From assembly GCA_002710685.1 (NCBI GenBank), contig PALD01000066.1:186001-250000 (forward strand): DNA of 64,000 bases, read 5' to 3'. Position numbers and translations under genes: made by a program. The notes beneath the pieces are model-generated. The model was not told the DNA's origin. It was given only the letters and a program-made list of their open reading frames with translations, and ran no database searches. Source of the DNA: Cytophagaceae bacterium. GTDB lineage: Bacteria > Bacteroidota > Bacteroidia > Flavobacteriales > Flavobacteriaceae. This document shows positions 1 to 64,000 of the stretch, one piece after another; the first letter of the stretch is position 1; every line of letters begins with the position of its first letter.

Positions 1-316
1 TAAGATACGCTTTGAGGGAGAACCGGGAACCAACCCTGAAGAATTGATAGGAGCAGCACATGCGGGATGCTACACCATGCAGCTAAGCGCTTTTATCACA
101 GAAGAAGGTTTTACGCCAAATGCCCTGGATACCAGCGCAGATGTGCATTTTGAAGATGGAGCAATAACCCGTGTGACCCTCAAGGTTACAGGAGATATAG
201 AGGGTATGGAAGAAGATAAGTTTATCACCCTTGCCGAAAAGGCCAAGAAAGAATGTCCCATTTCAAAATCCCTCAACCCCAATATTGATATACAGCTTGA
301 AGCTAGCCTAAAGTAG
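1..316 (+). CDS. OsmC/Ohr family peroxidase-like protein, 5' end outside window
   Basis: The reading frame is open from base 2, so the N-terminus lies upstream of the window. The visible part starts KIRFEGEPGTNPEELIGAAH and carries the two cysteine motifs of the OsmC/Ohr fold: HAGCYTMQLS, where the Cys follows AAHAG, and CPISKSL near the C-terminus. In characterised family members these two thiols reduce organic hydroperoxides in the cytoplasm. The C-terminal half matches the usual beta-sheet and long-helix pattern of a ~140-aa OsmC protein, so about 35 residues are probably missing. A stem-loop follows the stop codon. OsmC versus Ohr cannot be decided without the N-terminus. Confidence 0.88.
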   Translation, partial: KIRFEGEPGTNPEELIGAAHAGCYTMQLSAFITEEGFTPNALDTSADVHFEDGAITRVTLKVTGDIEGMEEDKFITLAEKAKKECPISKSLNPNIDIQLEASLK

Positions 317-339
317 TTAAAGCCTATTTTATACCATTC

Positions 340-367
340 AAAGCGTCCTCATGGGGCGCTTTTTTTT
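340..367 (+). terminator. Intrinsic terminator after OsmC gene
   Basis: AGCGTCC / GGGCGCT stem (one G-T pair) with a five-base loop, followed by a run of T. It lies 24 bases past the OsmC stop. Confidence 0.75.
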
Positions 368-452
368 ATGCAGGACAAAATGTTGACCCATTATGTGTTG
401 TTTTGGGTATCGTTTTCATGTCAAAAGGGCAAGCAGTAGAGGTCCTTAAGGC

Positions 453-468
453 TTTGGCTAAAGCCAAA
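453..468. repeat. TTTGGCT-AGCCAAA dyad in the OsmC-csp gap
   Basis: Seven-base perfect inverted arms separated by AA. Similar dyads occur at 4892, 23045, 42911 and 57888, each close to the 3' end of a plus-strand gene. The rest of the 368-662 gap shows no convincing gene. It is AT-rich and presumably holds the promoter and leader of the cold-shock gene. A CACCTTTG sequence at 618 differs at one position from the Bacteroidota -7 element TAnnTTTG, but I see no matching -33 TTG. Confidence 0.5.
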
Positions 469-662
469 ATCCAGTAGCAAATGAAATTCATCAAGAGTAA
501 AACCTTAGAAAATGATAATCAAACGGCTGTTCTCTAAGATATTGACAATAAAAACAGTGCAAATAAATTAATTTAAAAATAATCATATTAATTCACTAAA
601 AATCAAAATAATAACCCCACCTTTGCATTTCAAATATTATTTTAAAATTTAATTACATTACA

Positions 663-854
663 ATGAGTAAAGGAACAGTAAAATTCTTCAATGACACCAA
701 AGGTTATGGATTTATCACTGAAGAAGGTGCTAACAAAGATCACTTTGTTCACATTTCTGGATTAATCGACGAAATTCGTGAAGGCGATGAAGTTGAGTTT
801 GATCTTAAAGAAGGGAACAGAGGTTTGAACGCAGTGAACGTAAAAGTTATCTAA
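663..854 (+). CDS. Cold-shock protein, CspA family
   Basis: 63-aa single cold-shock domain, the usual length for CspA-type RNA chaperones, which bind single-stranded RNA and melt secondary structure. The start MSKGTVKFFNDTKGYGFI holds the RNP1-type KGYGFI motif. RNP2 is present as HFVHI, a slight variant of VFVHF. The ATG at 663 is preceded by a very AT-rich leader and no Shine-Dalgarno sequence, as expected in Bacteroidota. A strong terminator follows, so the gene is monocistronic. The long upstream gap could hold a temperature-responsive leader, but nothing visible proves it. Confidence 0.95.
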   Translation: MSKGTVKFFNDTKGYGFITEEGANKDHFVHISGLIDEIREGDEVEFDLKEGNRGLNAVNVKVI

Positions 855-876
855 TCATATACTTTATAGTTTAGTG

Positions 877-909
877 AAAGCCCACTTGCCAAGCAGGTGG
901 GCTTTTTTC
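877..909 (+). terminator. Intrinsic terminator of the cold-shock gene
   Basis: GCCCACTTGC / GCAGGTGGGC stem (one wobble pair) with a CAA loop, flanked by AAA and TTTTTT. Confidence 0.88.
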
Positions 910-934
910 GTTCTAGGCAATTTCTGCAAAAGAA

Positions 935-967
935 AAATCCCCATGTACTTCATGTACATGGGGATTT
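935..967 (-). terminator. Perfect 14-bp hairpin, terminator of the YtxH-like gene
   Basis: Arms AAATCCCCATGTAC and GTACATGGGGATTT are perfect complements with a five-base loop. Read on the minus strand, the stem is followed by TTTTTCTTTT, so it terminates the minus-strand gene that stops at 989. It may also back up the csp terminator. Confidence 0.8.
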
Positions 968-988
968 CCTTTTGTGTGATAAGACTAC

Positions 989-1261
989 TTATGCAGTGGC
1001 CTTCTCTATTTTTTCCTGTGCGTCCTTCTCAAGACCCTTTGCCTGGTGCTTGATTTTAGACTCTAGTTCATTATAGGTTTCCTTCACTTTTTGACCGGCC
1101 TCGCCCAGTTTTTCCTTAAAGGCATCCTTTTTTTCTTGAGGTATGCGCTTATAACCAAAGAAAGCCAGTACTCCCAGACCTATACCTGCCAGTGCAAGTA
1201 ATCCTGTCCCTTTATTGTCCTTGATTGTATCTACTACAGTTTTGCTAAGTTGCTTTTTCAT
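989..1261 (-). CDS. YtxH-like small membrane-anchored helical protein
   Basis: The chosen start is the ATG at 1261, giving 90 aa (MKKQLSKTVVDTIKDNKGTG...). A longer start at 1294 would only add a poly-Lys/Asn leader. One hydrophobic segment (LLALAGIGLGVLAFFGYKR, about residues 19-38) is followed by a charged, Lys/Glu-rich amphipathic helix to the C-terminus. This topology is typical of YtxH-domain or general-stress envelope proteins. No catalytic motif is present. It is a stand-alone gene with its own terminator. Family assignment is by overall architecture only. Confidence 0.75.
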   Translation of the reverse strand: MKKQLSKTVVDTIKDNKGTGLLALAGIGLGVLAFFGYKRIPQEKKDAFKEKLGEAGQKVKETYNELESKIKHQAKGLEKDAQEKIEKATA

Positions 1262-1444
1262 GATATGTTTTTTGTTATTGATACTAAGGTACATAACTAG
1301 TCATGCAATTATGTTAGAATTATGTGATTTGGCAATTATTTAATAAAATGGGTGCTTAAGGGGATAGAAAATATGGGTCAAGCCCAAAACCATAACTGCA
1401 CCATATAGCGGCTATGCTGTCGTCAATACTTCAGTTAAGAAAAA

Positions 1445-3286
1445 TCAATCGCGGTAGCCCTCTGCCTGAAGGTCAAAGAGCTGTGCATACAGCTGGTCAT
1501 TTTTCATGAGTTCGTGGTGTGTGCCATGCTCAACGATTTTACCATGCTCCAGGACAAGGATACGGTCTGCCATGCGCACGGTGGAGAAACGGTGTGATAT
1601 GATGATACTGGTACGGCCTTCTGTTAAGCCCATAAACCGTTGAAACACCTCATATTCAGCCTGTGCATCCAGGGCAGAGGTGGGTTCATCAAGGATGACC
1701 ACGGGCGACTGTGACATATAGGCTCGGGCGATGGCAATCTTTTGCCATTGACCGCCAGAAAGCTCTGTGCCTTTTCTAAACCGCTTGCCCAGTTCCTGGT
1801 CATAGCCTTTTTTAAGGGACTCTATTACTTCATCGGCCAAGCTAAGGGTAGCGGCTTCCTTGATCTTGTCCAGGTTATCGGCTTCCTTGATGTTGCCTAC
1901 CGCAATATTTACTTTTGCCGTAAGGTAATACCTCACAAAATCCTGAAATATGGCGCCAAACAACTGCTGGTACGCAGCCTTGTCGAAATGGCGTATATCC
2001 ACGCCGTCCAGGAGTATCCTGCCTGCCGTGGGCTCATAAAAACGCAACAATAATTTGATGAGGGTGGTCTTGCCAGAGCCGTTTTTGCCCACCAGCGCAA
2101 GTTTTTCTCCCTTGTGCAGGGTAAAAGATATCTTATCAAAGATCTTCTTTTTGGTATTGGGGTACTTAAAGGACACGTCCACAAATTCAAACCCGTGCTT
2201 TATCTCCTGGGGCAGGGGGTAAAGTTCAAAGCCGGTGTCGTTATCAAACTCCATATCAATAAACTCAAAGTAGTCCTTGAGGTATAGGGCGCTCTCATTG
2301 ATGCTGGTAAAGCGCGAGAAAATGGTCTCGATCTGCTTGCGCAGCTTGTTGAAGGAACCCGCCAAAAACGTGAGTTCGCCTATCGTGATGGCGACCACCA
2401 CGGCCTTCATGATGATAAATACATACGCGCCATAATACGCCATGTCACTTATGATGTGAAAAAGTGCGCCCAGATAGGTACTTTTGATGGCAAGTTTTTT
2501 AGTCTCCAGGTAAAACTTATCGGCCACTTTTGTAAAGGAGTCGCTGATAAAATCTGCCAGGCCAAAGAGCTTTACCTCCTTTGCCGTGATATCACTGGCG
2601 CCCAGCATGCGCATATAATCCAGTTCGCGGCGTTCTGGGGTCATGCGGCTTTGCAGGGCATAATTTTCCTTGCTAAATTTCATTTCGTTGACAAACGAGG
2701 GAATCACCGAGAGGATCACCAGGATGATGAGGATGGGGTAAAAGTAGAACAGTGCGACAATAAGGGAGACAATGGTGATGATGTCCTGCACTTGCGAGAG
2801 CACGCTAGAGAGCAGTGCCACACGGCTGGTGGTCTGCCGACGGGCTCGCTCCAGCTTGTCGTAAAACTCAGAGTCTTCCAGGTCTGCAATTTCCACACGG
2901 GCGGTCTTTTGTATCAATTCAACTGAGCTGGCATTACCATAAAGGGCGCCCATCAGGTTATCTGTGAGCGTGATGAGCCGGCTGAATATATCGCCCAGGA
3001 TCACAAGACCTATCTCTATGCCTATCAACATGAACAGGCGTTCATAAGTTACCGTGGTGGCCTGGGTAAGGTTGATGACCTCGTCTATAATCTCCTTGCC
3101 CACCCATAAGAGGATTACAGGAAAGGCCGCGTTGACAAGGCGCAGGGCAACATTGGCCATAAAATATGACGGACTGCTACGGTACACCAGGCTAAAGAAA
3201 CGGGGCAGGTACCTGAGGGATATAAAGGAGTGTACCCATTTTTGAAAAGCGTTCTTGGGCTTTTCTTGTGTATCATCTTTTTTCAT
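1445..3286 (-). CDS. ABC exporter, fused permease-ATPase
   Basis: 613 aa with an N-terminal type I exporter membrane domain of about six hydrophobic segments and a C-terminal nucleotide-binding domain. Visible motifs are Walker A LVGKNGSGKTT (around residue 396), signature LSGGQ (~506), Walker B VVILDEPTSALD (~530) and H-loop IIISHR (~562). Proteins of this layout work as homodimers or heterodimers that export lipids, peptides or drugs from the inner leaflet. No peptidase C39 domain or substrate gene lies nearby, so the cargo is unknown. It is transcribed alone, and its 3' end faces the YtxH gene in the same direction with a 183-bp gap. Confidence 0.93.
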   Translation of the reverse strand: MKKDDTQEKPKNAFQKWVHSFISLRYLPRFFSLVYRSSPSYFMANVALRLVNAAFPVILLWVGKEIIDEVINLTQATTVTYERLFMLIGIEIGLVILGDIFSRLITLTDNLMGALYGNASSVELIQKTARVEIADLEDSEFYDKLERARRQTTSRVALLSSVLSQVQDIITIVSLIVALFYFYPILIILVILSVIPSFVNEMKFSKENYALQSRMTPERRELDYMRMLGASDITAKEVKLFGLADFISDSFTKVADKFYLETKKLAIKSTYLGALFHIISDMAYYGAYVFIIMKAVVVAITIGELTFLAGSFNKLRKQIETIFSRFTSINESALYLKDYFEFIDMEFDNDTGFELYPLPQEIKHGFEFVDVSFKYPNTKKKIFDKISFTLHKGEKLALVGKNGSGKTTLIKLLLRFYEPTAGRILLDGVDIRHFDKAAYQQLFGAIFQDFVRYYLTAKVNIAVGNIKEADNLDKIKEAATLSLADEVIESLKKGYDQELGKRFRKGTELSGGQWQKIAIARAYMSQSPVVILDEPTSALDAQAEYEVFQRFMGLTEGRTSIIISHRFSTVRMADRILVLEHGKIVEHGTHHELMKNDQLYAQLFDLQAEGYRD

Positions 3287-3443
3287 TCTGGGTATTAGTG
3301 GGGCAATGTCCCTAATACTTACAAGGAGCGATGTTTAGCTTACGCCAAAATCAAGAAGAAAGCAGCATTGGTAAGAAAAACCACTGTTTTTGCCCAAAAG
3401 CGAAGCCAATGGGGCTACATCCATTCATTTGAATATGGGTCAA

Positions 3444-3459
3444 TTTTGCTATAGCAAAA
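3444..3459. repeat. 16-bp perfect palindrome TTTTGCTATAGCAAAA
   Basis: Self-complementary 16-mer just upstream of the SDR/AraC remnant, possibly an operator of the lost gene. The 3287-3468 gap contains no other feature I can support. Confidence 0.4.
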
Positions 3460-3468
3460 AGAAATAGC

Positions 3469-3603
3469 ATGAAAACCATTGAAGATAAAGGTATTGTGAT
3501 CACGGGAGCGGGTAGTGGTATAGGCAAGGCCATTGCCTTCAGTAAGTTGTTCAGGAAGAAAACTAACGTATCGCCGTTGGAGTACAGAAAATCCTTTAAT
3601 TGA
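3469..3603 (+). pseudogene. SDR N-terminus joined in frame to an AraC-family C-terminus (deletion remnant)
   Basis: A 44-codon open frame starts ATG at 3469. Residues 1-23 read MKTIEDKGIVITGAGSGIGK plus AIA, the Rossmann TGxxxGIG nucleotide-binding start of a short-chain dehydrogenase. From residue 24 the frame reads FSKLFRKKTNVSPLEYRK and ends SFN-stop. That is the classic last helix of an AraC/XylS DNA-binding domain (consensus FS-LFK---G-SP--YR). The middle of both proteins is missing. The simplest explanation is one deletion that fused the beginning of an SDR gene to the end of a co-oriented AraC regulator gene. A 44-aa product would have neither a complete enzyme nor a complete regulator fold. 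From 3604 to 3725 nothing else is visible. Confidence 0.72.
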
Positions 3604-3725
3604 AATCAAATAAGCCCTTTTATAAAAATTATCTTGAGCCCAAAACAAAACCGTGTACCTAAACGTTCAATGTATCGGGAGGATACAGGATTGCGGAAAA
3701 ACTTAAATAACCAACAGCCAAAACC

Positions 3726-4736
3726 ATGAAACCAGGGCAAACTATATGGGCCATGCTCATCCTAATTGTTGTTGCATGTACAGGATTTACTTCTTGCAGC
3801 GATGAGGGGGAGGATGAAGCCCCAACACCCACAAACATCAACTACCGGCAGGAGATGCGCACCCTTGTACAGGATATAAGCGCCTATGCCAAGGGAATAA
3901 ACCCGGCGTTTGCGGTTATCCCACAAAACGGGGCAGAGCTGGTAAGCAGTTCTGGTGATGATACCGGACCACCGGAAATGACCTACATTCATGCCATTGA
4001 TGCCATGGGGCAAGAAGACCTGTATTATGGTTATGATAGGGACGACGAGGCCACGGCAGGTGAGGATGTTGAATGGTTACGCAGCTTTCTCGATATGGCA
4101 AAAAACAACGGCACTGTCAAGATCATGGTTACCGACTATTGTTCTACCCCTTCAAAAATGGAGGATTCCTATATAAAAAACAATGCCAGTGGCTATATCT
4201 CTTTTGCAGCAAGCCATAGGGAGCTAGATAATGTACCCACGTACCCTGCACCGGTCTATAATGAAAACAATGCCGTGGTCACAAGCGTGCAGGATGCCAA
4301 AAACTTTCTATACCTATTGGCCCCTGATAATGAATCCCCCACGAGCCAGGAGTTTGTCAACGCCGTAAAAAACACCAATTATGACTGCATCATCATGGAC
4401 TATTTTTACAATGGGGAAACATTTACAGCTACCCAACTGGATGAATTGAGGCACAAGGCAAATGGGGGCAAACGCTTGTTGATCTCTTACATGAGTATTG
4501 GTGAAGCAGAAGATTACCGCTATTACTGGCAACCCAGTTGGGCAACTGGCCACCCAGCGTTCCTGGGGAGTGAAAACCCCAACTGGCCGGGAAATTTTTA
4601 TGTGGCCTACTGGCAACCAGAATGGAAGGATATCATCTACGGCAATGACGACTCCTACTTAAAAAAAATCCTGGATGCGGGTTTTGACGGGGTGTACCTC
4701 GACATTATCGATGCCTATGAACGGTATGAGCACTAG
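3726..4736 (+). CDS. GH114/TM1410-type glycosidase-like lipoprotein
   Basis: 336 aa. The N-terminus MKPGQTIWAMLILIVVACTGFTSCSDEGEDE is a lipoprotein signal ending in a SC lipobox with an acidic linker. The C-terminal half has hallmarks of the TM1410/MJ1477 and GH114 TIM-barrel group: KRLLISYMSIGEAEDYR (around 250-267) and DAGFDGVYLDIIDAYERYEH at the end. Characterised GH114 members cleave alpha-1,4-polygalactosamine. Many relatives are uncharacterised. The N-terminal part (residues 40-190) also fits this fold. It is convergent with the sulfatase gene and probably cell-surface exposed. The exact substrate is not predictable. Confidence 0.82.
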   Translation: MKPGQTIWAMLILIVVACTGFTSCSDEGEDEAPTPTNINYRQEMRTLVQDISAYAKGINPAFAVIPQNGAELVSSSGDDTGPPEMTYIHAIDAMGQEDLYYGYDRDDEATAGEDVEWLRSFLDMAKNNGTVKIMVTDYCSTPSKMEDSYIKNNASGYISFAASHRELDNVPTYPAPVYNENNAVVTSVQDAKNFLYLLAPDNESPTSQEFVNAVKNTNYDCIIMDYFYNGETFTATQLDELRHKANGGKRLLISYMSIGEAEDYRYYWQPSWATGHPAFLGSENPNWPGNFYVAYWQPEWKDIIYGNDDSYLKKILDAGFDGVYLDIIDAYERYEH

Positions 4737-4891
4737 CCACCCAGGCATGGTTTTAAATAACCGCTTTAATATTTACACCATGCCTCAGCGGGCTGGGGTG
4801 CCATATTCCCCTCCGCCTATTTTGCCGATAGCAGAATTCCCTGTAGAGAACCCTAATCTGTTTTTAGGATCACAATCCAGGCACGGCATTC

Positions 4892-4908
4892 TTTGGCTTT
4901 AAGCCAAA
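4892..4908. repeat. TTTGGCTT-AAGCCAAA dyad between convergent genes
   Basis: Eight-base arms around a single T, placed between the stops of the GH114-type gene (4736) and the sulfatase (4920). It may act as a bidirectional 3'-end hairpin. No gene is visible in 4737-4919. Confidence 0.55.
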
Positions 4909-4919
4909 AAAAGAAGACC

Positions 4920-6359
4920 CTACTTGCTTTTTCCATCTCCGGGACTCCCTATCTGGGGCATGGTTTTATACCAGTCCGTGACGGTTTTTACCATGGTGGT
5001 CACCCGGTCCTTGTTTTTTGCTGCGATGTTTTCCTGCTCCTCGGGATCTGTGGCAATGTTGTACAGTTCTGGCCTGCCGCCGTCATAGTCACAAAGCAGT
5101 TTATAATCTCCCTCGCGCATGGCGAGGTCGGGGAGGGGCTTGTCAAAATCTTTATAGTTCTTGCGGTCTGGTGGCCTGCTGTAAAAAATGGGGGACTGCC
5201 TGGAAGCCGTGTCATTGCCCAGTAGGGTAGATAATACATCTTCACCATCTGTCAACTCGTTTTTTGCCAATCCGGTGCCCGTAAAGTCCAGGATTGAAGG
5301 TTTAAGGTCAATGGCCGAAAAGTGTGTCTCCCGGTTACGGGTGCCCACCGCATCCTTATTTAAAAATCCGGGGCCCCACACGATCAGGGAAGAACGTATG
5401 CCGCCCTCATAGAGATGGCCTTTAAAGCCACGCAGGTCACCAGAGGTCCCCGCGCCAGGTTCTGGCCCATTATCTGAACAGAAAACGATAAGGGTATTGT
5501 CGCGCAGCTCTGCACTGGAGTTTACAAATTTAAACAGTTTACCGAACTGTTTATCCATTTCCTCAAGCACGGCGAGGTAGAGGGCACGCTTGCCATCTTC
5601 CTTGGTAAGGCCATAGTCTTCAAACGGCGGCCAGAAGGGGCTGTGCACGTCATCTGGCCATACGTTGACATAAAAGGGTTTGCCGTCTTTTTGGGCCTGA
5701 CCCATAAAATCTATTGCTGCATCCACAAATCCCGTGGTGATTTCTGAGCGCTGCATCCATTGATAGCCTGCTCCTAGCCGCTCTGCATCTTCCCAGATCT
5801 TGCCCACATGGCCATCAGCATCCTTGGTCAAGGGCAGTAGCTTGGGCCCGATGCCCTCAAAATTAGTAAGGGATTTATCAAAGCCATAGGTCGTGATATG
5901 CGGTGCTTCTTCAACATCGCGCTGGCCGCCCATGTGCCATTTGCCAAAATGCCCCGTGGCGTAGCCCGCACGGTGCAGGTCGCGTGCCAGCATGGGTGCG
6001 GCGGTGTCCAGCCATTGCGCCATACCGCGCTTTTCATTATCCCTCCTGTTGGAGAGGTATGAGGTGATGTTCCACCGTTGCGGGTAGGTTCCCGTGGAGA
6101 TGGCCACGCGCGATGGGGAGCAGATGGGGGCATTTACATAAAACTGCTCAAAGGCTATACCTTGTGCGGCAAGCCTGTCAACATTGGGCGTCTGGGCTTC
6201 TGTGTTGCCAAAGTTTGATAAATCTGACCAGCCCATATCATCAATAAATACCAGGATGACATTGGGTTTTTTTTGGGGTACTTGATTTTCTTTTTTCTTG
6301 CTGGCACAACTGCTTAACATGAGTATAAGGGCAAGACCGGCAATGTGAACTTTTTTCAT
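4920..6359 (-). CDS. Family S1 formylglycine sulfatase, lipoprotein
   Basis: 479 aa. The signal MKKVHIAGLALILMLSSCAS ends in a lipobox (Cys18). PNVILVFIDDMGWSD holds the calcium-binding Asp pair at 40-41. CSPSR begins at Cys80 and is the C-x-P-S-R motif oxidised to formylglycine by an anaerobic or aerobic maturase encoded elsewhere. Also visible are HFGKWHMGG and CSDNGPEPG, matching the substrate-site Lys/His and metal Asn of arylsulfatase-like enzymes. In marine flavobacteria such enzymes desulfate algal polysaccharides in the periplasm or on the cell surface. The S1 subfamily and sugar cannot be told from motifs alone. The gene borders the accessory island, which begins about 210 bp upstream of its start. 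Confidence 0.93.
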   Translation of the reverse strand: MKKVHIAGLALILMLSSCASKKKENQVPQKKPNVILVFIDDMGWSDLSNFGNTEAQTPNVDRLAAQGIAFEQFYVNAPICSPSRVAISTGTYPQRWNITSYLSNRRDNEKRGMAQWLDTAAPMLARDLHRAGYATGHFGKWHMGGQRDVEEAPHITTYGFDKSLTNFEGIGPKLLPLTKDADGHVGKIWEDAERLGAGYQWMQRSEITTGFVDAAIDFMGQAQKDGKPFYVNVWPDDVHSPFWPPFEDYGLTKEDGKRALYLAVLEEMDKQFGKLFKFVNSSAELRDNTLIVFCSDNGPEPGAGTSGDLRGFKGHLYEGGIRSSLIVWGPGFLNKDAVGTRNRETHFSAIDLKPSILDFTGTGLAKNELTDGEDVLSTLLGNDTASRQSPIFYSRPPDRKNYKDFDKPLPDLAMREGDYKLLCDYDGGRPELYNIATDPEEQENIAAKNKDRVTTMVKTVTDWYKTMPQIGSPGDGKSK

Positions 6360-6572
6360 AAGGAATATGATATTATGTAAATGCGGGCTAAAAATAAGCC
6401 TTGAAAATGAATAAACAACGATTTCGTAAGAATAAATGTAAAAAATACATTTGTAGATGGATGTAAAGGATAAGCTTTGAGGTTCAGCTAGCGAACTGCT
6501 ATAGCTGCAACTATGTTAAAGCAGCCCGAAATTCTATCTGCCAATGCACTATGCTTATCTTATACTTATAGT

Positions 6573-6714
6573 GTTATTTAACTTGAGCTTTGGTTAAAAG
6601 CGAAAGTTCGTACTTCACTTTCTGAAAAATTTATTCTAAATCTCTTTAAGAAAGTAATGGAACACTTTTTATGCGACGACGTAGGAGGAAAGCATAATGT
6701 GTGTGGAGTGGAAT
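6573..6714 (+). repeat. L1: left-end block of the Gabija cassette
   Basis: This block is repeated at 13017-13163 (L2), also upstream of a defence-type gene in the same orientation. Both copies begin GTTAT[T/G]TAACTTGAGCTTTGG and then differ moderately. They become nearly identical again over roughly 60 bp from about 6657 to 6711, including GCGACGACGTAGGAGG and GCATAATGTGTGTGGA. The first 35 bases can fold as AACTT-GA-GCTTT / AAAGC-GA-AAGTT, with opposing GA pairs. An ATG in GCATAATG after AGGAGG opens a tiny frame (8 codons here, 4 in L2). No longer conserved protein is encoded. Just downstream, an ATTACG/CGTAAT dyad lies at 6734-6751. The rest of 6360-6856 shows no gene. Confidence 0.8.
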
Positions 6715-6856
6715 TGTACATAACTTGTTGAAAATTACGAAAAACCGTAATCAAATAATTGTTAATTTTTGGTATTTTTAAACTCTCCCTTATTATAAGC
6801 AAATATTCTATTCCAAGTTTTCATCCATAAAAGGCAACTTTTTAATTAAAATTTAT

Positions 6857-8971
6857 ATGCATATAAGTTCACTATCTATAAGGAATTTTAGAAATTTCTA
6901 CAGGTCAAAATTCATCTTAAAAAAAGGTATAAATACTATTTTAGGAGAAAACGGTTCAGGTAAAACAAATTTATTTTTCGCTTTACGTGTCTTAATCGAT
7001 GACAAACTTCCAAGATACATAAGATTTAATGAGTCAGACTTTAACCGAGGTCTTGGAGAATGGGCTGGACATTGGATAATTCTATCTGTTACTTTTGATG
7101 AACTGGATGCAAGTGAGGAAGCCCAAGTATTGGCGGTACAATCTTCTGGAGATATGGATGGTAATAAAAAAACTGGAAGTTACTCGGTTTACTTTAGACC
7201 AAAATATCAGTTTAGAAAAGAACTTTACGATTATTCACAAACCGCAGGTAAAAGTGTAGTTGGCCTTCAGCTTTTTCTTAATAAACTTACGATTGATGAC
7301 TATGAAACCTCTTATTTGTGCAGAGGCTCTGGAGATTTCAGCGATGATAATACGTATAAAAAGTATGTTGGTGACTTTGATGCTGTTGAATTCCCAAATC
7401 CAGATGATAAAGAAGAATTGATTTTTGGTACATTTTTGCCAAGAGAAATAAGCGTACATAACGAAGTCTCTTGTACGTTCATAAAAGCATTACGGGATGT
7501 TGAAAGTGATTTGCGTTCCTATTCTACCAATCCATTGATTAATTTGTTGCGGGGTAAAGAAAAAACTATCGAAGTTTCAAAAAAAACAGACATCATTGAT
7601 AGTGTAAACAAACTGAACGACCAAATTAGTTCTCTCAAAGAAGTAAAAGATGTAAAAGATGGAATTGATAAAAGCATTAAGGAAGCTGTGGGCACTACTT
7701 ATGGGCCTAACATTGATGTGAAATCAGAGCTTCCCAATGATATGGAAAAACTATTGCAATCACTCAAACTTTGGGTTGGCGACCCAGATGAGGAAGGTTA
7801 TATGGGTAAAATATGGGAATTGAGTTTGGGAGGTGCAAATATGATTTACCTCTCACTAAAGCTATTGGAGTACGAAAAAATTAGAACGGATAGAATTGCA
7901 AATTTTCTTCTCATAGAAGAACCGGAAGCACATATTCATACGCATATTCAAAAAACACTGTTTGATAATGTGCAAACAAATAAAACACAGGTTATTATTT
8001 CAACGCACTCTACTCATATTTCATCTGTAAGTCGCATAAGTTCAGTAAATATTTTAAGTAGAGGAAATAAGCAAACTTTGGTATATCAACCATCTAACAA
8101 TCTTGATGATGAATACATAACAAGAGCCGAAAGGTACTTGGATGCCATTAGAGGCAACTTGCTTTTCGCGAAAGGAGTTGTCTTGGTTGAAGGCGATGCA
8201 GAACAAATTCTCATTCCTCAAATGTTCAAAAAGGTCTTTGGAATTTCACTCGATGAAATTGGAGTAAGTCTTGTAAATATTGGAAGTACGGGCTTTAAAA
8301 ATGTCGCAAGACTTTTCCATAAAGATAGAATTCAGAAAAACTGCGCCATACTAACTGACTTGGATGCCAGCATAGTTAATTTACCTGTAAATGAAGCTGA
8401 TGATACTTCTTATCAAAAGCATTGTAGAGCTTCGCAAATTAGTGGAGCTGAAAGAAAAAAAGAATTAGATAAATTTTGTGATAAAAACGACTTTTTGATT
8501 CCATTTTACTCAAAATACACATTTGAAGTTGACTTTATTTTGAACGGGAATAGTCACGAATACATACAATCACTTACAGAAATTTTCAAACAGCAAGCAG
8601 CCATTGATGCTTCAAAGAAAAAGTTAGAAGATAAATCAGTTTCGATTGCTGGTGTAGAAGTTTTACGATTGGCTGATAAAAAAGGTAAAGGTTGGTTAGC
8701 GTTGGTTGTTGCAGATAATTTAGTTTACAATACTTATATTCCTGAATATATTTTAAAAGCAGTTGCGTTTGCATCTTCACATTTAAATAATGCCTCTAAA
8801 GCTAAAACCGCTAAATACAGGTTACGAAAAATTAGTCGTAATAAAAATGATAGTTATTACGATACAGCTACAAAAATTAGTTTTAAGAATAAAGAAGACC
8901 ACCAGGTTATTGATGACTATATAGCCAACTTCCCTAACGACCAGTTTACTAAATTTTTATCGTTTATATGA
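6857..8971 (+). CDS. gajA: Gabija-type GajA: OLD-like AAA ATPase/TOPRIM nuclease
   Basis: 704 aa. The N-terminal ABC/SMC-like ATPase shows Walker A GENGSGKTN at residues 30-38, a signature-like ELSLGGAN, Walker B LLIEEPEAH (~352) and the STHSTH switch (~383). A TOPRIM domain follows, with LVEGDAEQ (~442) and LTDLDAS (~499) supplying the acidic metal ligands of OLD-family nucleases. In Gabija systems GajA is a DNA nuclease held in check by nucleotides and activated during phage infection together with GajB. The next gene starts inside its stop (ATGA), confirming the pair. It is longer than the Bacillus prototype (about 580 aa). Base composition is clearly more AT-rich than the flanking sulfatase gene, supporting transfer. 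Confidence 0.9.
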   Translation: MHISSLSIRNFRNFYRSKFILKKGINTILGENGSGKTNLFFALRVLIDDKLPRYIRFNESDFNRGLGEWAGHWIILSVTFDELDASEEAQVLAVQSSGDMDGNKKTGSYSVYFRPKYQFRKELYDYSQTAGKSVVGLQLFLNKLTIDDYETSYLCRGSGDFSDDNTYKKYVGDFDAVEFPNPDDKEELIFGTFLPREISVHNEVSCTFIKALRDVESDLRSYSTNPLINLLRGKEKTIEVSKKTDIIDSVNKLNDQISSLKEVKDVKDGIDKSIKEAVGTTYGPNIDVKSELPNDMEKLLQSLKLWVGDPDEEGYMGKIWELSLGGANMIYLSLKLLEYEKIRTDRIANFLLIEEPEAHIHTHIQKTLFDNVQTNKTQVIISTHSTHISSVSRISSVNILSRGNKQTLVYQPSNNLDDEYITRAERYLDAIRGNLLFAKGVVLVEGDAEQILIPQMFKKVFGISLDEIGVSLVNIGSTGFKNVARLFHKDRIQKNCAILTDLDASIVNLPVNEADDTSYQKHCRASQISGAERKKELDKFCDKNDFLIPFYSKYTFEVDFILNGNSHEYIQSLTEIFKQQAAIDASKKKLEDKSVSIAGVEVLRLADKKGKGWLALVVADNLVYNTYIPEYILKAVAFASSHLNNASKAKTAKYRLRKISRNKNDSYYDTATKISFKNKEDHQVIDDYIANFPNDQFTKFLSFI

Positions 8972-10743
8972 TTTTAGATACTTTAAGCGACCAACAAAAA
9001 GATGCTGTTACTAAAGACGGAAATGTACTTCTTACCGCTTGCCCAGGAAGTGGAAAAACTCGGGTCATAATCCATAAGCTCGCTTATGCTCTAAAAAATA
9101 TTGATGTAAATAGTAAACAAAGGATTGTTGCTCTAACTTTTACTGTAAGGGCTTCTGAAGAAATATATCGCAGATTAAACGCAATGGGAATTAATAGTAA
9201 TCGGGTTTGGTCGGGTACTTTGCATTCCTTTTGTCTCGAATGGATTATTAAACCCTATTCCTGCTATTTACCTGAACTTGAAAATGGATACTTAATTGCA
9301 GATGAAACTTATGCTTCGGATATCATTGATGAACTTAAGGAAAAACATAAATTAAAACCTATTGACCCAATTAATTTTAGGTTCAACCGGGACGGCACAT
9401 TTGCTGAACCGAAATCTATTCAAAAAAGAGTGCTTAAAGAATATCACGAAAGATTACAAGCAGAGAAGTTAATTGATTTTGAATTGCTACTTTTCTATTC
9501 ATACAAACTCTTAATCACGCATCCAAAAATTAAAAAAACACTGTCCAACATTTTTAGCCTTATTTGTGTTGATGAATATCAAGACACACAAGATTTGCTT
9601 TATGCAATTATTTCTTCCATTATAACAACTGGGGAAGGTAATTCAAATCTGTTTTTGGTTGGAGATACTGACCAGGCAATTTATGCTTCTTTGGGTGGTG
9701 TTGCCAAAAGTTTGGAAGAAATACAGAAGGAGTTAAAAACTTTACCTATTCAACAACTTACGCTTTCCGGAAACTATAGATCCACCCAAAGAATTATTGA
9801 TTTTTATTCCATATTTCAGACCAACCCAATTAAAATAGAAGCTATTGACACTAACAAAGACACTAATAGTATTATAACCTACAATAACACCATCAACAAA
9901 GGGTATTTGGTAGATGAAATAGCGAGACTTATAGAGTACAGCTTGAATAATGGAATTCCAGAAGATGAAATTTGCGTATTGGTTCCGCAATGGTGGTTAA
10001 TAACTACCATCACAAAGCAATTGAGAGCTAAACTACCGAAAGTAAATTTTGATGCATCAGGTTTAGCACCGATGTCAAAAAATCGAAACAACATTTGGTA
10101 TAAATTATCGAGATTGTTCTTGACACAGCCAAAACCAAAAATATATTCATTGAGATATAAGTGGTGTTCTGAAGTAATTGAAAATTTTAAAGAACACACT
10201 AATACTGAATTCAGCGAACAATATCGAACAGAGCGAAATGTATTGAAATTGATTAACTCGATAACGTCAGATGAAACCGAAGGCATCGATTATCTCAATG
10301 ACTGTTTTGACCAGTTTTTAGATGCTGTTGGGATTGACCAAAATGTATACGTACAACTTCTTATAAATAGGAAGACTTTTTTTGATGTAATAAAGAGTCG
10401 TCTTGAAGACCCAACGTTTCAAGTTCCAAGTGATATTGCATCCTTTATGAGTTTTTATAGAGAAATGTCAGGTGTTGTCATCAACACTTGCGTAGGTGTC
10501 AAAGGAGAAGAATTTGAAACTGTTATTGCCTATGGCTTGCTAAATGGGTATATCCCACATTGGAATGATATTTTCAATGGAGACCCTGTAGCCGCTTCAA
10601 AAAAACTACTTTATGTTATTTGTTCAAGAGCCAAAACCAATTTACACTTGATATCAGAAACTGGCAGACAAACCGCCAAAGGTACCCCATTGGTAATTAC
10701 TCCAGAATTGCAAAATCTTGATTTTGAATTTGATGAAATATAA
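8968..10743 (+). CDS. gajB: Gabija-type GajB: UvrD/PcrA-like helicase
   Basis: 591 aa SF1A helicase. Motifs seen are Q/motif I LSDQQKDAV and ACPGSGKTR (~24-32), motif II CVDEYQDTQ (~200), motif III VGDTDQAIYASLGG (~231), motif IV-like LSGNYRST (~265) and a late CVGVKGEEFETV (~508). Translation is coupled to gajA through a four-base ATGA overlap. In characterised Gabija systems GajB is an ATPase that associates with the GajA tetramer and helps trigger DNA cleavage. DEYQ in motif II replaces the usual DEFQ or DEAQ, which is common in GajB-like proteins. The R1 hairpin follows within 20 bases of the stop, so it may also shape the 3' end of this transcript. Confidence 0.9.
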   Translation: MILDTLSDQQKDAVTKDGNVLLTACPGSGKTRVIIHKLAYALKNIDVNSKQRIVALTFTVRASEEIYRRLNAMGINSNRVWSGTLHSFCLEWIIKPYSCYLPELENGYLIADETYASDIIDELKEKHKLKPIDPINFRFNRDGTFAEPKSIQKRVLKEYHERLQAEKLIDFELLLFYSYKLLITHPKIKKTLSNIFSLICVDEYQDTQDLLYAIISSIITTGEGNSNLFLVGDTDQAIYASLGGVAKSLEEIQKELKTLPIQQLTLSGNYRSTQRIIDFYSIFQTNPIKIEAIDTNKDTNSIITYNNTINKGYLVDEIARLIEYSLNNGIPEDEICVLVPQWWLITTITKQLRAKLPKVNFDASGLAPMSKNRNNIWYKLSRLFLTQPKPKIYSLRYKWCSEVIENFKEHTNTEFSEQYRTERNVLKLINSITSDETEGIDYLNDCFDQFLDAVGIDQNVYVQLLINRKTFFDVIKSRLEDPTFQVPSDIASFMSFYREMSGVVINTCVGVKGEEFETVIAYGLLNGYIPHWNDIFNGDPVAASKKLLYVICSRAKTNLHLISETGRQTAKGTPLVITPELQNLDFEFDEI

Positions 10744-10757
10744 GGTTAATGTAAAGC

Positions 10758-10940
10758 GGCCTCAGAAAACTTTGGTTAAAACAATAGGGGAGTTGAGCGT
10801 TAAGCACTTTAGGGTGTCAGCACTAGATAATCTTAACTCGATAAATGTTTAATGGCAGTTAAAGGCAGTCTTAATAGGTTTCAATCTTTCCTAAAGTGTA
10901 GCGAGCGACCCGTACATTGTTTCCAAAGGTTTCTGAAGCC
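10758..10940 (+). repeat. R1: long imperfect inverted repeat ending the Gabija cassette
   Basis: The left arm 10758-10813 (starts GGCCTCAGAAAACTTTGG, ends CACTTTAGG) is complementary to the right arm 10890-10940 (starts CCTAAAGTG, ends CCAAAGGTTTCTGAAGCC). The central ~76 nt hold smaller dyads such as CTTAACT/AGTTAAAG. A homologous hairpin of nearly the same size follows the KAP module at 16866-17047. Differences between the copies are partly compensatory (see findings), so the fold rather than just the sequence is conserved. It could be a structured RNA at the 3' end of the transcript or a single-stranded-DNA recombination hairpin. Confidence 0.82.
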
Positions 10941-10977
10941 TTGATTTTTTGTTTCTTTTTCATCAAGGAAAAAGAAA
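10939..10977 (+). repeat. R1 tail: interleaved stems after the hairpin
   Basis: Two stems alternate here. Stem A is CCTTGAT (10939) with ATCAAGG (10962). Stem B is TTTCTTTTTC (10952) with GAAAAAGAAA (10968). The order A-B-A'-B' is that of an H-type pseudoknot, or of two alternative hairpins. The equivalent tail follows R2 at 17047-17081 with different but still paired bases. No gene is present between here and the 270-aa gene at 11284. Confidence 0.55.
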
Positions 10978-11047
10978 GGATAGTGAACCTTTCCAAGGAT
11001 TTAATAAATAAACCTATTCCCGAGCCTTCAGGAATATTTTTTCCCCA

Positions 11048-11063
11048 CTTTGAGCAGAAATCA
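11048..11063 (+). repeat. Direct repeat, left copy (CTTTGAGCAGAAATCA)
   Basis: Matches 12591-12606 at 15 of 16 bases, and looser similarity continues on the 3' side of both copies (GAAA-GG ... TTT ... TAGC). The pair brackets the orphan 270-aa gene, suggesting the ends of an insertion or a duplicated cassette terminus. Confidence 0.45.
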
Positions 11064-11093
11064 GACCATAAAAAAAGAGGTCAGAGCGTAAAG

Positions 11094-11115
11094 AAAAGGT
11101 CTAGTAGACCTTTTT
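11094..11115 (+). terminator. Hairpin AAAAGGTCTA-G-TAGACCTTTT
   Basis: Ten-base perfect arms around one G, followed by further T. It is terminator-like in both orientations and lies upstream of the orphan gene. Confidence 0.5.
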
Positions 11116-11232
11116 AGCGATTGGGCCAGCGGGCGCAGGGGAAAACCATAATTCCACATTCAATCTAACGTTCCTATCAACAAGCAACAAGCAGCGAACA
11201 ACTACTAACCATCAACCAAAAACAAATAATAC

Positions 11233-11261
11233 TTGACAAAACCCTGAAAATCAATTATATT
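11233..11261 (+). promoter_or_regulatory. Promoter-like TTGACA-N17-TATATT
   Basis: TTGACA at 11233 and TATATT at 11256, 17 bases apart, with the ATG of the next gene 22 bases further on. It resembles a generic sigma-70 promoter more than the Bacteroidota TTG/TAnnTTTG type. It would be an insulated promoter for the 270-aa gene. Confidence 0.45.
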
Positions 11262-11283
11262 AGTAACCCAAAAACCCAACCAC

Positions 11284-12096
11284 ATGGCAAAGCCAATATC
11301 AAACATAGGTGCATTTACAGGTACCATAGATGGAATTACCTATTATACGCTAAATGGTAAAAGGGTCTGCAGAAAAGCATCGGCACCCACTAGAGATCAA
11401 ATTCAACAGGACCCGCGTTTTGCCGCAGTAAAGAAAAACAATAGCGAATTTGGTGGCGCTTCCACCTATGCTAGGGCCATAAGGTCGGGCCTGGGGAAGT
11501 ATGTCGACACCTTTAAAGACCACAGTTTTCATAGTAGGTTGACCAGCTGTTGCCAGAAAATCATCAAAAAGGGAAGGGGCGAACACGGTCAGCGTACCAT
11601 CAATGTGCTTAACTATCCTGAGGCGTTGATAGGATTCCCACTCAATACTAAAAATGCCATTTTGGAAAAACTGGCTTTTCTCCCTGAACTACAAACTACA
11701 GTAAAAGGGATTAAAATCTCATGGTCAGGGATGGGTAAGATTAATCTGGATAAACCACCCAACAATGCGAGTCATTATGTGCTCATTGCCTTGATCAACA
11801 GTGTTCCTGGTTATGCTTACCACAAGCGTGATAAAAAATATATCCCCACGCGTACCTTACCTCGTGATGCCATGTCAGCCGCTGCATCTCCACCCTTGAA
11901 ACTTTCAGGAATATCCAGGGATATCGAGATTTTCCTGCCCTTTCCTAAAGATGTAAGGATTCAAGAAGAGAATCATGAAAATCCCGATAAAATGGCACAC
12001 ACCATATGGCTGGGAATTCAATATGGCCAACAAATAAATGCTGTGTTTCATCCCTTAGAAACCGGAAAGTCCATGCAATGCCTTGCAGTATGTTAA
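11284..12096 (+). CDS. Orphan 270-aa Bacteroidota protein of unknown function
   Basis: I do not recognise a functional domain. The N-terminus MAKPISNIGAFTGTIDGITY, followed by a Lys/Arg-rich KRVCRKASAPTRDQIQQDPRF and SEFGGASTYARAIRSGL, follows a pattern I associate with a widespread Bacteroidota family of stand-alone hypothetical proteins (G-IGGI-YYK--GK----RK ... DP-F---R-N--EFG-A). That family link is from memory. The protein is basic, with no signal peptide, no membrane segment and several non-paired cysteines. Base composition is less AT-rich than the defence genes on both sides, and the gene sits between short direct repeats (11048 and 12591). It looks like an independent insertion into the cassette. 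It has its own promoter-like sequence upstream. Confidence 0.7.
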   Translation: MAKPISNIGAFTGTIDGITYYTLNGKRVCRKASAPTRDQIQQDPRFAAVKKNNSEFGGASTYARAIRSGLGKYVDTFKDHSFHSRLTSCCQKIIKKGRGEHGQRTINVLNYPEALIGFPLNTKNAILEKLAFLPELQTTVKGIKISWSGMGKINLDKPPNNASHYVLIALINSVPGYAYHKRDKKYIPTRTLPRDAMSAAASPPLKLSGISRDIEIFLPFPKDVRIQEENHENPDKMAHTIWLGIQYGQQINAVFHPLETGKSMQCLAVC

Positions 12097-12128
12097 GGCA
12101 CCATTTCCCAGGACTAAAAATTCAATAA

Positions 12129-12161
12129 GTTCACCCGTGGTTCACTCGGGGTTCACCCGTA
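12129..12161. repeat. Three tandem 11-mers GTTCAC[C/T]CG[T/G][G/A]
   Basis: GTTCACCCGTG, GTTCACTCGGG and GTTCACCCGTA stand back to back 33 bases after the orphan gene. They are too short and too few for CRISPR and could be iterons or binding sites. Confidence 0.55.
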
Positions 12162-12294
12162 CTTACCCTGGGGTTAAGCCGCACCTAGTTGCAGGTATAT
12201 CCCGTCTATAAACCACTCTAACCCAAATCAGGCTTCGTTAAGAAACTGGGCACTCCATTTACCAATCAAACCACAACAACAATCAACAAAAAGC

Positions 12295-12339
12295 TACCGA
12301 CCAACCTGCGTGCCAGTGTAAAGAAAGCATGGGTCGGTA
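12295..12339. repeat. Dyad TACCGACC ... GGTCGGTA
   Basis: Perfect eight-base arms with a 29-base loop downstream of the orphan gene. The remaining sequence 12340-12590 contains no gene I can support, only a direct repeat AGCACAGCGA at about 12470-12500. Confidence 0.4.
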
Positions 12340-12590
12340 TTGCGCTAAATAGATAGATTATCCTTCGGAAGGAAACATGCGTATTCATAAGGTAAACCGG
12401 GCCTACTATTCATATACGTAGTAAAACAAGCAAAAGTCGCAGCCCTGGAAGTAGAGGCTTGCATCCCACGAGCACAGCGAGAGGAATGCATAGCACAGCG
12501 AATTCTCGCACGCATGATAAAAAGCTTTTCTTACAATTCATGAAAATAAAAATAAGCCTAGTCCCGAGACTAAGGGATTATTTCTTCACG

Positions 12591-12606
12591 CTTTGAGCGG
12601 AAATCA
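12591..12606 (+). repeat. Direct repeat, right copy (CTTTGAGCGGAAATCA)
   Basis: Partner of 11048-11063. It marks the likely right edge of the ~1.5-kb insert carrying the 270-aa gene. The cassette tail (T1) resumes after it. Confidence 0.45.
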
Positions 12607-12720
12607 ATCAAGAAAATAGAAAGGTTTTTCTTTGCTAAGCATCAAACGAAGAACATAGTTCAATTCAGGCAGAAAATTTTTGCTTTTGGCTAGGGCAAGT
12701 GAGGGCAAATTGTTTTGTAA

Positions 12721-13022
12721 ATCATCGAGCGTTTGCGCACGGCAATTAAATATAACGACAAAATTAGGAGTACAAATAATTTATCCACGCGTTGGCGTAC
12801 AGGTATCGCAATTGACTATGACCTACGTGTCGAATAAAATTATCCTGTAGATGATTTTATTTGATGGCCAAATAAAGCGTTAGAATTAATAGCAGCATTT
12901 CTTTTGACATATAATCGGTATCGTTTTAGTATTAAAGCGCTACAACTGATTTTATATCAAATAGAACAACAATACGCAACTTACTATCTAATAGCATTTG
13001 TGCTATAATGTTCCGCGTTATG
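12721..13022. other. T1: cassette junction with ATAACG ... CGTTAT arms
   Basis: The 37-base block 12721-12757 (ATCATCGAGCG ... ATAACG) aligns without gaps to 17328-17364 at about 26 of 37 positions. The far end, CATTTGTGCTATAATG then CGTTATGTAA, resembles 17414-17440 (CATTTGTACTATAATTTACATTATGTAA). ATAACG at 12752 is complementary to CGTTAT at 13016. The layout AAC ... GTT recalls integron attC core sites, but the arm spacing is long and no integrase gene is visible. No coding sequence is found in 12607-13297. Confidence 0.5.
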
Positions 13023-13163
13023 TAACTTGAGCTTTGGATAAAAGCGAAAGTTGTTACTACAGTTTCTTTAAAAAATTTATTCTAAAAAGTTTCTTCTACA
13101 ATGTGAATGGAACACTTTTTATGCGACGACGTAGGAGGGAAGCATAATGTGTGTGGAATGAAT
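13017..13163 (+). repeat. L2: left-end block of the KAP cassette
   Basis: Second copy of L1 (6573-6714) in the same orientation, starting GTTATGTAACTTGAGCTTTGG. It keeps the AACTT-GA-GCTTT / AAAGC-GA-AAGTT fold and the near-identical segment around GCGACGACGTAGGAGG (13106-13160). It lies 135 bp before the KAP gene, where L1 lies 143 bp before gajA, so distance to the cargo start is also kept. Confidence 0.8.
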
Positions 13164-13197
13164 AGTAAAGTGACTTATTGTCATATTTGTACTATTC
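13160..13197. promoter_or_regulatory. Operator-like dyad GAATAGTA ... TACTATTC
   Basis: Perfect eight-base arms enclose an inner GTGAC / GTCAT dyad. It is located between L2 and the KAP start codon, so it could bind a regulator or fold in the leader. Confidence 0.4.
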
Positions 13198-13297
13198 CAT
13201 CAATAAATATGTCAGTTATTTATTTCAAAAAGAGCAAATTGCAAAATGGTACAACTCTTGATTTAATAAAATTTTAACGTTTTGAAAATTCAATTTT

Positions 13298-16200
13298 ATG
13301 AGTGAACCATCCAAAAAACCAAACTACATTTCTAGCTCACCATCAGGAGAAGATTTATTTGAAGGTAAATCTCATGAAAAGATTTCTAACACAATTTTCG
13401 AATTAATTAAAGAAAAATCTTTACCAAATAATGTTGTTGGTATTGAAGGAAAATGGGGTTCAGGAAAATCAAATGTTGTAAGTATTCTAAACAAAAAATT
13501 TAATAAAATAAGTTCAGACTATTTCTTTTTCACATATGATGCTTGGGGTCATCAAGAGGATTTAACCAGACGCACATTTTTAGAAGAATTAATATCTTCA
13601 TTAAAAGGGGAAAAAAAGTTCAAAGGTAATATAGATTGGACACAAGAGTTAAACAAACTACTCGCAAAAAAATCAACGAAGAATACAACTAAATTTCCAA
13701 AAATCAAGTTTTACTGGATACTAATAATGGCTTCAATTTTATTGTTTTCATTTTTAAATGTGCTTTATGATGATTTTTTGATTAAGAGCAATTTTATACC
13801 AAAATATAACTTACAATACCTAAAATTATTTTTATCAAAGTATCTATTACCAATTATTGTTTTTGTTTGGGGTTTAGTCGAATTAAGAAAAGAATATAAA
13901 GCTTTTGATGATAAGAAAGAAACCAAAGATTTTGATTATAAAGAAAGGCTTAAAAGACTCTTGTATATTTTTAGTGGTTCAGATTTAGAATCAGAAGAAC
14001 TAGAACATACACTTGAAGATGAACCAACTGTAAAGAGTTTTAAAGAATATTTTGAAAATATTACGCATGACTTAAAATCAGATGGTTTAATAATTGTCTT
14101 TGATAATATGGATAGATTATCAAAAAGTGATAAAGTTTTATCCCTTTGGTCATCAATACACACTTTTTTTGCTGAAGAAAAAATTGATAATGTTTGGGTA
14201 ATAATCCCTTATGACAAAGAACATTTAGCTAAACATTTTGATGAAAATGATGATAATAAAGTAGATAATTTTATTGGAAAAACGTTTTCAACAATTTTTA
14301 GAATTTCTCCACCAGTTTTATCAGATTGGAAGAAGTTCTTTGAGTTGAAATTTAAAGAAGCTTTTCATGACATTATCAATGATAATGATATAGATTTTAT
14401 ATCTTCTTTATATGAACTTATCACGGATATAAATACTAAAAGACCTCGTGATATAATAACATTCATCAACAATCTTGTCTCTCTATATTTACAGCATAAT
14501 AGCTCAATTGACATAAAATATTTAGCATTATTTATTTTAAGAAAAAAGGAAATTTTAAATAATCCATTGATTTCTATAGCGGGCAAACATTTTTTAAAGG
14601 AAGAAAAACATATGTTTCAAGCTGAATCTGAACTAGAAGAAAATTTAGCTGCTATTGTTTATAATGTTGATAAAGAAAAATCAAGTGAAGTATTATTAAC
14701 AAATAGTATTGATGACATATTCTTTAAAGCCAAATTCGAAGCTCTAAAAGATGTTAAAAAACATAGTGAGTTTAAGACTTATTTTGGTAATACAGTTAAC
14801 AAGAGTAATTTTTCAAATTCAAGACCTGAAAACACAGCCAAAATATTTGAAGAAGTTAAAGATGTTGTATCTGGACAAGCATTAAAATCATATTGGGAAA
14901 GATTTGCTAATAATATTGACAAAAGACCAAAGGAAGAATTTGTAAAACTTTTAGATTGGCATAGAAGTATAATTATTAACACTTCAAGAAATACAGCAAA
15001 AGGACTAGCCGATAAAATTGTTTATGAATCTCAAAGTGAGTTTGAAAAATCATCAGATAGCAGTAAATATTATAATACAATTTATGAGTTAATTAAATTT
15101 TTAAACAGCGAATCTAAAAAATTTAAAACTACAATAAATAGAGTGAAATTTTCTCCAAAAAACTTTGTGGAGTATTTAGATGATTTAAATAAATTATTTA
15201 AAAAAGGGGAGTGCACATATGCAGATATGAAAATATTTGCTGATTCAGATGAGCTTAATGAATATTTTATAAATCATGAAAATGGGGTTGTAGAAGAATT
15301 ATATACTTATATACACGTCATTGAATATTTAATTTCTACAGATAACTCCTTTAAGTTTAATAAAGTTCAAGAAACAATTGATACTCAATTGAAAGCATTT
15401 GCCCATACTGATGCTAAAAAAATATCAAAATTAATAGAGATTAATAAGGTTCTTAACGGTAAGAGTAAATTAAAATTAATACCTCAAGCGATAGGCAATA
15501 ATTTTCTAAATAGCAATGGAGCTAAAACCGATAATCCATATTTTGATATTGTAGCTAATCAGATAGCCCATTTAATGACTATTGCACCACAAAGCCCTAC
15601 ATTAACAAAAGAACTGAATAAAATCGAGAATGCTTCTAAAGTTGCTGAAATCATACAATACTATGTTACTTATGGTGATTTACTTAAAATAGTAATTGAT
15701 AAGGGTAGGGTTTATCCTTTAGTAAATGAAGTCATTAAAATTCTTACTACAGATTACTTTGGGTTTAGCCAATCAATGTCAAGTAAATGGGTATTTGAGA
15801 ACCTTGATAAAGTTAAGTCACAATTATTTAAAGATGATTTCAAAGTTTTTTTAACTCAATTTGATAGATGGAAAGAGCAGTTTAAAGTTGAAGAAATATC
15901 TCCAGTTTTAGATTTAAGAAGTGAAATTTTAAAGGAAACTTTTGATAAAGAAAATCTTGAATTTTTATCAATAAAATTAATATATGATTTATTAATCACT
16001 GAATTTAAAGAGACTAGTAAAGATGTTTGGTTAGAGAATTTTAATACTGAATCTAATTTTAATTTTGCTTTTTCTGGGCTAGTTGAGAATGACTTATTAG
16101 ATAAGAAAATAACAAGAAGTAAAGTTTTTATGGAAGCATATGATGAATATTTTACTTCAATAGCTAAAAATGAAGTAGCTATTCCGGAAAATGAAGATTT

Positions 16201-16627
16201 TTGGAATAATTTACTAAACGAAGATTATTTAGATAAGAGAAAGTTAAGTAGGATTTATGACGATATTTTAGATTTACTAATAGACTACCCAGAGTTGAGC
16301 ATAGAGCAAATAAAATTCTTTGCACTTGGCATATTTGAATATTCGACTATAACTATGACCAAAGCAGATAGCGTATGTAGAAAAATAATTCTCCATTTAA
16401 ATGATGATAGTGAAATATTTCATCAGATAATTGAAACTTATGGTGATAAAATAATTGAGATTATTAATGCTTCACAGGGAAAATACAATCAAGATTTATC
16501 AGAAATGTTTAACCTAAAGTTGGATGGAGAAACAATTGATAAACGTTTAATTGAAAATATTTTTAACAAAACGAAGTTAGAGATACCAAAAGCTAAACCT
16601 GAAGATGATGAGGAAACAGCTTCTTAA
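13298..16627 (+). CDS. KAP-family P-loop NTPase, probable defence protein
   Basis: 1109 aa. Residues ~48-59 hold Walker A GIEGKWGSGKSN, followed by the KAP signature YDAWGHQEDLTRRTFLEEL. Two predicted membrane segments (FYWILIMASILLFSFLNVLY at ~137 and YLLPIIVFVWGLVEL at ~185) are inserted between Walker A and the Walker B IIVFDNMDRL (~263). This insertion is the defining oddity of KAP NTPases such as PifA. TKRPRDIITFINNLV (~380) supplies the sensor/arginine region. The remaining ~700 residues are helical, acidic and unrecognised, possibly a sensor or effector. PifA-type KAP proteins block T7 in F-plasmid hosts. A defence role here rests on the family and on sharing the cassette architecture with Gabija. 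Strongly AT-rich. Confidence 0.85.
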   Translation: MSEPSKKPNYISSSPSGEDLFEGKSHEKISNTIFELIKEKSLPNNVVGIEGKWGSGKSNVVSILNKKFNKISSDYFFFTYDAWGHQEDLTRRTFLEELISSLKGEKKFKGNIDWTQELNKLLAKKSTKNTTKFPKIKFYWILIMASILLFSFLNVLYDDFLIKSNFIPKYNLQYLKLFLSKYLLPIIVFVWGLVELRKEYKAFDDKKETKDFDYKERLKRLLYIFSGSDLESEELEHTLEDEPTVKSFKEYFENITHDLKSDGLIIVFDNMDRLSKSDKVLSLWSSIHTFFAEEKIDNVWVIIPYDKEHLAKHFDENDDNKVDNFIGKTFSTIFRISPPVLSDWKKFFELKFKEAFHDIINDNDIDFISSLYELITDINTKRPRDIITFINNLVSLYLQHNSSIDIKYLALFILRKKEILNNPLISIAGKHFLKEEKHMFQAESELEENLAAIVYNVDKEKSSEVLLTNSIDDIFFKAKFEALKDVKKHSEFKTYFGNTVNKSNFSNSRPENTAKIFEEVKDVVSGQALKSYWERFANNIDKRPKEEFVKLLDWHRSIIINTSRNTAKGLADKIVYESQSEFEKSSDSSKYYNTIYELIKFLNSESKKFKTTINRVKFSPKNFVEYLDDLNKLFKKGECTYADMKIFADSDELNEYFINHENGVVEELYTYIHVIEYLISTDNSFKFNKVQETIDTQLKAFAHTDAKKISKLIEINKVLNGKSKLKLIPQAIGNNFLNSNGAKTDNPYFDIVANQIAHLMTIAPQSPTLTKELNKIENASKVAEIIQYYVTYGDLLKIVIDKGRVYPLVNEVIKILTTDYFGFSQSMSSKWVFENLDKVKSQLFKDDFKVFLTQFDRWKEQFKVEEISPVLDLRSEILKETFDKENLEFLSIKLIYDLLITEFKETSKDVWLENFNTESNFNFAFSGLVENDLLDKKITRSKVFMEAYDEYFTSIAKNEVAIPENEDFWNNLLNEDYLDKRKLSRIYDDILDLLIDYPELSIEQIKFFALGIFEYSTITMTKADSVCRKIILHLNDDSEIFHQIIETYGDKIIEIINASQGKYNQDLSEMFNLKLDGETIDKRLIENIFNKTKLEIPKAKPEDDEETAS

Positions 16628-16652
16628 AATTTGAGGCATACACAATTGAATT

Positions 16653-16850
16653 ATGAAAAATACTGAAATTGATAATTATCTAGGAATTATAAAGGCTGAA
16701 ATGATAGCTGAATATATAGAAACGATTGACAGAGCATTTATTAAAGAAGTAGTATTAAGAGCTGGTGGAAAAGTTGCCGATGTAGATACTATCCTCAAAC
16801 ATGATGCTGTTAAAGAGATTGATGATGATATGTTCTACATTAAAAAATAG
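16653..16850 (+). CDS. 65-aa partner protein of the KAP NTPase
   Basis: The sequence starts MKNTEIDNYLGIIKAEMIAE and ends DDDMFYIKK. It is small, acidic and mostly helical, with no recognisable domain and no signal peptide. It starts 25 bases after the KAP stop, in the same direction and the same AT-rich base composition, and R2 begins 15 bases after its stop. That position, inside the L-R boundaries, argues it belongs to the KAP module as accessory or antitoxin-like subunit. No database family recognised. Confidence 0.7.
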   Translation: MKNTEIDNYLGIIKAEMIAEYIETIDRAFIKEVVLRAGGKVADVDTILKHDAVKEIDDDMFYIKK

Positions 16851-16865
16851 TTACAATGTTTTTTT

Positions 16866-17047
16866 GGCCTCATAAAATTTTGGTCAAAACAATAGGAGAA
16901 ATGAGCGTCCATATTTTAGGGGTTTAGTTTTACAGTTTCTTAAGAGTTTCTATTATATAAGGGATTTCAAAGCTATCTTAACAAGTTATAATGTTTCCTA
17001 AAATATAGCGAATGAGCCGTTAATTGTTTCCAAAATTATATTCAGCC
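16866..17047 (+). repeat. R2: long imperfect inverted repeat ending the KAP cassette
   Basis: The left arm 16866-16920 (GGCCTCATAAAATTTTGG ... ATATTTTAGG) pairs with the right arm 16997-17047 (CCTAAAATAT ... CCAAAATTATATTCAGCC). It is the homologue of R1, one base shorter overall. Where R1 has CACTTTAGG/CCTAAAGTG, R2 has TATTTTAGG/CCTAAAATA. Where R1 has CTTTGG/CCAAAG, R2 has TTTTGG/CCAAAA. Pairing is therefore preserved while sequence drifts. AAAACAAT on the left and ATTGTTTCC on the right are invariant in both copies. Confidence 0.82.
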
Positions 17048-17081
17048 TTGAATTTTTGTTTCTTTTGTTTCAAGACAAAAG
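17047..17081 (+). repeat. R2 tail: interleaved stems
   Basis: CTTGAA (17047) with TTCAAG (17069), and CTTTTGT (17062) with ACAAAAG (17075), arranged as in the R1 tail. No gene is present from here to 17572. Confidence 0.5.
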
Positions 17082-17327
17082 ATAATGAAACACGAAAAAG
17101 AAGATTGATTGAAGTTCTATATATAACAAGTGCATAGAATTTTATTTTTCTTAAAATTTATGCTCTTGTGGCAAGCTGCTGAGAATTGTCTAAAATTTTT
17201 TATTACGTACATTTTATCGAATACGCGATTTTTAATAAGAGTAAAAAGGTTAGCTTTTATTTTGGCGTTGGCAAGCGTTGGATAATTGTGTGTAAAATAA
17301 ATTGCCAGAGCAATTTGATTTTATAAA

Positions 17328-17445
17328 ACAATCGAGCGCTTGGTAGCGGCTATTTTACATAACGGCTAATTATAGCTATCAAATGGACTTCTCTCATAAA
17401 ATACCAATGATAACATTTGTACTATAATTTACATTATGTAAAATA
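17328..17445. other. T2: hairpin junction at the right edge of the island
   Basis: TATTTTACATAA (17351-17362) and TTATGTAAAATA (17434-17445) are perfect 12-base inverted arms. Further pairs lie inside: TAATTATAG with CTATAATTTA, then CAAATG (17380) with CATTTG (17414), leaving a ~28-base apical loop. The preceding 17328-17364 block aligns with T1. This is an attC-like folded site of about 95 bp. Beyond it, composition returns towards that of the flanking genes. Confidence 0.55.
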
Positions 17446-17505
17446 GAATAATTGAAGTCCTCTATAAAATCATCGCTTCCATCCCCTCATAGGTAAACAT
17501 AAAAA

Positions 17506-17536
17506 AATACACCTATACAGTAGCTTATAGGTATTT
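17506..17536 (-). terminator. Terminator of the 37-aa membrane protein gene
   Basis: AAATACACCTATA pairs with TATAGGTATTT (one bulge). On the minus strand it is followed by TTTTTTT. It lies 37 bases after the stop of the minus-strand small gene. Confidence 0.65.
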
Positions 17537-17572
17537 GGTTAATTAAGTAATGGTATTGTGGATTGAGAACCT

Positions 17573-17686
17573 TTAAGTTCCGTAGAACATGATGAATGCA
17601 GAAACAGCCAGGACGATAAAAATGTACAACAGTGATCTTTTCATCGTGCTGAATTTAGGGATAGATTTAGTTTCGGGGTTTGACAT
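17573..17686 (-). CDS. 37-aa single-pass membrane protein
   Basis: ATG at 17686, stop at 17573. The product begins MSNPETKSIPKFSTMKRS, continues into a hydrophobic segment LLYIFIVLAVSAFIMFYG (residues ~19-36) and ends in Thr. A clear terminator follows. A short basic N-terminus with one C-terminal membrane helix is typical of small bacterial membrane proteins. No function is assignable. An alternative start at Met15 would leave almost only the helix. Confidence 0.6.
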   Translation of the reverse strand: MSNPETKSIPKFSTMKRSLLYIFIVLAVSAFIMFYGT

Positions 17687-17801
17687 CTTAGGGCTTTTAA
17701 AAATATAAAACGTGTCCAATTTAAGGATAATCCGTTGAAATACCACTATATATCGATAAAAATCATGGATTTACAGTATTAAGGTTCCTTATTTTACCAC
17801 T

Positions 17802-18002
17802 TTATGAATTTTCATCTAGGGATTTCATCACATCCTCAATACGTTTTTCATCTTCCATTTCCTTTTTGGTCTTTTGATCTAAGCTCAGTTCCCCATCTCC
17901 TTCAATATCAAAATGTTCGTGCTTTACCGTATTGTAAAAATTAGATGACCTTCTATAATTATCCTGAAAGTCGGCGTGCGTCCTTTTGCTTTTGGTTTCC
18001 AT
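17802..18002 (-). CDS. 66-aa charged hypothetical protein
   Basis: ATG at 18002. The sequence METKSKRTHADFQDNYRRSS and onward is highly charged, with no hydrophobic segment and no cysteine, and ends in an acidic helix (KKEMEDEKRIEDVMKSLDENS). It lies 119 bp downstream of the FNT channel gene in the same direction, so it may be cotranscribed with it. Family not recognised. Confidence 0.65.
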   Translation of the reverse strand: METKSKRTHADFQDNYRRSSNFYNTVKHEHFDIEGDGELSLDQKTKKEMEDEKRIEDVMKSLDENS

Positions 18003-18121
18003 GGTTTTTATATTTTATGTTGGTTTTTCTTGATAATTTAAAATTAACAGCTCCTTCTTGAACGTTGTACTCAAATAATGATTTTACCATGCATTTAACG
18101 TATGCGGTTGATAACCATGTG

Positions 18122-18979
18122 CTAATACGCATCCACATTATAAACGAAAGCCCTGTATTTAAGCACGGCGACAAAGATTACCCCACCCATTGCGTTGCCC
18201 ACCAGTGCACATCCCTGAAATTTAAAATATTCCCAAAATCCTATTTCTGGGGTGACCAGCATTCCGGCGAAAGCCTCAATATTTCCCACAATACTGTGAT
18301 GCAGCCCAGTAAAACCTATCACTGCAGTTATCAAGAAGATGACCACTAACCTACTTATGGTTTCCTTACTACTGGATACCAGCCAGGAAAGCAGTGCCAT
18401 GAGCCAGCCGGCAAGTATGGCACTCACCAGGATTACAATGCTGTCATGGTCCGTGACATGCAGGCCTATGCGCTGTACCGCGGTAACGTCAAAGAGGCCC
18501 AGGTTGATACCTATCCATTTAACCACGAGTGCCATGAGGAAACCTCCCGCAAGGTTACCGGCAATGACGATTCCCCAAAGCCTTAACAAGCTCGCCGCCG
18601 AACGTTTCTTATTCAGGACCGGTAGTGTCAACAGGGAGGTCTGTTCAGTAAACAGTATGGATTGCCCCAGGATGACCATGATAAAACCCAAGGGGTACAC
18701 AAATGAAGTGAGCTTGAAGATGGTTTCCTCGGCCAGTTTGCCCTCAAAAAAGCCATAGACACTGCAAATCAATAAAAAACTGAACCCTATCTCGAGTCCT
18801 GCCGTTACTGAACTTAAAAAGATACTACTGTCACTGCGTTTATAGATTTCCTGGCCCTGGCACAGCTGTTCTTTCAGGATTTCACCATGGCTTTTGGCCG
18901 AATCATTATCTGAAGTATCAGACTTGGAGAGTTCGCGGTCTATATTTTCCTGCTTTTTTTCCTTTTGAATTTCCGTCAT
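18122..18979 (-). CDS. Formate/nitrite transporter (FNT) family channel, YfdC-like
   Basis: 285 aa. A hydrophilic N-terminal region (residues 1-55) precedes six hydrophobic segments in the aquaporin-like FNT fold: GLEIGFSFLLICSVYGFF, LGFIMVILGQSILFTEQTSLL and GLHHSIVGNIEAFAG match the conserved pore-lining parts. The EQTSLLTLPVLNKK segment is typical of the YfdC branch rather than FocA or NirC. The pentameric channel would pass small monovalent anions across the inner membrane. The substrate is unproven for this branch. The gene is downstream of and co-oriented with the aconitase gene, separated by 86 bp. Confidence 0.85.
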   Translation of the reverse strand: MTEIQKEKKQENIDRELSKSDTSDNDSAKSHGEILKEQLCQGQEIYKRSDSSIFLSSVTAGLEIGFSFLLICSVYGFFEGKLAEETIFKLTSFVYPLGFIMVILGQSILFTEQTSLLTLPVLNKKRSAASLLRLWGIVIAGNLAGGFLMALVVKWIGINLGLFDVTAVQRIGLHVTDHDSIVILVSAILAGWLMALLSWLVSSSKETISRLVVIFLITAVIGFTGLHHSIVGNIEAFAGMLVTPEIGFWEYFKFQGCALVGNAMGGVIFVAVLKYRAFVYNVDAY

Positions 18980-19065
18980 TGTTTTTAGACTTGGTTAAAC
19001 TAAAATCCCCCCAAAGAGCAATCTTTTCTTTGGGGAGATTGAAGAAATACAATGCGCATCTATAG

Positions 19066-21033
19066 CTATGCGCCCAGCTTTTCCTTAAAATCATTAATGA
19101 TACCGCCCTTGAGCAATACCCGTATCTGCCTATCACTCAGCGAGTGTTTTGTGGGGATGATAAAGGTTTCTTCCTTTCCTTCTATCACCACATCAATATT
19201 TTTCTTGCCCTGTACCAGTGTGCGTAGATCTGAAAGTTTGACCTTGTCGCCCTGTTGAATCTTTTCATAATCCATGGGGTTGATGAACTCCAGCGGCAAA
19301 ATGCCAAAATTCACCAAGTTCTGCCAGGCAATACGTGCATAATTTTTTGCAATTACGGCTACTTGCCCCAGATATTTGGGCGCAAGTGCCGCATGCTCGC
19401 GGCTGCTGCCCTGGGCATAGTTTTCACCAGCGACAACGATATGGCCGCCGTATTCTTTTTTGACCTGCATCGCCCGGTCATAAAATGTATCATCAATCAC
19501 GGTGTAGCTGTATTTACTGATTTCGGGGAGGTTGCTCCTAAAGGGCAATACCTCTGCCCCTGCTTTCAGGATTTCATCTGTTGAGATGTTATCCCCCATT
19601 TTCAATAGTACGGGCACTTCGTACGCCTGTTGCAGTTCGCTGATGTGTGGTAGGGATTTTATGTTTGGCCCCTTGACCAGTTCTACATTACGGCCATCTT
19701 CAAGCGGGGCCACGAGCATATCCATATTGATGATATGCAGTTCCGGGTCCTTATAGTGCGGGTATTCCAAATCATATATTTGCTCCAGGTCGCGCGGGTC
19801 GGTGATTTTTCCGGTCAATGCTGATGCTGCTGCGGTCTCTGGACTGCATAGGTGCACCTGGTCATCCTTAGTACCGCTCCTATCCGGAAAATTTCGGGGC
19901 ATCGTCCTCAAGCTTATCGTACCACTGGCCGGGGCCTGCCCCATGCCTATGCAGCCCATACAACCACTTTGGTGAAAACGGGCTCCCGCAGTGATTAAAT
20001 TGGCGAAAGCCTTGGTGTCAATCATGTTCTGGATAATCTGACGGCTTGTGGGGTTGATGTCAAAAGAAACATCAGGGCTTGTGCTTTTACCCTTGACGAT
20101 GGCGCCCGCAATCCAAAAATCCCGCAGGCCTGGGTTGGCCGATGATCCTATCACTACCTGACTGATGGGTTTACCAGCCACCTCGGTGACCGGTACCACA
20201 TTGCCCGGGCTTGTGGGCAGTGCTATCAACGGCACAAGATCATCCAGCACGATTTCGTCATGCAGGTCATATTCACAACCCGCATCGGGTAATAATTCAA
20301 CCCAGTCCTCTTCCCTGCCCTGGCTTTTCAGGAATTTTCTGGTTTCGTCATCGCTGGGAAAAACCGTTGTCGTGGCGCCCAGTTCTGCCCCCATGTTTGC
20401 AATCACGTGGCGGTCCATCGCGCTCAGGTGCTTGAGCCCGTCACCATAGTATTCTATAACCTTGCCCACACCACCCTTTACATCATGGCGGCGCAGCATC
20501 TCAAGGATAATATCTTTTGCGCTTACCCAGGGGGGCAAGTTACCCGTCAACTTTACCCCCATTACCTGGGGCATCTTCACAAAATAGGGCTGGCCGGCAA
20601 TTGCAGCTGCAACATCCAGGCCGCCGGTGCCTATGGCAAGCATTCCCAGGGAACCCGCGGCACACGAGTGGCTATCGCTGCCCACCAGGGTCTTGCCCGG
20701 TTTACCAAAACGTTCCATATGTACCGGGTGGCTCACGCCATTGCCCGGCCGGCTAAACCATAGTCCAAAGCGTTGTGCGGCACTGAGCAGGAACTTATGG
20801 TCATCAGCATTTTTATTATCTGTCTGTAAAAGGTTGTGATCAACATACTGCACCGCGATTTCGGTCTTTGCGCGGTCTAGGTTCATGGCTTCAAGTTCCA
20901 GCTGTACCAGGGTTCCCGTGGCATCCTGCATAAGGGCCTGGTCTATCTTGATACCTATCTCGCTCCCCGGGGTCATCTCGCCATCAATAAGGTGTTCCGT
21001 GATTAGTTTTTGGGTTACGTTGAGCTTGGTCAT
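19066..21033 (-). CDS. Aconitate hydratase, ~655-aa bacterial type
   Basis: 655 aa, cytoplasmic TCA-cycle enzyme interconverting citrate and isocitrate through a 4Fe-4S cluster. Cluster ligands are visible as the Cys in GSDSHSC and the pair in SGCMGCIG. The C-terminal swivel domain shows GENYAQGSSREHAALAPKYLG, with the substrate-binding SSREH motif. The length is shorter than AcnA/AcnB (~870-890 aa) and fits the Aquifex/Clostridium-type aconitases that also occur in Bacteroidota. The start at 21033 (MTKLNVTQKLI) has an A-rich leader. It may be cotranscribed with the FNT channel. Confidence 0.93.
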   Translation of the reverse strand: MTKLNVTQKLITEHLIDGEMTPGSEIGIKIDQALMQDATGTLVQLELEAMNLDRAKTEIAVQYVDHNLLQTDNKNADDHKFLLSAAQRFGLWFSRPGNGVSHPVHMERFGKPGKTLVGSDSHSCAAGSLGMLAIGTGGLDVAAAIAGQPYFVKMPQVMGVKLTGNLPPWVSAKDIILEMLRRHDVKGGVGKVIEYYGDGLKHLSAMDRHVIANMGAELGATTTVFPSDDETRKFLKSQGREEDWVELLPDAGCEYDLHDEIVLDDLVPLIALPTSPGNVVPVTEVAGKPISQVVIGSSANPGLRDFWIAGAIVKGKSTSPDVSFDINPTSRQIIQNMIDTKAFANLITAGARFHQSGCMGCIGMGQAPASGTISLRTMPRNFPDRSGTKDDQVHLCSPETAAASALTGKITDPRDLEQIYDLEYPHYKDPELHIINMDMLVAPLEDGRNVELVKGPNIKSLPHISELQQAYEVPVLLKMGDNISTDEILKAGAEVLPFRSNLPEISKYSYTVIDDTFYDRAMQVKKEYGGHIVVAGENYAQGSSREHAALAPKYLGQVAVIAKNYARIAWQNLVNFGILPLEFINPMDYEKIQQGDKVKLSDLRTLVQGKKNIDVVIEGKEETFIIPTKHSLSDRQIRVLLKGGIINDFKEKLGA

Positions 21034-21135
21034 TTTCTTTTGGGTTTTGTTGAGAAATTAAGAAGAATGCCACGCTGGCACAATTATTTAACAGCAATTT
21101 AGAATGTGTGGCAGGCCTGCTATCACGGGGAATAT

Positions 21136-21143
21136 TATTTTTG
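21136..21143 (+). promoter_or_regulatory. Bacteroidota-type -7 element TATTTTTG before TerC gene
   Basis: Exact match to TAnnTTTG, 19 bases before the ATG. No clear -33 TTG is seen at the expected distance, so support is partial. Confidence 0.35.
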
Positions 21144-21161
21144 TGGGACTAAAACATCACA

Positions 21162-22139
21162 ATGCTCGTCTGGGGAATTTTTATCGGTTTTATCATACTC
21201 TGCCTTGCCCTTGACCTGGGCATATTCAACCGTAAGGCCCATGAGATAAAAACCAAGGAAGCGAGTATATGGACGGCCATCTGGGTTACCGTAGCCCTCA
21301 GCTTTAGCGCCGTTATCTACTGGTTGTTTTCCCAGGACCTCGTGGCAAATCCTGATGGGCTTGCGCCAAAGACCGCCGTGCTCAAGTACATCTCTGGATA
21401 TCTTATTGAGCTATCGTTGAGCATAGATAATGTCTTTGTCATTGCAGTTATATTTTCTGCCTTTAAAATTCCTGCAAAGTACCAGCACGAAGTGCTTTTT
21501 TGGGGCATCATAGGTGCCATACTCTTTAGGGGGTTGATGATACTCTTTGGGGTTGCCCTTATCCATAAATTTGACTGGATCACTTATGTCTTTGGTGGTT
21601 TTTTATTGATTACCGCGTTCAGGATGATAAAGCATGACGAGTCAAACTTTGACCCCAGGCATGGTTTTATCTTCAGGAACCTTAAAAAACTCTTCCCCAT
21701 TACACCAGAGCTTAACGAAGACAGGTTTTTTATAAAACGTATGGGGGTCAAGGCCGCCACTCCCCTTTTTGTGGCCCTTATCATCATAGAACTTACAGAC
21801 GTGCTCTTTGCGCTTGACAGCATCCCTGCCATCCTGGCCATAACCTCAGACCCGTTCATCGTCTTTAGCTCAAACATCCTCGCCATCCTAGGGCTGCGGT
21901 CTATGTACTTTGTTATTTCGCGCATGCTGGCAAAATTTAGGTACATTAATTACAGCCTGGTGGTCATCCTGGCCTTTGTGGGCATCAAGATGATCTTATC
22001 ACACAATATGGAAATACCTGAGTGGCTCTCCCTGGTGGTCATTGTGTTCTCGCTTACCGCCGGTATCGTGCTTTCACTTGTCATACCTAACAAAGAAGGG
22101 GAAGATCTTAAAAAGACTGACGGTTCTACCCAGGGGTAG
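21162..22139 (+). CDS. TerC/Alx family integral membrane protein
   Basis: 325 aa with about nine hydrophobic segments. Conserved TerC features include ELSLSIDNVFVIAVIF and ELTDVLFALDSIPAILAIT, whose membrane-embedded acidic residues are thought to coordinate metal ions, plus FSSNILAILGLRSMYF. Alx/MeeY relatives export Mn2+ or metallate exported proteins. Tellurite resistance itself requires other ter genes, which are absent here. The hpf gene follows 107 bp downstream in the same direction. Metal specificity is inferred from the family only. Confidence 0.92.
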   Translation: MLVWGIFIGFIILCLALDLGIFNRKAHEIKTKEASIWTAIWVTVALSFSAVIYWLFSQDLVANPDGLAPKTAVLKYISGYLIELSLSIDNVFVIAVIFSAFKIPAKYQHEVLFWGIIGAILFRGLMILFGVALIHKFDWITYVFGGFLLITAFRMIKHDESNFDPRHGFIFRNLKKLFPITPELNEDRFFIKRMGVKAATPLFVALIIIELTDVLFALDSIPAILAITSDPFIVFSSNILAILGLRSMYFVISRMLAKFRYINYSLVVILAFVGIKMILSHNMEIPEWLSLVVIVFSLTAGIVLSLVIPNKEGEDLKKTDGSTQG

Positions 22140-22246
22140 CCCATCCTTAAAAAAGCGCTAAAACTATTTTTTTCCTGCCAAAGAATCCTTAAAACTGTTT
22201 TCTCTGCCCTTGCTAATGCTTAATTTTAAGCAAACAGAAATTCAAC

Positions 22247-22552
22247 ATGAACTATAATTTTGAATACCATAACGTTGAAGCTAGCGCAGCGCTAGAAACG
22301 TTTGTAAGGGAAAAAGTAGATAAACTGGTCAACAAATATGATTTTATCGTGCGGGCCGATGTTTTCTTTAAACTAGAAAATACCTCGAGTGATGAAACCG
22401 GCAAAAAAACCGGGATACGCCTTAGCGCCCCTGGCCCTCGCCTCTTTGCAGAGAGCAGCAACAAGACCTTTCACGAGAGTGCCGCCGAGGCTGCAAGAGA
22501 ACTGGACACCCAGTTGAGAAAGCGCAAGGATAAAATGAAATCACACTCATAA
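22247..22552 (+). CDS. hpf: Ribosome hibernation factor, short HPF/RaiA type
   Basis: 101 aa, the length of short HPF/YfiA. The N-terminus MNYNFEYHNVEASAALETFV and the central basic patch match the S30AE fold that sits in the 30S mRNA channel. The C-terminal ARELDTQLRKRKDKMKSH is the expected basic helix. It has no long-HPF dimerisation domain. The next gene starts one base after its stop, so the two are cotranscribed. Confidence 0.9.
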   Translation: MNYNFEYHNVEASAALETFVREKVDKLVNKYDFIVRADVFFKLENTSSDETGKKTGIRLSAPGPRLFAESSNKTFHESAAEAARELDTQLRKRKDKMKSHS

Positions 22553-22553
22553 C

Positions 22554-23042
22554 ATGCCCATGAAATCAATAGCAAGAAATGACAGGACCCTCACACTTAT
22601 CTATAGCAGTGAGACACGCGTGGGCCAAAGGACCCGTGCGCAGATAGCCGGTATTGACGATAAGGTCTTACAGGACATTGATGTGAGTAAGCAAAAGCTT
22701 ACCGGTACGCAATGGGCAGAAATCGCCGAAGGGCTCAACAAGCCCATAAAAGAACTGGTGGACTTTGATGAACTTGAGGAAACATCAGAACTCAACGAGG
22801 ACACGGATTATGATGAAAATGACTACATCAACATCCTTAACCACAACCCCAAAGCATTTGCACATCCAGTCGCCATACTGGGCGAGAAGATGGTGCTCAT
22901 CACAAATCCCACGGAAATCCAGGAATTCCTGGAGGTTGACTCTGCTGGGTTAAAACAAAATATGATGGATGATAAGCCAGACATTAGCAGGCAGACCAAT
23001 GGAGAAAAATTTATTGACAAACCAGAGAATGGGGTTCAATAA
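22554..23042 (+). CDS. ArsC/Spx-like thioredoxin-fold protein lacking the catalytic cysteine
   Basis: 162 aa. The C-terminal part (NILNHNPKAFAHPVAILGEKMVLITNPTEIQEFL) matches the ArsC-family pattern where a buried cis-Pro precedes the last strand. The N-terminus reads LTLIYSSETRVGQRTRAQI, where ArsC enzymes have a Cys in xNPxCxxS. There is no cysteine in the whole protein, so arsenate reduction is unlikely. This looks like the flavobacterial non-catalytic variant. The acidic tract ELNEDTDYDEND lies in mid-protein. It is cotranscribed with hpf, suggesting a stationary-phase or stress role. Two ATGs (22554 and 22560) are both possible starts. Confidence 0.78.
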   Translation: MPMKSIARNDRTLTLIYSSETRVGQRTRAQIAGIDDKVLQDIDVSKQKLTGTQWAEIAEGLNKPIKELVDFDELEETSELNEDTDYDENDYINILNHNPKAFAHPVAILGEKMVLITNPTEIQEFLEVDSAGLKQNMMDDKPDISRQTNGEKFIDKPENGVQ

Positions 23043-23044
23043 TA

Positions 23045-23060
23045 TTTGGCTACAGCCAAA
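23045..23060. repeat. TTTGGCT-AC-AGCCAAA dyad
   Basis: Starts three bases after the stop of the ArsC-like gene. Member of the dyad family also seen at 453, 4892, 42911 and 57888. Confidence 0.5.
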
Positions 23061-23071
23061 AAAAAAACAAG

Positions 23072-23096
23072 GGCCATCAATCGATGGCCTTTTTTA
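23072..23096 (+). terminator. Terminator of the hpf operon
   Basis: GGCCATC / GATGGCC stem with AATC loop, then TTTTTT. Confidence 0.8.
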
Positions 23097-23110
23097 TGTG
23101 CTTTAGATAA

Positions 23111-23491
23111 TTAATTATCATCAGCTACCTGGATGACCTCCAGCGGTTGTATGGAAGGTTTTATACGTGTGTAAAGGTCAAACTGCTCATCGGTGAGGAT
23201 GTCGCGCATCTCCCCGTTTTCCTGAAGGCTCAGTTCTTGCAGTGCATTCAATTTGTTGATACCCTCCACCTTCTTTTTGAGCTCTTTCTTCTTGACCAGG
23301 TATTCCCCCAGTTTTTGTTTGAACATGAGTTCCTGCTCGCCCGTAAGTACCAGTTTTGTCGCATAGATGGCGGCAAGTGAGTCTGTAACGACCTCCTGTT
23401 CCTGGGTAAGGTCAAGGAGGATTCCCTGCTGGGCTTTCGCCGAAAGGCAGCCAACCGTTATAAACACCAGTGCCATTACTATCTGTTTCAT
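23111..23491 (-). CDS. Small secreted LTxEQ-type protein
   Basis: 126 aa. The signal peptide MKQIVMALVFITVGCLSAKAQ is followed by an all-helical mature domain with repeated Leu-Thr-x-Glu-Gln motifs (LTQEQEVVTDSL, LTGEQELMFKQKL, LTDEQFDLYTRI). That pattern recalls Spy/CpxP-like periplasmic chaperones, though no formal match can be claimed. It is the last gene of the minus-strand run from 28880 and overlaps the nitroreductase stop by four bases, so it is translationally coupled. Confidence 0.75.
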   Translation of the reverse strand: MKQIVMALVFITVGCLSAKAQQGILLDLTQEQEVVTDSLAAIYATKLVLTGEQELMFKQKLGEYLVKKKELKKKVEGINKLNALQELSLQENGEMRDILTDEQFDLYTRIKPSIQPLEVIQVADDN

Positions 23492-24090
23492 TTTTTAAAA
23501 TCTCCGTTAAACACAAATTCCCCGTGCGGTTTCCGCTCCCGTTCCTGTTTTATCTCCATTTTGCGAAGCTCTTCGGGCAAGACCGCGGGGTCACCGCCAT
23601 AATACCCCAAGGCCACACCGGTTGCAACATAGTAATGTTCTGGAAGCTTGAATTCTTTATCTGCCGCGGCATGGTTTATACCCGCCATTTGATGTACGGC
23701 AATACCCTCGTGCTGTGCCTGTATGGAGAACATGGCCATATATTGACCGCAGTCATAGGTTGCATGAAAATTTTCTTTTTTTCCATCCTGGCCGTACTTG
23801 TTGTATGCTATGAGCATGAGCACGGGTGCATTGCCTGCCCAGGACTTGTTGAACTCGCCAAAACAATCAAAAATCCTTTGGTAGGTCTCATCTCCCTTGA
23901 TACCGTAGATAATGACCCATGGCTGTATATTGTTAGAACTGGGTGCCCAGCGGCCGGCTTCGAGTAAAATATCCAGCGTTGCTCTGGTTACGGGTCTATC
24001 AGAAAAGACCCTTGGGCTCCACCGTTCCCTGATTTCAGGAAGAAGGTCAAATGTTGTAGGTGCTGTTTTCTTGGTTTGTGATTTGCTCAT
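23488..24090 (-). CDS. Nitroreductase-family flavoprotein
   Basis: The start is placed at MSKSQTKK (24090), seven bases after the upstream gene stops. Translation from 24183 would overlap that gene's coding region. About 200 aa. Family features are RWSPRVFSDRPV (FMN phosphate-binding start), AGRWAPSSNNIQPW (flavin-binding loop) and ATGVALGYYGGDPAVLPEELRK near the end. Such enzymes use FMN and NAD(P)H to reduce nitro compounds, quinones or related electrophiles as cytoplasmic dimers. Its position after the Cys-rich copper-type protein suggests a stress-response function. Confidence 0.88.
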   Translation of the reverse strand: MSKSQTKKTAPTTFDLLPEIRERWSPRVFSDRPVTRATLDILLEAGRWAPSSNNIQPWVIIYGIKGDETYQRIFDCFGEFNKSWAGNAPVLMLIAYNKYGQDGKKENFHATYDCGQYMAMFSIQAQHEGIAVHQMAGINHAAADKEFKLPEHYYVATGVALGYYGGDPAVLPEELRKMEIKQERERKPHGEFVFNGDFKK

Positions 24091-24097
24091 TATAAAT

Positions 24098-24409
24098 CTA
24101 TTTTCTAATCTTTCTAAGTTCATTGATACACGCTGAGCACGCCTCGCAACATGCTTCATAAATCTTGTCATCAGCATGGTCACAACATATCATGCACTCT
24201 TTGCAGACCTCGATATATGTGGGTATCATGCGGTAAAACAACAGGCTGTCGCGGGCAAATAGCTGTGTCATCAGGCCGGTGATTTCAGAACACTCCCTGG
24301 ATATACGGGCACACCCCGGATGGTTTATCCTCACGGAATGCAAAAAAGCCTGTTCACACTTGACCAAAACATGTGAAAAAATCCCAACAGTGTCCTCGGT
24401 AGCGACCAT
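24098..24409 (-). CDS. Four-helix-bundle, Cys-rich copper-binding-type protein
   Basis: 103 aa containing about ten cysteines in helix-compatible spacing: CKECMICCDHADDKIYEACC then EACSACINEL. This matches the DUF326/Csp-like four-helix copper-storage family, where thiolates inside the bundle bind many Cu(I) ions. There is no signal peptide, so a cytosolic store is expected. It lies between acp and the nitroreductase in one direction. Copper binding is inferred from family resemblance. Confidence 0.82.
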   Translation of the reverse strand: MVATEDTVGIFSHVLVKCEQAFLHSVRINHPGCARISRECSEITGLMTQLFARDSLLFYRMIPTYIEVCKECMICCDHADDKIYEACCEACSACINELRKIRK

Positions 24410-24479
24410 GTGTATTTTTCACAAAAGGTAGTACGAAAATAAATTATGGATATTCTTTTTAACAGGGCTTAACGCAGGT

Positions 24480-24731
24480 TTAACGCACTGTAGTCTTTGA
24501 TTCTATTAGGTTTATGGAATGTTCCACGGTGTCCATGTCAGGCAGTTCATCTTCTTCTATGGTGATGTCAAAGGCATCTTCTACATCAAGGACGATATCT
24601 ACAAGGTGGGTACTGTTAATGTTAAGATCATCAACAAGATGGCTGGAGGGTTTTATGGCAGATGCATCAACATCTTCGGGCAAATAGGGCTTAATGATTT
24701 CCTCAAGTTGATCGTAGATTTCCTGGTTCAT
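24480..24731 (-). CDS. Acyl carrier protein
   Basis: 83 aa, acidic, with VDDLNINSTHLVDIVLDVEDAF. Ser40 lies at the phosphopantetheine position, with the usual DSL replaced by NST. The length and four-helix pattern match type II ACPs. It follows the KS gene with a 32-base gap and presumably carries the acyl chain handled by the KS and dehydratase. The variant NST motif indicates a specialised rather than housekeeping ACP. Confidence 0.88.
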   Translation of the reverse strand: MNQEIYDQLEEIIKPYLPEDVDASAIKPSSHLVDDLNINSTHLVDIVLDVEDAFDITIEEDELPDMDTVEHSINLIESKTTVR

Positions 24732-24763
24732 TATAAATAGGGTGTTATTTTAAGTTGCCTAAG

Positions 24764-26029
24764 TTAGAATTTTCTAAATATAATGCAACAATTAACATCT
24801 CCAAAACCAAAACTGGCTTTCGCCAAAACATCCACCCTTGTGTTCAACATTTTTCTGGGTGCGCGACCCGGCTCCATGACTTCGGCAATTTCTGGATGAA
24901 GTGTCTCCAGGTTTACATTGGGAAAGATAAACTGCTCCTTGAGCTGTAGTACAGAAGCCACACATTCTATGCTTCCGGCGGCAGCCAGGCAATGTCCCAC
25001 CATACCCTTTATGGAGTTGATATATGGAAGGTCATCTCCCTTGCGCCCCAGTGCTCTTGACCAGTTATGTACCTCCAGGCCATCCTTTGCCGTGGCGGTC
25101 AAGTGCCCATTAATGGCATCGATGGCATCAGGTTTTATCCCGGCATCACGTATGGCATTCTCAATGCAGCGCCTTACCGCATGTGGATTTGGCGCCGTCA
25201 TGGTACCGCCTTCCCTCTGGCCACCGTTGTTGACCTCACCACCCAGGATTTCTGCATAGATTGTTGCCCCCCGTTCTTGGGCAGATGCTAGGCTTTCAAG
25301 CACGAGTGCCCCCGCGCCGCACCCGGGGACAAATCCCTGGGCATCTGCATCCATGGGCCGGCTGGCCTTGGTGGGCCTATCGTTAAACTTTGACGGCAGG
25401 ATGCGCAGGGCATCAAATCCGCCCCATACATAAGGGCCTCCATCGCTTGTGCTGCCGGCAAGCATACGTTTGGCCTTACCGTTCTGTATACGTTCAAAGG
25501 CGAGGTAAATAGACTCCGTACCGGTGGTGCAGGCAGATGAATTGGTGGTCACCAGGTTGCCAAAACCTATCTTGCCCCCCAGATAGGCACTCACGCCGCT
25601 GCTCATCGTTTGCTGTACGCTGGTACTGCCCAGGCGCCTCACGTTGCCCTCATCTACTTTTATTATGCTTTCGCGAAATTTATCAACCCCCAATGAACCA
25701 GACCCAAAAATACAGCCACTATCATAGTCACAATGCTCTTCATGAATGGACAAGCCAGCATCTTCCCAGGCCTGCATACCGGCAATAACACCATACAAAA
25801 TACCCGAACTATTGAAATTACGCAGTTCAAGTGGTGTAAAATATCTTGATTTTAACTGTTCTGGCACAAGTGGCATCCCTCCTATCTGACAGGAGAATTT
25901 GAGTTTTTCTAGCTCACTAAAATACCGTATGCCACTCTTGCCCGTTTTTAATGCTTCGGTAAAATCTGAGATGTTTGTGCCATTGGGGGCGCAGACCCCC
26001 ATACCGGTGACAACGACCCTGTTCTTCAT
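24764..26029 (-). CDS. Beta-ketoacyl-ACP synthase (KAS I/II type)
   Basis: 421 aa thiolase-fold condensing enzyme. The Cys-His-His triad is visible as Cys167 in TNSSACTTGTES, His309 in AINGHLTATAKDG and His346 in KGMVGHCLAAAGS. The start MKNRVVVTGMGVCAPNG is typical of FabF-like enzymes. It overlaps the dehydratase gene by four bases and precedes the ACP gene. This is a three-gene set for elongating or modifying one particular acyl chain, as in aryl-polyene or lipid-modification clusters, but the diagnostic partner genes are missing. Confidence 0.92.
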   Translation of the reverse strand: MKNRVVVTGMGVCAPNGTNISDFTEALKTGKSGIRYFSELEKLKFSCQIGGMPLVPEQLKSRYFTPLELRNFNSSGILYGVIAGMQAWEDAGLSIHEEHCDYDSGCIFGSGSLGVDKFRESIIKVDEGNVRRLGSTSVQQTMSSGVSAYLGGKIGFGNLVTTNSSACTTGTESIYLAFERIQNGKAKRMLAGSTSDGGPYVWGGFDALRILPSKFNDRPTKASRPMDADAQGFVPGCGAGALVLESLASAQERGATIYAEILGGEVNNGGQREGGTMTAPNPHAVRRCIENAIRDAGIKPDAIDAINGHLTATAKDGLEVHNWSRALGRKGDDLPYINSIKGMVGHCLAAAGSIECVASVLQLKEQFIFPNVNLETLHPEIAEVMEPGRAPRKMLNTRVDVLAKASFGFGDVNCCIIFRKF

Positions 26030-26490
26030 TTTTTAGGAATTAACATTCCAGATAAAGTTCCGGCGCAAGCCTTATCACCATTCTCCCTGAAGAGGTTGAC
26101 CTTACACTTTAATTTATTTAATCTAAAATATTGTAAATCAGATATCACCGTTACTTTTTCATCAGGAAACACGGGCGCCATGAACTGTACATGAGATTCT
26201 GCCATGGCTACCATTGCATTGACCTTGAGGTCATAATCCTTAGAGGCAAGAATGTTGATGCCCAGGCAGACCAGCCCTATCTGCGCCATGCATTCCGTGA
26301 GGATGACCCCGGGCGTGACGGGATAGCCCACAAAATGACCTTTGTAAAAAAATGAATCTGCCGGAAATGTGCAATGACCCTCAATATGGGTGTCCGTGAC
26401 ATTATCTATACCATCCACAAAAAGAAATGGCTTGGTATAAGGGAGTTTTTCTATTATTTCGTGTGATTTCAAGGTTATGGGTTGATGCAT
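26026..26490 (-). CDS. FabA/FabZ-like 3-hydroxyacyl-ACP dehydratase
   Basis: 154 aa single hotdog domain. Catalytic His52 lies in YKGHFVGYPVTPG and the partner Glu66 in VILTECMAQ. The protein would dehydrate 3-hydroxyacyl-ACP in the same pathway as the overlapping KS. Its start lies 16 bases inside the end of the upstream metalloprotease gene, so the two are cotranscribed. A GHFxGxPxxPG with Glu in the central helix is more FabZ-like than FabA-like. Confidence 0.88.
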   Translation of the reverse strand: MHQPITLKSHEIIEKLPYTKPFLFVDGIDNVTDTHIEGHCTFPADSFFYKGHFVGYPVTPGVILTECMAQIGLVCLGINILASKDYDLKVNAMVAMAESHVQFMAPVFPDEKVTVISDLQYFRLNKLKCKVNLFRENGDKACAGTLSGMLIPKK

Positions 26491-28880
26491 TGGTAGCTTC
26501 CTATAGGTGAGCCATCGGGGATTTTTGGCGCTGGGATTATTGTAAAATCTTCTGGTTTTTCAAAGAATTGCTTGATGTCATAATTTAAATATTTCTTTTG
26601 TTCATCACTGGCAACAACCTTTAATGGAATATCCATCAATGCCTTCATGGCCCCAGCCTTTACCTGCGGAATACTTTTTTTATTGACAAATACATTCTTG
26701 AGATGTTTTACCACACTCATATTTATGGTGTTCTGAACTTCGGTAAGATAAGAATTCCCTTGTTTTTGTTCAACGGTTGCCTTTAAAAGTTCGTCAAGTA
26801 TGGATTGCAGGGTAGGCATCTTGTCATTAATGGCGTGGTTTGCCACGATCCTGTTCATACGTTCAGGGTTGAGCAATAGGCCCAGGGTCATGTCGCTCGC
26901 GGTCTCAACGGCACCCAGCGGATCAAAGGTTATACCCGTATTGCCGTTGAAGCTCTCGCGGGTCCTGTTATACCCATAGGCCCGTGGTGGAAAAAGGCTC
27001 AGTTTATCCTCGGGTATGGCAAGCGTCCCAGCATCAAGCGTTTTAAGAACCGCATCCAATGCCTTTAGCTGTACCTTAGGATCTAGCAAAACCATGGGGG
27101 CGCTGTCCATATCTCCCTTTACGGCATATCTATAATCTACCCCGCCCACTGATTTTACGGCAGCTTCCGTCTGGTAGCGATGATAAAGGTACAAGGGCAC
27201 GAATACGTCTTCGAGCACGGTGTAGGGTTCATCCGTACGAATATTATCCACTGAAAAATTCCTGATGGCCGTTTTGCGCAAGCGTAACATATCTTCTAGT
27301 TCGGCCGCAGCGTCTGCACCGTTGTCCCACAAATGTGCTTTGGGATGCGCCCCATCAACGGCACGGGAGTCTCCATCAGTTATGAACAATAGGTTTTCTT
27401 GCGTGGCCCGGTCCAGGATCTTGTCAAGAAATTTCTTTTCATTTGTGCCCTGGGGGATGTCACTATAGCTATAGGCTACAATGATCTTGTCCCATTCGCC
27501 AATGTTTGTATCATACGCGTTGCTAAAATCTACCTTTCCATCCTTTAGCGTCAAGGTGGGGTGTGGATAGTCCATCACGCTGGCGCGGTTGCTTATGCTT
27601 GCAGCAAAATTATGTGCAAAGCCCAGTGTGTGCCCCACCTCATGCGCAGACAATTGACGAATACGTGCAATGGCCATCTTGAGCATGGGATCATGCAGGG
27701 TATCGCTTTCGCCGAAAGGCTTATCCATCAATGCCTGGGCAATCATATAATCCTGGCGTATGCGCAAGCTTCCCAGGCTTACATGCCCCTTGATGATCTC
27801 ACCGGTGCGCGGGTCAGTCACACTTGAACCGTAGCTCCAGCCACGGGTGCTGCGGTGTACCCACTGGATGACGTTGTACCGCAAATCCATCATGTCAGCA
27901 CCTTCGGGCAGCATCTTGACCTGAAAAGCGTCCTTATATCCTATGGCTTCATAGGCCTGGTTCCACCAGCGGGCACCTTCCAGCAAGGCTGAGCGCACAG
28001 GCTCTGGCGTACCGGGATCCAGATAGTAGATTATGGGCTCGACAGCCTCGCTCACAGCGGCCCGTGGGTCTTTTTTTTCTAACCGGTGGCGGGTGATGAA
28101 CCTCTTTTCTATAGGTTCATAGACCGGGGTGGAATAGTCTGCATAACTGATGGAGAACGAACCACTCCTGGGGTCAAATTCCCGGGGCTTGTAACCCGGT
28201 TCTGGCAATTGCACAAAACTAAAATGCTGTAGGACGGTAATATTTGAAGGGTCGGGAACCACGCTCCTCACAAGCCTGCCCGTGGGTTCTCCCGAAAGGG
28301 TAATGAGCGATTCAAACTCTGTATTCTTAGGAAATGCCTTTGTGTTTTCCATGGCAATGGCACTCTTGTTCTTGTCAACTTTGTAGGTGCCTTCTTTTGC
28401 CCTCTTGAGCCTGGAGGCCACACCATGTGCGTCTTCCATGAGGAAGGAGGTAAGGTCAATCAAGTAGGTGTCATCCTGGGTATCTTCTATCTTGAAGCCA
28501 TAGAGGATAGATTTACCAAATGCCTGCTCTATGGACTTTTTTTCTGCTTCATTGTCAGTGACCGCGCGGTATTTTTGATTGGGTTCAAGCAAAAGCAGCT
28601 TGTTGCCGGCCTTGATAAACTTGACGATGGAGGTGCCGCCCAGTTGCCCCCTGTCCAGGCCTATATCATTAGATCCCAAACCGCTTTTTAAAGAATGCAC
28701 ATAGATAAACTCTTGATCTACCCTGCTTGCGGGCACTTCAATAAAGAGCTTGTCTTCTTCAGGGTTGTAGTGATAGGTAAAAAAGCCTTTTTGGGAAACC
28801 AGGTCTTTTTTATCTGCTAAAAATTGTCCAAAAATGAACTGTGTACAGCAAATGAGCGTGAGGGTAATTGTTTTTTTCAT
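26475..28880 (-). CDS. Secreted zinc metalloprotease with DUF5117/DUF5118-type architecture
   Basis: The start is placed at MKKTITLTLICC (28880), giving about 801 aa with a clean signal peptide ending near QFIFGQ. The upstream ATG at 28919 would precede the signal with extra residues. SAHEVGHTLGFAHNF (around residue 411) is the HExxHxxxxxH zinc signature of gluzincin/metzincin-type peptidases. The N-terminal region (FLADKKDLVSQKGFFTYHYN) and the long C-terminal helical region fit the Bacteroidota DUF5117/DUF5118 metalloprotease family. The substrate is unknown. It is the first gene of the run that continues into the FabZ-KS-ACP set, an unexpected pairing. Confidence 0.85.
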   Translation of the reverse strand: MKKTITLTLICCTQFIFGQFLADKKDLVSQKGFFTYHYNPEEDKLFIEVPASRVDQEFIYVHSLKSGLGSNDIGLDRGQLGGTSIVKFIKAGNKLLLLEPNQKYRAVTDNEAEKKSIEQAFGKSILYGFKIEDTQDDTYLIDLTSFLMEDAHGVASRLKRAKEGTYKVDKNKSAIAMENTKAFPKNTEFESLITLSGEPTGRLVRSVVPDPSNITVLQHFSFVQLPEPGYKPREFDPRSGSFSISYADYSTPVYEPIEKRFITRHRLEKKDPRAAVSEAVEPIIYYLDPGTPEPVRSALLEGARWWNQAYEAIGYKDAFQVKMLPEGADMMDLRYNVIQWVHRSTRGWSYGSSVTDPRTGEIIKGHVSLGSLRIRQDYMIAQALMDKPFGESDTLHDPMLKMAIARIRQLSAHEVGHTLGFAHNFAASISNRASVMDYPHPTLTLKDGKVDFSNAYDTNIGEWDKIIVAYSYSDIPQGTNEKKFLDKILDRATQENLLFITDGDSRAVDGAHPKAHLWDNGADAAAELEDMLRLRKTAIRNFSVDNIRTDEPYTVLEDVFVPLYLYHRYQTEAAVKSVGGVDYRYAVKGDMDSAPMVLLDPKVQLKALDAVLKTLDAGTLAIPEDKLSLFPPRAYGYNRTRESFNGNTGITFDPLGAVETASDMTLGLLLNPERMNRIVANHAINDKMPTLQSILDELLKATVEQKQGNSYLTEVQNTINMSVVKHLKNVFVNKKSIPQVKAGAMKALMDIPLKVVASDEQKKYLNYDIKQFFEKPEDFTIIPAPKIPDGSPIGSYQCINP

Positions 28881-29052
28881 GGAAATAGTTTGGCCTAAAG
28901 TTAAATCAAAAATCCACAATCAACCTAGATGAGAAAATAGCAAAAATATAGGGGTTAAAATACGAATATAAAATTTTAAAACACGAATTCTTATGAATTA
29001 TAAAACCCTCTTTTCATTGATTATCATTAACTTATACCAAAAGAATTTTACA

Positions 29053-30513
29053 ATGCCCAACCGACACCCAATCTTTAAACAATATCAAAAAAACCCGTTG
29101 CTGTATGACGAGATTTTTGACAAAAAAGGAAATGTAAGAAAAGTCTATAAAAAACTTTTTGACCTCTATAGTGGGATATCAATAGAGGACTTTCATAGCT
29201 TGAACCACAAGGCAAAATCCTCTTTTTTCAATCAGGGAATCACCTTTCAGGTATATAGCGACAAGGAGACCAAAGAAAAGATTTTTCCGTTTGACCTGTT
29301 TCCCAGGATTATAGATCAAAGAGAATGGGAAATCATAGAGAAGGGGGCCTTGCAGCGGGCACATGCCCTTAATGCCTTCCTGTGGGATATCTATCATGAC
29401 AAGAAGATTATCAAAGATGGCATCGTGCCGCTTGAAATGATAAGCACATCCGTCAATTATCTTGATCAAATGATAGGTGTAGACCCACCGGGCGGTATCT
29501 ATAACCATATCTCTGGAACAGATTTGATCAAACATGCAGATGGCGATTATTATGTGCTAGAAGATAACATACGCTGCCCATCAGGAGTAAGTTATGTAAT
29601 CTGTAACCGCACGGCATTAAAACGCGCGCTATTTGGCGTTTTTAACCATTACAGGGCATATTCGGTAACAGACTATGCACAAAACCTCCTGGAAATCATG
29701 GAGACCGTAAAACCACACCATGTGGATAGTCCCAACTGTGTACTTATTACCCCGGGGATGTACAACTCGGCTTATTATGAACATTCGTATTTGGCAAAGG
29801 CCATGGGCGTTGAACTCGTGGAGGGGCGTGACCTGTATGTTGAAAATGATTTTGTCTATATGCAGACCATCAATGGGCCAGAAAAGGTAGATGTGATCTA
29901 CAGGCGTATCGATGACCAGTTTATTGACCCGTTTGAGTTTAAACCAGATTCTACCTTGGGGGTCCCAGGTTTGTTTGCCGCCTATAAAAAAGGTAATGTA
30001 TGCCTTGTAAATGCTCCGGGTACCGGGGTTGCAGATGACAAGGCCGTCTATACCTATATGCCGGAAATCATTGAATATTACCTGGGTGAAAAGCCCATCC
30101 TTAAAAATGTGAGAACCTATAAATGTGGCAGGCCAGATGAACTGCAATACGTGCTGGAAAATATTGATAAACTTGTGGTCAAGCCGGTAGATGAAGCCGG
30201 TGGCTATGGTATTTCCATAGGAAACCAGTTGACAAAAGATGAAATCAAGGAGGTACAGTATAAAATTAAAGCAAGCCCCAGAAAATACATCGCACAGCCC
30301 ATCATGTCCCTCTCTGTACATGCAACCTATATAGAGGAGACACAATCCTTTGAACAACGGCATATCGATTTGCGCACCTTTGCCATCCTGGGCAAGAACA
30401 AGGAGTTTGTGCTTAAGGGGGGGCTGTCCCGCGTTGCGCTAAAAAGGGGCAACCTGGTTGTTAACTCTTCTCAAGGAGGTGGCAGCAAGGACACGTGGGT
30501 ACTTAAAGATTAA
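29053..30513 (+). CDS. Circularly permuted ATP-grasp type 2 protein (DUF404/407-like)
   Basis: The start at MPNRHPIFKQYQKNP (29053) is chosen over the ATG at 28993 because the extra leader is unrelated to the family. About 486 aa. Motifs: VDPPGGIYNHISGTDL, YVLEDNIRCPSGVSYV and DKLVVKPVDEAGGYGI, the last being the ATP-grasp Lys/Glu segment. Relatives ligate amino acids or amines to peptides and usually sit beside an alpha-E helical protein and a transglutaminase. Neither partner is in this window, so the gene stands alone here. Cytoplasmic, no signal peptide. Confidence 0.85.
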   Translation: MPNRHPIFKQYQKNPLLYDEIFDKKGNVRKVYKKLFDLYSGISIEDFHSLNHKAKSSFFNQGITFQVYSDKETKEKIFPFDLFPRIIDQREWEIIEKGALQRAHALNAFLWDIYHDKKIIKDGIVPLEMISTSVNYLDQMIGVDPPGGIYNHISGTDLIKHADGDYYVLEDNIRCPSGVSYVICNRTALKRALFGVFNHYRAYSVTDYAQNLLEIMETVKPHHVDSPNCVLITPGMYNSAYYEHSYLAKAMGVELVEGRDLYVENDFVYMQTINGPEKVDVIYRRIDDQFIDPFEFKPDSTLGVPGLFAAYKKGNVCLVNAPGTGVADDKAVYTYMPEIIEYYLGEKPILKNVRTYKCGRPDELQYVLENIDKLVVKPVDEAGGYGISIGNQLTKDEIKEVQYKIKASPRKYIAQPIMSLSVHATYIEETQSFEQRHIDLRTFAILGKNKEFVLKGGLSRVALKRGNLVVNSSQGGGSKDTWVLKD

Positions 30514-30566
30514 TACCCTATGTTTTCACTTAAAAGTATTATTTTCGGGATACAAAAAAGTAACCC

Positions 30567-31697
30567 ATGAAAATCTTCAGTGCCCTGTCTGGGCTTTTGT
30601 TTTTATCAAGTATCATTGCTTGCGCTCAAGGCGAAAATCAAGTAAAGGAAGGTGATGTTCCCATTACCGTTTCCACAAAATATACGCACGAAGTCGTTGT
30701 GCCAGATATCACAAATCCTTGGGGAATGGACTTTCTACCGGACGGAAGCATCCTCATTACCGAAAAAAGCGGGAAGCTCATACATTTTAAAGACGGCAAC
30801 CAGACTGAAATCTCAGGCGCCCCAGAGGTATCAAATCGTGGTCAGGGAGGCCTGCTGGATATCATGTTGCATCCAGACTATGAAAAAAATGGATGGATCT
30901 ACATGACCTACTCCTCACCAGAGGGTGAAGAAAAAGGAGCAAACACCGCATTGATGCGTGCCAAGCTCAACGGTACAAGCCTTACAAATCAAGAGGTGCT
31001 GTATAAAGCATCACCCAATACGACCAAGGGGCAACACTTTGGCAGCCGTATCGTTTTTGATAAGGAAAATCACGTTTATTTCAGTGCCGGAGAACGCGGC
31101 GAGCGCGATATCAATCCACAGGATATCACACGTGACAATGGTAAAATCTACAGGCTCAATGATGATGGCAGCATCCCGGCTGATAATCCCTTTGTGAATG
31201 AAGCCAATGCAAAAAAAGCAATCTGGTCCTATGGCCACAGAAACCCGCAGGGGTTGACCATCAATCCACAAACCGGGGAAATTTGGGAACAGGAACATGG
31301 TCCACAGGGCGGTGACGAAATCAACATCATCAAGAAAGGAGCCAATTTTGGGTGGCCGGTCATCACCTACGGCATCAATTACAGTGGCACAAAAATCACC
31401 GATGAAACATCCCGTCCGGGCATGGAGCAACCCGTGTATTACTGGTTGCCCTCTATCGCTCCCAGCGGTATGACCTTTGTTACCAGTGACAAATATCCTG
31501 AACTTAAGGGCAACCTTTTAAATGGATCTTTAAAATTTTTATATCTGGAAGCTGATTACCTTGAGGGTAAAAAAGTAGTGAAAAGAGAAAAACTACTGGA
31601 TGGTGTGGGGCGTGTGCGTAATGTAAAGCAAGCACCTGATGGTTATGTCTATTTGGGTATTGAAGGTGTGGGAATTGTTAAGTTGATGACAAAATGA
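30567..31697 (+). CDS. PQQ-dependent aldose/sugar dehydrogenase, lipoprotein
   Basis: 376 aa. The signal MKIFSALSGLLFLSSIIAC ends in a lipobox. The six-bladed propeller of soluble glucose dehydrogenase-like enzymes is indicated by TNPWGMDFLPDGSILITEKSG, SNRGQGGLLDIMLHPDY, SYGHRNPQGLTINP, EHGPQGGDEIN and GANFGWPVITYG. It oxidises sugar aldehyde groups in the periplasm with PQQ as cofactor. The cytochrome c gene begins inside its stop codon, indicating direct electron transfer to that protein. No PQQ biosynthesis genes are visible, as is common in users of exogenous PQQ. Confidence 0.9.
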   Translation: MKIFSALSGLLFLSSIIACAQGENQVKEGDVPITVSTKYTHEVVVPDITNPWGMDFLPDGSILITEKSGKLIHFKDGNQTEISGAPEVSNRGQGGLLDIMLHPDYEKNGWIYMTYSSPEGEEKGANTALMRAKLNGTSLTNQEVLYKASPNTTKGQHFGSRIVFDKENHVYFSAGERGERDINPQDITRDNGKIYRLNDDGSIPADNPFVNEANAKKAIWSYGHRNPQGLTINPQTGEIWEQEHGPQGGDEINIIKKGANFGWPVITYGINYSGTKITDETSRPGMEQPVYYWLPSIAPSGMTFVTSDKYPELKGNLLNGSLKFLYLEADYLEGKKVVKREKLLDGVGRVRNVKQAPDGYVYLGIEGVGIVKLMTK

Positions 31698-32143
31698 TAA
31701 AATCACTCTTTACGCTCATTGCAGCGGTATTGCTCGTGTTTTCTTTTGGGTTAAACCCAAATAAAAACAAACCTGATTATACCATGATTCCCCGGGCTAC
31801 CCAGCTGGATACTGCCCTGGCGGCAAGCATGGAGCGTGGTGCGCAGGTGTACCTTGATTTTTGCCAGCAATGCCACATGCCAGATGGCAAGGGGCTTGAA
31901 GGCGTTTACCCTCCCCTAGCGGCATCAGATTTTTTGAAGAAAAACAGAAAACAAAGTATCCATGCGGTAAAATATGGCCTTAGCGGCGAAATAACCGTCA
32001 ATGAGAAAAAGTACAATACACCCATGCCCGGTCCGGGTCTGTATGACGAGGAAACCGTGGATGTGTTGAATTATATCATGAACTCCTGGGGGAACAAGCA
32101 AGAGATTGTCACCCAGGAAGAGGTTGACGCGGTCAAAGAATGA
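31694..32143 (+). CDS. c-type cytochrome, electron acceptor of the sugar dehydrogenase
   Basis: 149 aa. The signal peptide MIKSLFTLIAAVLLVFSFGL is followed by one haem site CQQCH (Cys57, Cys60, His61) and a distal Met in NTPMPGPGLYDEETV. That layout is a class I cytochrome c of the type found after periplasmic dehydrogenases. It overlaps the PQQ enzyme gene by four bases (ATGA). It stops directly against the convergent gene at 32144 with no spacer, so readthrough could make antisense RNA. Confidence 0.9.
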   Translation: MIKSLFTLIAAVLLVFSFGLNPNKNKPDYTMIPRATQLDTALAASMERGAQVYLDFCQQCHMPDGKGLEGVYPPLAASDFLKKNRKQSIHAVKYGLSGEITVNEKKYNTPMPGPGLYDEETVDVLNYIMNSWGNKQEIVTQEEVDAVKE

Positions 32144-32590
32144 TCATTTGTCTATACGTTTGTAATTTTCTGAGGAGAAGCGGTCACCATTTTCATCAAG
32201 TGTTATCTGCCTGTAGGAATCCTCGGTAATCTGTAGCTCAAAGGTAAACATGCGCATGGTGTCAATGATTTTCATCATGGAGGCCGAGCCATATTCCAGG
32301 GTTTCTATCAATTTATCATCAGCAACGATGTAACGCCCATAACCGAACCACTCCACGGAATCTATGGGTGCTGAGCGCGTCCACATCACACGGTCTTTAG
32401 TAAACACCTTGACCTGCCTGTACCCCTTGGTAGGTATCACGGTATCCATGACCTCATTATCTTCATAATAGTAAAAATCGACCAGCTCCCAAGCACCCTT
32501 GATGGTTGCGGTTTCTGGCGATGGGCTCTCGAGGGTACTAAAGGAGAAAATACCCAATAATATCGCTAAGGGAAATAATAGTAATCTCAT
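32144..32590 (-). CDS. Exported hypothetical protein, lipocalin-like pattern
   Basis: 148 aa. The N-terminal signal MRLLLFPLAILLGIFSFSTL is followed by a beta-rich domain beginning ATIKGAWELVDFYYYEDNEV. The GxWxLV start recalls lipocalin-like or DUF4488-type Bacteroidota proteins. The stop codon abuts that of the convergent cytochrome gene. Function unknown. The 223-bp gap upstream (32591-32812) probably contains back-to-back promoters for this gene and the rhamnosidase, but none is clear-cut. Confidence 0.72.
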   Translation of the reverse strand: MRLLLFPLAILLGIFSFSTLESPSPETATIKGAWELVDFYYYEDNEVMDTVIPTKGYRQVKVFTKDRVMWTRSAPIDSVEWFGYGRYIVADDKLIETLEYGSASMMKIIDTMRMFTFELQITEDSYRQITLDENGDRFSSENYKRIDK

Positions 32591-32812
32591 AATTGTAGGA
32601 TTTATTAAGTTTATACCATAATCCTTATTAAATTACGAAATTTTATTTTATGCACCTTATATTTTGTGGATATCAAAAACAAAGTTTGTTTATATTATGA
32701 ATATTAAATTACACTCCGCATATTCTCACTAGTAAAAAATGATTGCTAAATCGTTTTATTATTTTTCAATAGTATTTGTAATATTGTTGAGTATCCCGTC
32801 TCAATATATACC

Positions 32813-35500
32813 ATGGCCATAAAAAATACCATTTTTGTACTCCTCGCAACTGCCTTGCTCCTTTCGTGTGGCAAGAAGCAAAAGATTGAAATCAACGTCT
32901 TGCAGACCGAGCATCTCACCACTCCTCTGGGGCTGGACGCCACAAACCCCCGTTTTACATGGAAAATCAATGCTGAAAACCCCAGCACGGCACAAGAATC
33001 CTTCCATATCTACGTAGATGAAGACTCAGCCGCCGTGGCCAACCGTAACGTGCAATCCTGGGATATGATGGAACGCTCTGGCCGTAACCTTGTGGTCTAT
33101 GAAGGCGAACCCTTACAGCCTTTCACAAAATATTATTGGGGTGTTGAAGTGGTTGATAACGCTTCCGCGAAAAGTACTTTGGCGATTTCACATTTTGAAA
33201 CCGGGATGCTTAAACAGGAAAATTGGCAAGGCAGCTGGATTACGGATACAAATGATATCAACCTCAAGCCTGCACCGTATTTTCGTAAAGACTTTTCGCC
33301 GAAAGGCAAAATAAAAGAAGCAAGGGCATACATCACTGCCGCTGGCTTGTATGAATTTACAATAAACGGAGAGAAAGTAGGAAACCATCGTCTAGACCCC
33401 GTTTACACACGCTTTGACAAGCGCAATCTGTATGTCACGTATGATGTGACCCAGGCCTTGAACAAAGAGCAGGTGACGCTGGGTGTTTTGCTGGGCAACG
33501 GCTGGTACAATCATCAGTCAACTGCGGTATGGTATTTTGACCGTGCCGGATGGCGGGCAAGACCACGGTTTTTACTCGATGTGCGCATAGTTTATGAGGA
33601 TGGCTCTGTTGAGACTGTAAGTACAGATGACTCCTGGAAAACAGCGTTGAGCCCGGTAGTGTTCAACAGCATTTACACGGCTGAACATTATGACGCGACC
33701 CGGGAAATCAATGGTTGGGATACCCCAGGGTTTGATGACACCGCATGGAAACCGGCAAAAATCGTGGATGCTCCTTCTCAGCACATTGTTGCCCAGGCCA
33801 TGCCGCCCATAAGAAACGTGGAAGAAATTAAGCCTGTGAGCATGCAAAAGCTAAGCGATAAAAAATATATCTATGACCTGGGCAGGAATATCGCAGGCGT
33901 TACACAGCTCACCGTAAATGGAGAGCATGGAACGAGAATATGGGTTACACACGCAGAGCAGCTGGACTCCACGGGCAATATAGACCTTTCAAACATTGAT
34001 GTGCACTATCGCCCTACCGATACGCTAGACCCTTTTCAAACAGATATTTACACCTTAAATGGCCTGAAGGAAGAAACGTTTATGCCACATTTTAATTACA
34101 AAGGTTTTCAATATATGGAGGTCAAGAGTGACAAGCCCATACAACTTACTCAAGAAAGCCTGAAAGGTCAGTTCATGCACTCTGATGTAGAACAGATAGG
34201 CCATATACAATCTTCAAATGAGACCTTGAATAAAATATGGCAGGCCACGAATGCGGCATATCTTTCCAATCTTTTTGGCTATCCCACTGATTGCCCCCAG
34301 CGCGAGAAAAACGGGTGGACGGGTGATGCGCACATCAATATAGAAACCGGCCTTTATAATTATGATGCTATTACCATTTATGAAAAATGGATGGCAGACC
34401 ACCGGGATGAGCAAAAGCCCAATGGTGTCCTGCCCTCAATCATCCCTACCTGGGGAGGGTGGGGTTACGACTGGGGCAATGGTCCTGACTGGACGAGTAC
34501 CGTAGCGATAATTCCCTGGGAGTTATACCAGTTTTATGGAGATGACCGCACGCTGGAGTTGATGTACAAACCTATCAAGAAGTATGTGGACCACATCACC
34601 GAAATAAGCTATGACGGCGGCCTCACCAATTGGGGACTTGGCGACTGGGTGCCGGTAAAATCAGTCACACCAAAGGAATTTACCTCCTCGATATACTATT
34701 ACGTTGACGCGTTGATTTTGGCGAAAGCCGCACAACATTTTGACAAACAGGCAGATTTTAAAAAATATACGGCTCTTGCCGAAAACATTAAAAACGCCAT
34801 CAACAAGAAATACCTAAACCTGGAAACGGGAATCTACGGCAGCGGTTTTCAAACCGAATTGAGCGCGCCGCTCTACTGGGGGATTGTCCCAGATGAGCTA
34901 AAACCCCTGGTTGCAGATAACCTTGCCAAGCGTGTTGTGGATGATGGCAATCACATTGACGTGGGCCTGCTGGGCACACGCACCATACTGGGAGCTTTGA
35001 GTAATAATGGCCATGCAGACCTGGCCTATACCGTGGCTGCACAAGAAACCTACCCGTCCTGGGGGTGGTGGATCAAGAACGGTGCTACCACGCTTTATGA
35101 AAACTGGGATATTGATGCAGGGTCTGATATTTCGCGCAACCACATCATGTTTGGTACCATAGGCGGCTGGTTGTACAGTGGCCTGGGCGGTATCAATACA
35201 GATGAGGCCAGCCCAGGGTTTAAAAATGTTTTGCTCACCCCGCATATCGTGGATGCACTTGACTCCTTTGAGGCACGTCACAATGGGCCTTACGGCGAAA
35301 TTACCTCACGCTGGGAAAAAGATGGCGACCGGGTGAAATATACCTGCATCATCCCAGCAGGAAGCACGGCGACCCTGACCCTTATGGGCAAGGACGTGCG
35401 ACTGGTAAACGGTAAGAGCAACGCGGCCCATGATGACTGGTCCAAAGGGTTTGTGTATCAAATAGGTTCTGGGGAGTACACGTTTGAAATTAGCAAGTAG
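32813..35500 (+). CDS. GH78 alpha-L-rhamnosidase, lipoprotein
   Basis: 895 aa. The lipoprotein signal MAIKNTIFVLLATALLLSCG has its lipobox Cys at 19. N-terminal beta domains (GLDATNPRFTWKINAEN, ISHFETGM, AYITAAGLYEFTINGEKVG) precede the (alpha/alpha)6 barrel. The catalytic region DCPQREKNGWTGDAHI at about 492 includes the general acid Glu and conserved Asp of GH78. PSWGWWIKNGATTLYENWD and the C-terminal Greek-key domain complete the family architecture. It releases rhamnose from glycans such as ulvan or pectin fragments at the cell surface. GH43 and S1 sulfatase genes nearby suggest a broader algal or plant-glycan role. Confidence 0.93.
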   Translation: MAIKNTIFVLLATALLLSCGKKQKIEINVLQTEHLTTPLGLDATNPRFTWKINAENPSTAQESFHIYVDEDSAAVANRNVQSWDMMERSGRNLVVYEGEPLQPFTKYYWGVEVVDNASAKSTLAISHFETGMLKQENWQGSWITDTNDINLKPAPYFRKDFSPKGKIKEARAYITAAGLYEFTINGEKVGNHRLDPVYTRFDKRNLYVTYDVTQALNKEQVTLGVLLGNGWYNHQSTAVWYFDRAGWRARPRFLLDVRIVYEDGSVETVSTDDSWKTALSPVVFNSIYTAEHYDATREINGWDTPGFDDTAWKPAKIVDAPSQHIVAQAMPPIRNVEEIKPVSMQKLSDKKYIYDLGRNIAGVTQLTVNGEHGTRIWVTHAEQLDSTGNIDLSNIDVHYRPTDTLDPFQTDIYTLNGLKEETFMPHFNYKGFQYMEVKSDKPIQLTQESLKGQFMHSDVEQIGHIQSSNETLNKIWQATNAAYLSNLFGYPTDCPQREKNGWTGDAHINIETGLYNYDAITIYEKWMADHRDEQKPNGVLPSIIPTWGGWGYDWGNGPDWTSTVAIIPWELYQFYGDDRTLELMYKPIKKYVDHITEISYDGGLTNWGLGDWVPVKSVTPKEFTSSIYYYVDALILAKAAQHFDKQADFKKYTALAENIKNAINKKYLNLETGIYGSGFQTELSAPLYWGIVPDELKPLVADNLAKRVVDDGNHIDVGLLGTRTILGALSNNGHADLAYTVAAQETYPSWGWWIKNGATTLYENWDIDAGSDISRNHIMFGTIGGWLYSGLGGINTDEASPGFKNVLLTPHIVDALDSFEARHNGPYGEITSRWEKDGDRVKYTCIIPAGSTATLTLMGKDVRLVNGKSNAAHDDWSKGFVYQIGSGEYTFEISK

Positions 35501-35537
35501 AAAATCTTAAAGTGCACCTCATGTGATGGGACTTTAG

Positions 35538-35545
35538 TATTTTTG
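35538..35545 (+). promoter_or_regulatory. -7 element TATTTTTG just before the DUF202 gene
   Basis: Exact TAnnTTTG, ending six bases before the preferred ATG at 35552. If it is used, transcription would begin at or very near the start codon, giving a leaderless message. No clear -33 element. Confidence 0.35.
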
Positions 35546-35551
35546 GACTTG

Positions 35552-35926
35552 ATGAGACGATTTATACGAAGTAAGAAAAAGGAACGCAGCAAGTCTATGC
35601 GGCAGCGCATCTTGAGCGACCGCCTGGCGCTGGACAGGACCCGTCTTGCCAATGAACGCACCTTTCTTGCTTATTTTAGAACCTTTATCGTGCTGATGAG
35701 TTCTGGTTTTGCAATCATCAAGCTGGATATGCTCAATCAAATCAAGGGAATAGGATATATCCTGGTGGGCATTGCCCCCATAATCTTTATCGTGGGGCTT
35801 ATCAGGATTATCAAGATCAAGCGCCAGCTCAAAAAACTGTATTGGATAGAAGAAGAACAGGATGAAGTGCTTGAAAGTATGAAGGGTGAAAAGGATAGTG
35901 AAAATTCTACGCAAGATAAACCTTGA
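35552..35926 (+). CDS. DUF202 (YidH-like) membrane protein
   Basis: The ATG at 35552 is preferred over the TTG nine bases upstream. About 124 aa. LALDRTRLANERTFLAYFRT is the DUF202 signature before the first of two or three membrane helices (IVLMSSGFAIIKLDML, IGYILVGIAPIIFIVGLIRI). A charged C-terminal tail ends near STQDKP. Members are inner-membrane proteins of unknown function. The gene ends five bases before the convergent cytochrome gene. Confidence 0.85.
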   Translation: MRRFIRSKKKERSKSMRQRILSDRLALDRTRLANERTFLAYFRTFIVLMSSGFAIIKLDMLNQIKGIGYILVGIAPIIFIVGLIRIIKIKRQLKKLYWIEEEQDEVLESMKGEKDSENSTQDKP

Positions 35927-35930
35927 ACAA

Positions 35931-36362
35931 TTAGTTTAAGCTATACCATTCAATATCCTTTAAAGCAGCTCTTCTACCCTTTCTTTCTGGCGGGTAGTTT
36001 GTCACGAGATAGTTGATTATTATTTCTTCATTATCACCCAGGTCCCATAGGTTTTGTGTGGCCTGCATCCAGTCAATTGTCTTTGCCCACCGCTCTGCAT
36101 TCATGCGGTTTTGCATGATTAATTTGGCCGAATGGCAATTTGTGCAGTTGTTTATCACGATGTTCAACCCATCCCCGTTTTTTAGGCCCGTAGGCGTGTG
36201 GATGCCATCCTTGATCTCGGCAGGGTCCACTTCTTGCACGGCAAACTCATATTCATCTTCAGGGGCCGGTCGCTCTTCTTTTTCGCTGAAAAGCAAAAAA
36301 ACAACGACACCCAATATTCCCAGTACCACGATTGAAATAATCCCCTTTGTTGTTTTTCTCAT
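35931..36362 (-). CDS. SorB-like membrane-anchored cytochrome c of sulfite dehydrogenase
   Basis: A signal-anchor helix (GIISIVVLGILGVVVFLLF) is followed by a periplasmic domain with one haem motif CTNCH. Two starts are possible: ATG at 36362, or GTG at 36380 overlapping the stop of the catalytic gene as GTGA. The latter would couple translation. Residues ERWAKTIDWMQATQNLW and INYLVTNYPPE match the small cytochromes that pair with SorA/SoxC-type molybdoenzymes. It would pass electrons from sulfite to the respiratory chain. Confidence 0.85.
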   Translation of the reverse strand: MRKTTKGIISIVVLGILGVVVFLLFSEKEERPAPEDEYEFAVQEVDPAEIKDGIHTPTGLKNGDGLNIVINNCTNCHSAKLIMQNRMNAERWAKTIDWMQATQNLWDLGDNEEIIINYLVTNYPPERKGRRAALKDIEWYSLN

Positions 36363-36376
36363 TTTAACGTCTTTTT

Positions 36377-37597
36377 TCACTGTACCTTAATGGCGATTCT
36401 ATGGCAAGCGTTGTTGAGATAGCCCTTGGGGTTCCAGCCGGGAAGCACCATGGGTTGTGCCTTGCCCCTGCTGTCTATTGCTTTTGCCCAGATTTCATAA
36501 TATCCTTTTTCTGGAAATTCTATGGTAGCGTTAAAATGTTGCCAGGCCAATCTATTTGCTGGTTTTTCAAGGTTACATTTTTGCCAGGTGGAGCCAAAAT
36601 CAATAGAGTATTCCATTTTTTGAACCTCGAGTTCACCAGCCCAGGCATGCCCCCGTATATTGAGGCTTTTGCCAAAGTCAAGCTTCGCGCCACTCATGGG
36701 ATAGGTAATCAATGATTTTACGGGCATGGACTCGATGATGCACATATCTTCATCCTTGACCTCTGCGCCCGGTTCTACCGGTTCACAGGGCACGCGGTAA
36801 GAGGAGCCTTCCATTTTTGCACCATCGTGTACGATGTTGCGCACGCTTATCCTGTTTACCCATTTACCAGATGCCGAAGCCGGCCAGCCACCCGCCATCA
36901 ACCGCAGGGGATATCCATGGGATAACGGGATGTCCTCTCCATTCATCTTAAAGGCAAGCAGGGTTTCTTCTTGGTAGGCCTTGGCCATGGGCACTCCCCT
37001 GCTTATGGGTTCTTTTGTGGTGTCGCCGCTTAGGTGCATATCTGTGGCATGATAGCCTATGTACACCGCATCGTTCTTAACGCCAACATCCTTGAGCACG
37101 TCACCAAGCCTCACACCCGTCCACTGCGCACAAGAAACCGCGCCCACGGTCCACTGGTTTCCCTTTGCCTGGGGGTCAAACTCGCTACGGCCATTGCCGC
37201 CACACTCCAGCGTAAGTTGATAAGTGTACTGCTTAAACTTTGTTTTTAAATCCTCTAGCGTATATGTTTTTGGCGCAACTACGGATTCCCCGTCAAAGGT
37301 CACCGTCCACTTCGCAGCATCGATTCCCTGCGGGATAAGGCCGTTGTTGCGTATGAACATGTTTTTGTTTGAGGTTACTTTTTCATCCAGCAGGTGGGCT
37401 TTTGCCTCTATATTCCACGGTTTATCATTAAGTACCGTCATCTCGCCGTCAAGGCCAAATAATTTAAAGGGGTCTGGGTCTTGCAGGGCAAGAGGCTCAT
37501 AACCGCTGGGCATGAGGTTTCCATACACAATCTTGGCCCCTATGGCGGTTGCTAGGGTTGCCAGTGAACCTGTCATGATAAAATTTCTCCTTTTCAC
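36377..37597 (-). CDS. SorA/SoxC-like sulfite dehydrogenase, molybdopterin subunit
   Basis: 406 aa with a twin-arginine-type start MKRRNFIMTGSLATLATAIG. YQLTLECGGNGRSEFDP and the Mo-ligand Cys in AVSCAQWTGVRLGDVL identify the sulfite oxidase fold. HGYPLRLMAGGWPASASGKWVNRI forms the cofactor pocket. The C-terminal Ig-like dimerisation domain runs from about residue 285. It oxidises sulfite to sulfate in the periplasm and gives electrons to the adjoining cytochrome. In this genome sulfite could come from sulfonate or other organosulfur degradation. Sulfatases release sulfate rather than sulfite, so they are not its source. Confidence 0.9.
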   Translation of the reverse strand: MKRRNFIMTGSLATLATAIGAKIVYGNLMPSGYEPLALQDPDPFKLFGLDGEMTVLNDKPWNIEAKAHLLDEKVTSNKNMFIRNNGLIPQGIDAAKWTVTFDGESVVAPKTYTLEDLKTKFKQYTYQLTLECGGNGRSEFDPQAKGNQWTVGAVSCAQWTGVRLGDVLKDVGVKNDAVYIGYHATDMHLSGDTTKEPISRGVPMAKAYQEETLLAFKMNGEDIPLSHGYPLRLMAGGWPASASGKWVNRISVRNIVHDGAKMEGSSYRVPCEPVEPGAEVKDEDMCIIESMPVKSLITYPMSGAKLDFGKSLNIRGHAWAGELEVQKMEYSIDFGSTWQKCNLEKPANRLAWQHFNATIEFPEKGYYEIWAKAIDSRGKAQPMVLPGWNPKGYLNNACHRIAIKVQ

Positions 37598-37679
37598 TTA
37601 ATCGATTTAGAGGTTATGTAATATCTTTAAAAGATTGTTTTAAATTTAAAATATTCTTTAGCCTAAAAGGTCAAATCTC

Positions 37680-39206
37680 ATGAAAAATAATACAATCATC
37701 CTGTTTTGTCTTCTTATTTGCCTTACGGCGAAATTTTCTGCGCAAGCACAAATAGGTATAGAACAGCAACAGGTCATCCCTGGCGAATTGCCAGACCCAT
37801 CCATCATTGAAGCAGATGGCGTGTATTATGCCACGGGCACTACGGGAGACTGGGCTCCGGTTTATCCTATTTACAAATCGACCGATTTAAAGAACTGGGA
37901 ACTCATAAGCGCGGTTTTTCAAACGAATCCCGACTGGACCATGGGCAGCTTCTGGGCACCCGAGCTCTATTATCATGATGGAACCTTTTATTGCTATTAT
38001 ACCGCCCGGGGTACGGACGGAATCTCTAAAATAGGCGTGGCCACCACTACTGATATTTCCAAAGGTTTTGAAGACAAGGGTGTCCTGATTGACTGGGGCG
38101 ATGAGGCGATTGATGCCTATGTGTATAATGAAAACGGCCAACTCTACATCACCTGGAAAGCCTATGGCCTCACACCAGACAAACCCATTACCATCCTGGG
38201 TTCAAAACTTTCAGCTGATGGTTTAACGCTGGAAGGTGATGCTTTTACGGTGGTTACCGCAGAGACGGATACCTGGGAGCGTGGCGGCATTGAAGGCCAG
38301 GCCATTGTGAAGCATGGTGATTATCTGTACATGCTCTATTCGGGTAATGCCTGTTGTGGCAAAGACTGTGATTATATGGTGGGCGTGGCCAGGGCAAAAA
38401 CCATGCAGGGCCCTTGGGAAAAACATAAGGCAAACCCCATTCTTGTGGGTAACAGCATGTGGAAATGCCCCGGACATGGTACGGCGGTCAAAAAGGACAA
38501 TCAATGGTTCTACCTCTACCACGCATACAATACCAAAGGTTTTCCTACCCTGGGACGTGCCGCCATTTTAAGTGAGCTGTACTGGAACGAGCAATCTGGT
38601 TGGCCCTATTTTAAAGTAGCTCCCGCAACGGTCAACGGAGACCGTCTTGAGCAAGATATCCAGGATGATTTTGGCGAAAGCCAACTCGCCCAGCACTGGA
38701 AGTTTAACGTGAAGAACAGCCCTTTTAAAACCCGTATGAAAAACGGCAACCTGGTGCTTACCGAGAGTGAACCTGATGCTGACAACAAGACCGGTGCCGT
38801 GCTCTGTGTGATTCCTGATGATTCTGACTTTGAATTTTTAACAGAGCTGAACATTAAAAACAATGCGTTAAAAGGCCTGGTGCTCTATACCACAAAGGAT
38901 AATAGTATAGGCCTGGGTACCAAGGGTGATACCATCATCCTGTGGAAAGTGGAAAACGGGATGCCCATAGAAATGGACTCCAAACCCATTGCATCCATAA
39001 AAAATATCTGGCTTAAAGCCAAAGTGACGAATTCCAGTTCCATTGAATTTAGTTATAGTACAGACGGCACACAATGGGAATCGCTCTACTCAGTCAATGG
39101 AGACAACCTGGCGTGGTGGTCATCAGGCATGAAGATAGGTTTACAGGCCAAGGCCAGCAAAGGTGACAATGAAGGTATTTTTGAAAGTTTTGGCGTGAAG
39201 TATTAA
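37680..39206 (+). CDS. GH43 family glycosidase with C-terminal beta-sandwich
   Basis: 508 aa. The signal peptide ends near FSAQAQ. The five-bladed propeller shows PGELPDPSIIEADGVYYATG (catalytic base Asp), EAIDAYVYNENGQLYITW (pKa-modulating Asp), GGIEGQAIVKHGDYLYMLYS (general acid Glu) and CPGHGTAVKKDNQWFYLYHAY. The C-terminal ~170 residues form a jelly-roll of the type found in GH43 beta-xylosidases/arabinofuranosidases. Linkage specificity (xylose, arabinose or galactose) cannot be decided from motifs. It would act in the periplasm or outside the cell. It is a monocistronic gene downstream of the divergent sulfite dehydrogenase pair. Confidence 0.9.
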   Translation: MKNNTIILFCLLICLTAKFSAQAQIGIEQQQVIPGELPDPSIIEADGVYYATGTTGDWAPVYPIYKSTDLKNWELISAVFQTNPDWTMGSFWAPELYYHDGTFYCYYTARGTDGISKIGVATTTDISKGFEDKGVLIDWGDEAIDAYVYNENGQLYITWKAYGLTPDKPITILGSKLSADGLTLEGDAFTVVTAETDTWERGGIEGQAIVKHGDYLYMLYSGNACCGKDCDYMVGVARAKTMQGPWEKHKANPILVGNSMWKCPGHGTAVKKDNQWFYLYHAYNTKGFPTLGRAAILSELYWNEQSGWPYFKVAPATVNGDRLEQDIQDDFGESQLAQHWKFNVKNSPFKTRMKNGNLVLTESEPDADNKTGAVLCVIPDDSDFEFLTELNIKNNALKGLVLYTTKDNSIGLGTKGDTIILWKVENGMPIEMDSKPIASIKNIWLKAKVTNSSSIEFSYSTDGTQWESLYSVNGDNLAWWSSGMKIGLQAKASKGDNEGIFESFGVKY

Positions 39207-39276
39207 TAATTTGCAAAAACTATGTTATAGAGATTCAAAAGTTCTTTACCATCCCTGAAATTTTATGCACCTTCAT

Positions 39277-39301
39277 GGATTGAAACTTGATATATCAATC
39301 C
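39277..39301. promoter_or_regulatory. Operator-like dyad GGATTGA ... TCAATCC
   Basis: Perfect seven-base arms with an 11-base spacer, ending 13 bases before the next start codon. Could be a repressor site. Confidence 0.35.
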
Positions 39302-39314
39302 CTGATCGACATTT

Positions 39315-42300
39315 ATGTACATAAAACTCCTTTCTAAATCTGAGATTACCCTACTTTTTATAGCTATTTTCTTTTTTCATCATACTTCTAACGCTCAAGA
39401 AGGCCATGGATCAAAGGAAATTTCAAAACAAATATACTTTACGGCAAATACCGGCAATGGTGATACCGAGACCTCCCTAAAAGTGCTCAATGCCATCACA
39501 AAAGCCTCACAACAGGATGAGGAAGCCGTACTCATGTTGCTGGGCAATATCACTCCTAAGGGTGGTTTTCCTGAAAAGGGAAATGATAGGGACAAAATAA
39601 AGGATTATCTCAAGAAAAACCTGCTTGACCCGTTAAAGGACTTTAAGGGTAAAATCATCATGCAGCCCGGTACCAATGAATGGAACAAGGAAGGGCATGA
39701 AAATATTGACGACATGGAATCCTTTTTACAGGACAACAGCGAGGTCAAGTTTTGGCCCAATGACGGCTGCGCCCTTGAAAACAAGGAACTGGGAGATGAC
39801 ATTGACCTCGTCATGGTCGATTCTCAGTGGTTTCTCGAGGACTGGGACAAGCACCCGTACATCAACAATAAATGTGATATCAAGACCCGTGAGCAATTCT
39901 TTACAGAATTTAAGGATGACATCAAGGATGCCCAGGGAAAAACGGTCATAGTTACCGCATTTCACCCCATAATGTCCCTTACCAAAATGGGCTTTTTTGA
40001 AAATATGGGTGGTTTTACCGCCGAGGATTTTTATGGCAAGCGCAGGCAGGAACAAGCCGGTAGGATGGAGACCCTTGCAAGTCTTTTTGAAGATGTGATA
40101 TTTGTTTCGGGAAGTGATCGCAACCTACAATTCATGCGGGATGATAACATCCCACAGATCAATAGTGGTTCCGCTACGGCAAAAAAAGATAATGTACGAG
40201 AGCGTGGTGAGCAGGCCTTTGCCTCTACCGAAACCGGCTATGCAAAGCTCACTGTTTATAAAGATGGAAGCTCAAATGTGGAGTTTTTTAAAGTGGGCGG
40301 TGAGGCTAGTGAGAAAATCGGTGATCGTGAAATTAAACGACAGCGCATCACAGAAGATGAAGTAAGTTACCATACCAAGGATGAATTTGGCCCCACGTAC
40401 AAGGCCTCCATATACACCAAGGAAGATACCCAGAAAAGCGGGTTTTACAAATGGCTGTGGGGAGACCATTATAGGGATGTCTACAGCCGGGACATAGAAG
40501 TACCGGTCCTGTTTATAGATACCCTTCCCGGCAATCCCGTTGCTATTCAAGAAGGCGGTGGCCACCAGTCTAGGTCCCTGCGCATCAAGGGAGATGATGA
40601 TCATGAATATACCCTGCGCGAGATTAAGAAAAGCGCCCTGCGCTTTTTACAATCCTTCATCAAAGACCATTACGTATATGATTATCTGGAAGGTAGTATT
40701 GCCGAAGACCTAGTGCAGGACTACTACACCACTGCACAACCTTATGCCCCCTTTGCAGTCAATGATATCCTGGAAGCTGTAAACATCTACCATGCAAACC
40801 CTAAACTGTACTACCTGCCCAAACAAAAAAACCTGGGAATCTACAATGAGGATTATGGTGACAAACTGTACATGCTCGAGGAACACGTGGGCGATGAAAA
40901 CAAGGGATTCAAGGATTTTGGCGATGCTGATGACATCATAAGCACAACAGATATGTTACTGGACATCAGGAAGTCAAAAGATATTAAGATTGATGAGGAT
41001 GTGTACATACGTGCCCGTTTGATGGACATGCTCTTGGGGGACTGGGACAGGCATGGCGACCAGTGGCGCTGGGCAGAATTTGAGCAGGAAGATGGTTCAA
41101 AGACCTACAAGACCATTCCGCGTGACAGGGACCAGGCTTTTCCTAAATATGATGGAGTGGCGATTAGCCTGTTAAGGTTTGGCGTTCCAGATTTTAGGCC
41201 CATGCAGTCTTATGGACCAAAAATAAAGAATGTGAAATGGCTCAATTATTACGCGTTCTACCTGGACAAGGCATTTATAAATACCGCACACTGGGAAGAC
41301 TGGAAAAGGCAATCTGAATACATAAAGAACAACCTTACAGATGACAAGATAGATGCAGCCTTTGCCGCATTGCCACGCGATACGCAAGATGAAAGCATTG
41401 CACAGATAAAAAAAGACCTCAAGGCACGAAGGGACAACGTTACCACTTTCGCAAAAGCGTATTATGATTTTATAAAAAAGTATGAAACCGTACTGGGTAC
41501 AGAGGATGACGATACCTTCAAAATCACCCGAAAGCCAGATGGCATTACCCAGATAAAAATCATCAATGAAGATGGAAAGCTTGTTTTTGACAATGAATAT
41601 ACAAAGGATGAAACTGGTGAAATCTGGATTTATGGCCTGGATGGTAAAGATACCTTTGAGGTCGAGGGCGAAGGCTCAAGATACATACGGCTCAATATCC
41701 TGGGTGGCGAAAACAACGATACCTATGATTTTGTCAACAAGAACGGGACAAAGGTCTATGATTATAAAAGCAAGAAGAACACGTTAAAAAATGTGGGCAA
41801 GAATTGGCTGGTGGATTCTTATGACATCAACACCTACAACCCCGAAAAGAAAAAATACAATGAGGATATCCTTATGCCCGCCATTGCCTTTGATGCAGAT
41901 GACGGCCTGCAGATAGGCCTTGCGAGCACGTTTACAAAATATGGTTTGACTAACAACCCATTTTCTGCACAGCACACCCTAGATGCCCGTTATCATTCGG
42001 CTACGCAGGGGTTCTCAGTACAATACAATGGAGAATTTGCACATATTTTCAAGAATTGGAACTTTGGCCTTGAAGCCAAATTTACCACCCCCACGTATGC
42101 CATCAATTATTTTGGTGAAGGTAATGAGACCACTTATGATGATGATGCCGTGGATATGGACTACAATAGGATTGGCGTAAGCCAAATAAGCCTCGCCCCT
42201 TCCCTGATATGGAAAGACGCCCTGGGCTATAGTTTTTATTTTAAGCCATCCATAGAATCATATGAGGTGGACCGCGACCCGGGCAATATCACCACTAATG

Positions 42301-42905
42301 CTTTTGCTGCAGATGATGCACTTTTTGATGCGCAAAAATATGCCGGTGCCGAAGTGGGTTTTCAATTCAAGAACAAACCCGGGCAGCTTGCCTTTATACG
42401 CCGTGGGATGGAACTGGGGCTTGTGGCCGGCTATAAAAAGAATATTGACGGGAACAACAATGAGTTTGCCTATGTACAGCCCACGGTTTCCTTTGATTAT
42501 CCCCTGCACCCTAGCGGTGCTGCCGTACTGGCAACCATGATAAGCGGTAAGGCCATATTGGGTGATAATTATGAGTTTTACCATGGGGCGACCGTGGGTG
42601 GCAACACCACGATAAGGGGGTATCGTTACGAACGTTTTAATGGTAAATATTCTTTTTATCAATCTACTGACCTGCGCGTGGGCATAACCAAGTTCAAGAC
42701 ACATTTTATACCCATACGCCTGGGGGTCACCGCAGGATTTGATTATGGTAGGGTCTGGCTGGATAATGATAATTCAACCCAGTGGCACAACAGTTATGGA
42801 GGTTCGATTTTTATCAACGGTTTCCAGGCCTTTACGGGTAATATAGGATACTACAACAGCCAAGAAGGAGGACGAATCATCTTTATGATGGGGTTCAAGT
42901 TCTAG
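39315..42905 (+). CDS. Degenerate metallophosphoesterase + CotH-like kinase motif + outer-membrane barrel fusion
   Basis: 1196 aa with a signal peptide ending near HTSNAQ. Residues ~30-300 follow a flavobacterial calcineurin-like phosphoesterase, including DSQWFLEDWDKHPYINNKC. However, all metal motifs have decayed: GD-AG to TANTG, GDNIYPKG to GNITPKG, GNHDW to GTNEW, GHHP to AFHP. Near residue 575, LLGDWDRHGDQWRW and KTIPRDRDQAF look like the catalytic loop and metal Asp of CotH/Fam20-like atypical kinases. From ~860 on, alternating amphipathic strands and a final GGRIIFMMGFKF form a BamA/Omp85-like surface-antigen barrel. It is probably an outer-membrane protein with a large periplasmic part. 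Function is not established. Confidence 0.7.
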   Translation: MYIKLLSKSEITLLFIAIFFFHHTSNAQEGHGSKEISKQIYFTANTGNGDTETSLKVLNAITKASQQDEEAVLMLLGNITPKGGFPEKGNDRDKIKDYLKKNLLDPLKDFKGKIIMQPGTNEWNKEGHENIDDMESFLQDNSEVKFWPNDGCALENKELGDDIDLVMVDSQWFLEDWDKHPYINNKCDIKTREQFFTEFKDDIKDAQGKTVIVTAFHPIMSLTKMGFFENMGGFTAEDFYGKRRQEQAGRMETLASLFEDVIFVSGSDRNLQFMRDDNIPQINSGSATAKKDNVRERGEQAFASTETGYAKLTVYKDGSSNVEFFKVGGEASEKIGDREIKRQRITEDEVSYHTKDEFGPTYKASIYTKEDTQKSGFYKWLWGDHYRDVYSRDIEVPVLFIDTLPGNPVAIQEGGGHQSRSLRIKGDDDHEYTLREIKKSALRFLQSFIKDHYVYDYLEGSIAEDLVQDYYTTAQPYAPFAVNDILEAVNIYHANPKLYYLPKQKNLGIYNEDYGDKLYMLEEHVGDENKGFKDFGDADDIISTTDMLLDIRKSKDIKIDEDVYIRARLMDMLLGDWDRHGDQWRWAEFEQEDGSKTYKTIPRDRDQAFPKYDGVAISLLRFGVPDFRPMQSYGPKIKNVKWLNYYAFYLDKAFINTAHWEDWKRQSEYIKNNLTDDKIDAAFAALPRDTQDESIAQIKKDLKARRDNVTTFAKAYYDFIKKYETVLGTEDDDTFKITRKPDGITQIKIINEDGKLVFDNEYTKDETGEIWIYGLDGKDTFEVEGEGSRYIRLNILGGENNDTYDFVNKNGTKVYDYKSKKNTLKNVGKNWLVDSYDINTYNPEKKKYNEDILMPAIAFDADDGLQIGLASTFTKYGLTNNPFSAQHTLDARYHSATQGFSVQYNGEFAHIFKNWNFGLEAKFTTPTYAINYFGEGNETTYDDDAVDMDYNRIGVSQISLAPSLIWKDALGYSFYFKPSIESYEVDRDPGNITTNAFAADDALFDAQKYAGAEVGFQFKNKPGQLAFIRRGMELGLVAGYKKNIDGNNNEFAYVQPTVSFDYPLHPSGAAVLATMISGKAILGDNYEFYHGATVGGNTTIRGYRYERFNGKYSFYQSTDLRVGITKFKTHFIPIRLGVTAGFDYGRVWLDNDNSTQWHNSYGGSIFINGFQAFTGNIGYYNSQEGGRIIFMMGFKF

Positions 42906-42910
42906 ATATT

Positions 42911-42939
42911 TTTTGTTTTGGCTTTAAGCCAAAACAAAA
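42911..42939. repeat. Perfect dyad TTTTGTTTTGGCTT-T-AAGCCAAAACAAAA
   Basis: Fourteen-base arms around one T, six bases after the preceding stop. It is the longest member of the TTTGGCT/AGCCAAA family here. The rest of 42940-43191 has a ggtaccccc / ccaaaaggggtat low-complexity area but no gene. Confidence 0.65.
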
Positions 42940-43191
42940 CAGTCCAGAATACCAATTATAGGATTTGATACCATTTGGTACCCCCCTGCACGTAAACAAG
43001 ATACCTTCCCCAAAAGGGGTATGGGCATGGGCCACAATGAGATATGATAAATGATACCTGGTGCTGGTGTACCATATCCCTGATTTTAAGAGAATCTCAA
43101 AACATTGCTAAAACATGGCCCTTAATTTAAAAAATTTCTAAAATTTAAGGATTTTATTACTTTTAGCTCACTAACCATCATAGAGCTTCAA

Positions 43192-45366
43192 TTGAGAAAC
43201 CTTACCCTATTGCCTCTTATCATGCTTTTTTTTTCGCATGCAAATGCACAAAAGAAAAACGCAGCTTATACCCTTGACATCACCAGGACCAACGAGACCA
43301 TGACCATAGATGGCATAGGTGATGAGGCGACCTGGCAAACTGTTGAGGCAGCAAAGGATTTTTTTATGGTCCTGCCCATGGATGACCGCAAGGCCACGCA
43401 ACCCTCAGAGGTAAAAATGACGTATGACGATAAACACCTCTATCTTCTCGCCACGTTTTTCAAGACCCCTGGCAATACGTATGTAGTTGAGTCGCTGAGA
43501 CGGGATTTCAGTTTTGGTGCAAATGATAATTTTTTATTGTTCATGGACCCCTTTAACAATCAGACCACGGGGTTCAGCTTTGGTGCAAATGCCTATGGTG
43601 CCCAGTGGGATGGCACCATGTACAATGGTGGTAGTGTTGATTTAAACTGGGATAGTAAATGGGTGTCTGAAGTGCAGAACTATGATGATAAATGGGTCGT
43701 GGAGATGGCAATACCCTTTAAATCCATACGGTATGAAAAAGGAGTGAAAGAATGGGGAATCAATTTCTCTAGGCTGGACCTGAGTACAAATGAAAAATCG
43801 AGCTGGACGCCCATACCCCGGCAATTTCCCACGGCATCCCTGGCCTATACAGGAAAACTTGTATGGGATGATGCACCCCCTAAACAGGGACTTAACTATT
43901 CACTCATACCCTATGTGCTGGGCACCGTGGGAAATTCATCCATACCCGGAAAAAACTATGATGACCAATTTAAGGTAGGTGGAGATGTCAAGCTGGGGCT
44001 CTCATCATCCCTTAACCTGGACCTGACCATCAACCCAGATTTTTCTCAGGTTGAGGTGGATAGACAAGTGGCCAATCTTGATAGGTTTGAATTGTTTTTT
44101 CCTGAAAGAAGGCAGTTTTTTCTGGAGAATGCAGACCTTTTTGCAAGTTTTGGGTATGATAACATCAGGCCCTTCTTTTCCCGTCGCATAGGCCTGGGCG
44201 TACCCATCATTGCCGGCGCTCGCGTTAGCGGAAACCTCAATAGAAACCTGCGCCTGGGATTGATGGATATGCAAACGGAAAAGGTAGATGAAACGGGATT
44301 GCCCAGTCAAAATTTTGCCGTGCTCTCGTTGCAGCAGAAGGTGTTTTCACGTTCAAGTATAGGCCTGATGATGGTAAACAAGGAGTCTTTTGATTATGAT
44401 GGCCTGGCAGATAGCTTGCAAACAAGATATACCAAATACAACAGAAACCTGGGCCTGGAGTACAACTTGGCATCCCGGGACAATGCCTACACCGGTAAAC
44501 TTTTTATGTTGAAATCCTTTGGCCCAGAAGATTCTTATGACGGCTTTTCTCAGGGAGCACATCTTGCCTACAGCAGTAGAAAATGGAACTGGCGCATACA
44601 GGAACAATACGTATCAAGGGATTTTGTCTCAGAGGTGGGCTATGTGCCCCGCAACAATTATATAAGCTTTAATGGTTCGCTGGGCTACCTCTTTTTGCCC
44701 GAAAGCGAAATTGTAGTAAGCCATGGCCCCAAGTTTTTTGGTCAATATTATTTTGACCCAGATTTTCATTCTACAGATTATGTGAGCGTACTGGGCTATG
44801 AGGTCAACTTCTTGAACCGCAGTTCACTTGAGGTCAATTATTTTAACGAGTTTGTAGAACTGCTTACCCCCTTTGACCCCACAAATACCAATAAACCAGA
44901 ACTAGCCACAGGAACCCGCCACTACTGGAATGGGTTTAACTGGGAGTACAATTCCAGGCCTAAAAGTCTTTTTACATATACCTTTTATGGAAGATTGGGG
45001 CGGTATTATGAGGGCGGCTCGCGCACTAATGTAAGCTCCCAGATAGGATATCGCATTCAGCCCTATGCCAGCCTGGCAGCAACGGCCAGCTATAACAAGA
45101 TTGACCTACCCAGCCCGTGGAACACTACGGAGTTTTGGTTGGCAGGTGCTGAAGCAGATATTACGTTTACAAACAAGCTCTTTTGGTCCACGCTATTTCA
45201 GTACAATGAGCAAAGCAAAAACTTCAACCTTAATTCCAGGTTTCAATGGAGGTATGCCCCAGCTTCAGATATTTTTCTCGTTTACACGAATAATGAACGT
45301 ATAGCCCCACTTGAGGGAAATATATGGTCCCTGACCCTCAAAATGACCTATTGGTTCAATAAATAA
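43192..45366 (+). CDS. DUF5916 outer-membrane protein with N-terminal CBM9-like domain
   Basis: 724 aa. The start is TTG at 43192: no in-frame ATG exists between the upstream stop (~43123) and the signal peptide RNLTLLPLIMLFFSHANAQ. Internal Met11 would cut the signal short. MTIDGIGDEATWQTVEAAKDF begins a carbohydrate-binding family 9-like domain (to about 220). INPDFSQVEVDRQVANLDRFELFFPERRQFFLENADLF is the conserved DUF5916 motif, followed by a beta-barrel to the C-terminus (LKMTYWFNK). Members are common in Bacteroidota outer membranes and are sometimes linked to glycan or peptide handling. The exact role is unknown. Confidence 0.85.
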   Translation: MRNLTLLPLIMLFFSHANAQKKNAAYTLDITRTNETMTIDGIGDEATWQTVEAAKDFFMVLPMDDRKATQPSEVKMTYDDKHLYLLATFFKTPGNTYVVESLRRDFSFGANDNFLLFMDPFNNQTTGFSFGANAYGAQWDGTMYNGGSVDLNWDSKWVSEVQNYDDKWVVEMAIPFKSIRYEKGVKEWGINFSRLDLSTNEKSSWTPIPRQFPTASLAYTGKLVWDDAPPKQGLNYSLIPYVLGTVGNSSIPGKNYDDQFKVGGDVKLGLSSSLNLDLTINPDFSQVEVDRQVANLDRFELFFPERRQFFLENADLFASFGYDNIRPFFSRRIGLGVPIIAGARVSGNLNRNLRLGLMDMQTEKVDETGLPSQNFAVLSLQQKVFSRSSIGLMMVNKESFDYDGLADSLQTRYTKYNRNLGLEYNLASRDNAYTGKLFMLKSFGPEDSYDGFSQGAHLAYSSRKWNWRIQEQYVSRDFVSEVGYVPRNNYISFNGSLGYLFLPESEIVVSHGPKFFGQYYFDPDFHSTDYVSVLGYEVNFLNRSSLEVNYFNEFVELLTPFDPTNTNKPELATGTRHYWNGFNWEYNSRPKSLFTYTFYGRLGRYYEGGSRTNVSSQIGYRIQPYASLAATASYNKIDLPSPWNTTEFWLAGAEADITFTNKLFWSTLFQYNEQSKNFNLNSRFQWRYAPASDIFLVYTNNERIAPLEGNIWSLTLKMTYWFNK

Positions 45367-45398
45367 CACAAAAGCCGCTTGTACAGGCATAACAATAA

Positions 45399-45426
45399 AA
45401 CCTTGCGATATGAATCTTGCAGGGTT
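45399..45426 (-). terminator. Hairpin AACCTTGC / GCAGGGTT
   Basis: Eight-base arms with one wobble. The minus-strand side continues into TTTTATTG, 45 bases past the receiver gene stop. It may serve both convergent genes. Confidence 0.4.
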
Positions 45427-45470
45427 CTCATTTATTATCCAATCTTGTGGTACCAGGATTTACCTCGACC

Positions 45471-45878
45471 TTATATGTTTTGCATATCGGTTAAAATAGA
45501 TTCCAGTTTAGCTTTGCTAATGGGCTTTATGAGGTAATTTCTCAGGTTGCCCTCATATAATTTAGCCTTTTCAGTATCTGCTGGGTCTATTGAAGAGGTA
45601 ATGATATAGATGGTCACATTTTTTTCAGACGGAATTTCTAGAAAAGCATCCAGAAATGACCATCCATCCATTATGGGCATGTTAAGGTCCAGCAGGATCA
45701 CATCAGGGATATTGTCGCTATTTGATGTCATCAAGGGTTCTAGTGCATTGATTGCCTCCTGCCCATTGGGAAACACCATAATGCTCTTACAGAAACTGGT
45801 GATCTCCATCATACGTTGTGCCCCAAAGACAAAAACGGGGTCATCATCAATGATACATGCAATGTCAATTTTTTTCAT
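45471..45878 (-). CDS. Stand-alone receiver domain response regulator
   Basis: The start is placed at MKKIDIACIIDDDPVF (45878), giving 135 aa. The longer version would overlap the kinase by more and add an unrelated leader. Acidic pocket at 11-13, phospho-acceptor Asp64 in ILLDLNMPIMDGW, switch Thr/Ser in IYIITSS and Lys in YLIKPIS. It has no output domain, so it works as a CheY-like relay or partner-binding protein. It overlaps the end of the PAS kinase by 14 bases, making that kinase its likely cognate partner. Confidence 0.9.
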   Translation of the reverse strand: MKKIDIACIIDDDPVFVFGAQRMMEITSFCKSIMVFPNGQEAINALEPLMTSNSDNIPDVILLDLNMPIMDGWSFLDAFLEIPSEKNVTIYIITSSIDPADTEKAKLYEGNLRNYLIKPISKAKLESILTDMQNI

Positions 45879-48471
45879 GCTTAAAATATATATTGAAAAT
45901 AGTTCCTTCATCGACCTTACTGGTCACACTTACCTTTCCGCCCATGGCCTCTATTTGATTTTTAGAAAGAAACAAACCTATACCCCTTGAATCTTGGTGT
46001 CTGTGAAAGGTTTTGTACATCCCAAAAATCTTACCCTGGTTTCTTTTTAGATCTATGCCCATACCATTATCCTCAATGGAAAGTACCAGGTATTTATCCT
46101 GCTTTTTACAAGAGAACTTCACAAATGAATCCCGCTCTTCAGACCTGTACTTTATGGCATTTGTGGTAAAATTTAAAATTATACTTTCTAGATATGCCGG
46201 TATGCCCATGACGTTCCACTGTGAAGTGACCTTATCAATGACCTCCACATGGTTTTCCCGTATAAGGCCCGCAATACCATCTATTACCTTGCTTATATAT
46301 TCTTTAAGGTTGAGGGGCTGCAGGACAAGGTCTTTATTCGTATTTATGGCAGAAACCTCATTAAGGTGTTCTATGGTCTCGCTCAATTGATTTGAGGCCG
46401 TTTTTAACATGTTGATTATAGGGTCATCTCCATAGGTGGGATTGTTTTCTAGCAATATGTTCAAGAGCATTTCAAAGTTACCAGAATGTGACCTCAGGTT
46501 ATGAGACACGATATGCGCAAAATTTTTCAATCGCTCGTTCTGGCTCTTGGTGACCCGCAAGATCTGCTCCAGGGAGGTCCTTGATTTTTTTAATTCGGTA
46601 ATATCCAGTATCTGTGAGACAAAAAATAGAGGCTCATCTTCTTCATTGCGCACTATGGAGACTGATAAAAGCGCCGTGATGATCTCACCACTTTTATGAA
46701 AGTACCTCTTCTCTATCTGATAGTTGTTGCTCTCATTATCAAGTAGTTTTTTAAAATGCTTTAAATCTTTGTTAAGGTCATTGGGATGGGTTATATCCTG
46801 AAAGGTGATTTTTAAGAGTTCTTCCTCGGTGTACCCAAAGATTTCCGGCACTTTGTTGTTGACCTTGATCCATTTGCCCGTGGTCGAGACCAGGGCCATA
46901 CCCATAGCCGCATGTTCAAAACTACCCCTGAAGGTTTCTTCGCTTATCCTTAATTTTTCCCTGGCCTCGATATCGCTGGTGATGTCATACATGGTCACGG
47001 CAGCGCCGGTAAGCTTACCATCTTTGTTAAAAAGTTGTTCTCCCTTAACCTTTACATACCTTGTTCCCACAGTGGACTTGATCACAATTACCTCGTTCTT
47101 GGATAAAGGAACACCGTTCAAGACCTTTAACAACGGGATATCCTCTTCTTTTAAAGGGGTGGTGGCATCTTCATAATACAGGTTATAATAACTTGATAGT
47201 TCTTCCCGAGGCACCTTCATAGTCGGGATGCCATGCCATTTTCTCGTGGCATTGTTAAAAAAGGTAAGCTCACCATGTTCATTGCATACCACGACACCCA
47301 CGTCCATTGTATTAAATACTGAGCCCATCAACTGCCTATCCCTATGGCGTTGAATTTCAAGTTTTTTAATAGGTGTTAGGTTTGTGGTCTGCATGATGAT
47401 ACCCCCTATCTCGCCCTGATTGCCATACCACGGCTTTACCTGCCATTTCAGGTATTGTACTTCACCATCAGGTCCTATAAAATTATCGTCTTCAGACTCA
47501 TGGGTTTCGCCCTTAAGGCATTTTTTATGAATATCCTTCCACCTTTTTGGGATGTTGAAGACTTCATAATGGTTCTTGCCTATTATGGGATCACTGATTT
47601 CATAATCCTTGAGCCATTGAGCGGAAACTGCCAGGTAGTTTAGGTTTTTGTCAAACATGGCAATGGCACCGGGAGCCTGGTCAATAAAGGTTTTCTTGAT
47701 TTCCTTTTCAAGTTTTGCCTGCGTGATTTCCCGGTGGTAGCCGGTCATCCATTGTGGCTTACCATTTTTCCAGCTTACCACTTTGCCCTGGTCATAGACC
47801 CACACCCATTGCCCGTTTTTATGCCTCATACGAGCCTCGCTCTGGTACAGGTCGGTTTTATTGTCAAAGTGTTCCTGGAGCAGGTCCTCGCACATTTTAA
47901 AATCTTCGGGATGGCTTAAGGACTTCCATAGATCTTCATTGTATGGCTCCAATTCTTCAAGGGTATAGCCCAGTACGTTGGCCCATTCTTCATTAAAGGT
48001 AACCTCGCCCGTCTGTATGTTCCATTCCCAGATGCCTATTGAGGTGCCATCCAGGATATGGCGGTATCGCTGGATTTCAGATTGTGGGGCCTCTTCGCTA
48101 GTAATTTTATCATAACAGCCATATATCATTTGATCATCCCCCAGCCTCATGCCCTTGCAATGAAACAACACGGTTTGCTGGTTAGAATCCATTAGCTTGA
48201 GCAGGCTATCACCTTCACCCGTTTTATCTATAAAATCATTTATCGCCTTTTTATGCTCCTGCACATAACCATCGTGGTCCCGGGGTGCAAGCCCTAGTTG
48301 TGAAAGCAGTGCTGGATTTAAATACCAGGAATGCTCCTCAAGACTTGCCACATATATCATCCCAAACAGGCCATGCTCCTGCATGAACCGAAAGGCCTTG
48401 GGATTGTCCCCCAACGCATAAAAAGACGGGGGATATGGTGCTTGCATCTTATTTTTATGTGCAAATATCAA
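45865..48471 (-). CDS. Multi-PAS histidine kinase, cytoplasmic
   Basis: 868 aa without membrane segments. It contains about five PAS/PAC repeats (for example IWEWNIQTGEVTFNEEWANVLGYT near 150, MDVGVVVCNEHGELTFFN near 390, GMALVSTTGKWIKVNNKVPEIFGYT near 520). A dimerisation/phospho-acceptor helix follows with FAHIVSHNLRSHSGNF (His ~654). The ATPase shows NAIKYRS, SIEDNGMGIDL and GIGLFLSKNQIEAMGG. The HNLRxH phospho-acceptor box is typical of the HWE/HisKA Bacteroidota group. It is coupled to the downstream receiver by overlap. The PAS ligands are unknown; intracellular redox or small-molecule sensing is plausible. Confidence 0.9.
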   Translation of the reverse strand: MIFAHKNKMQAPYPPSFYALGDNPKAFRFMQEHGLFGMIYVASLEEHSWYLNPALLSQLGLAPRDHDGYVQEHKKAINDFIDKTGEGDSLLKLMDSNQQTVLFHCKGMRLGDDQMIYGCYDKITSEEAPQSEIQRYRHILDGTSIGIWEWNIQTGEVTFNEEWANVLGYTLEELEPYNEDLWKSLSHPEDFKMCEDLLQEHFDNKTDLYQSEARMRHKNGQWVWVYDQGKVVSWKNGKPQWMTGYHREITQAKLEKEIKKTFIDQAPGAIAMFDKNLNYLAVSAQWLKDYEISDPIIGKNHYEVFNIPKRWKDIHKKCLKGETHESEDDNFIGPDGEVQYLKWQVKPWYGNQGEIGGIIMQTTNLTPIKKLEIQRHRDRQLMGSVFNTMDVGVVVCNEHGELTFFNNATRKWHGIPTMKVPREELSSYYNLYYEDATTPLKEEDIPLLKVLNGVPLSKNEVIVIKSTVGTRYVKVKGEQLFNKDGKLTGAAVTMYDITSDIEAREKLRISEETFRGSFEHAAMGMALVSTTGKWIKVNNKVPEIFGYTEEELLKITFQDITHPNDLNKDLKHFKKLLDNESNNYQIEKRYFHKSGEIITALLSVSIVRNEEDEPLFFVSQILDITELKKSRTSLEQILRVTKSQNERLKNFAHIVSHNLRSHSGNFEMLLNILLENNPTYGDDPIINMLKTASNQLSETIEHLNEVSAINTNKDLVLQPLNLKEYISKVIDGIAGLIRENHVEVIDKVTSQWNVMGIPAYLESIILNFTTNAIKYRSEERDSFVKFSCKKQDKYLVLSIEDNGMGIDLKRNQGKIFGMYKTFHRHQDSRGIGLFLSKNQIEAMGGKVSVTSKVDEGTIFNIYFKHEKN

Positions 48472-48631
48472 TGGCTGTGATTTAGTGTGAACGCAACCTC
48501 AAAAGGAGTTAAAGATATGCGCTAAAATAACTTTTATATGTTTTTAACATTATCAAAAAAGCATTTAATTTTTTTAAAAAAACGCAACAAATTGAGCCTT
48601 AAACTATTTTATAAGTGAAATGGGTTCTAAA

Positions 48632-49063
48632 TTATGACAATTCAATAATTTTAGCAGCTCCATTGAGGTATTTTGATATGATTTTGCGCATGGCATCGAT
48701 GCGCAGGGGTTTTGATATATAATCATCTATGTCATCAGTCATTTCCATTGCGCGCACATCGGTCTTTCTTTCGCCGCTAAGGACAATAATGGGCACGTGT
48801 TCATCACTATTTTCCAGTTGCCTGATCTCATACGCTGCTTCCAGGCCATTGATCATGGGGAGGTTAAGATCCATAAATATCAAGTCTAGGGCATGATCCT
48901 TGAATTTAGTGATGGCCTCCACTCCATTTTCTGCATGGATGAGGGCAACCCTGGGCAATAATTTTTGTATTATGGTTTTCACCAAAAAAACATTCACCGG
49001 GTTATCCTCAACAACTAGGATGTTGATTGTCCTGTCATCATTTGTGTTATTTTCTTCTTGCAT
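48632..49063 (-). CDS. Receiver protein closing the exopolysaccharide operon
   Basis: 143 aa. ILVVEDNPVN (Asp20), LIFMDLNLPMINGLE (phospho-acceptor Asp65), IIVLSGERK and DDYISKPLRI (Lys ~117). It is a lone receiver domain with no DNA-binding output. Its start lies 17 bases inside the upstream glycan-gene end, so it belongs to the operon headed by the histidine kinase at 56810 and is probably that kinase's target. It may regulate the synthase by direct contact, as PilZ or c-di-GMP do in other bacteria. The 48472-48631 gap holds no gene. Confidence 0.9.
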   Translation of the reverse strand: MQEENNTNDDRTINILVVEDNPVNVFLVKTIIQKLLPRVALIHAENGVEAITKFKDHALDLIFMDLNLPMINGLEAAYEIRQLENSDEHVPIIVLSGERKTDVRAMEMTDDIDDYISKPLRIDAMRKIISKYLNGAAKIIELS

Positions 49064-50630
49064 AGGTCAATTTTGAACTGGGGGGGTTGTCAAGCTTATA
49101 CAGCGAAAAAAAATCGTTTGTATACAGTATTTTCAACGAGGCACTCTTTTGCAGGAATACCGCGCGCATCTGGTCCCGGTCCTGATAGATGGAGTTGGGA
49201 TTGCTTACCAGGAGGTAATGGGCATACAACATGGGTGATTGCAGTGCAGAGTAATATACATCTGTAAATTGATCTACATATTGCACATCATCCCTTGTCA
49301 CGGCCATGGTGGGGTAAAAAATGGCATTGTCTGCAAGTATTGCCTCATCCTGCCGGGTATTTTCCTTGATGTAGCCTGCCATATCCATAAAGGCATTCAT
49401 CTCATCATCAAGTTTTTGCTGGAGTACCAAGTTGACCATTTTTTTCTCCACCGCACTATGGGTCGATCTGAAATAATAAAATTCCCCCGTAAGGGTAAAC
49501 CCAAAAACCAACAAGATCACCAGTGGCATTGTCCACTTTGCCTTGAAGATTTGCAGCAATGAGGTCTGGAACAAGTGTATTATCCCCGCAATCCCCGAAG
49601 CCGTGATGATAAGTAAGATGTGCAGTGAGAAAAACTGTGTGCCATCATAATTCTTGCTGAAGATGAGCCACAACGGCACCATGACCATGGTGTACTGAAA
49701 GAGCAGCCTGCGCCTGCCCAGCCACAATGCCGTTACAAAAAAGGGGCACAAGAACAAGATGGACCTTAGCACATAACCCACTGTAAAACTATCTTTTATA
49801 AGCGAACCCTCAAAGGTATAGTTCAACAAGCCGTACTGATGCCAGCGCGAAGTAAAGGTCTTGTCAAAATAAAAAGCCTCTCCCGTAAACCAGTAGTTTA
49901 TCAAGAGATAAAAAAGCAAGCTTATCAAGGGGGTAAACACAATGACGAGATAACTGGAGAGAAACCTGCCCACCAGTTGCTTGATCTTATCGCTCCTCTG
50001 GGTGATTTGATTAAAAATCGCAACAAAGTTGGGCTTTAGCAGCGGGTCACTGTAAATACTGAACAAAAACACCAGCGGGACCATAAAGACGATTATCCAT
50101 AAAAAGGAATAATCAAGAAATACAAATGCAGATAGACAAATGCTTATGATGACAAAATTATATGTCGTAAGGTCTCGCGCATATTTAAAGACATAATGAA
50201 AGAACAGAAAATACAGCAACAGGTACAGATAAAGCGATGTGCCCGAAATGGCCAGGAAGACCATGATGGGGCTACATAAAAAATAAGCCGTGGCCATGCA
50301 TGAAAAAAACTTGAGGCCCAGTTTAAAAAGCTTTACTACAATATAAGCAGCAAAGCCCCCCATCACGATGGATGAGGTTATCACGGGGGCCAGCACGGGG
50401 TCAACAAATCCTGCCGGTATGGCCATGACCTGTTCAAGTACGGGATATGTAAAATAAAACAGTTCAAGTGTCTTTATATCAGTCGTGAAGAGCAACTGCA
50501 GCTTATCTGCCACAAAAAGGTGCTCATAATTGAGGTATCCCTCCTGGATGGCATAAATACCCACAATGCAGTAATACACGGTGTAGAACAGCCCTATGGC
50601 AAGCATGACAAGCAATGACCTCCACCTCAT
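49047..50630 (-). CDS. Polytopic membrane protein, GT-C-like
   Basis: 527 aa with about 11-12 hydrophobic segments in the first 390 residues and a soluble C-terminal domain (NAFMDMAGYIKENTRQDEAILADNAIFYP ...). An early acidic/aromatic loop after the first helix (EGYLNYEHLFVADKLQLL) occupies the position where GT-C transferases keep their catalytic acids. The family was not recognised with certainty. It overlaps the GT2 synthase by four bases. It probably modifies or helps move the polymer made by the synthase. Confidence 0.7.
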   Translation of the reverse strand: MRWRSLLVMLAIGLFYTVYYCIVGIYAIQEGYLNYEHLFVADKLQLLFTTDIKTLELFYFTYPVLEQVMAIPAGFVDPVLAPVITSSIVMGGFAAYIVVKLFKLGLKFFSCMATAYFLCSPIMVFLAISGTSLYLYLLLYFLFFHYVFKYARDLTTYNFVIISICLSAFVFLDYSFLWIIVFMVPLVFLFSIYSDPLLKPNFVAIFNQITQRSDKIKQLVGRFLSSYLVIVFTPLISLLFYLLINYWFTGEAFYFDKTFTSRWHQYGLLNYTFEGSLIKDSFTVGYVLRSILFLCPFFVTALWLGRRRLLFQYTMVMVPLWLIFSKNYDGTQFFSLHILLIITASGIAGIIHLFQTSLLQIFKAKWTMPLVILLVFGFTLTGEFYYFRSTHSAVEKKMVNLVLQQKLDDEMNAFMDMAGYIKENTRQDEAILADNAIFYPTMAVTRDDVQYVDQFTDVYYSALQSPMLYAHYLLVSNPNSIYQDRDQMRAVFLQKSASLKILYTNDFFSLYKLDNPPSSKLTYARRK

Positions 50631-52525
50631 ACAGATTCCTGTTTATGGGCCTTTGTGAGGCCGTGGTTTGTCTTTTCCCAGTAAAAGGGCTTGCTTATCA
50701 ACTGAAACAGCCCCTTGTAAGAGGATATGGAGTGCATGAGCCAGTACACTGGGTTTGCGATGGCAAAGAGGATAAGGCTATATGACTTTCGTCGAAAGAC
50801 AGCTATCATATTAATATAGATCATCAATAAATTGCCGGCAAAGAAATTAAATACCGAAATGATGATTACCCAGTCTGGAAACACGAGCTTAAAGAACTTT
50901 TGCACCCCTGTGGTGGTACCCAATCCCATTAAGTTTGCGGTAACGTCAAGCGTTGAAATAAAATAGAACAACAGCAACAGTAGCAATAATGGGTATGCTA
51001 AAAAGGTAAAGAACGTACCGCCTATAAAAAACTGAAAACCAAAAAAACCGCTCCACCCTACTTCTTTTAAAAGTTTTCTGGGGTTGCGCATGTGCACAAG
51101 ATAGGTCTGCATGTAGCCCTTGATCCAGCGTGAGCGTTGACGTATCCAGTTATAGAAGGCGTTGTTGGCTTCCTCATAGGTAGTAGAATCAAGCACCGTG
51201 ACCTTGTATCCTTTTGCATAGGCCCGGATTCCTAGATCTGCATCTTCAGTGACATTAAAACCATCCCAACCGCCCAGCTCCATGAGCTTGTCAAACTTAA
51301 AATGGTTGCTGGTACCACCCAGCGGTATGGGCACCCCCAGGCCGTCAAGCCCCGGCAACATATAATCAAACCAGTATGAATACTCCAGGGTGAACATCCT
51401 GGTAAGGAAATTCTCGGTCTTGTTGAAGTAGTTGAGGGCACATTGTACCACGATGTATTCTTCTGGCAATTTATGAAAAAGTGCATTGACCATCTTCAAC
51501 TGGTCACTATCTGGTATGTCTTCAGCATCATAAATAGTGAGGTATTTACCCTTGCTAAAGTGAAGGCCGTAGTTACAGGCCTTGGGTTTTGTCTTGGGCT
51601 GTGCATAGGGCACGACCACGGGGTCAAATATGCAGGGAAATTTAAGGTTTTTGATTGCATTGAAGGTAACCTCGTCATCTGACTCAATCAATAGTTTTAC
51701 ATCCAGTTTTTTCTTGGGATAATCCAGGTTTTGCAGGTTATAGGCAAGCTTATAGATTACCTCAGACTCTTTAAAGACAGGTAGCTGTATGGTATAGATA
51801 GGTAGTTCTTCATCCGGGTAATTGCCCAGTTCTGCCGGTGAAATTTTCTTTACGGTTTCAGATTTTGCGCCCACAACGGTGAGCATGAACTTAAATGAGA
51901 TGGCAAACAGCAAAAAAAGGTTAATGACCAGGTTGATACCTATGATCGTATTGACGGGAAAAATGAACAATAAAATCAACAATACCACCCCACAAATACC
52001 CAGCACGATAAGTTGTCGCGAGGTAAATGTCTCCAGTGCCGAACTCTTGTTGTCCCGCTCATACAGGTCAAAAACAGCCTTGTGCAACAATTCATCACCA
52101 TAGGCCATGTGCAGGGCCTTTACAATATCCAGGTCTTCTGCAATGTGAATTTCATTGACCTCCAGTAAAAAACGCTCTTTGAACTTGGTGATGACAATAA
52201 AATCTGAGGGGTCAGCACTTACCATGTCAACCTTTCCATCGGTCGTTTTTATGGGATACAGGTTATGGTCAAGTAGAAAATCAAGGTCTTCCTTAGTAAG
52301 GTTATCCTTTACTTTTTCTAGGTTTTCATAATCAAATTGATAGAGTACGACCCCTTCTTTTTCTAAAAGTTGCTTGTAGTACAACCTGGACACAAAAGCA
52401 TAGTTCAAGGCGATTTTCAAGAAAGATTTGTTCAGCTCAACCGCGAGCCGTTCTACCTTCAAAAATTCATTTTCCTGAAGCAGCTGTGATTTTAAGAAGA
52501 GCTCATTTCTATGAAACTGCCGCAT
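50627..52525 (-). CDS. Membrane GT2 polysaccharide synthase with N-terminal GspE_N-like domain
   Basis: 632 aa. Residues ~60-165 (NLTKEDLDFLLDHNLYPIKT, VDMVSADPSDFIVITKFKE) resemble the GspE_N/MshEN fold. The RLGxxL-type c-di-GMP motif is not evident. Two helices follow, then the GT-A domain: QLPVFKESEVI, the DxD-type YDAEDIPDSDQL (~331), NVTEDADLGIRAY (~426) and RQRSRWIKGYMQTY (~461, the Q/R-x-x-RW processivity motif), then C-terminal helices. NfrB and BcsA relatives polymerise and secrete beta-linked glycans. The neighbouring BcsB-like gene and endoglucanase favour a cellulose-like product. Confidence 0.88.
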   Translation of the reverse strand: MRQFHRNELFLKSQLLQENEFLKVERLAVELNKSFLKIALNYAFVSRLYYKQLLEKEGVVLYQFDYENLEKVKDNLTKEDLDFLLDHNLYPIKTTDGKVDMVSADPSDFIVITKFKERFLLEVNEIHIAEDLDIVKALHMAYGDELLHKAVFDLYERDNKSSALETFTSRQLIVLGICGVVLLILLFIFPVNTIIGINLVINLFLLFAISFKFMLTVVGAKSETVKKISPAELGNYPDEELPIYTIQLPVFKESEVIYKLAYNLQNLDYPKKKLDVKLLIESDDEVTFNAIKNLKFPCIFDPVVVPYAQPKTKPKACNYGLHFSKGKYLTIYDAEDIPDSDQLKMVNALFHKLPEEYIVVQCALNYFNKTENFLTRMFTLEYSYWFDYMLPGLDGLGVPIPLGGTSNHFKFDKLMELGGWDGFNVTEDADLGIRAYAKGYKVTVLDSTTYEEANNAFYNWIRQRSRWIKGYMQTYLVHMRNPRKLLKEVGWSGFFGFQFFIGGTFFTFLAYPLLLLLLLFYFISTLDVTANLMGLGTTTGVQKFFKLVFPDWVIIISVFNFFAGNLLMIYINMIAVFRRKSYSLILFAIANPVYWLMHSISSYKGLFQLISKPFYWEKTNHGLTKAHKQESV

Positions 52526-52526
52526 A

Positions 52527-53420
52527 TCAATTTAGTTTAATCACTGCAAAAGCCTGATATCCCTTACCTATGGCAGCATTTCTATTATAGATGTCATGAA
52601 AAACGCCGGCATATAGTGAGAAGGTGGGCGAAAAATCATATCCCAAATTCAACGATGCCTTGATCATGTTATACTCTGCAATAGACTGCAGGTTGTTTAC
52701 AAAAAATGAAGCATTGTCGCTAAAGGAAAACATACCATCCAGTTCACCCAGAACCAGGAACCTCTGCGTTATCCTGTAACCTTCTGAAATCAAAAAACGC
52801 AATTGCACGGGGTCTTCTGGAAAGAAGTACCGCAAGCCCACTTCAACCTTATGAAAATTGTTATAATCTCCCAGGAACTTTAAGGTACCGCCCAAAATTA
52901 TGCGGCCCTCCAGCCCAAAAAGCTCATATCCTGTAAAGGGTGCTTCTGTATTACTGTAAGCGGGAAGGTAAGCTATCAGGGCGCCCATGAGGTAATTATC
53001 GCCAAAATGGGTAATATTGAACCTACCCCCTATCTCTATATCTCCCAGGTCTGCATTACTGTTCTTTACCGTTGCGTCATCATACTTGCTGGTAAAATAG
53101 GGTATGGATGCAATGAGGTTGAGCTTGTCAGAAAAGATGGGTAGGCTTATATATATCCTGGGGTTGTAATTGCTGTACTTTCCATCATTTGAAAAATCTG
53201 TTTTATTACCATCAGTATCCCTAAATGAAGTAGCACTGTAATGGCTTATATATGGTGATATCAATATCTCGCCATTAGATTGTTGCCACGGGTTGATCAC
53301 TCTTGTGGTGTCCCGTGATATTGCATGTGGTGTGGTGACCTGCACAGCCCCTTCCTGGGCCTTAAGCATGGTAAGTGCCCCCATAAAGATCACGATAAGG
53401 CATATACATCTAGTTTTCAT
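52527..53420 (-). CDS. Outer-membrane beta-barrel protein of the exopolysaccharide operon
   Basis: The start is placed at MKTRCICLIVIFMGALTML (53420), giving about 297 aa with a clean signal peptide. The mature protein is a series of short amphipathic beta strands (ISPYISHYSATSF, YISLPIFSDKLNLIASIPYF, FNITHFGDNYLMGALIAYLP, ending YQAFAVIKLN). That suggests a 12- to 14-strand outer-membrane channel. It overlaps the BcsB-like gene end by 11 bases and ends one base before the synthase gene. It is probably the outer-membrane exit for the polymer, replacing BcsC. No family name recognised. Confidence 0.78.
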   Translation of the reverse strand: MKTRCICLIVIFMGALTMLKAQEGAVQVTTPHAISRDTTRVINPWQQSNGEILISPYISHYSATSFRDTDGNKTDFSNDGKYSNYNPRIYISLPIFSDKLNLIASIPYFTSKYDDATVKNSNADLGDIEIGGRFNITHFGDNYLMGALIAYLPAYSNTEAPFTGYELFGLEGRIILGGTLKFLGDYNNFHKVEVGLRYFFPEDPVQLRFLISEGYRITQRFLVLGELDGMFSFSDNASFFVNNLQSIAEYNMIKASLNLGYDFSPTFSLYAGVFHDIYNRNAAIGKGYQAFAVIKLN

Positions 53421-55455
53421 CAGTGATGTTCTTTTTAGATTCCTGAGACTTTTGAAAAACATAGATGAGCAATACCACCATCAAGACAAAAAGGCCAAAT
53501 ACAATAAAAATACGGTACTTGTTCCATACCGCGTCAAAACCGGTTTCCAGTTCAACTTGATCAACATCAGCATCGTCCTTCTTTAAGCTGAAAAAATAGG
53601 CGTTCTCTGGGCTTGATAGTACCAGGTTGCCCGTGTTGCTCAAATATTGGCCATCAACCTCATCAATAAGGTTGTACAGTATTTTTTCATCATGACCAGG
53701 ATCATAGATAAACATGACCGCATTGTCCTGGGCGGTAAACAATTGGTTAAAGCCTATGGCATTTGCATATTTTATATTAAAATATTTGTTGTAATCCCCT
53801 TTATTATATGAATAACCATCCTCCTGCACCTGTAAATAAGCATGCTCATTGAGAAGCTTGGTAAACGGTGCTAGGTCATCGCTTATAATGATCTTGTTAT
53901 AGTCTTTATCATGCGGGGTATTGAGGCTGTCAATAGATACGACCCTGGGAAAATTAAATGCCGTCTTCTTTATATGTACCGGGTTTACCAGTGAGACAAG
54001 CTTGCTAAGGGCATCCACATCCGTAACGTCAGTTTTGGCATTCCAGTAAATGCGCATGGGGGCTTCATTGAAGTTCTCTGGAAAGTAGAAAAAGTTAAGC
54101 TGGGGCTTGTCGTTATAGCTCACGGGCTTGATACTGGAGCTTCCCAGGTCAAGCTGGGCATAAAAGGTCGCGGGGTTTGAAACGCACATTCCCCCTTCGG
54201 GCACATAATAAAATTCAATCTTGAGGATGTTGTTCTTTTTAAGGTCAAAATGATCAAAGTTTACCACCTTGTTAAAAACACCGCTTTCATCTAGCTCATG
54301 GCTCTCCTTGAGCACCCCATCCAGAAATATGTTAACGTATGCATCTTCGGTGGTCTTTATGGGCCTATATTTAAAATCGAGCAAGAACTCCATTTTGTTT
54401 AGGCTTGCGCCAAAAATTGACCTGGGGATGGAGATTTCCCTGTACATTTTTCCTATTCCCTCGATAAGGCCCTCATCAACACCCAGTTGATTGAGGCTAA
54501 CGGCCGCAGTTTCCCTATTGGAAACGTCCTGTCTTAGATCCATGCCCTGGTCAATGGTCATGGTATCTGTAAATGCCGAACTAAAGATGTCTTTATCCAG
54601 CACCGCCTGTGCCGCCTTTTCAAAACCTGCCACGTCCCCTGCGGTGACCACTAAGGTCGTATGTGGCACGAGTGTGTCCCCGGCTTGTTTGTTTTTCCCC
54701 GTAAGGGCAAGGATACCCTGTCCTTTTTTTAAGGAAGCTGAGACCCCTGCGTTCAGGGATGGCGGTAAATCCTTGATCAATGCCAGTACAATGGCGCGGT
54801 CAGGGCCGTTGCCAGTGGTATCAGCAATCGAACCCACTTTAAACTCTTGCAACAGTACCTTTTTAAAATATGACTTTATATATGCGGCATAGCTCAACGT
54901 GGTTAAATCAGGGTTTTTCGGAAGCAAAAGCTTGTTTGCCATGGGGATAAAATCACTTATGTGCCGTGGCGACCTTACCTGTTTTTTACCATCATCGGTA
55001 TTTAGGTCAATGTATGACGAAGGCAGCATCCTTATCCAGAAAGCCCCTTCACTGTATATTTCACAAATCTCTTCGCTTATTTTAAGGTCAGTCATCACAT
55101 CTATCCTGAAAAAACCAGAGGATACATATCTTGCCTCCAGGGGTATCTTAATGTTGATCAAACTGTTATCTAATGAAGGAGATACGGTGCGCATGGGGAT
55201 ACCGGCTACCGCAACGGTGATAAAACTGTTTTTTTTATCCAGTACTTCAGAAGCCCCGAAATTTAGGGAGAGTTCACTTTCTCCCACCAGGCTGTATTCA
55301 TTGACGGGAATAAAGAAGCTTACCTTGTTCCTAGAACCATACAGCACGGATTCTTCGGGATAGTCAAAGTCTGAGAAACTAAACCGCGTCTGGGCATCGG
55401 AAAAAGAAAATACCAATAGCGACAGGAATAATATGATTGATGATTTACGTATCAT
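53410..55455 (-). CDS. BcsB-like periplasmic polysaccharide-synthase subunit
   Basis: 681 aa with a signal peptide ending near SFSDAQ and one C-terminal membrane anchor (YRIFIVFGLFVLMVVLLIYVF, ~645-665), the topology of BcsB. The middle has repeated jelly-roll-like segments: VSFFIPVNEYSLVGESELSLNFG, AYVNIFLDGVLKESHEL and KIEFYYVPEGGMCVSNPATFYAQLDLGSS. The last closely recalls the BcsB carbohydrate-binding region. It would receive the nascent chain from the GT2 synthase across the periplasm. Located between the histidine kinase and the outer-membrane protein genes. Sequence divergence from enterobacterial BcsB is large, so the name is family-level. Confidence 0.82.
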   Translation of the reverse strand: MIRKSSIILFLSLLVFSFSDAQTRFSFSDFDYPEESVLYGSRNKVSFFIPVNEYSLVGESELSLNFGASEVLDKKNSFITVAVAGIPMRTVSPSLDNSLINIKIPLEARYVSSGFFRIDVMTDLKISEEICEIYSEGAFWIRMLPSSYIDLNTDDGKKQVRSPRHISDFIPMANKLLLPKNPDLTTLSYAAYIKSYFKKVLLQEFKVGSIADTTGNGPDRAIVLALIKDLPPSLNAGVSASLKKGQGILALTGKNKQAGDTLVPHTTLVVTAGDVAGFEKAAQAVLDKDIFSSAFTDTMTIDQGMDLRQDVSNRETAAVSLNQLGVDEGLIEGIGKMYREISIPRSIFGASLNKMEFLLDFKYRPIKTTEDAYVNIFLDGVLKESHELDESGVFNKVVNFDHFDLKKNNILKIEFYYVPEGGMCVSNPATFYAQLDLGSSSIKPVSYNDKPQLNFFYFPENFNEAPMRIYWNAKTDVTDVDALSKLVSLVNPVHIKKTAFNFPRVVSIDSLNTPHDKDYNKIIISDDLAPFTKLLNEHAYLQVQEDGYSYNKGDYNKYFNIKYANAIGFNQLFTAQDNAVMFIYDPGHDEKILYNLIDEVDGQYLSNTGNLVLSSPENAYFFSLKKDDADVDQVELETGFDAVWNKYRIFIVFGLFVLMVVLLIYVFQKSQESKKNITDEN

Positions 55456-55475
55456 GGTCTACGGGATGATGTTAT

Positions 55476-56810
55476 TTAAGATTGGGATAGATTAAATTCC
55501 ACCAAGAACTCAAATCCCAGTGAAACGGATGAACTATAGCGCAGGTGCCCATCCAGCAATTCGATGTGGTTTTTTGCAATGCTTAGCCCCAGGCCTTTTG
55601 TTTGTTGTATTTCCTTGAGCTTATAGTCATTGATGTTCTTAAAGTGAGCTTCCATCGTGCTCATGGATATCCCGGTATTCCTGTTAAGGATTTCCAAGAA
55701 TATGGCCTCTTGCTCCTGCCTGGTGTTGATAATGATGGTATCGTTGTTCCTAGAGAAGTTGATGGCATATTTCATCAAGTTGTAGATGGCAATATCTGCC
55801 ATGTTCTTATCCACCTGGATGATATGGTGGCTTGCCCTTAAGTTGATATCGAGCTTGATGTTCTTGGATGACGTGCTTTCAAAAAACTTGTATTCATTGT
55901 TCTTGATAAGTTCATGAAGGTCAACGGCAGTCCTGGTAATCTCGGCGGCCTGGGGCAAATGGTCTTCGGTAAAGACCTCAAAGAGAGAATCCGTAGAGCC
56001 AGATACGTCTGCTATGGAGCTCTTGATAAGCTGCATATAATCATGTTGCCCGGGTTCTTGCAAGTACCGGTTTTCAAGCTCTATAAGTTCAATGAGAGAT
56101 TCTATACTGCCCAGGCGGTTCTTGAGTTCATGGCGCAAGACCTTGATTTCATTTTCAAATTTCTTGATCTGGCCGGTTTTATGGTTGAGTTCCCGCTCAC
56201 AGTTTTCCTTTTTCTTCAGGATGTCATCCACTTCCCTTTTTCTCAACATATCCTCCTCTACCCTGTCTTTTAAGGCCAGCATCTTTATTGCCGGGAAAGC
56301 GGTGCTCACCGCACAAATGGCAAGACAGGTATACCCCCCCAGCACCAGGAGTGCATCCAGGTCAATCATATTAAAAAAACTGAGCACGATGATCAATAGG
56401 CAGAACACCAGGAACTGTATGGCCGCGTCAGATACCCTCCACACGGCAATCGTGTTAAAGCTTATAAAGGTTACCGTCAACAAGACCAAATAAAGGATTT
56501 TACCATTAACTGGTGTAAGAGTCAGGCTATATACATTGACAAATACAAGGGTGAGCAGGATAACGTGCAAAAGAACAAACGGTTTTTGTTGTACTTTAGC
56601 CAGCAGGTAATGGCTGATAACGATTATGGTCAACCCTATGACCTTGAGAACGGTCAACTCGATGTATTGTGCAGGAACTATAAGGAAATCTAGGATAGAA
56701 CCCAGTACCATGAAGAATATAATTCCCCATATAAGTTTATTGGAGGCCTGCCACATCTGGACACGCAATTCTTCAACCAGGTCTTTCCGCGAAAGATTGT
56801 ATAGGCTCAT
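55476..56810 (-). CDS. Membrane histidine kinase heading the exopolysaccharide operon
   Basis: 444 aa. Six hydrophobic segments (residues ~25-180) form an integral sensor domain without a large periplasmic loop. A coiled coil (EEDMLRKREVDDILKKKENC) follows. The phospho-acceptor helix is VLRHELKNRLGSIESL (His ~226). The ATPase region has YNLMKYAINFSRNND and TKGLGLSIAKNHIELLDGHL. Because the polymer genes and a lone receiver follow in tight succession, this kinase probably controls the activity or assembly of that machinery. The start codon overlaps the divergent GH5 start. Confidence 0.9.
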   Translation of the reverse strand: MSLYNLSRKDLVEELRVQMWQASNKLIWGIIFFMVLGSILDFLIVPAQYIELTVLKVIGLTIIVISHYLLAKVQQKPFVLLHVILLTLVFVNVYSLTLTPVNGKILYLVLLTVTFISFNTIAVWRVSDAAIQFLVFCLLIIVLSFFNMIDLDALLVLGGYTCLAICAVSTAFPAIKMLALKDRVEEDMLRKREVDDILKKKENCERELNHKTGQIKKFENEIKVLRHELKNRLGSIESLIELIELENRYLQEPGQHDYMQLIKSSIADVSGSTDSLFEVFTEDHLPQAAEITRTAVDLHELIKNNEYKFFESTSSKNIKLDINLRASHHIIQVDKNMADIAIYNLMKYAINFSRNNDTIIINTRQEQEAIFLEILNRNTGISMSTMEAHFKNINDYKLKEIQQTKGLGLSIAKNHIELLDGHLRYSSSVSLGFEFLVEFNLSQS

Positions 56811-57867
56811 GATGTTTAAATTGGGACAGGGTGAAGGTACTGAAAAATGGGTTGAAAAGCACTATATTCATAATCTTTTCTTAATATTATCAATAATATC
56901 CTTTGGATGTATCCAAAAAATACCTGCTCAAGGCATGAATTTATCAGGGTTAGAGCGTACTTGGAACAAATCACTTGACCTAACCTCTCAAGTCAAATCC
57001 ATCAATGAACAAATTACATTTTTGTATGAAAAAGATTACAAAATTTACAGATTACCCCTGGATATTGATTTTTTGTTAAGTACTGACAAGCAGGTATTAA
57101 AGAAAAAAATGAACATTTTAATCAAGTTGACCAAGAAAAAAAAGGTCAACCTCGTCTTCGCTTATTTTAACCACGACTTGACCCAAGACAACTATAAGCA
57201 AAGGGCAAAAGAAATAGCCGCAAACTGGTTACAATTGCTCAACCTTATAAAAGGCAACAAGGATAACCTTTATATAGACCTTGCTAATGAGCCCGTGATC
57301 TACCCCCGGGAATGGGAAGAAGCCGCCTCGGTCATCATCGGGACCATAAGAGATACCTACCCGGATATCAAGATCATTTATGGGGCGTCAAATTTCAACA
57401 GCATGTATGAGCTATCGCGCTCCAGGCCCCTGCCTTATGACAATATCATTTATGCATTTCATTTTTATGAGCCTTATATCTTTACCCATCAGGGCACGAG
57501 CTGGACGGGAAACCAAACGGCTACCGTAAACATCCCCTTTCCTTACCCTGGTAGCGCTCCAGAAAAAATGCCCCCACTGAACAAGAAAGCCATGGGCACC
57601 CAGGCAGAGATTAACTACCGTGATTATCCCAGTACGGGCACCTGCCAGGCGATGGATGATAAAATTGCCCTTATCCATCACTGGGCCCAGGAAAATAATG
57701 TGGAGGTATGGTGCACCGAGTATGGTGTGACCATAAACGCAGACCGTGAATCCCGCATCCACTACCTTAAGTGCGTGGAGCAAGCCCTTAATAGGTATAA
57801 TATCAAGGGATTTGTGTGGGAATATGAGGGCAACTTTGAGGTAAAGGATATCCTCTTTCAAGATTAA
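56809..57867 (+). CDS. GH5 endoglucanase-like secreted enzyme
   Basis: The start is placed at 56809/56812 (MMFKLGQGEG...), the first ATG giving a signal segment (HNLFLILSIISFGCIQKIPAQ). The open frame extends to 56626 but that part is antisense to the kinase. The TIM barrel shows KIYRLPLDIDF, LYIDLANEPVI (acid/base Glu ~162), IIYAFHFYEPYIFTHQG and VEVWCTEYGVT (nucleophile Glu ~304). GH5 enzymes cleave beta-1,4-glucans or mannans. Placed head-to-head with a polymer-secretion operon, it is most likely the trimming glucanase (BcsZ analogue) rather than a nutritional cellulase. Confidence 0.87.
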   Translation: MMFKLGQGEGTEKWVEKHYIHNLFLILSIISFGCIQKIPAQGMNLSGLERTWNKSLDLTSQVKSINEQITFLYEKDYKIYRLPLDIDFLLSTDKQVLKKKMNILIKLTKKKKVNLVFAYFNHDLTQDNYKQRAKEIAANWLQLLNLIKGNKDNLYIDLANEPVIYPREWEEAASVIIGTIRDTYPDIKIIYGASNFNSMYELSRSRPLPYDNIIYAFHFYEPYIFTHQGTSWTGNQTATVNIPFPYPGSAPEKMPPLNKKAMGTQAEINYRDYPSTGTCQAMDDKIALIHHWAQENNVEVWCTEYGVTINADRESRIHYLKCVEQALNRYNIKGFVWEYEGNFEVKDILFQD

Positions 57868-57887
57868 TGTACCCTATTGTTTTTTGT

Positions 57888-57903
57888 TTTGGCTGTAGCC
57901 AAA
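57888..57903. repeat. TTTTGGCT-GT-AGCCAAAT dyad
   Basis: Twenty bases after the GH5 stop. Member of the family at 453, 4892, 23045 and 42911. Confidence 0.5.
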
Positions 57904-58015
57904 TAAACTATATCATATTATGTATAAGTAGATTACACTTCAAAAAGCTCCTGTTTTTATTTGTTTTGCCCCTCACTTTTAATGTACTTTAATATCACTG
58001 GCCATTTAATGAACA

Positions 58016-58402
58016 ATGAATACATTAAACATAGAGGTGACTCGATTTTTAGATGGTTTAAAACATCCATTGCGGGATGAAATTGAACTGCTACGGCACA
58101 TTGTCATACATGCGGTTTCTGGTCTTTCAGAAAATATCAAGTGGAATGGACCCAATTATAGTCTCGGCGATGCAGATAGGATAACCTTGAAGATCCACCC
58201 CTCAAAGCAGGTGCAGCTTATTTTTCACCGAGGGGTAAAAAAACAAGAACAACCCCAGCATAAAATCATTGATACAGATGCTGCACTATTGCAATGGAAA
58301 GAGAATGACAGGGCAATCCTTTCATTTAAAAATGTAGATGAAATTGAAAATGCCAGATTAAACATAATCGATATCGTTAAAAAATGGGTTGAAGCGGAAT
58401 AA
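58016..58402 (+). CDS. DUF1801 (YdhG-like) protein
   Basis: 128 aa. HPLRDEIELLRHIVIHAVSG followed by ENIKWNGPNYSL is the DUF1801 signature (LR..I....P...E.IKW..P.Y). The fold is small, mixed alpha/beta, cytoplasmic and of unknown activity. It is monocistronic. No terminator or operon partner is visible; the gap 58403-58582 holds only AT-rich sequence. Confidence 0.88.
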   Translation: MNTLNIEVTRFLDGLKHPLRDEIELLRHIVIHAVSGLSENIKWNGPNYSLGDADRITLKIHPSKQVQLIFHRGVKKQEQPQHKIIDTDAALLQWKENDRAILSFKNVDEIENARLNIIDIVKKWVEAE

Positions 58403-58582
58403 TTTTCACCAGTAATGGCAAATCATCTTTACTCAATCACCCCCTAAAAAGGTGTACTTTATCATAGAATAAGAGAATAATCTACATTTTAACTAAATGG
58501 ATTTACTTATTTTGAACAATTCACAATAGTTTTTTCTTATCTTGTTTATTCTTAAGAAATTTTAGGCAACATATTATAAACA

Positions 58583-60043
58583 ATGAAAAAAACTCCATCA
58601 TCATCAAGTAGAAGAAAATTTATCAAGAACACCGCGATTGCATCCGGTGTATTTATCGTCCCAAGGCACGTGCTGGGCGGGGCTGGATTCTTGGCTCCCA
58701 GTGACAAGCTTAACATTGCGGCCATAGGTGCCGGTGGTAAGGGAGCAAGCGACATTGCCAATGCTTCTGTCAACGGCAGGGAAAATGTGGTTGCGCTCTG
58801 CGACGTCCATTTTTCGGGTTCTGCAAAAGCATCGGTCAAACGTTTCCCTAAGGCCAAACTATTTAATGATTACCGCGAGATGCTAGATAGCATGAAGGAT
58901 ATTGATGCGGTTACCATCAGTACCCCTGACCATGTTCACGGCCCTGCGGCATCATACGCCATGCAGCGCGGCAAGCACGTTTATGTGCAAAAACCCATGA
59001 CCCACAACATCAGCGAGGCACGTATGCTCACGCAAATGGCACGGGATAAAAAAGTGGTAACCCAAATGGGAAACCAGGGTGGTTCAAACCCCCTACTGGG
59101 CATGGTTCAAAAATGGGTAGACTCAGGTAAACTGGGCAATATCCACAAAGTAGAGATCTGGACAAACAGGCCGGTATGGCCACAAGGAGGTGCCATGCCA
59201 CCACCAGACCCATCTGCAAAGCCTGAAGACCTGTACTGGGACTTATGGCTGGGACCCGCCCCATTGAGACCATATACACCTAACCTTGCTCCATTTAACT
59301 GGAGGGGATGGTGGGATTATGGTACGGGAGCACTGGGTGATGTGGGTTGTCACTTGATTGACATACCTTACCGTACACTCAAATTGAAGTATCCTACCGC
59401 AGCTGAGTGTAGCGTGGGCACGGTATTCTCACAGATGTGGAATCCAGATTACAACCCTGAGGGATGTCCTCCAGCTTCCTTTATCACTTTAAATTATGAG
59501 GCTACGGCCAAAACAGGTTCGCCATTAACCATGACCTGGAGCGATGGAGGCATACGTCCTGCACATCCGGAAATTATTCCTGCAGATAGCGATATTGGTG
59601 GGCCAGGAAGCCAAAATGGTGTGTTGATACATGGTGAAAATGGGGTAATCTCCACAAACATCAATGACAGCTCGCCATTAACACCAAAACTTTACCTGAA
59701 CAACGGTGAAACCGATTTTGGCCCTGAGGTTGAAGAAATGCCAGAACCAGAATATGGTCACCAGCGCAAATGGGTAGATGCTTGTAAAGCAGGTTTCAAC
59801 AGCAAGGAGCACAAGGAGCTTACCTCTTCTTTTGACTATGCAGGTCCCATGACCGAGACCGTGCTTATGGGTAACCTCGCCATTCGCAGTTATATGCTAA
59901 GGCAAAAAGCTGAAGGTGGCAACATGGAATTCCACGGCCGCAAGAAACTGCTTTGGGATGGTGAGAATATGAAGATCACCAACTTTGATGAAGCAAACCA
60001 GTTTGTGACACGCGAGTACCGCAAAGGGTTTGAGATGTCATAA
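58583..60043 (+). CDS. Gfo/Idh/MocA-family oxidoreductase, Tat-exported
   Basis: 486 aa. SSSRRKFIKNTAIASGVFIV is a twin-arginine-type signal, the common export route for this Bacteroidota clade. The NAD(P)-binding Rossmann start is LNIAAIGAGGKGASDIANA. VYVQKPMTHNISEARML holds the catalytic EKP-like Lys, here QKP, the variant of the Bacteroidota exported group. GDVGCHLIDIPYRTLKL supplies the substrate-site His. Related enzymes oxidise or epimerise sugars or remove GalNAc (GH109-like). Its own terminator follows. Substrate unknown. Confidence 0.9.
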   Translation: MKKTPSSSSRRKFIKNTAIASGVFIVPRHVLGGAGFLAPSDKLNIAAIGAGGKGASDIANASVNGRENVVALCDVHFSGSAKASVKRFPKAKLFNDYREMLDSMKDIDAVTISTPDHVHGPAASYAMQRGKHVYVQKPMTHNISEARMLTQMARDKKVVTQMGNQGGSNPLLGMVQKWVDSGKLGNIHKVEIWTNRPVWPQGGAMPPPDPSAKPEDLYWDLWLGPAPLRPYTPNLAPFNWRGWWDYGTGALGDVGCHLIDIPYRTLKLKYPTAAECSVGTVFSQMWNPDYNPEGCPPASFITLNYEATAKTGSPLTMTWSDGGIRPAHPEIIPADSDIGGPGSQNGVLIHGENGVISTNINDSSPLTPKLYLNNGETDFGPEVEEMPEPEYGHQRKWVDACKAGFNSKEHKELTSSFDYAGPMTETVLMGNLAIRSYMLRQKAEGGNMEFHGRKKLLWDGENMKITNFDEANQFVTREYRKGFEMS

Positions 60044-60063
60044 GCAATTTAATATACAAAAAC

Positions 60064-60090
60064 CAAAGGCCGCAGCAATGCGGCCTTTTT
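60064..60090 (+). terminator. Terminator of the oxidoreductase gene
   Basis: GGCCGC / GCGGCC with AGCAAT loop, flanked by AAA and TTTTTT. Confidence 0.88.
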
Positions 60091-60232
60091 TAGTTTATGC
60101 AAGGTAAGGTACCCCTCAAGGGCAGATTCTTGAAACCATCTCCCCATACCAAAATAAATTTCAAGCTACGCGTGATGGAAGGATAAATTTTATAGTATAT
60201 CAAGCATATTGACCTTAATACTATCTTGGGTT

Positions 60233-60263
60233 TTGTAGGTAGCAACAATTTCATGTACTTTAG
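60233..60263 (+). promoter_or_regulatory. Bacteroidota-type promoter TTG-N20-TACTTTAG
   Basis: The TTG at 60233 and TACTTTAG at 60256 fit the -33/-7 arrangement with one mismatch to TAnnTTTG, about 30 bases before the MlrC-like start. Confidence 0.45.
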
Positions 60264-60292
60264 ACGGACGGACAACCTATTAATCCATTAAA

Positions 60293-61855
60293 ATGACCAA
60301 ACCCACCCTCCTGCTCCTACTCATTTCCCTACTCCTTTTTAGTTGTAAAGACCATGCTAATCAGGAAGAAAACAAATTACCCAGAATAGCCATTGCTGGC
60401 ATCGGGATTGAGTCAAGTACCTTTTCTCCCGCGCAAACCGAGGAGGCCGCATTTCACGCCAGGATTGGCGATTCCATATTCAACCGCTATTCATTTTTTG
60501 ATGCAGGTAGTGACTTTAGGCAACGTGCGGTGTGGATACCTACATTGCTGGGCAAGTCCATTCCTGGAGGTATCGTGACCCGCGAGGCGTATGAGTCCAT
60601 GGTTTCAAAAACCCTAAAAATGCTTGAAGAAGGCAAACCCTACGACGGTTTGTTTTTTGACATTCACGGCGCGATGAGCGTGGTGGGACTTGAAGATGCC
60701 GAGGGTGATTTGATCACGCGCATCCGTAAGGTGGTGGGTCCTGATGTATTGATCTCAACCTCCATGGACCTGCATGGCAATGTCTCTCAAACACTGGCCC
60801 ATGAAAGTGACCTGATAACCTGTTACAGGATGGCGCCACATGAAGATGCGCTGGAGTCTAAGGAGCGTTCTGTGCGCTTATTGCTGGAAAGGTTGGAAAG
60901 CGGCAAGGGCAAACCTGCTTACAAGGCGTGGGTTCCCGTACCCATATTATTGCCCGGTGAAAAGACCAGTACGCGCATCGAACCTGGCAAAAGCCTATAT
61001 GCCAAAGTTCCTGATGTAGCCGATCAAGATGGCGTGATCGATGCCGCAATCTGGATAGGTTATGCCTGGGCAGATGAACCCAGAAACCACGCCGTGGTCA
61101 TGGTCACGGGCGATGATAAGGAAAAAGTTAAGGCTGGTGCCGAAAAATTGGCCAACGCATTCTGGGACGTACGTAACAAATTTGAGTTTGTTGCTCCTGT
61201 GGGCACACTAGAAGAAAGCTTGCAACTTGCATTAAAAAGTGACAAAAAGCCGTTTATGATAAGTGATATGGGCGATAATCCCACGGCTGGTGGCGCGGGC
61301 GATGTAACCTGGACGTTGCAACAATTGCTCAGCCGCCCAGAATTTAAAAAAGAAAACGGGCCGTCATTGATATATGCTTCCATCCCAGGGCCAGACCTTG
61401 TGGAAAAAGCATTAAAAGCAGGAGAAGGCAACAAGGTAACAGGTACCGTAGGTGCTGCGGTAGATCATCGTTTTGCACCACCACTAGTAATCACGGGAAC
61501 TGTAGAAGCCATCAGGGAAGGTGATCGAGATGCCGAAGTTGAAGTAGTGGTAAAAGTGGGAAGCATCCATGTAATCGTGACCAAAAAAAGAAAACCGTAC
61601 CACTATAAAAAGGATTTTACAGATTTGGGCCTTGACCCAACACAATCTGATATTGTAGTTGTTAAGATAGGCTATCTCGTACCTGAACTATACAACATGC
61701 GCGGCGACTGGATTATGGCCATGACACCCGGCGGTGTAGATCAGGATTTGGAACGATTGGGCTATAAAAATATCAAGCGTCCCATGTTTCCGCTGGACAA
61801 GGACATGGAAAAACCAGATTTAAGCGCGCGTTTGATTCCGGCTTCTGATGAGTAG
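60293..61855 (+). CDS. M81-family (MlrC-like) metallopeptidase, lipoprotein
   Basis: 520 aa. The lipoprotein signal MTKPTLLLLLISLLLFSCKD precedes IAIAGIGIESSTFSPAQTEE, the M81 start with the zinc-binding Glu. FFDIHGAMSVVGLEDAEGDL and STSMDLHGNVSQTL carry the metal-binding His/Asp residues. ISDMGDNPTAGGAGDVTWTL is the conserved DxxDNPGGG-like substrate loop. The family is named for microcystinase C, but most members are uncharacterised amidohydrolases. Export as a lipoprotein is unusual for M81, whose best-known members are cytoplasmic. No operon partner is evident. Confidence 0.88.
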   Translation: MTKPTLLLLLISLLLFSCKDHANQEENKLPRIAIAGIGIESSTFSPAQTEEAAFHARIGDSIFNRYSFFDAGSDFRQRAVWIPTLLGKSIPGGIVTREAYESMVSKTLKMLEEGKPYDGLFFDIHGAMSVVGLEDAEGDLITRIRKVVGPDVLISTSMDLHGNVSQTLAHESDLITCYRMAPHEDALESKERSVRLLLERLESGKGKPAYKAWVPVPILLPGEKTSTRIEPGKSLYAKVPDVADQDGVIDAAIWIGYAWADEPRNHAVVMVTGDDKEKVKAGAEKLANAFWDVRNKFEFVAPVGTLEESLQLALKSDKKPFMISDMGDNPTAGGAGDVTWTLQQLLSRPEFKKENGPSLIYASIPGPDLVEKALKAGEGNKVTGTVGAAVDHRFAPPLVITGTVEAIREGDRDAEVEVVVKVGSIHVIVTKKRKPYHYKKDFTDLGLDPTQSDIVVVKIGYLVPELYNMRGDWIMAMTPGGVDQDLERLGYKNIKRPMFPLDKDMEKPDLSARLIPASDE

Positions 61856-61899
61856 GATTTTTTAAATCAATGAAAAAAATGCGTCTTGGCAAAAACAAG

Positions 61900-62031
61900 T
61901 TATCTGGCTACCATATCGACTTTTACAACAAGATCATTTTCTTTTTGAGCAAATTCAGGTATTATGATGGGCGTCTTTTGATAGATATCTCGACCAAATA
62001 TATCTTCAATGGTAAAACCATATTGAACCTT
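61900..62031 (-). pseudogene. Possible gene fragment without start codon
   Basis: A 43-codon minus-strand frame reads KVQYGFTIEDIFGRDIYQKT and continues PIIIPEFAQKENDLVVKVDM to a TAA. A stop codon lies immediately before it and it has no ATG near its 5' end. The composition looks protein-like rather than random. I cannot name a family. A plus-strand 58-codon frame over the same bases (ATG at 61870) looks less natural. The rest of 61856-62399 contains only the terminator at 62178. Confidence 0.25.
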
Positions 62032-62177
62032 TTACTCCTTTATTGATATCATCCTCATTTTTAACCGCTGTCCAAAGTTGATATTAATTAAAGAGCCATA
62101 CCTAAAAAATAAAATTACATGCCCATGACATCTATACTGTTACAAACGTCATAGCTGTTATATGTGTAAAAAGAAAA

Positions 62178-62207
62178 AAGCCTGTTGAGTTGTAGATCAA
62201 CAGGCTT
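62178..62207 (-). terminator. Terminator downstream of the partial AT-rich gene
   Basis: AAGCCTGTTGA / TCAACAGGCTT perfect 11-base arms. The T-rich run (TTTTTTCTTTTT) is on the minus strand, so it ends transcription arriving from the gene at 62400. Confidence 0.8.
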
Positions 62208-62399
62208 CTTGATGTAAACCAGTAATTGGTTTTGTCGGGATGAGAGCACTTTATTGGCATCTGCCACCCCAGTTATATCAATGCTTTCAGCCTGTTAATT
62301 AAAGTGTTACACTTTATTGCCGATATCTATACAAATAAGACTAAATGAATGTATCTATTATTATAATAAAGGTAAGGAATTCTATTTTATATGTAAATT

Positions 62400-64000
62400 T
62401 TAATTATTGAATTTTTCATAAAGTTCTCGTAGAAAATACTCTCCTTTCTTAGCAAATTCATTACATATCTTATTTGAATATTCAGTTAATGTATTGTCGT
62501 TTAAATGATACATATACTCAGTAAACTCAATAATTTCTTTTTTCATAATTGACGCATAATATACATCAGTAAAAACTGAATCTATAAATATTTCACAAGC
62601 ATAAATAGAGCTTTGGATTATATTTCCCTTAGTTTTGAGGCGATTCAGATTTTCAATTAATTTATCTAAATCACGTCTATTTCTTGCAAACCTAGAGGAT
62701 TGTTTAATTAGTTGAAAGCTTTCTTCATCTAACACATCAATGTATTTAATTAGATAGAAAATAGATGGTATTTCTTTAGTTTCAAGTTTGCTGTATTTAT
62801 TTAGAGCAGCAAGAGTATGTTGCCAGATTTTATAAATTTTCTGTCTAAACTCTTTTTTTCCAGATTCACCCAGTTCTTCTTTATATTTATCAAATTTGAA
62901 AGAAAGGGAATGGATTAAATTTCGAATTTGTTCAACATTTTCACTTTTAAATATTTCAGATATTATATCCCCCTCATTTAAGTCTTCATAATCAAAAATA
63001 TAAAAAACTGCAGCATGTAATTCGATTGGATTATCGACCATCTGAGAATCTACCACTTGCCAATTTTCTTTTATTGCAGATATATATAATTTTTTAAATG
63101 TTTTATACTCAAACTTTGAGTAAGGATTGCTTAATATATGACCTCCAAAATAGGATTTTATTGTTTGGTCATCTAAGTTAGAAATTGCAACCAATTGTTC
63201 TTGGGTCCATTTAAAATCTAAAAAATAAAATTGATTTTTGAACCATCCTAGATATGTATATATTTCCTGGACTCGATTACTTATTAGGTTTTCAAATAGA
63301 TTCCTTTCTCTAGGACTCCATCTTGTTTTCATTTTTCCTGTTATGTTAGAAAGTCTGGCTTTTCTTAAACTATAATCAATAAGGGTTCCGATTAAAATAC
63401 CTGTATCTGAGTTTATGACAGATGTCGCTGAACCTAATTTTCCCTTTTGAGAATCTGGAATCTCATTCTTTAGATACTTTTTTACAGCGGAAAAAACAAT
63501 TTCTTCAACTTGAGGTAATAATTGTCCGTCAAAAGCTTTGCTATCATCTCTCATGCCTACACTCAATAACCTACAGAATTGTCTTAATGGCCAATAGTGG
63601 TCAGCACTATATATACTGTTTGGTAGAGTTAGATCAATAGTGCCAAATTTATTTTGTGAAGTATACTTATCGATAAATTTTATACAGGAATCCCAATCTA
63701 ATTGCCGCTCATTTTTCCAAGCATCCGACAAACCAGAATAGATTTCAGAAATGTGGCGATAAGGAACTTCTAGAAACTTCTCAAAATTATCGGTGAATAA
63801 AGAAGGATTTTCTGTTATGGCTTCATATAAGGCTCTACTTAATCCTTCAACACAAGGTTCTCTGAATCCACGTTTAGGATCAAATTTTTTTAAAAAGGAT
63901 ATTAGCTCTACGATTGGAATCGTTAATATCTCACTCTTCGAAAGAGGTGATATGCTTCCGAAGGTTACATTCCTTTCTAACTTAGGCTGAATTTCTTGTT
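62400..64000 (-). CDS. Large AT-rich protein of unknown function, N-terminus beyond window
   Basis: The frame stays open from the stop at 62400 to the window edge (533 codons seen). A TTG at 63731 is not needed as a start. The visible part is almost wholly helical, with short repeating patterns such as EGLSRALYEAITENPSLFTD and FEKFLEVPYRHISEIYSG (upstream end), resembling HEAT/TPR-type solenoids. No catalytic motif is seen. Base composition is as AT-rich as the Gabija and KAP genes and unlike the neighbouring MlrC-like gene, which suggests horizontal acquisition. A C-terminal sensor region of a large defence NTPase is one possibility, but nothing in the visible part proves it. Confidence 0.75.
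   Translation of the reverse strand, partial: QEIQPKLERNVTFGSISPLSKSEILTIPIVELISFLKKFDPKRGFREPCVEGLSRALYEAITENPSLFTDNFEKFLEVPYRHISEIYSGLSDAWKNERQLDWDSCIKFIDKYTSQNKFGTIDLTLPNSIYSADHYWPLRQFCRLLSVGMRDDSKAFDGQLLPQVEEIVFSAVKKYLKNEIPDSQKGKLGSATSVINSDTGILIGTLIDYSLRKARLSNITGKMKTRWSPRERNLFENLISNRVQEIYTYLGWFKNQFYFLDFKWTQEQLVAISNLDDQTIKSYFGGHILSNPYSKFEYKTFKKLYISAIKENWQVVDSQMVDNPIELHAAVFYIFDYEDLNEGDIISEIFKSENVEQIRNLIHSLSFKFDKYKEELGESGKKEFRQKIYKIWQHTLAALNKYSKLETKEIPSIFYLIKYIDVLDEESFQLIKQSSRFARNRRDLDKLIENLNRLKTKGNIIQSSIYACEIFIDSVFTDVYYASIMKKEIIEFTEYMYHLNDNTLTEYSNKICNEFAKKGEYFLRELYEKFNN

What the first reader, a model, noticed from the sequence alone, without database searches (positions are those of the whole stretch)
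6573..17445. Two defence modules share the same left and right ends: candidate mobile defence-cassette family
Gabija (gajA-gajB) and a KAP NTPase plus small partner are unrelated in sequence. Yet both are preceded by the same ~145-bp block (L1, L2) at nearly the same distance (143 and 135 bp) and followed within about 20 bases by the same ~183-nt hairpin (R1, R2). Junction sequences (T1, T2) also resemble each other. Shared ends with swapped cargo are what a cassette system produces. No transposase, integrase or reverse transcriptase is visible in the window, so movement would need a factor elsewhere or a homing/folding mechanism.
Basis: partly seen in the sequence, partly recalled or inferred. 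Interest (0 to 1): 0.88.

Follow-up and report, generated by a model that had tools for sequence, protein, structure and literature searches.

The report
Gene cassettes stacked at dif site
The two defence modules are units of a widespread family of mobile gene cassettes that stack up at dif, the site where bacteria separate joined chromosomes, apparently using the host's own recombinase instead of one of their own.

Summary
L1/L2 and R1/R2 belong to a cassette family of Flavobacteriaceae. The unit is L (~150 bp), cargo, R (covarying ~183-nt hairpin), T (~275 bp), loop. The array ends at a 28-bp site (17417-17444) that is single in 80 of 85 genomes holding it, stays in array-less relatives and sits where GC skew flips in one closed genome: the chromosomal dif. 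Of 44 L copies from a genome-wide search, 29 lie within 40 kb of dif; all 29 share its orientation and lie on its XerC side. T end and L start are inverted dif-like halves with centres of 7 and 9 nt, like the folding attP of phage CTXphi. One cassette runs into dif in one genome and into the next L in another, parting at the predicted XerC cut. Four arrays away from dif end in degenerate dif sites. Units with 88-97% identity occur across species and genera. No integron integrase passes cut-off in 149 genomes. Cargo is diverse: 8 of 29 sampled cassettes hit a defence model; others carry hydrolases, transporters, a colicin domain. Best reading: an integrase-free, CTXphi-like Xer cassette system. 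Insertion at dif is well supported; the single-stranded form and vehicle are inferred.

The parts
6573..6714 (+). L1, left-end block of cassette 1 (its XerC-arm side is eroded)
6857..8971 (+). gajA (Gabija), cargo of cassette 1
8968..10743 (+). gajB (Gabija helicase), cargo of cassette 1
10757..10940 (+). R1, covarying hairpin
11284..12096 (+). 270-aa ORF without Pfam, PADLOC or PHROGs match, lying between R1 and T1; relatives lie at the same locus in congeners
12657..12779 (+). T1, degenerate right-end block
12994..13161 (+). L2 with attached dif-like half: XerC arm 12998-13008, 9-nt centre 13009-13017, XerD-like arm 13018-13028
13298..16627 (+). KAP P-loop NTPase (1109 aa), cargo of cassette 2; 91% identical homologue at the same locus in congener G003
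16653..16850 (+). small partner ORF (65 aa), no Pfam, PADLOC or PHROGs match
16865..17047 (+). R2, covarying hairpin
17106..17382 (+). T2, right-end block; its end is an inverted dif-like half (XerD-like arm 17352-17362, 7-nt centre 17363-17369, XerC-like 17370-17383)
17384..17416 (+). loop between T-end and dif (terminal part of the folded hairpin)
17417..17444 (+). chromosomal dif: XerC arm 17417-17427, 6-bp centre 17428-17433, XerD arm 17434-17444

Best explanation
The two modules are Xer-integrated gene cassettes at the replication-terminus site dif. Each unit has the order L, cargo, R, T, loop. The T end and the L start are inverted dif-like halves; in a circular single strand they would pair across the loop into a hairpin with a XerC site, an unpaired centre and a XerD site, like the attP(+) of phage CTXphi. 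Host XerC joins this hairpin to dif. The L side is joined to the old XerC arm, the element's XerC arm rebuilds a working dif on the right, and the next cassette lands there, so arrays grow at the dif side. L, R and T are conserved because they serve the element and not the cargo; my guess is that L acts as a replication or transfer origin and R/T as further single-strand signals for a helper in trans. Shown by sequence: unit anatomy, dif adjacency, orientation, breakpoint at the XerC arm, sharing of units between species. Inferred: the single-stranded form, XerC catalysis, the functions of L, R and T, and the vehicle.
For: Identity of dif: the pattern (up to 2 mismatches) is in 85 of 149 relatives, exactly once in 80 of the 85, with one hit of the reversed control, and in 34 of 36 genomes of G110's genus. 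In closed genome G011, sampled GC skew is positive in 9 of 11 stretches before dif and negative in 9 of 9 after it. Placement: of 44 L rows of the genome-wide search, 29 lie within 40 kb of dif, and 29 of these 29 have its orientation and lie on its XerC side. In 8-kb named loci 16 of 16 L-dif pairs agree; in G110's genus 63 of 63 L hits are on the dif strand. Breakpoint: G084 and L202 share a cassette through ..GAATTATAAT, then dif core against next L. Four arrays away from dif end in the element's XerC arm followed by a XerD-like arm with 1-2 of 11 mismatches; base shuffles of the flank do as well in 4, 42, 4 and 35 of 20000. Array-less allele: G159 against G152, flanks 87.7% over 3.9 kb and 82.6% over 1.2 kb. 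Sharing: 97.4% over 3.75 kb in G152/G180 although only 40 bp align to the right of dif; 93.3% over 5.1 kb between G110 and Zobellia russellii; matches that begin at L-start; KAP 91% against neighbour gene 60% in G003. Folding: T-end-to-dif in the window has z -5.06. CTXphi attP centres are 12 and 5-7 bp, XerC only (passages of PMC4246890). Congruent age order: the L nearest dif scores higher in 19 of 24 arrays, p 0.004. The own genome has XerD over cut-off and a XerC-like protein below it.
Against: No experiment; no circular or single-stranded form seen. Of 44 L rows, 13 are in genomes with a dif hit but not near it (some on short contigs) and 2 in a genome without one. Of eight off-dif regions looked at, only four had a readable right end; three had no T recognised and one T leads into another L. 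64 of 149 relatives had no dif match at 2 mismatches, and in congener G007 the match is not at the shared locus. Folds vary: XerD arms pair in 20 of 29 dif-type junctions and 14 of 27 L junctions, median z -2.4 and -1.8; junctions that the script could not delimit were left out and not counted. The correlation of L score with distance over all 99 copies is weak (rho -0.14, p 0.16). R and T were recognised in 17 and 27 of 80 named loci, many of them cut short; some arrays end in a different hairpin (G105, G031a). Not every shared stretch starts at L-start: L087/L211 and L209/L259 run 45 and 107 bp beyond it. No helper or phage was found. XerC of the own genome is below its curated cut-off. Cargo is mostly on the L strand (215 of 267 ORFs), which a promoter role for L would also give.
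Confidence: 0.78

Rival explanations
1. Duplex Xer modules: double-stranded circles recombine at dif through L-start or T-end as ordinary dif-like sites, as in VGJphi, TLCphi or the pdif modules of Acinetobacter. No folding is needed.
For: The placement and breakpoint data fit any XerC-first exchange. Elements with duplex dif-like sites do exist in these bacteria: a transposon-like element and viral contigs with a dif copy.
Against: The half sites have 9-nt and 7-nt centres and face each other inverted, while dif has 6. T-end carries a matching second half, which a duplex model leaves unused.
Confidence: 0.13
2. Plain homologous recombination: L and R/T are conserved flanks of a terminus hotspot, and cargo is swapped by recombination in them after DNA uptake.
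For: L and R/T are long enough for exchange. L203 and L272 share the upstream part at 94-97% up to the inner edge of L and then differ.
Against: It does not explain why arrays near dif lie on one side of it in one orientation (29 of 29), why the breakpoint is at the XerC arm, or the degenerate dif-like ends away from dif.
Confidence: 0.12
3. Integron or integrase-less integron cluster (CALIN): the T-end/L-start junctions are attC sites used by an integron integrase.
For: The junctions are inverted repeats with a variable loop, cassettes stand in tandem, and R''/R'-like boxes ACATAAC/GTTATGT occur.
Against: 0 of 149 genomes pass the integron integrase cut-off. GTTATGT misses the GTTRRRY consensus (recalled) at one position. 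Arrays abut dif, which integrons do not require (recalled).
Confidence: 0.03
4. L is a promoter or leader and R a terminator or regulatory RNA shared by operons; nothing is mobile.
For: R has compensatory changes (10 of 22 pairs); 215 of 267 cargo ORFs lie on the L strand.
Against: In 9 of 85 closed units all ORFs of 150 aa or more run against L. Units are shared between genera with L-start as edge in several cases. Cargo is not only defence.
Confidence: 0.04

Closest known systems
CTXphi-type IMEX (integrative mobile element exploiting Xer)
   Same: Two inverted dif-like sites with non-canonical centres, folding into an attP; XerC-side exchange; integration at dif (CTXphi features from passages of PMC4246890); tandem stacking.
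   Different: No filamentous-phage gene recognised in the cargo scanned, interchangeable cargo, arrays of unrelated units, a different phylum, and extra conserved blocks L, R and T.
pdif (Xer) modules of Acinetobacter plasmids
   Same: Cargo genes flanked by Xer sites and thought to be moved by host XerC/D (starts of abstracts).
   Different: Those are duplex XerC/D sites on plasmids (partly recalled); these units sit at chromosomal dif with inverted, badly spaced halves.
Sedentary chromosomal integrons
   Same: Tandem arrays of unrelated gene cassettes separated by imperfect hairpins (recalled).
   Different: No integron integrase over cut-off in 149 genomes; multi-gene cassettes; array anchored at dif.
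Legionella LME-1 and filamentous phages at dif
   Same: Mobile element at dif near the terminus using host Xer (abstract of PMC9765430).
   Different: LME-1 harbours a dif mimic as one element; here unrelated cargo units are stacked.

Membership tests
CTXphi-type IMEX | Inserted at chromosomal dif | tested here: met
   13 of 44 L rows in dif-bearing genomes lie elsewhere
CTXphi-type IMEX | No own recombinase in the element | tested here: met
   For the window's array: of 16 PF00589 places in the own genome the only one on the window's contig is at 411-902, over 190 kb away. Not searched array by array elsewhere.
CTXphi-type IMEX | Two inverted dif-like halves with non-canonical centres | tested here: met
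   9-nt and 7-nt centres
CTXphi-type IMEX | The halves fold into a hairpin | tested here: inconclusive
   z -5.06 in the window; 20 of 29 and 14 of 27 junctions pair the XerD arms
CTXphi-type IMEX | Breakpoint after the XerC arm, dif regenerated | tested here: met
CTXphi-type IMEX | Requires XerC catalysis on a single-stranded circle | not testable with these tools
   needs a bench assay
CTXphi-type IMEX | Filamentous-phage genes (Zot/pI) | tested here: not met
   No Zot match in the own genome; 28 of 149 genomes over the cut-off, of which one is strong (5.9e-41) and the rest 2e-6 or weaker; none in the window cargo
Integron | Integron integrase IntI | tested here: not met
   0 of 149 genomes over TIGR02249 cut-off
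Integron | attC with RYYYAAC/GTTRRRY boxes (consensus recalled) | tested here: not met
   GTTATGT/ACATAAC, one position off
pdif module | Canonical duplex XerC-6-XerD sites flanking the unit (recalled) | tested here: not met
   in the window only dif itself matched the 6-bp-centre pattern
Gabija (cargo of cassette 1) | GajA (AAA/TOPRIM) next to GajB (UvrD-like) | tested here: met

The most novel reading that the evidence does not exclude
These are natural phagemid-like satellites without any phage or recombinase gene: interchangeable gene cassettes that a trans-acting replication or transfer machine copies as single-stranded circles between two L blocks, with R and T as further single-strand signals, and that a host cell then banks at its own chromosome-dimer site through XerC. 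This would make dif an integrase-free counterpart of the integron in Flavobacteriaceae, holding both defence and general cargo.
Probability: 0.35. Interest if true: 0.93.

Novelty: new variant of a known kind. Interest (0 to 1): 0.84.

Why it matters
It would add a second cassette-array system beside the integron, one that borrows the cell's own dimer-resolution recombinases. It gives a fixed address, next to dif, at which to look for new defence and other accessory genes in a large bacterial family: 21 of 29 sampled cassettes had no PADLOC hit at 1e-12 in the protein tested. It makes an open question testable: how gene cassettes without any recombinase of their own are mobilised.

Tried and rejected
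Rfam gathering scan of the window: 0 matches. L in viral contigs: 0; T-end: 0. R-T-dif stretch in phages and plasmids: no match. The small partner ORF in viral contigs: no relative. PHROGs on 10 proteins (5 of the window, 5 of other cassettes): matches only for GajA, GajB and one ATPase, none to a structural or integration family. Inovirus helper through Zot: one strong match in 149 genomes; by eye none of the listed places is next to an array. Integron reading: rejected. L in a class-wide draw at E 1e-6: 4 of 395 genomes including the own, all of the same family. Literature: nine searches listed, by title and start of abstract, nothing describing these arrays; two of them returned no paper. 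The library has no preprints and lacks most subscription papers. GC skew inside the window itself is mixed to the right of dif, so I rely on G011.

Corrections to my notes: the entry says 10 of 30 PADLOC hits; the outputs give 9 of 30 proteins, from 8 of 29 cassettes (one cassette was represented by two proteins). One of these, QatA in L223, matches over 57 residues only. Pfam was run on 20 of the 21 proteins without a hit; L248 was left out.

Dropped rows: three rows that are second fragments of an L already counted, and rows weaker than 6.1e-8; its dif list holds one 3-mismatch site (G074) taken. In one search, 96 ORFs running against L were lost to a trimming error in my script, and clusters are by blastp at 1e-10 with 60% length overlap, so 288 proteins is an undercount and 245 clusters may split distant relatives. 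In G110's genus I fetched 18 kb upstream and 1.5 kb downstream of dif, so upstream position there is partly by construction; strand is not. Covariation of R against shuffles: for four of five measures none of 500 shuffles reaches the observed value; the count of further pair types is not raised (14 against a mean of 14.5).
Full report
OBSERVATION. L1/L2 and R1/R2 exist at the stated places and are far beyond chance. The cargo is Gabija and a KAP NTPase with a 65-aa partner without family match. After R comes a third conserved block, T (~275 bp), and L reaches ~24 nt further left. The order is L, cargo, R, T, loop, then the next L or the end of the array.

A FAMILY, NOT A LOCAL DUPLICATION. L was found in 34 of 149 relatives, in 34 different genera. 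In a draw of 395 genomes of the class, the 4 with L, the own included, are all of the same family. In 155 L units, some from the same genome twice, unit lengths ran from 0.6 to 12 kb, with 288 non-identical cargo proteins in 245 clusters. Of 54 dif regions with L, 24 have two or more.

THE ARRAY ENDS AT DIF. In congeners without L a 28-bp sequence, XerC arm TTGTACTATAA, 6-bp centre and XerD arm TTATGTAAAAT, stands (with small changes) where the window has its array end. Its core occurs in 85 of 149 relatives, once in 80 of these, with one hit of the reversed control; 64 have no match at 2 mismatches. It is in 34 of 36 genomes of G110's genus. In G011, a single 4.24-Mb contig, sampled skew is positive in 9 of 11 stretches before this site and negative in 9 of 9 after it. 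I take it as the chromosomal dif; a published prediction lists 19 of 19 Bacteroidetes genomes as predicted, but I saw only passages and not its sequences (PMC3025954). Of 44 L rows, 29 lie within 40 kb of dif on the same contig, and all 29 have its orientation and lie on its XerC side; 13 lie elsewhere and 2 are in a genome without a dif hit. The 8-kb named loci agree in 16 of 16 pairs from 12 loci. In G110's genus 27 of 32 dif regions hold L, 63 of 63 L hits on the dif strand.

HALF SITES AND BREAKPOINTS. L-start reads XerC arm, 9-nt centre (TGTTCTGCG), XerD-like TTATGTAA. T-end, read backwards, is XerC-like arm, 7-nt centre, TTATGTAAAATAG. They face each other. In CTXphi, attP1 and attP2 are inverted, have 12-bp and 5-7-bp centres, fold in the single strand, need XerC catalysis only, and integration is irreversible (passages of PMC4246890). 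That model predicts a rebuilt dif after T-end and loop, and this is what stands at 17417-17444. It also predicts that one cassette seen in two genomes should run to the XerC arm and then change: the 0.9-kb unit in G084 and L202 does so..GAATTATAAT then dif core in one and the next L in the other. Matches between different records begin at L-start within a few bases in L267/L355, L221/L356, L220/L373 and L204/L224; the first two pairs are Winogradskyella against G110's genus, the genera of the others are not all known to me. Other matches start elsewhere (L087/L211, L209/L259 beyond L-start; L203/L272 across L). Four arrays away from dif end in a good XerC arm and a XerD-like arm with 1 or 2 of 11 mismatches, which base shuffles of the same flank reach in 4, 42, 4 and 35 of 20000. 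The other four off-dif regions had no readable end.

EMPTY SITES AND SHARING. G159 has dif without recognised L, R or T; its left flank matches G152 at 87.7% over 3.9 kb and its right flank at 82.6% over 1.2 kb, and G152 carries a ~14-kb array with two L units there. G152 and G180 share a unit at 97.4% (3.75 kb) and 93.3% (1.7 kb), while only 40 bp align to the right of dif and 309 bp on the left. In the window's own genus, G003 carries the KAP gene at 91% protein identity while the neighbouring transporter is 60%.

STRUCTURE. R over 37 sequences gives 22 consensus pairs, 10 with changes on both sides kept paired. Shuffling 3' letters gave 4.7 such pairs on average and never 10 in 500; the number of further pair types was not raised. 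The last L hairpin has four such pairs. R and T keep their strand relative to dif (24 of 24 R, 39 of 39 T in G110's genus), and 9 of 85 closed units have all larger ORFs against L. So I read these blocks as parts of the element and not of the cargo. The T-end-to-dif strand of the window folds with z -5.06; over 56 junctions that my script could delimit the support is moderate.

CARGO. Of 30 large proteins from 29 cassettes, 9 (8 cassettes) hit a PADLOC model at 1e-12: methyltransferase or restriction (3 cassettes, one also with PtuA), PsyrT, PD-Lambda-5, Tmn, PDC-M65B and a weak QatA. Seventeen of 20 others had a Pfam match at 1e-4, one below its curated cut-off: three PF00144 serine hydrolases, S15, M1 and S8 peptidases, MMPL and MFS transporters, radical SAM, a colicin D domain, an nSTAND NTPase and others. 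PHROGs on ten proteins gave no structural or integration family. I made no control for enrichment of defence.

MECHANISM. See the best explanation. I inferred, and did not show, the single-stranded circle, XerC catalysis and the roles of L, R and T. A rolling-circle helper acting between two L blocks would explain why L must be common to unrelated cargo; [quoted passage not shown] No helper was found. The order of decay fits growth at the dif side (19 of 24 arrays), though the overall correlation is weak.

NOVELTY. Integration by host Xer at dif is a known kind. An integrase-free array of interchangeable cassettes at dif in Bacteroidota was not in any listing of my nine searches, in a library that lacks preprints.

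Noticed in passing
L382 2267, 11210, 18414 and L383 (G107, G029): Direct copies of a dif-like site with centre TGTAAA border a repeated element that, in L382, carries two adjacent tyrosine recombinase-like ORFs (293 and 313 aa, by my reading) and a 551-aa ORF: a transposon-like element with its own Xer-like pair and dif-like ends.
   Followed up: partly
L385 663-686, L386 4508-4531: Two IMG/VR contigs with terminase- and portal-like ORFs (by my reading, no family search) carry an exact dif copy, so tailed flavophages may also use host Xer. A third contig, L384, also has it.
   Followed up: partly
G105, G031a, G024, g002, g008 upstream of dif (output): A second type of right end beside dif: a near-perfect hairpin of the form ACATAATn..GATATAA..TTATATC..ATTATGT followed by a small GCGCTAT-like hairpin; perhaps another family of dif elements.
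   Followed up: no
window 10941-10985 and 17048-17090: The tail behind R (GCCTTGATTTTTTGTTTC.. type) is a separate, common repeat, with several closely spaced copies in some genomes.
   Followed up: no
window 11284-12096: 270-aa ORF between R1 and T1 has relatives (43-51% identity) at the same locus in five congeners but no Pfam or PHROGs match.
   Followed up: no
G152, G174, G179, G167, G180 left of the first L: A small conserved gene (by my reading a CDGSH-type protein, not searched) followed by the loop TGGACTTCTCTCATAAAA precedes the arrays; the same loop lies in front of dif in the window and in G029.
   Followed up: no
between last T and dif in G017, G018a, G020, G036, G064, G074: A conserved ~100-bp block with a second inverted dif-like half (GGGATATTTTACATAATA..) follows T; the window lacks it.
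   Followed up: partly
L263: An L core on a 5.4-kb contig titled as a Pleomorphochaeta MAG, outside Flavobacteriaceae; perhaps a binning error, not checked.
   Followed up: no
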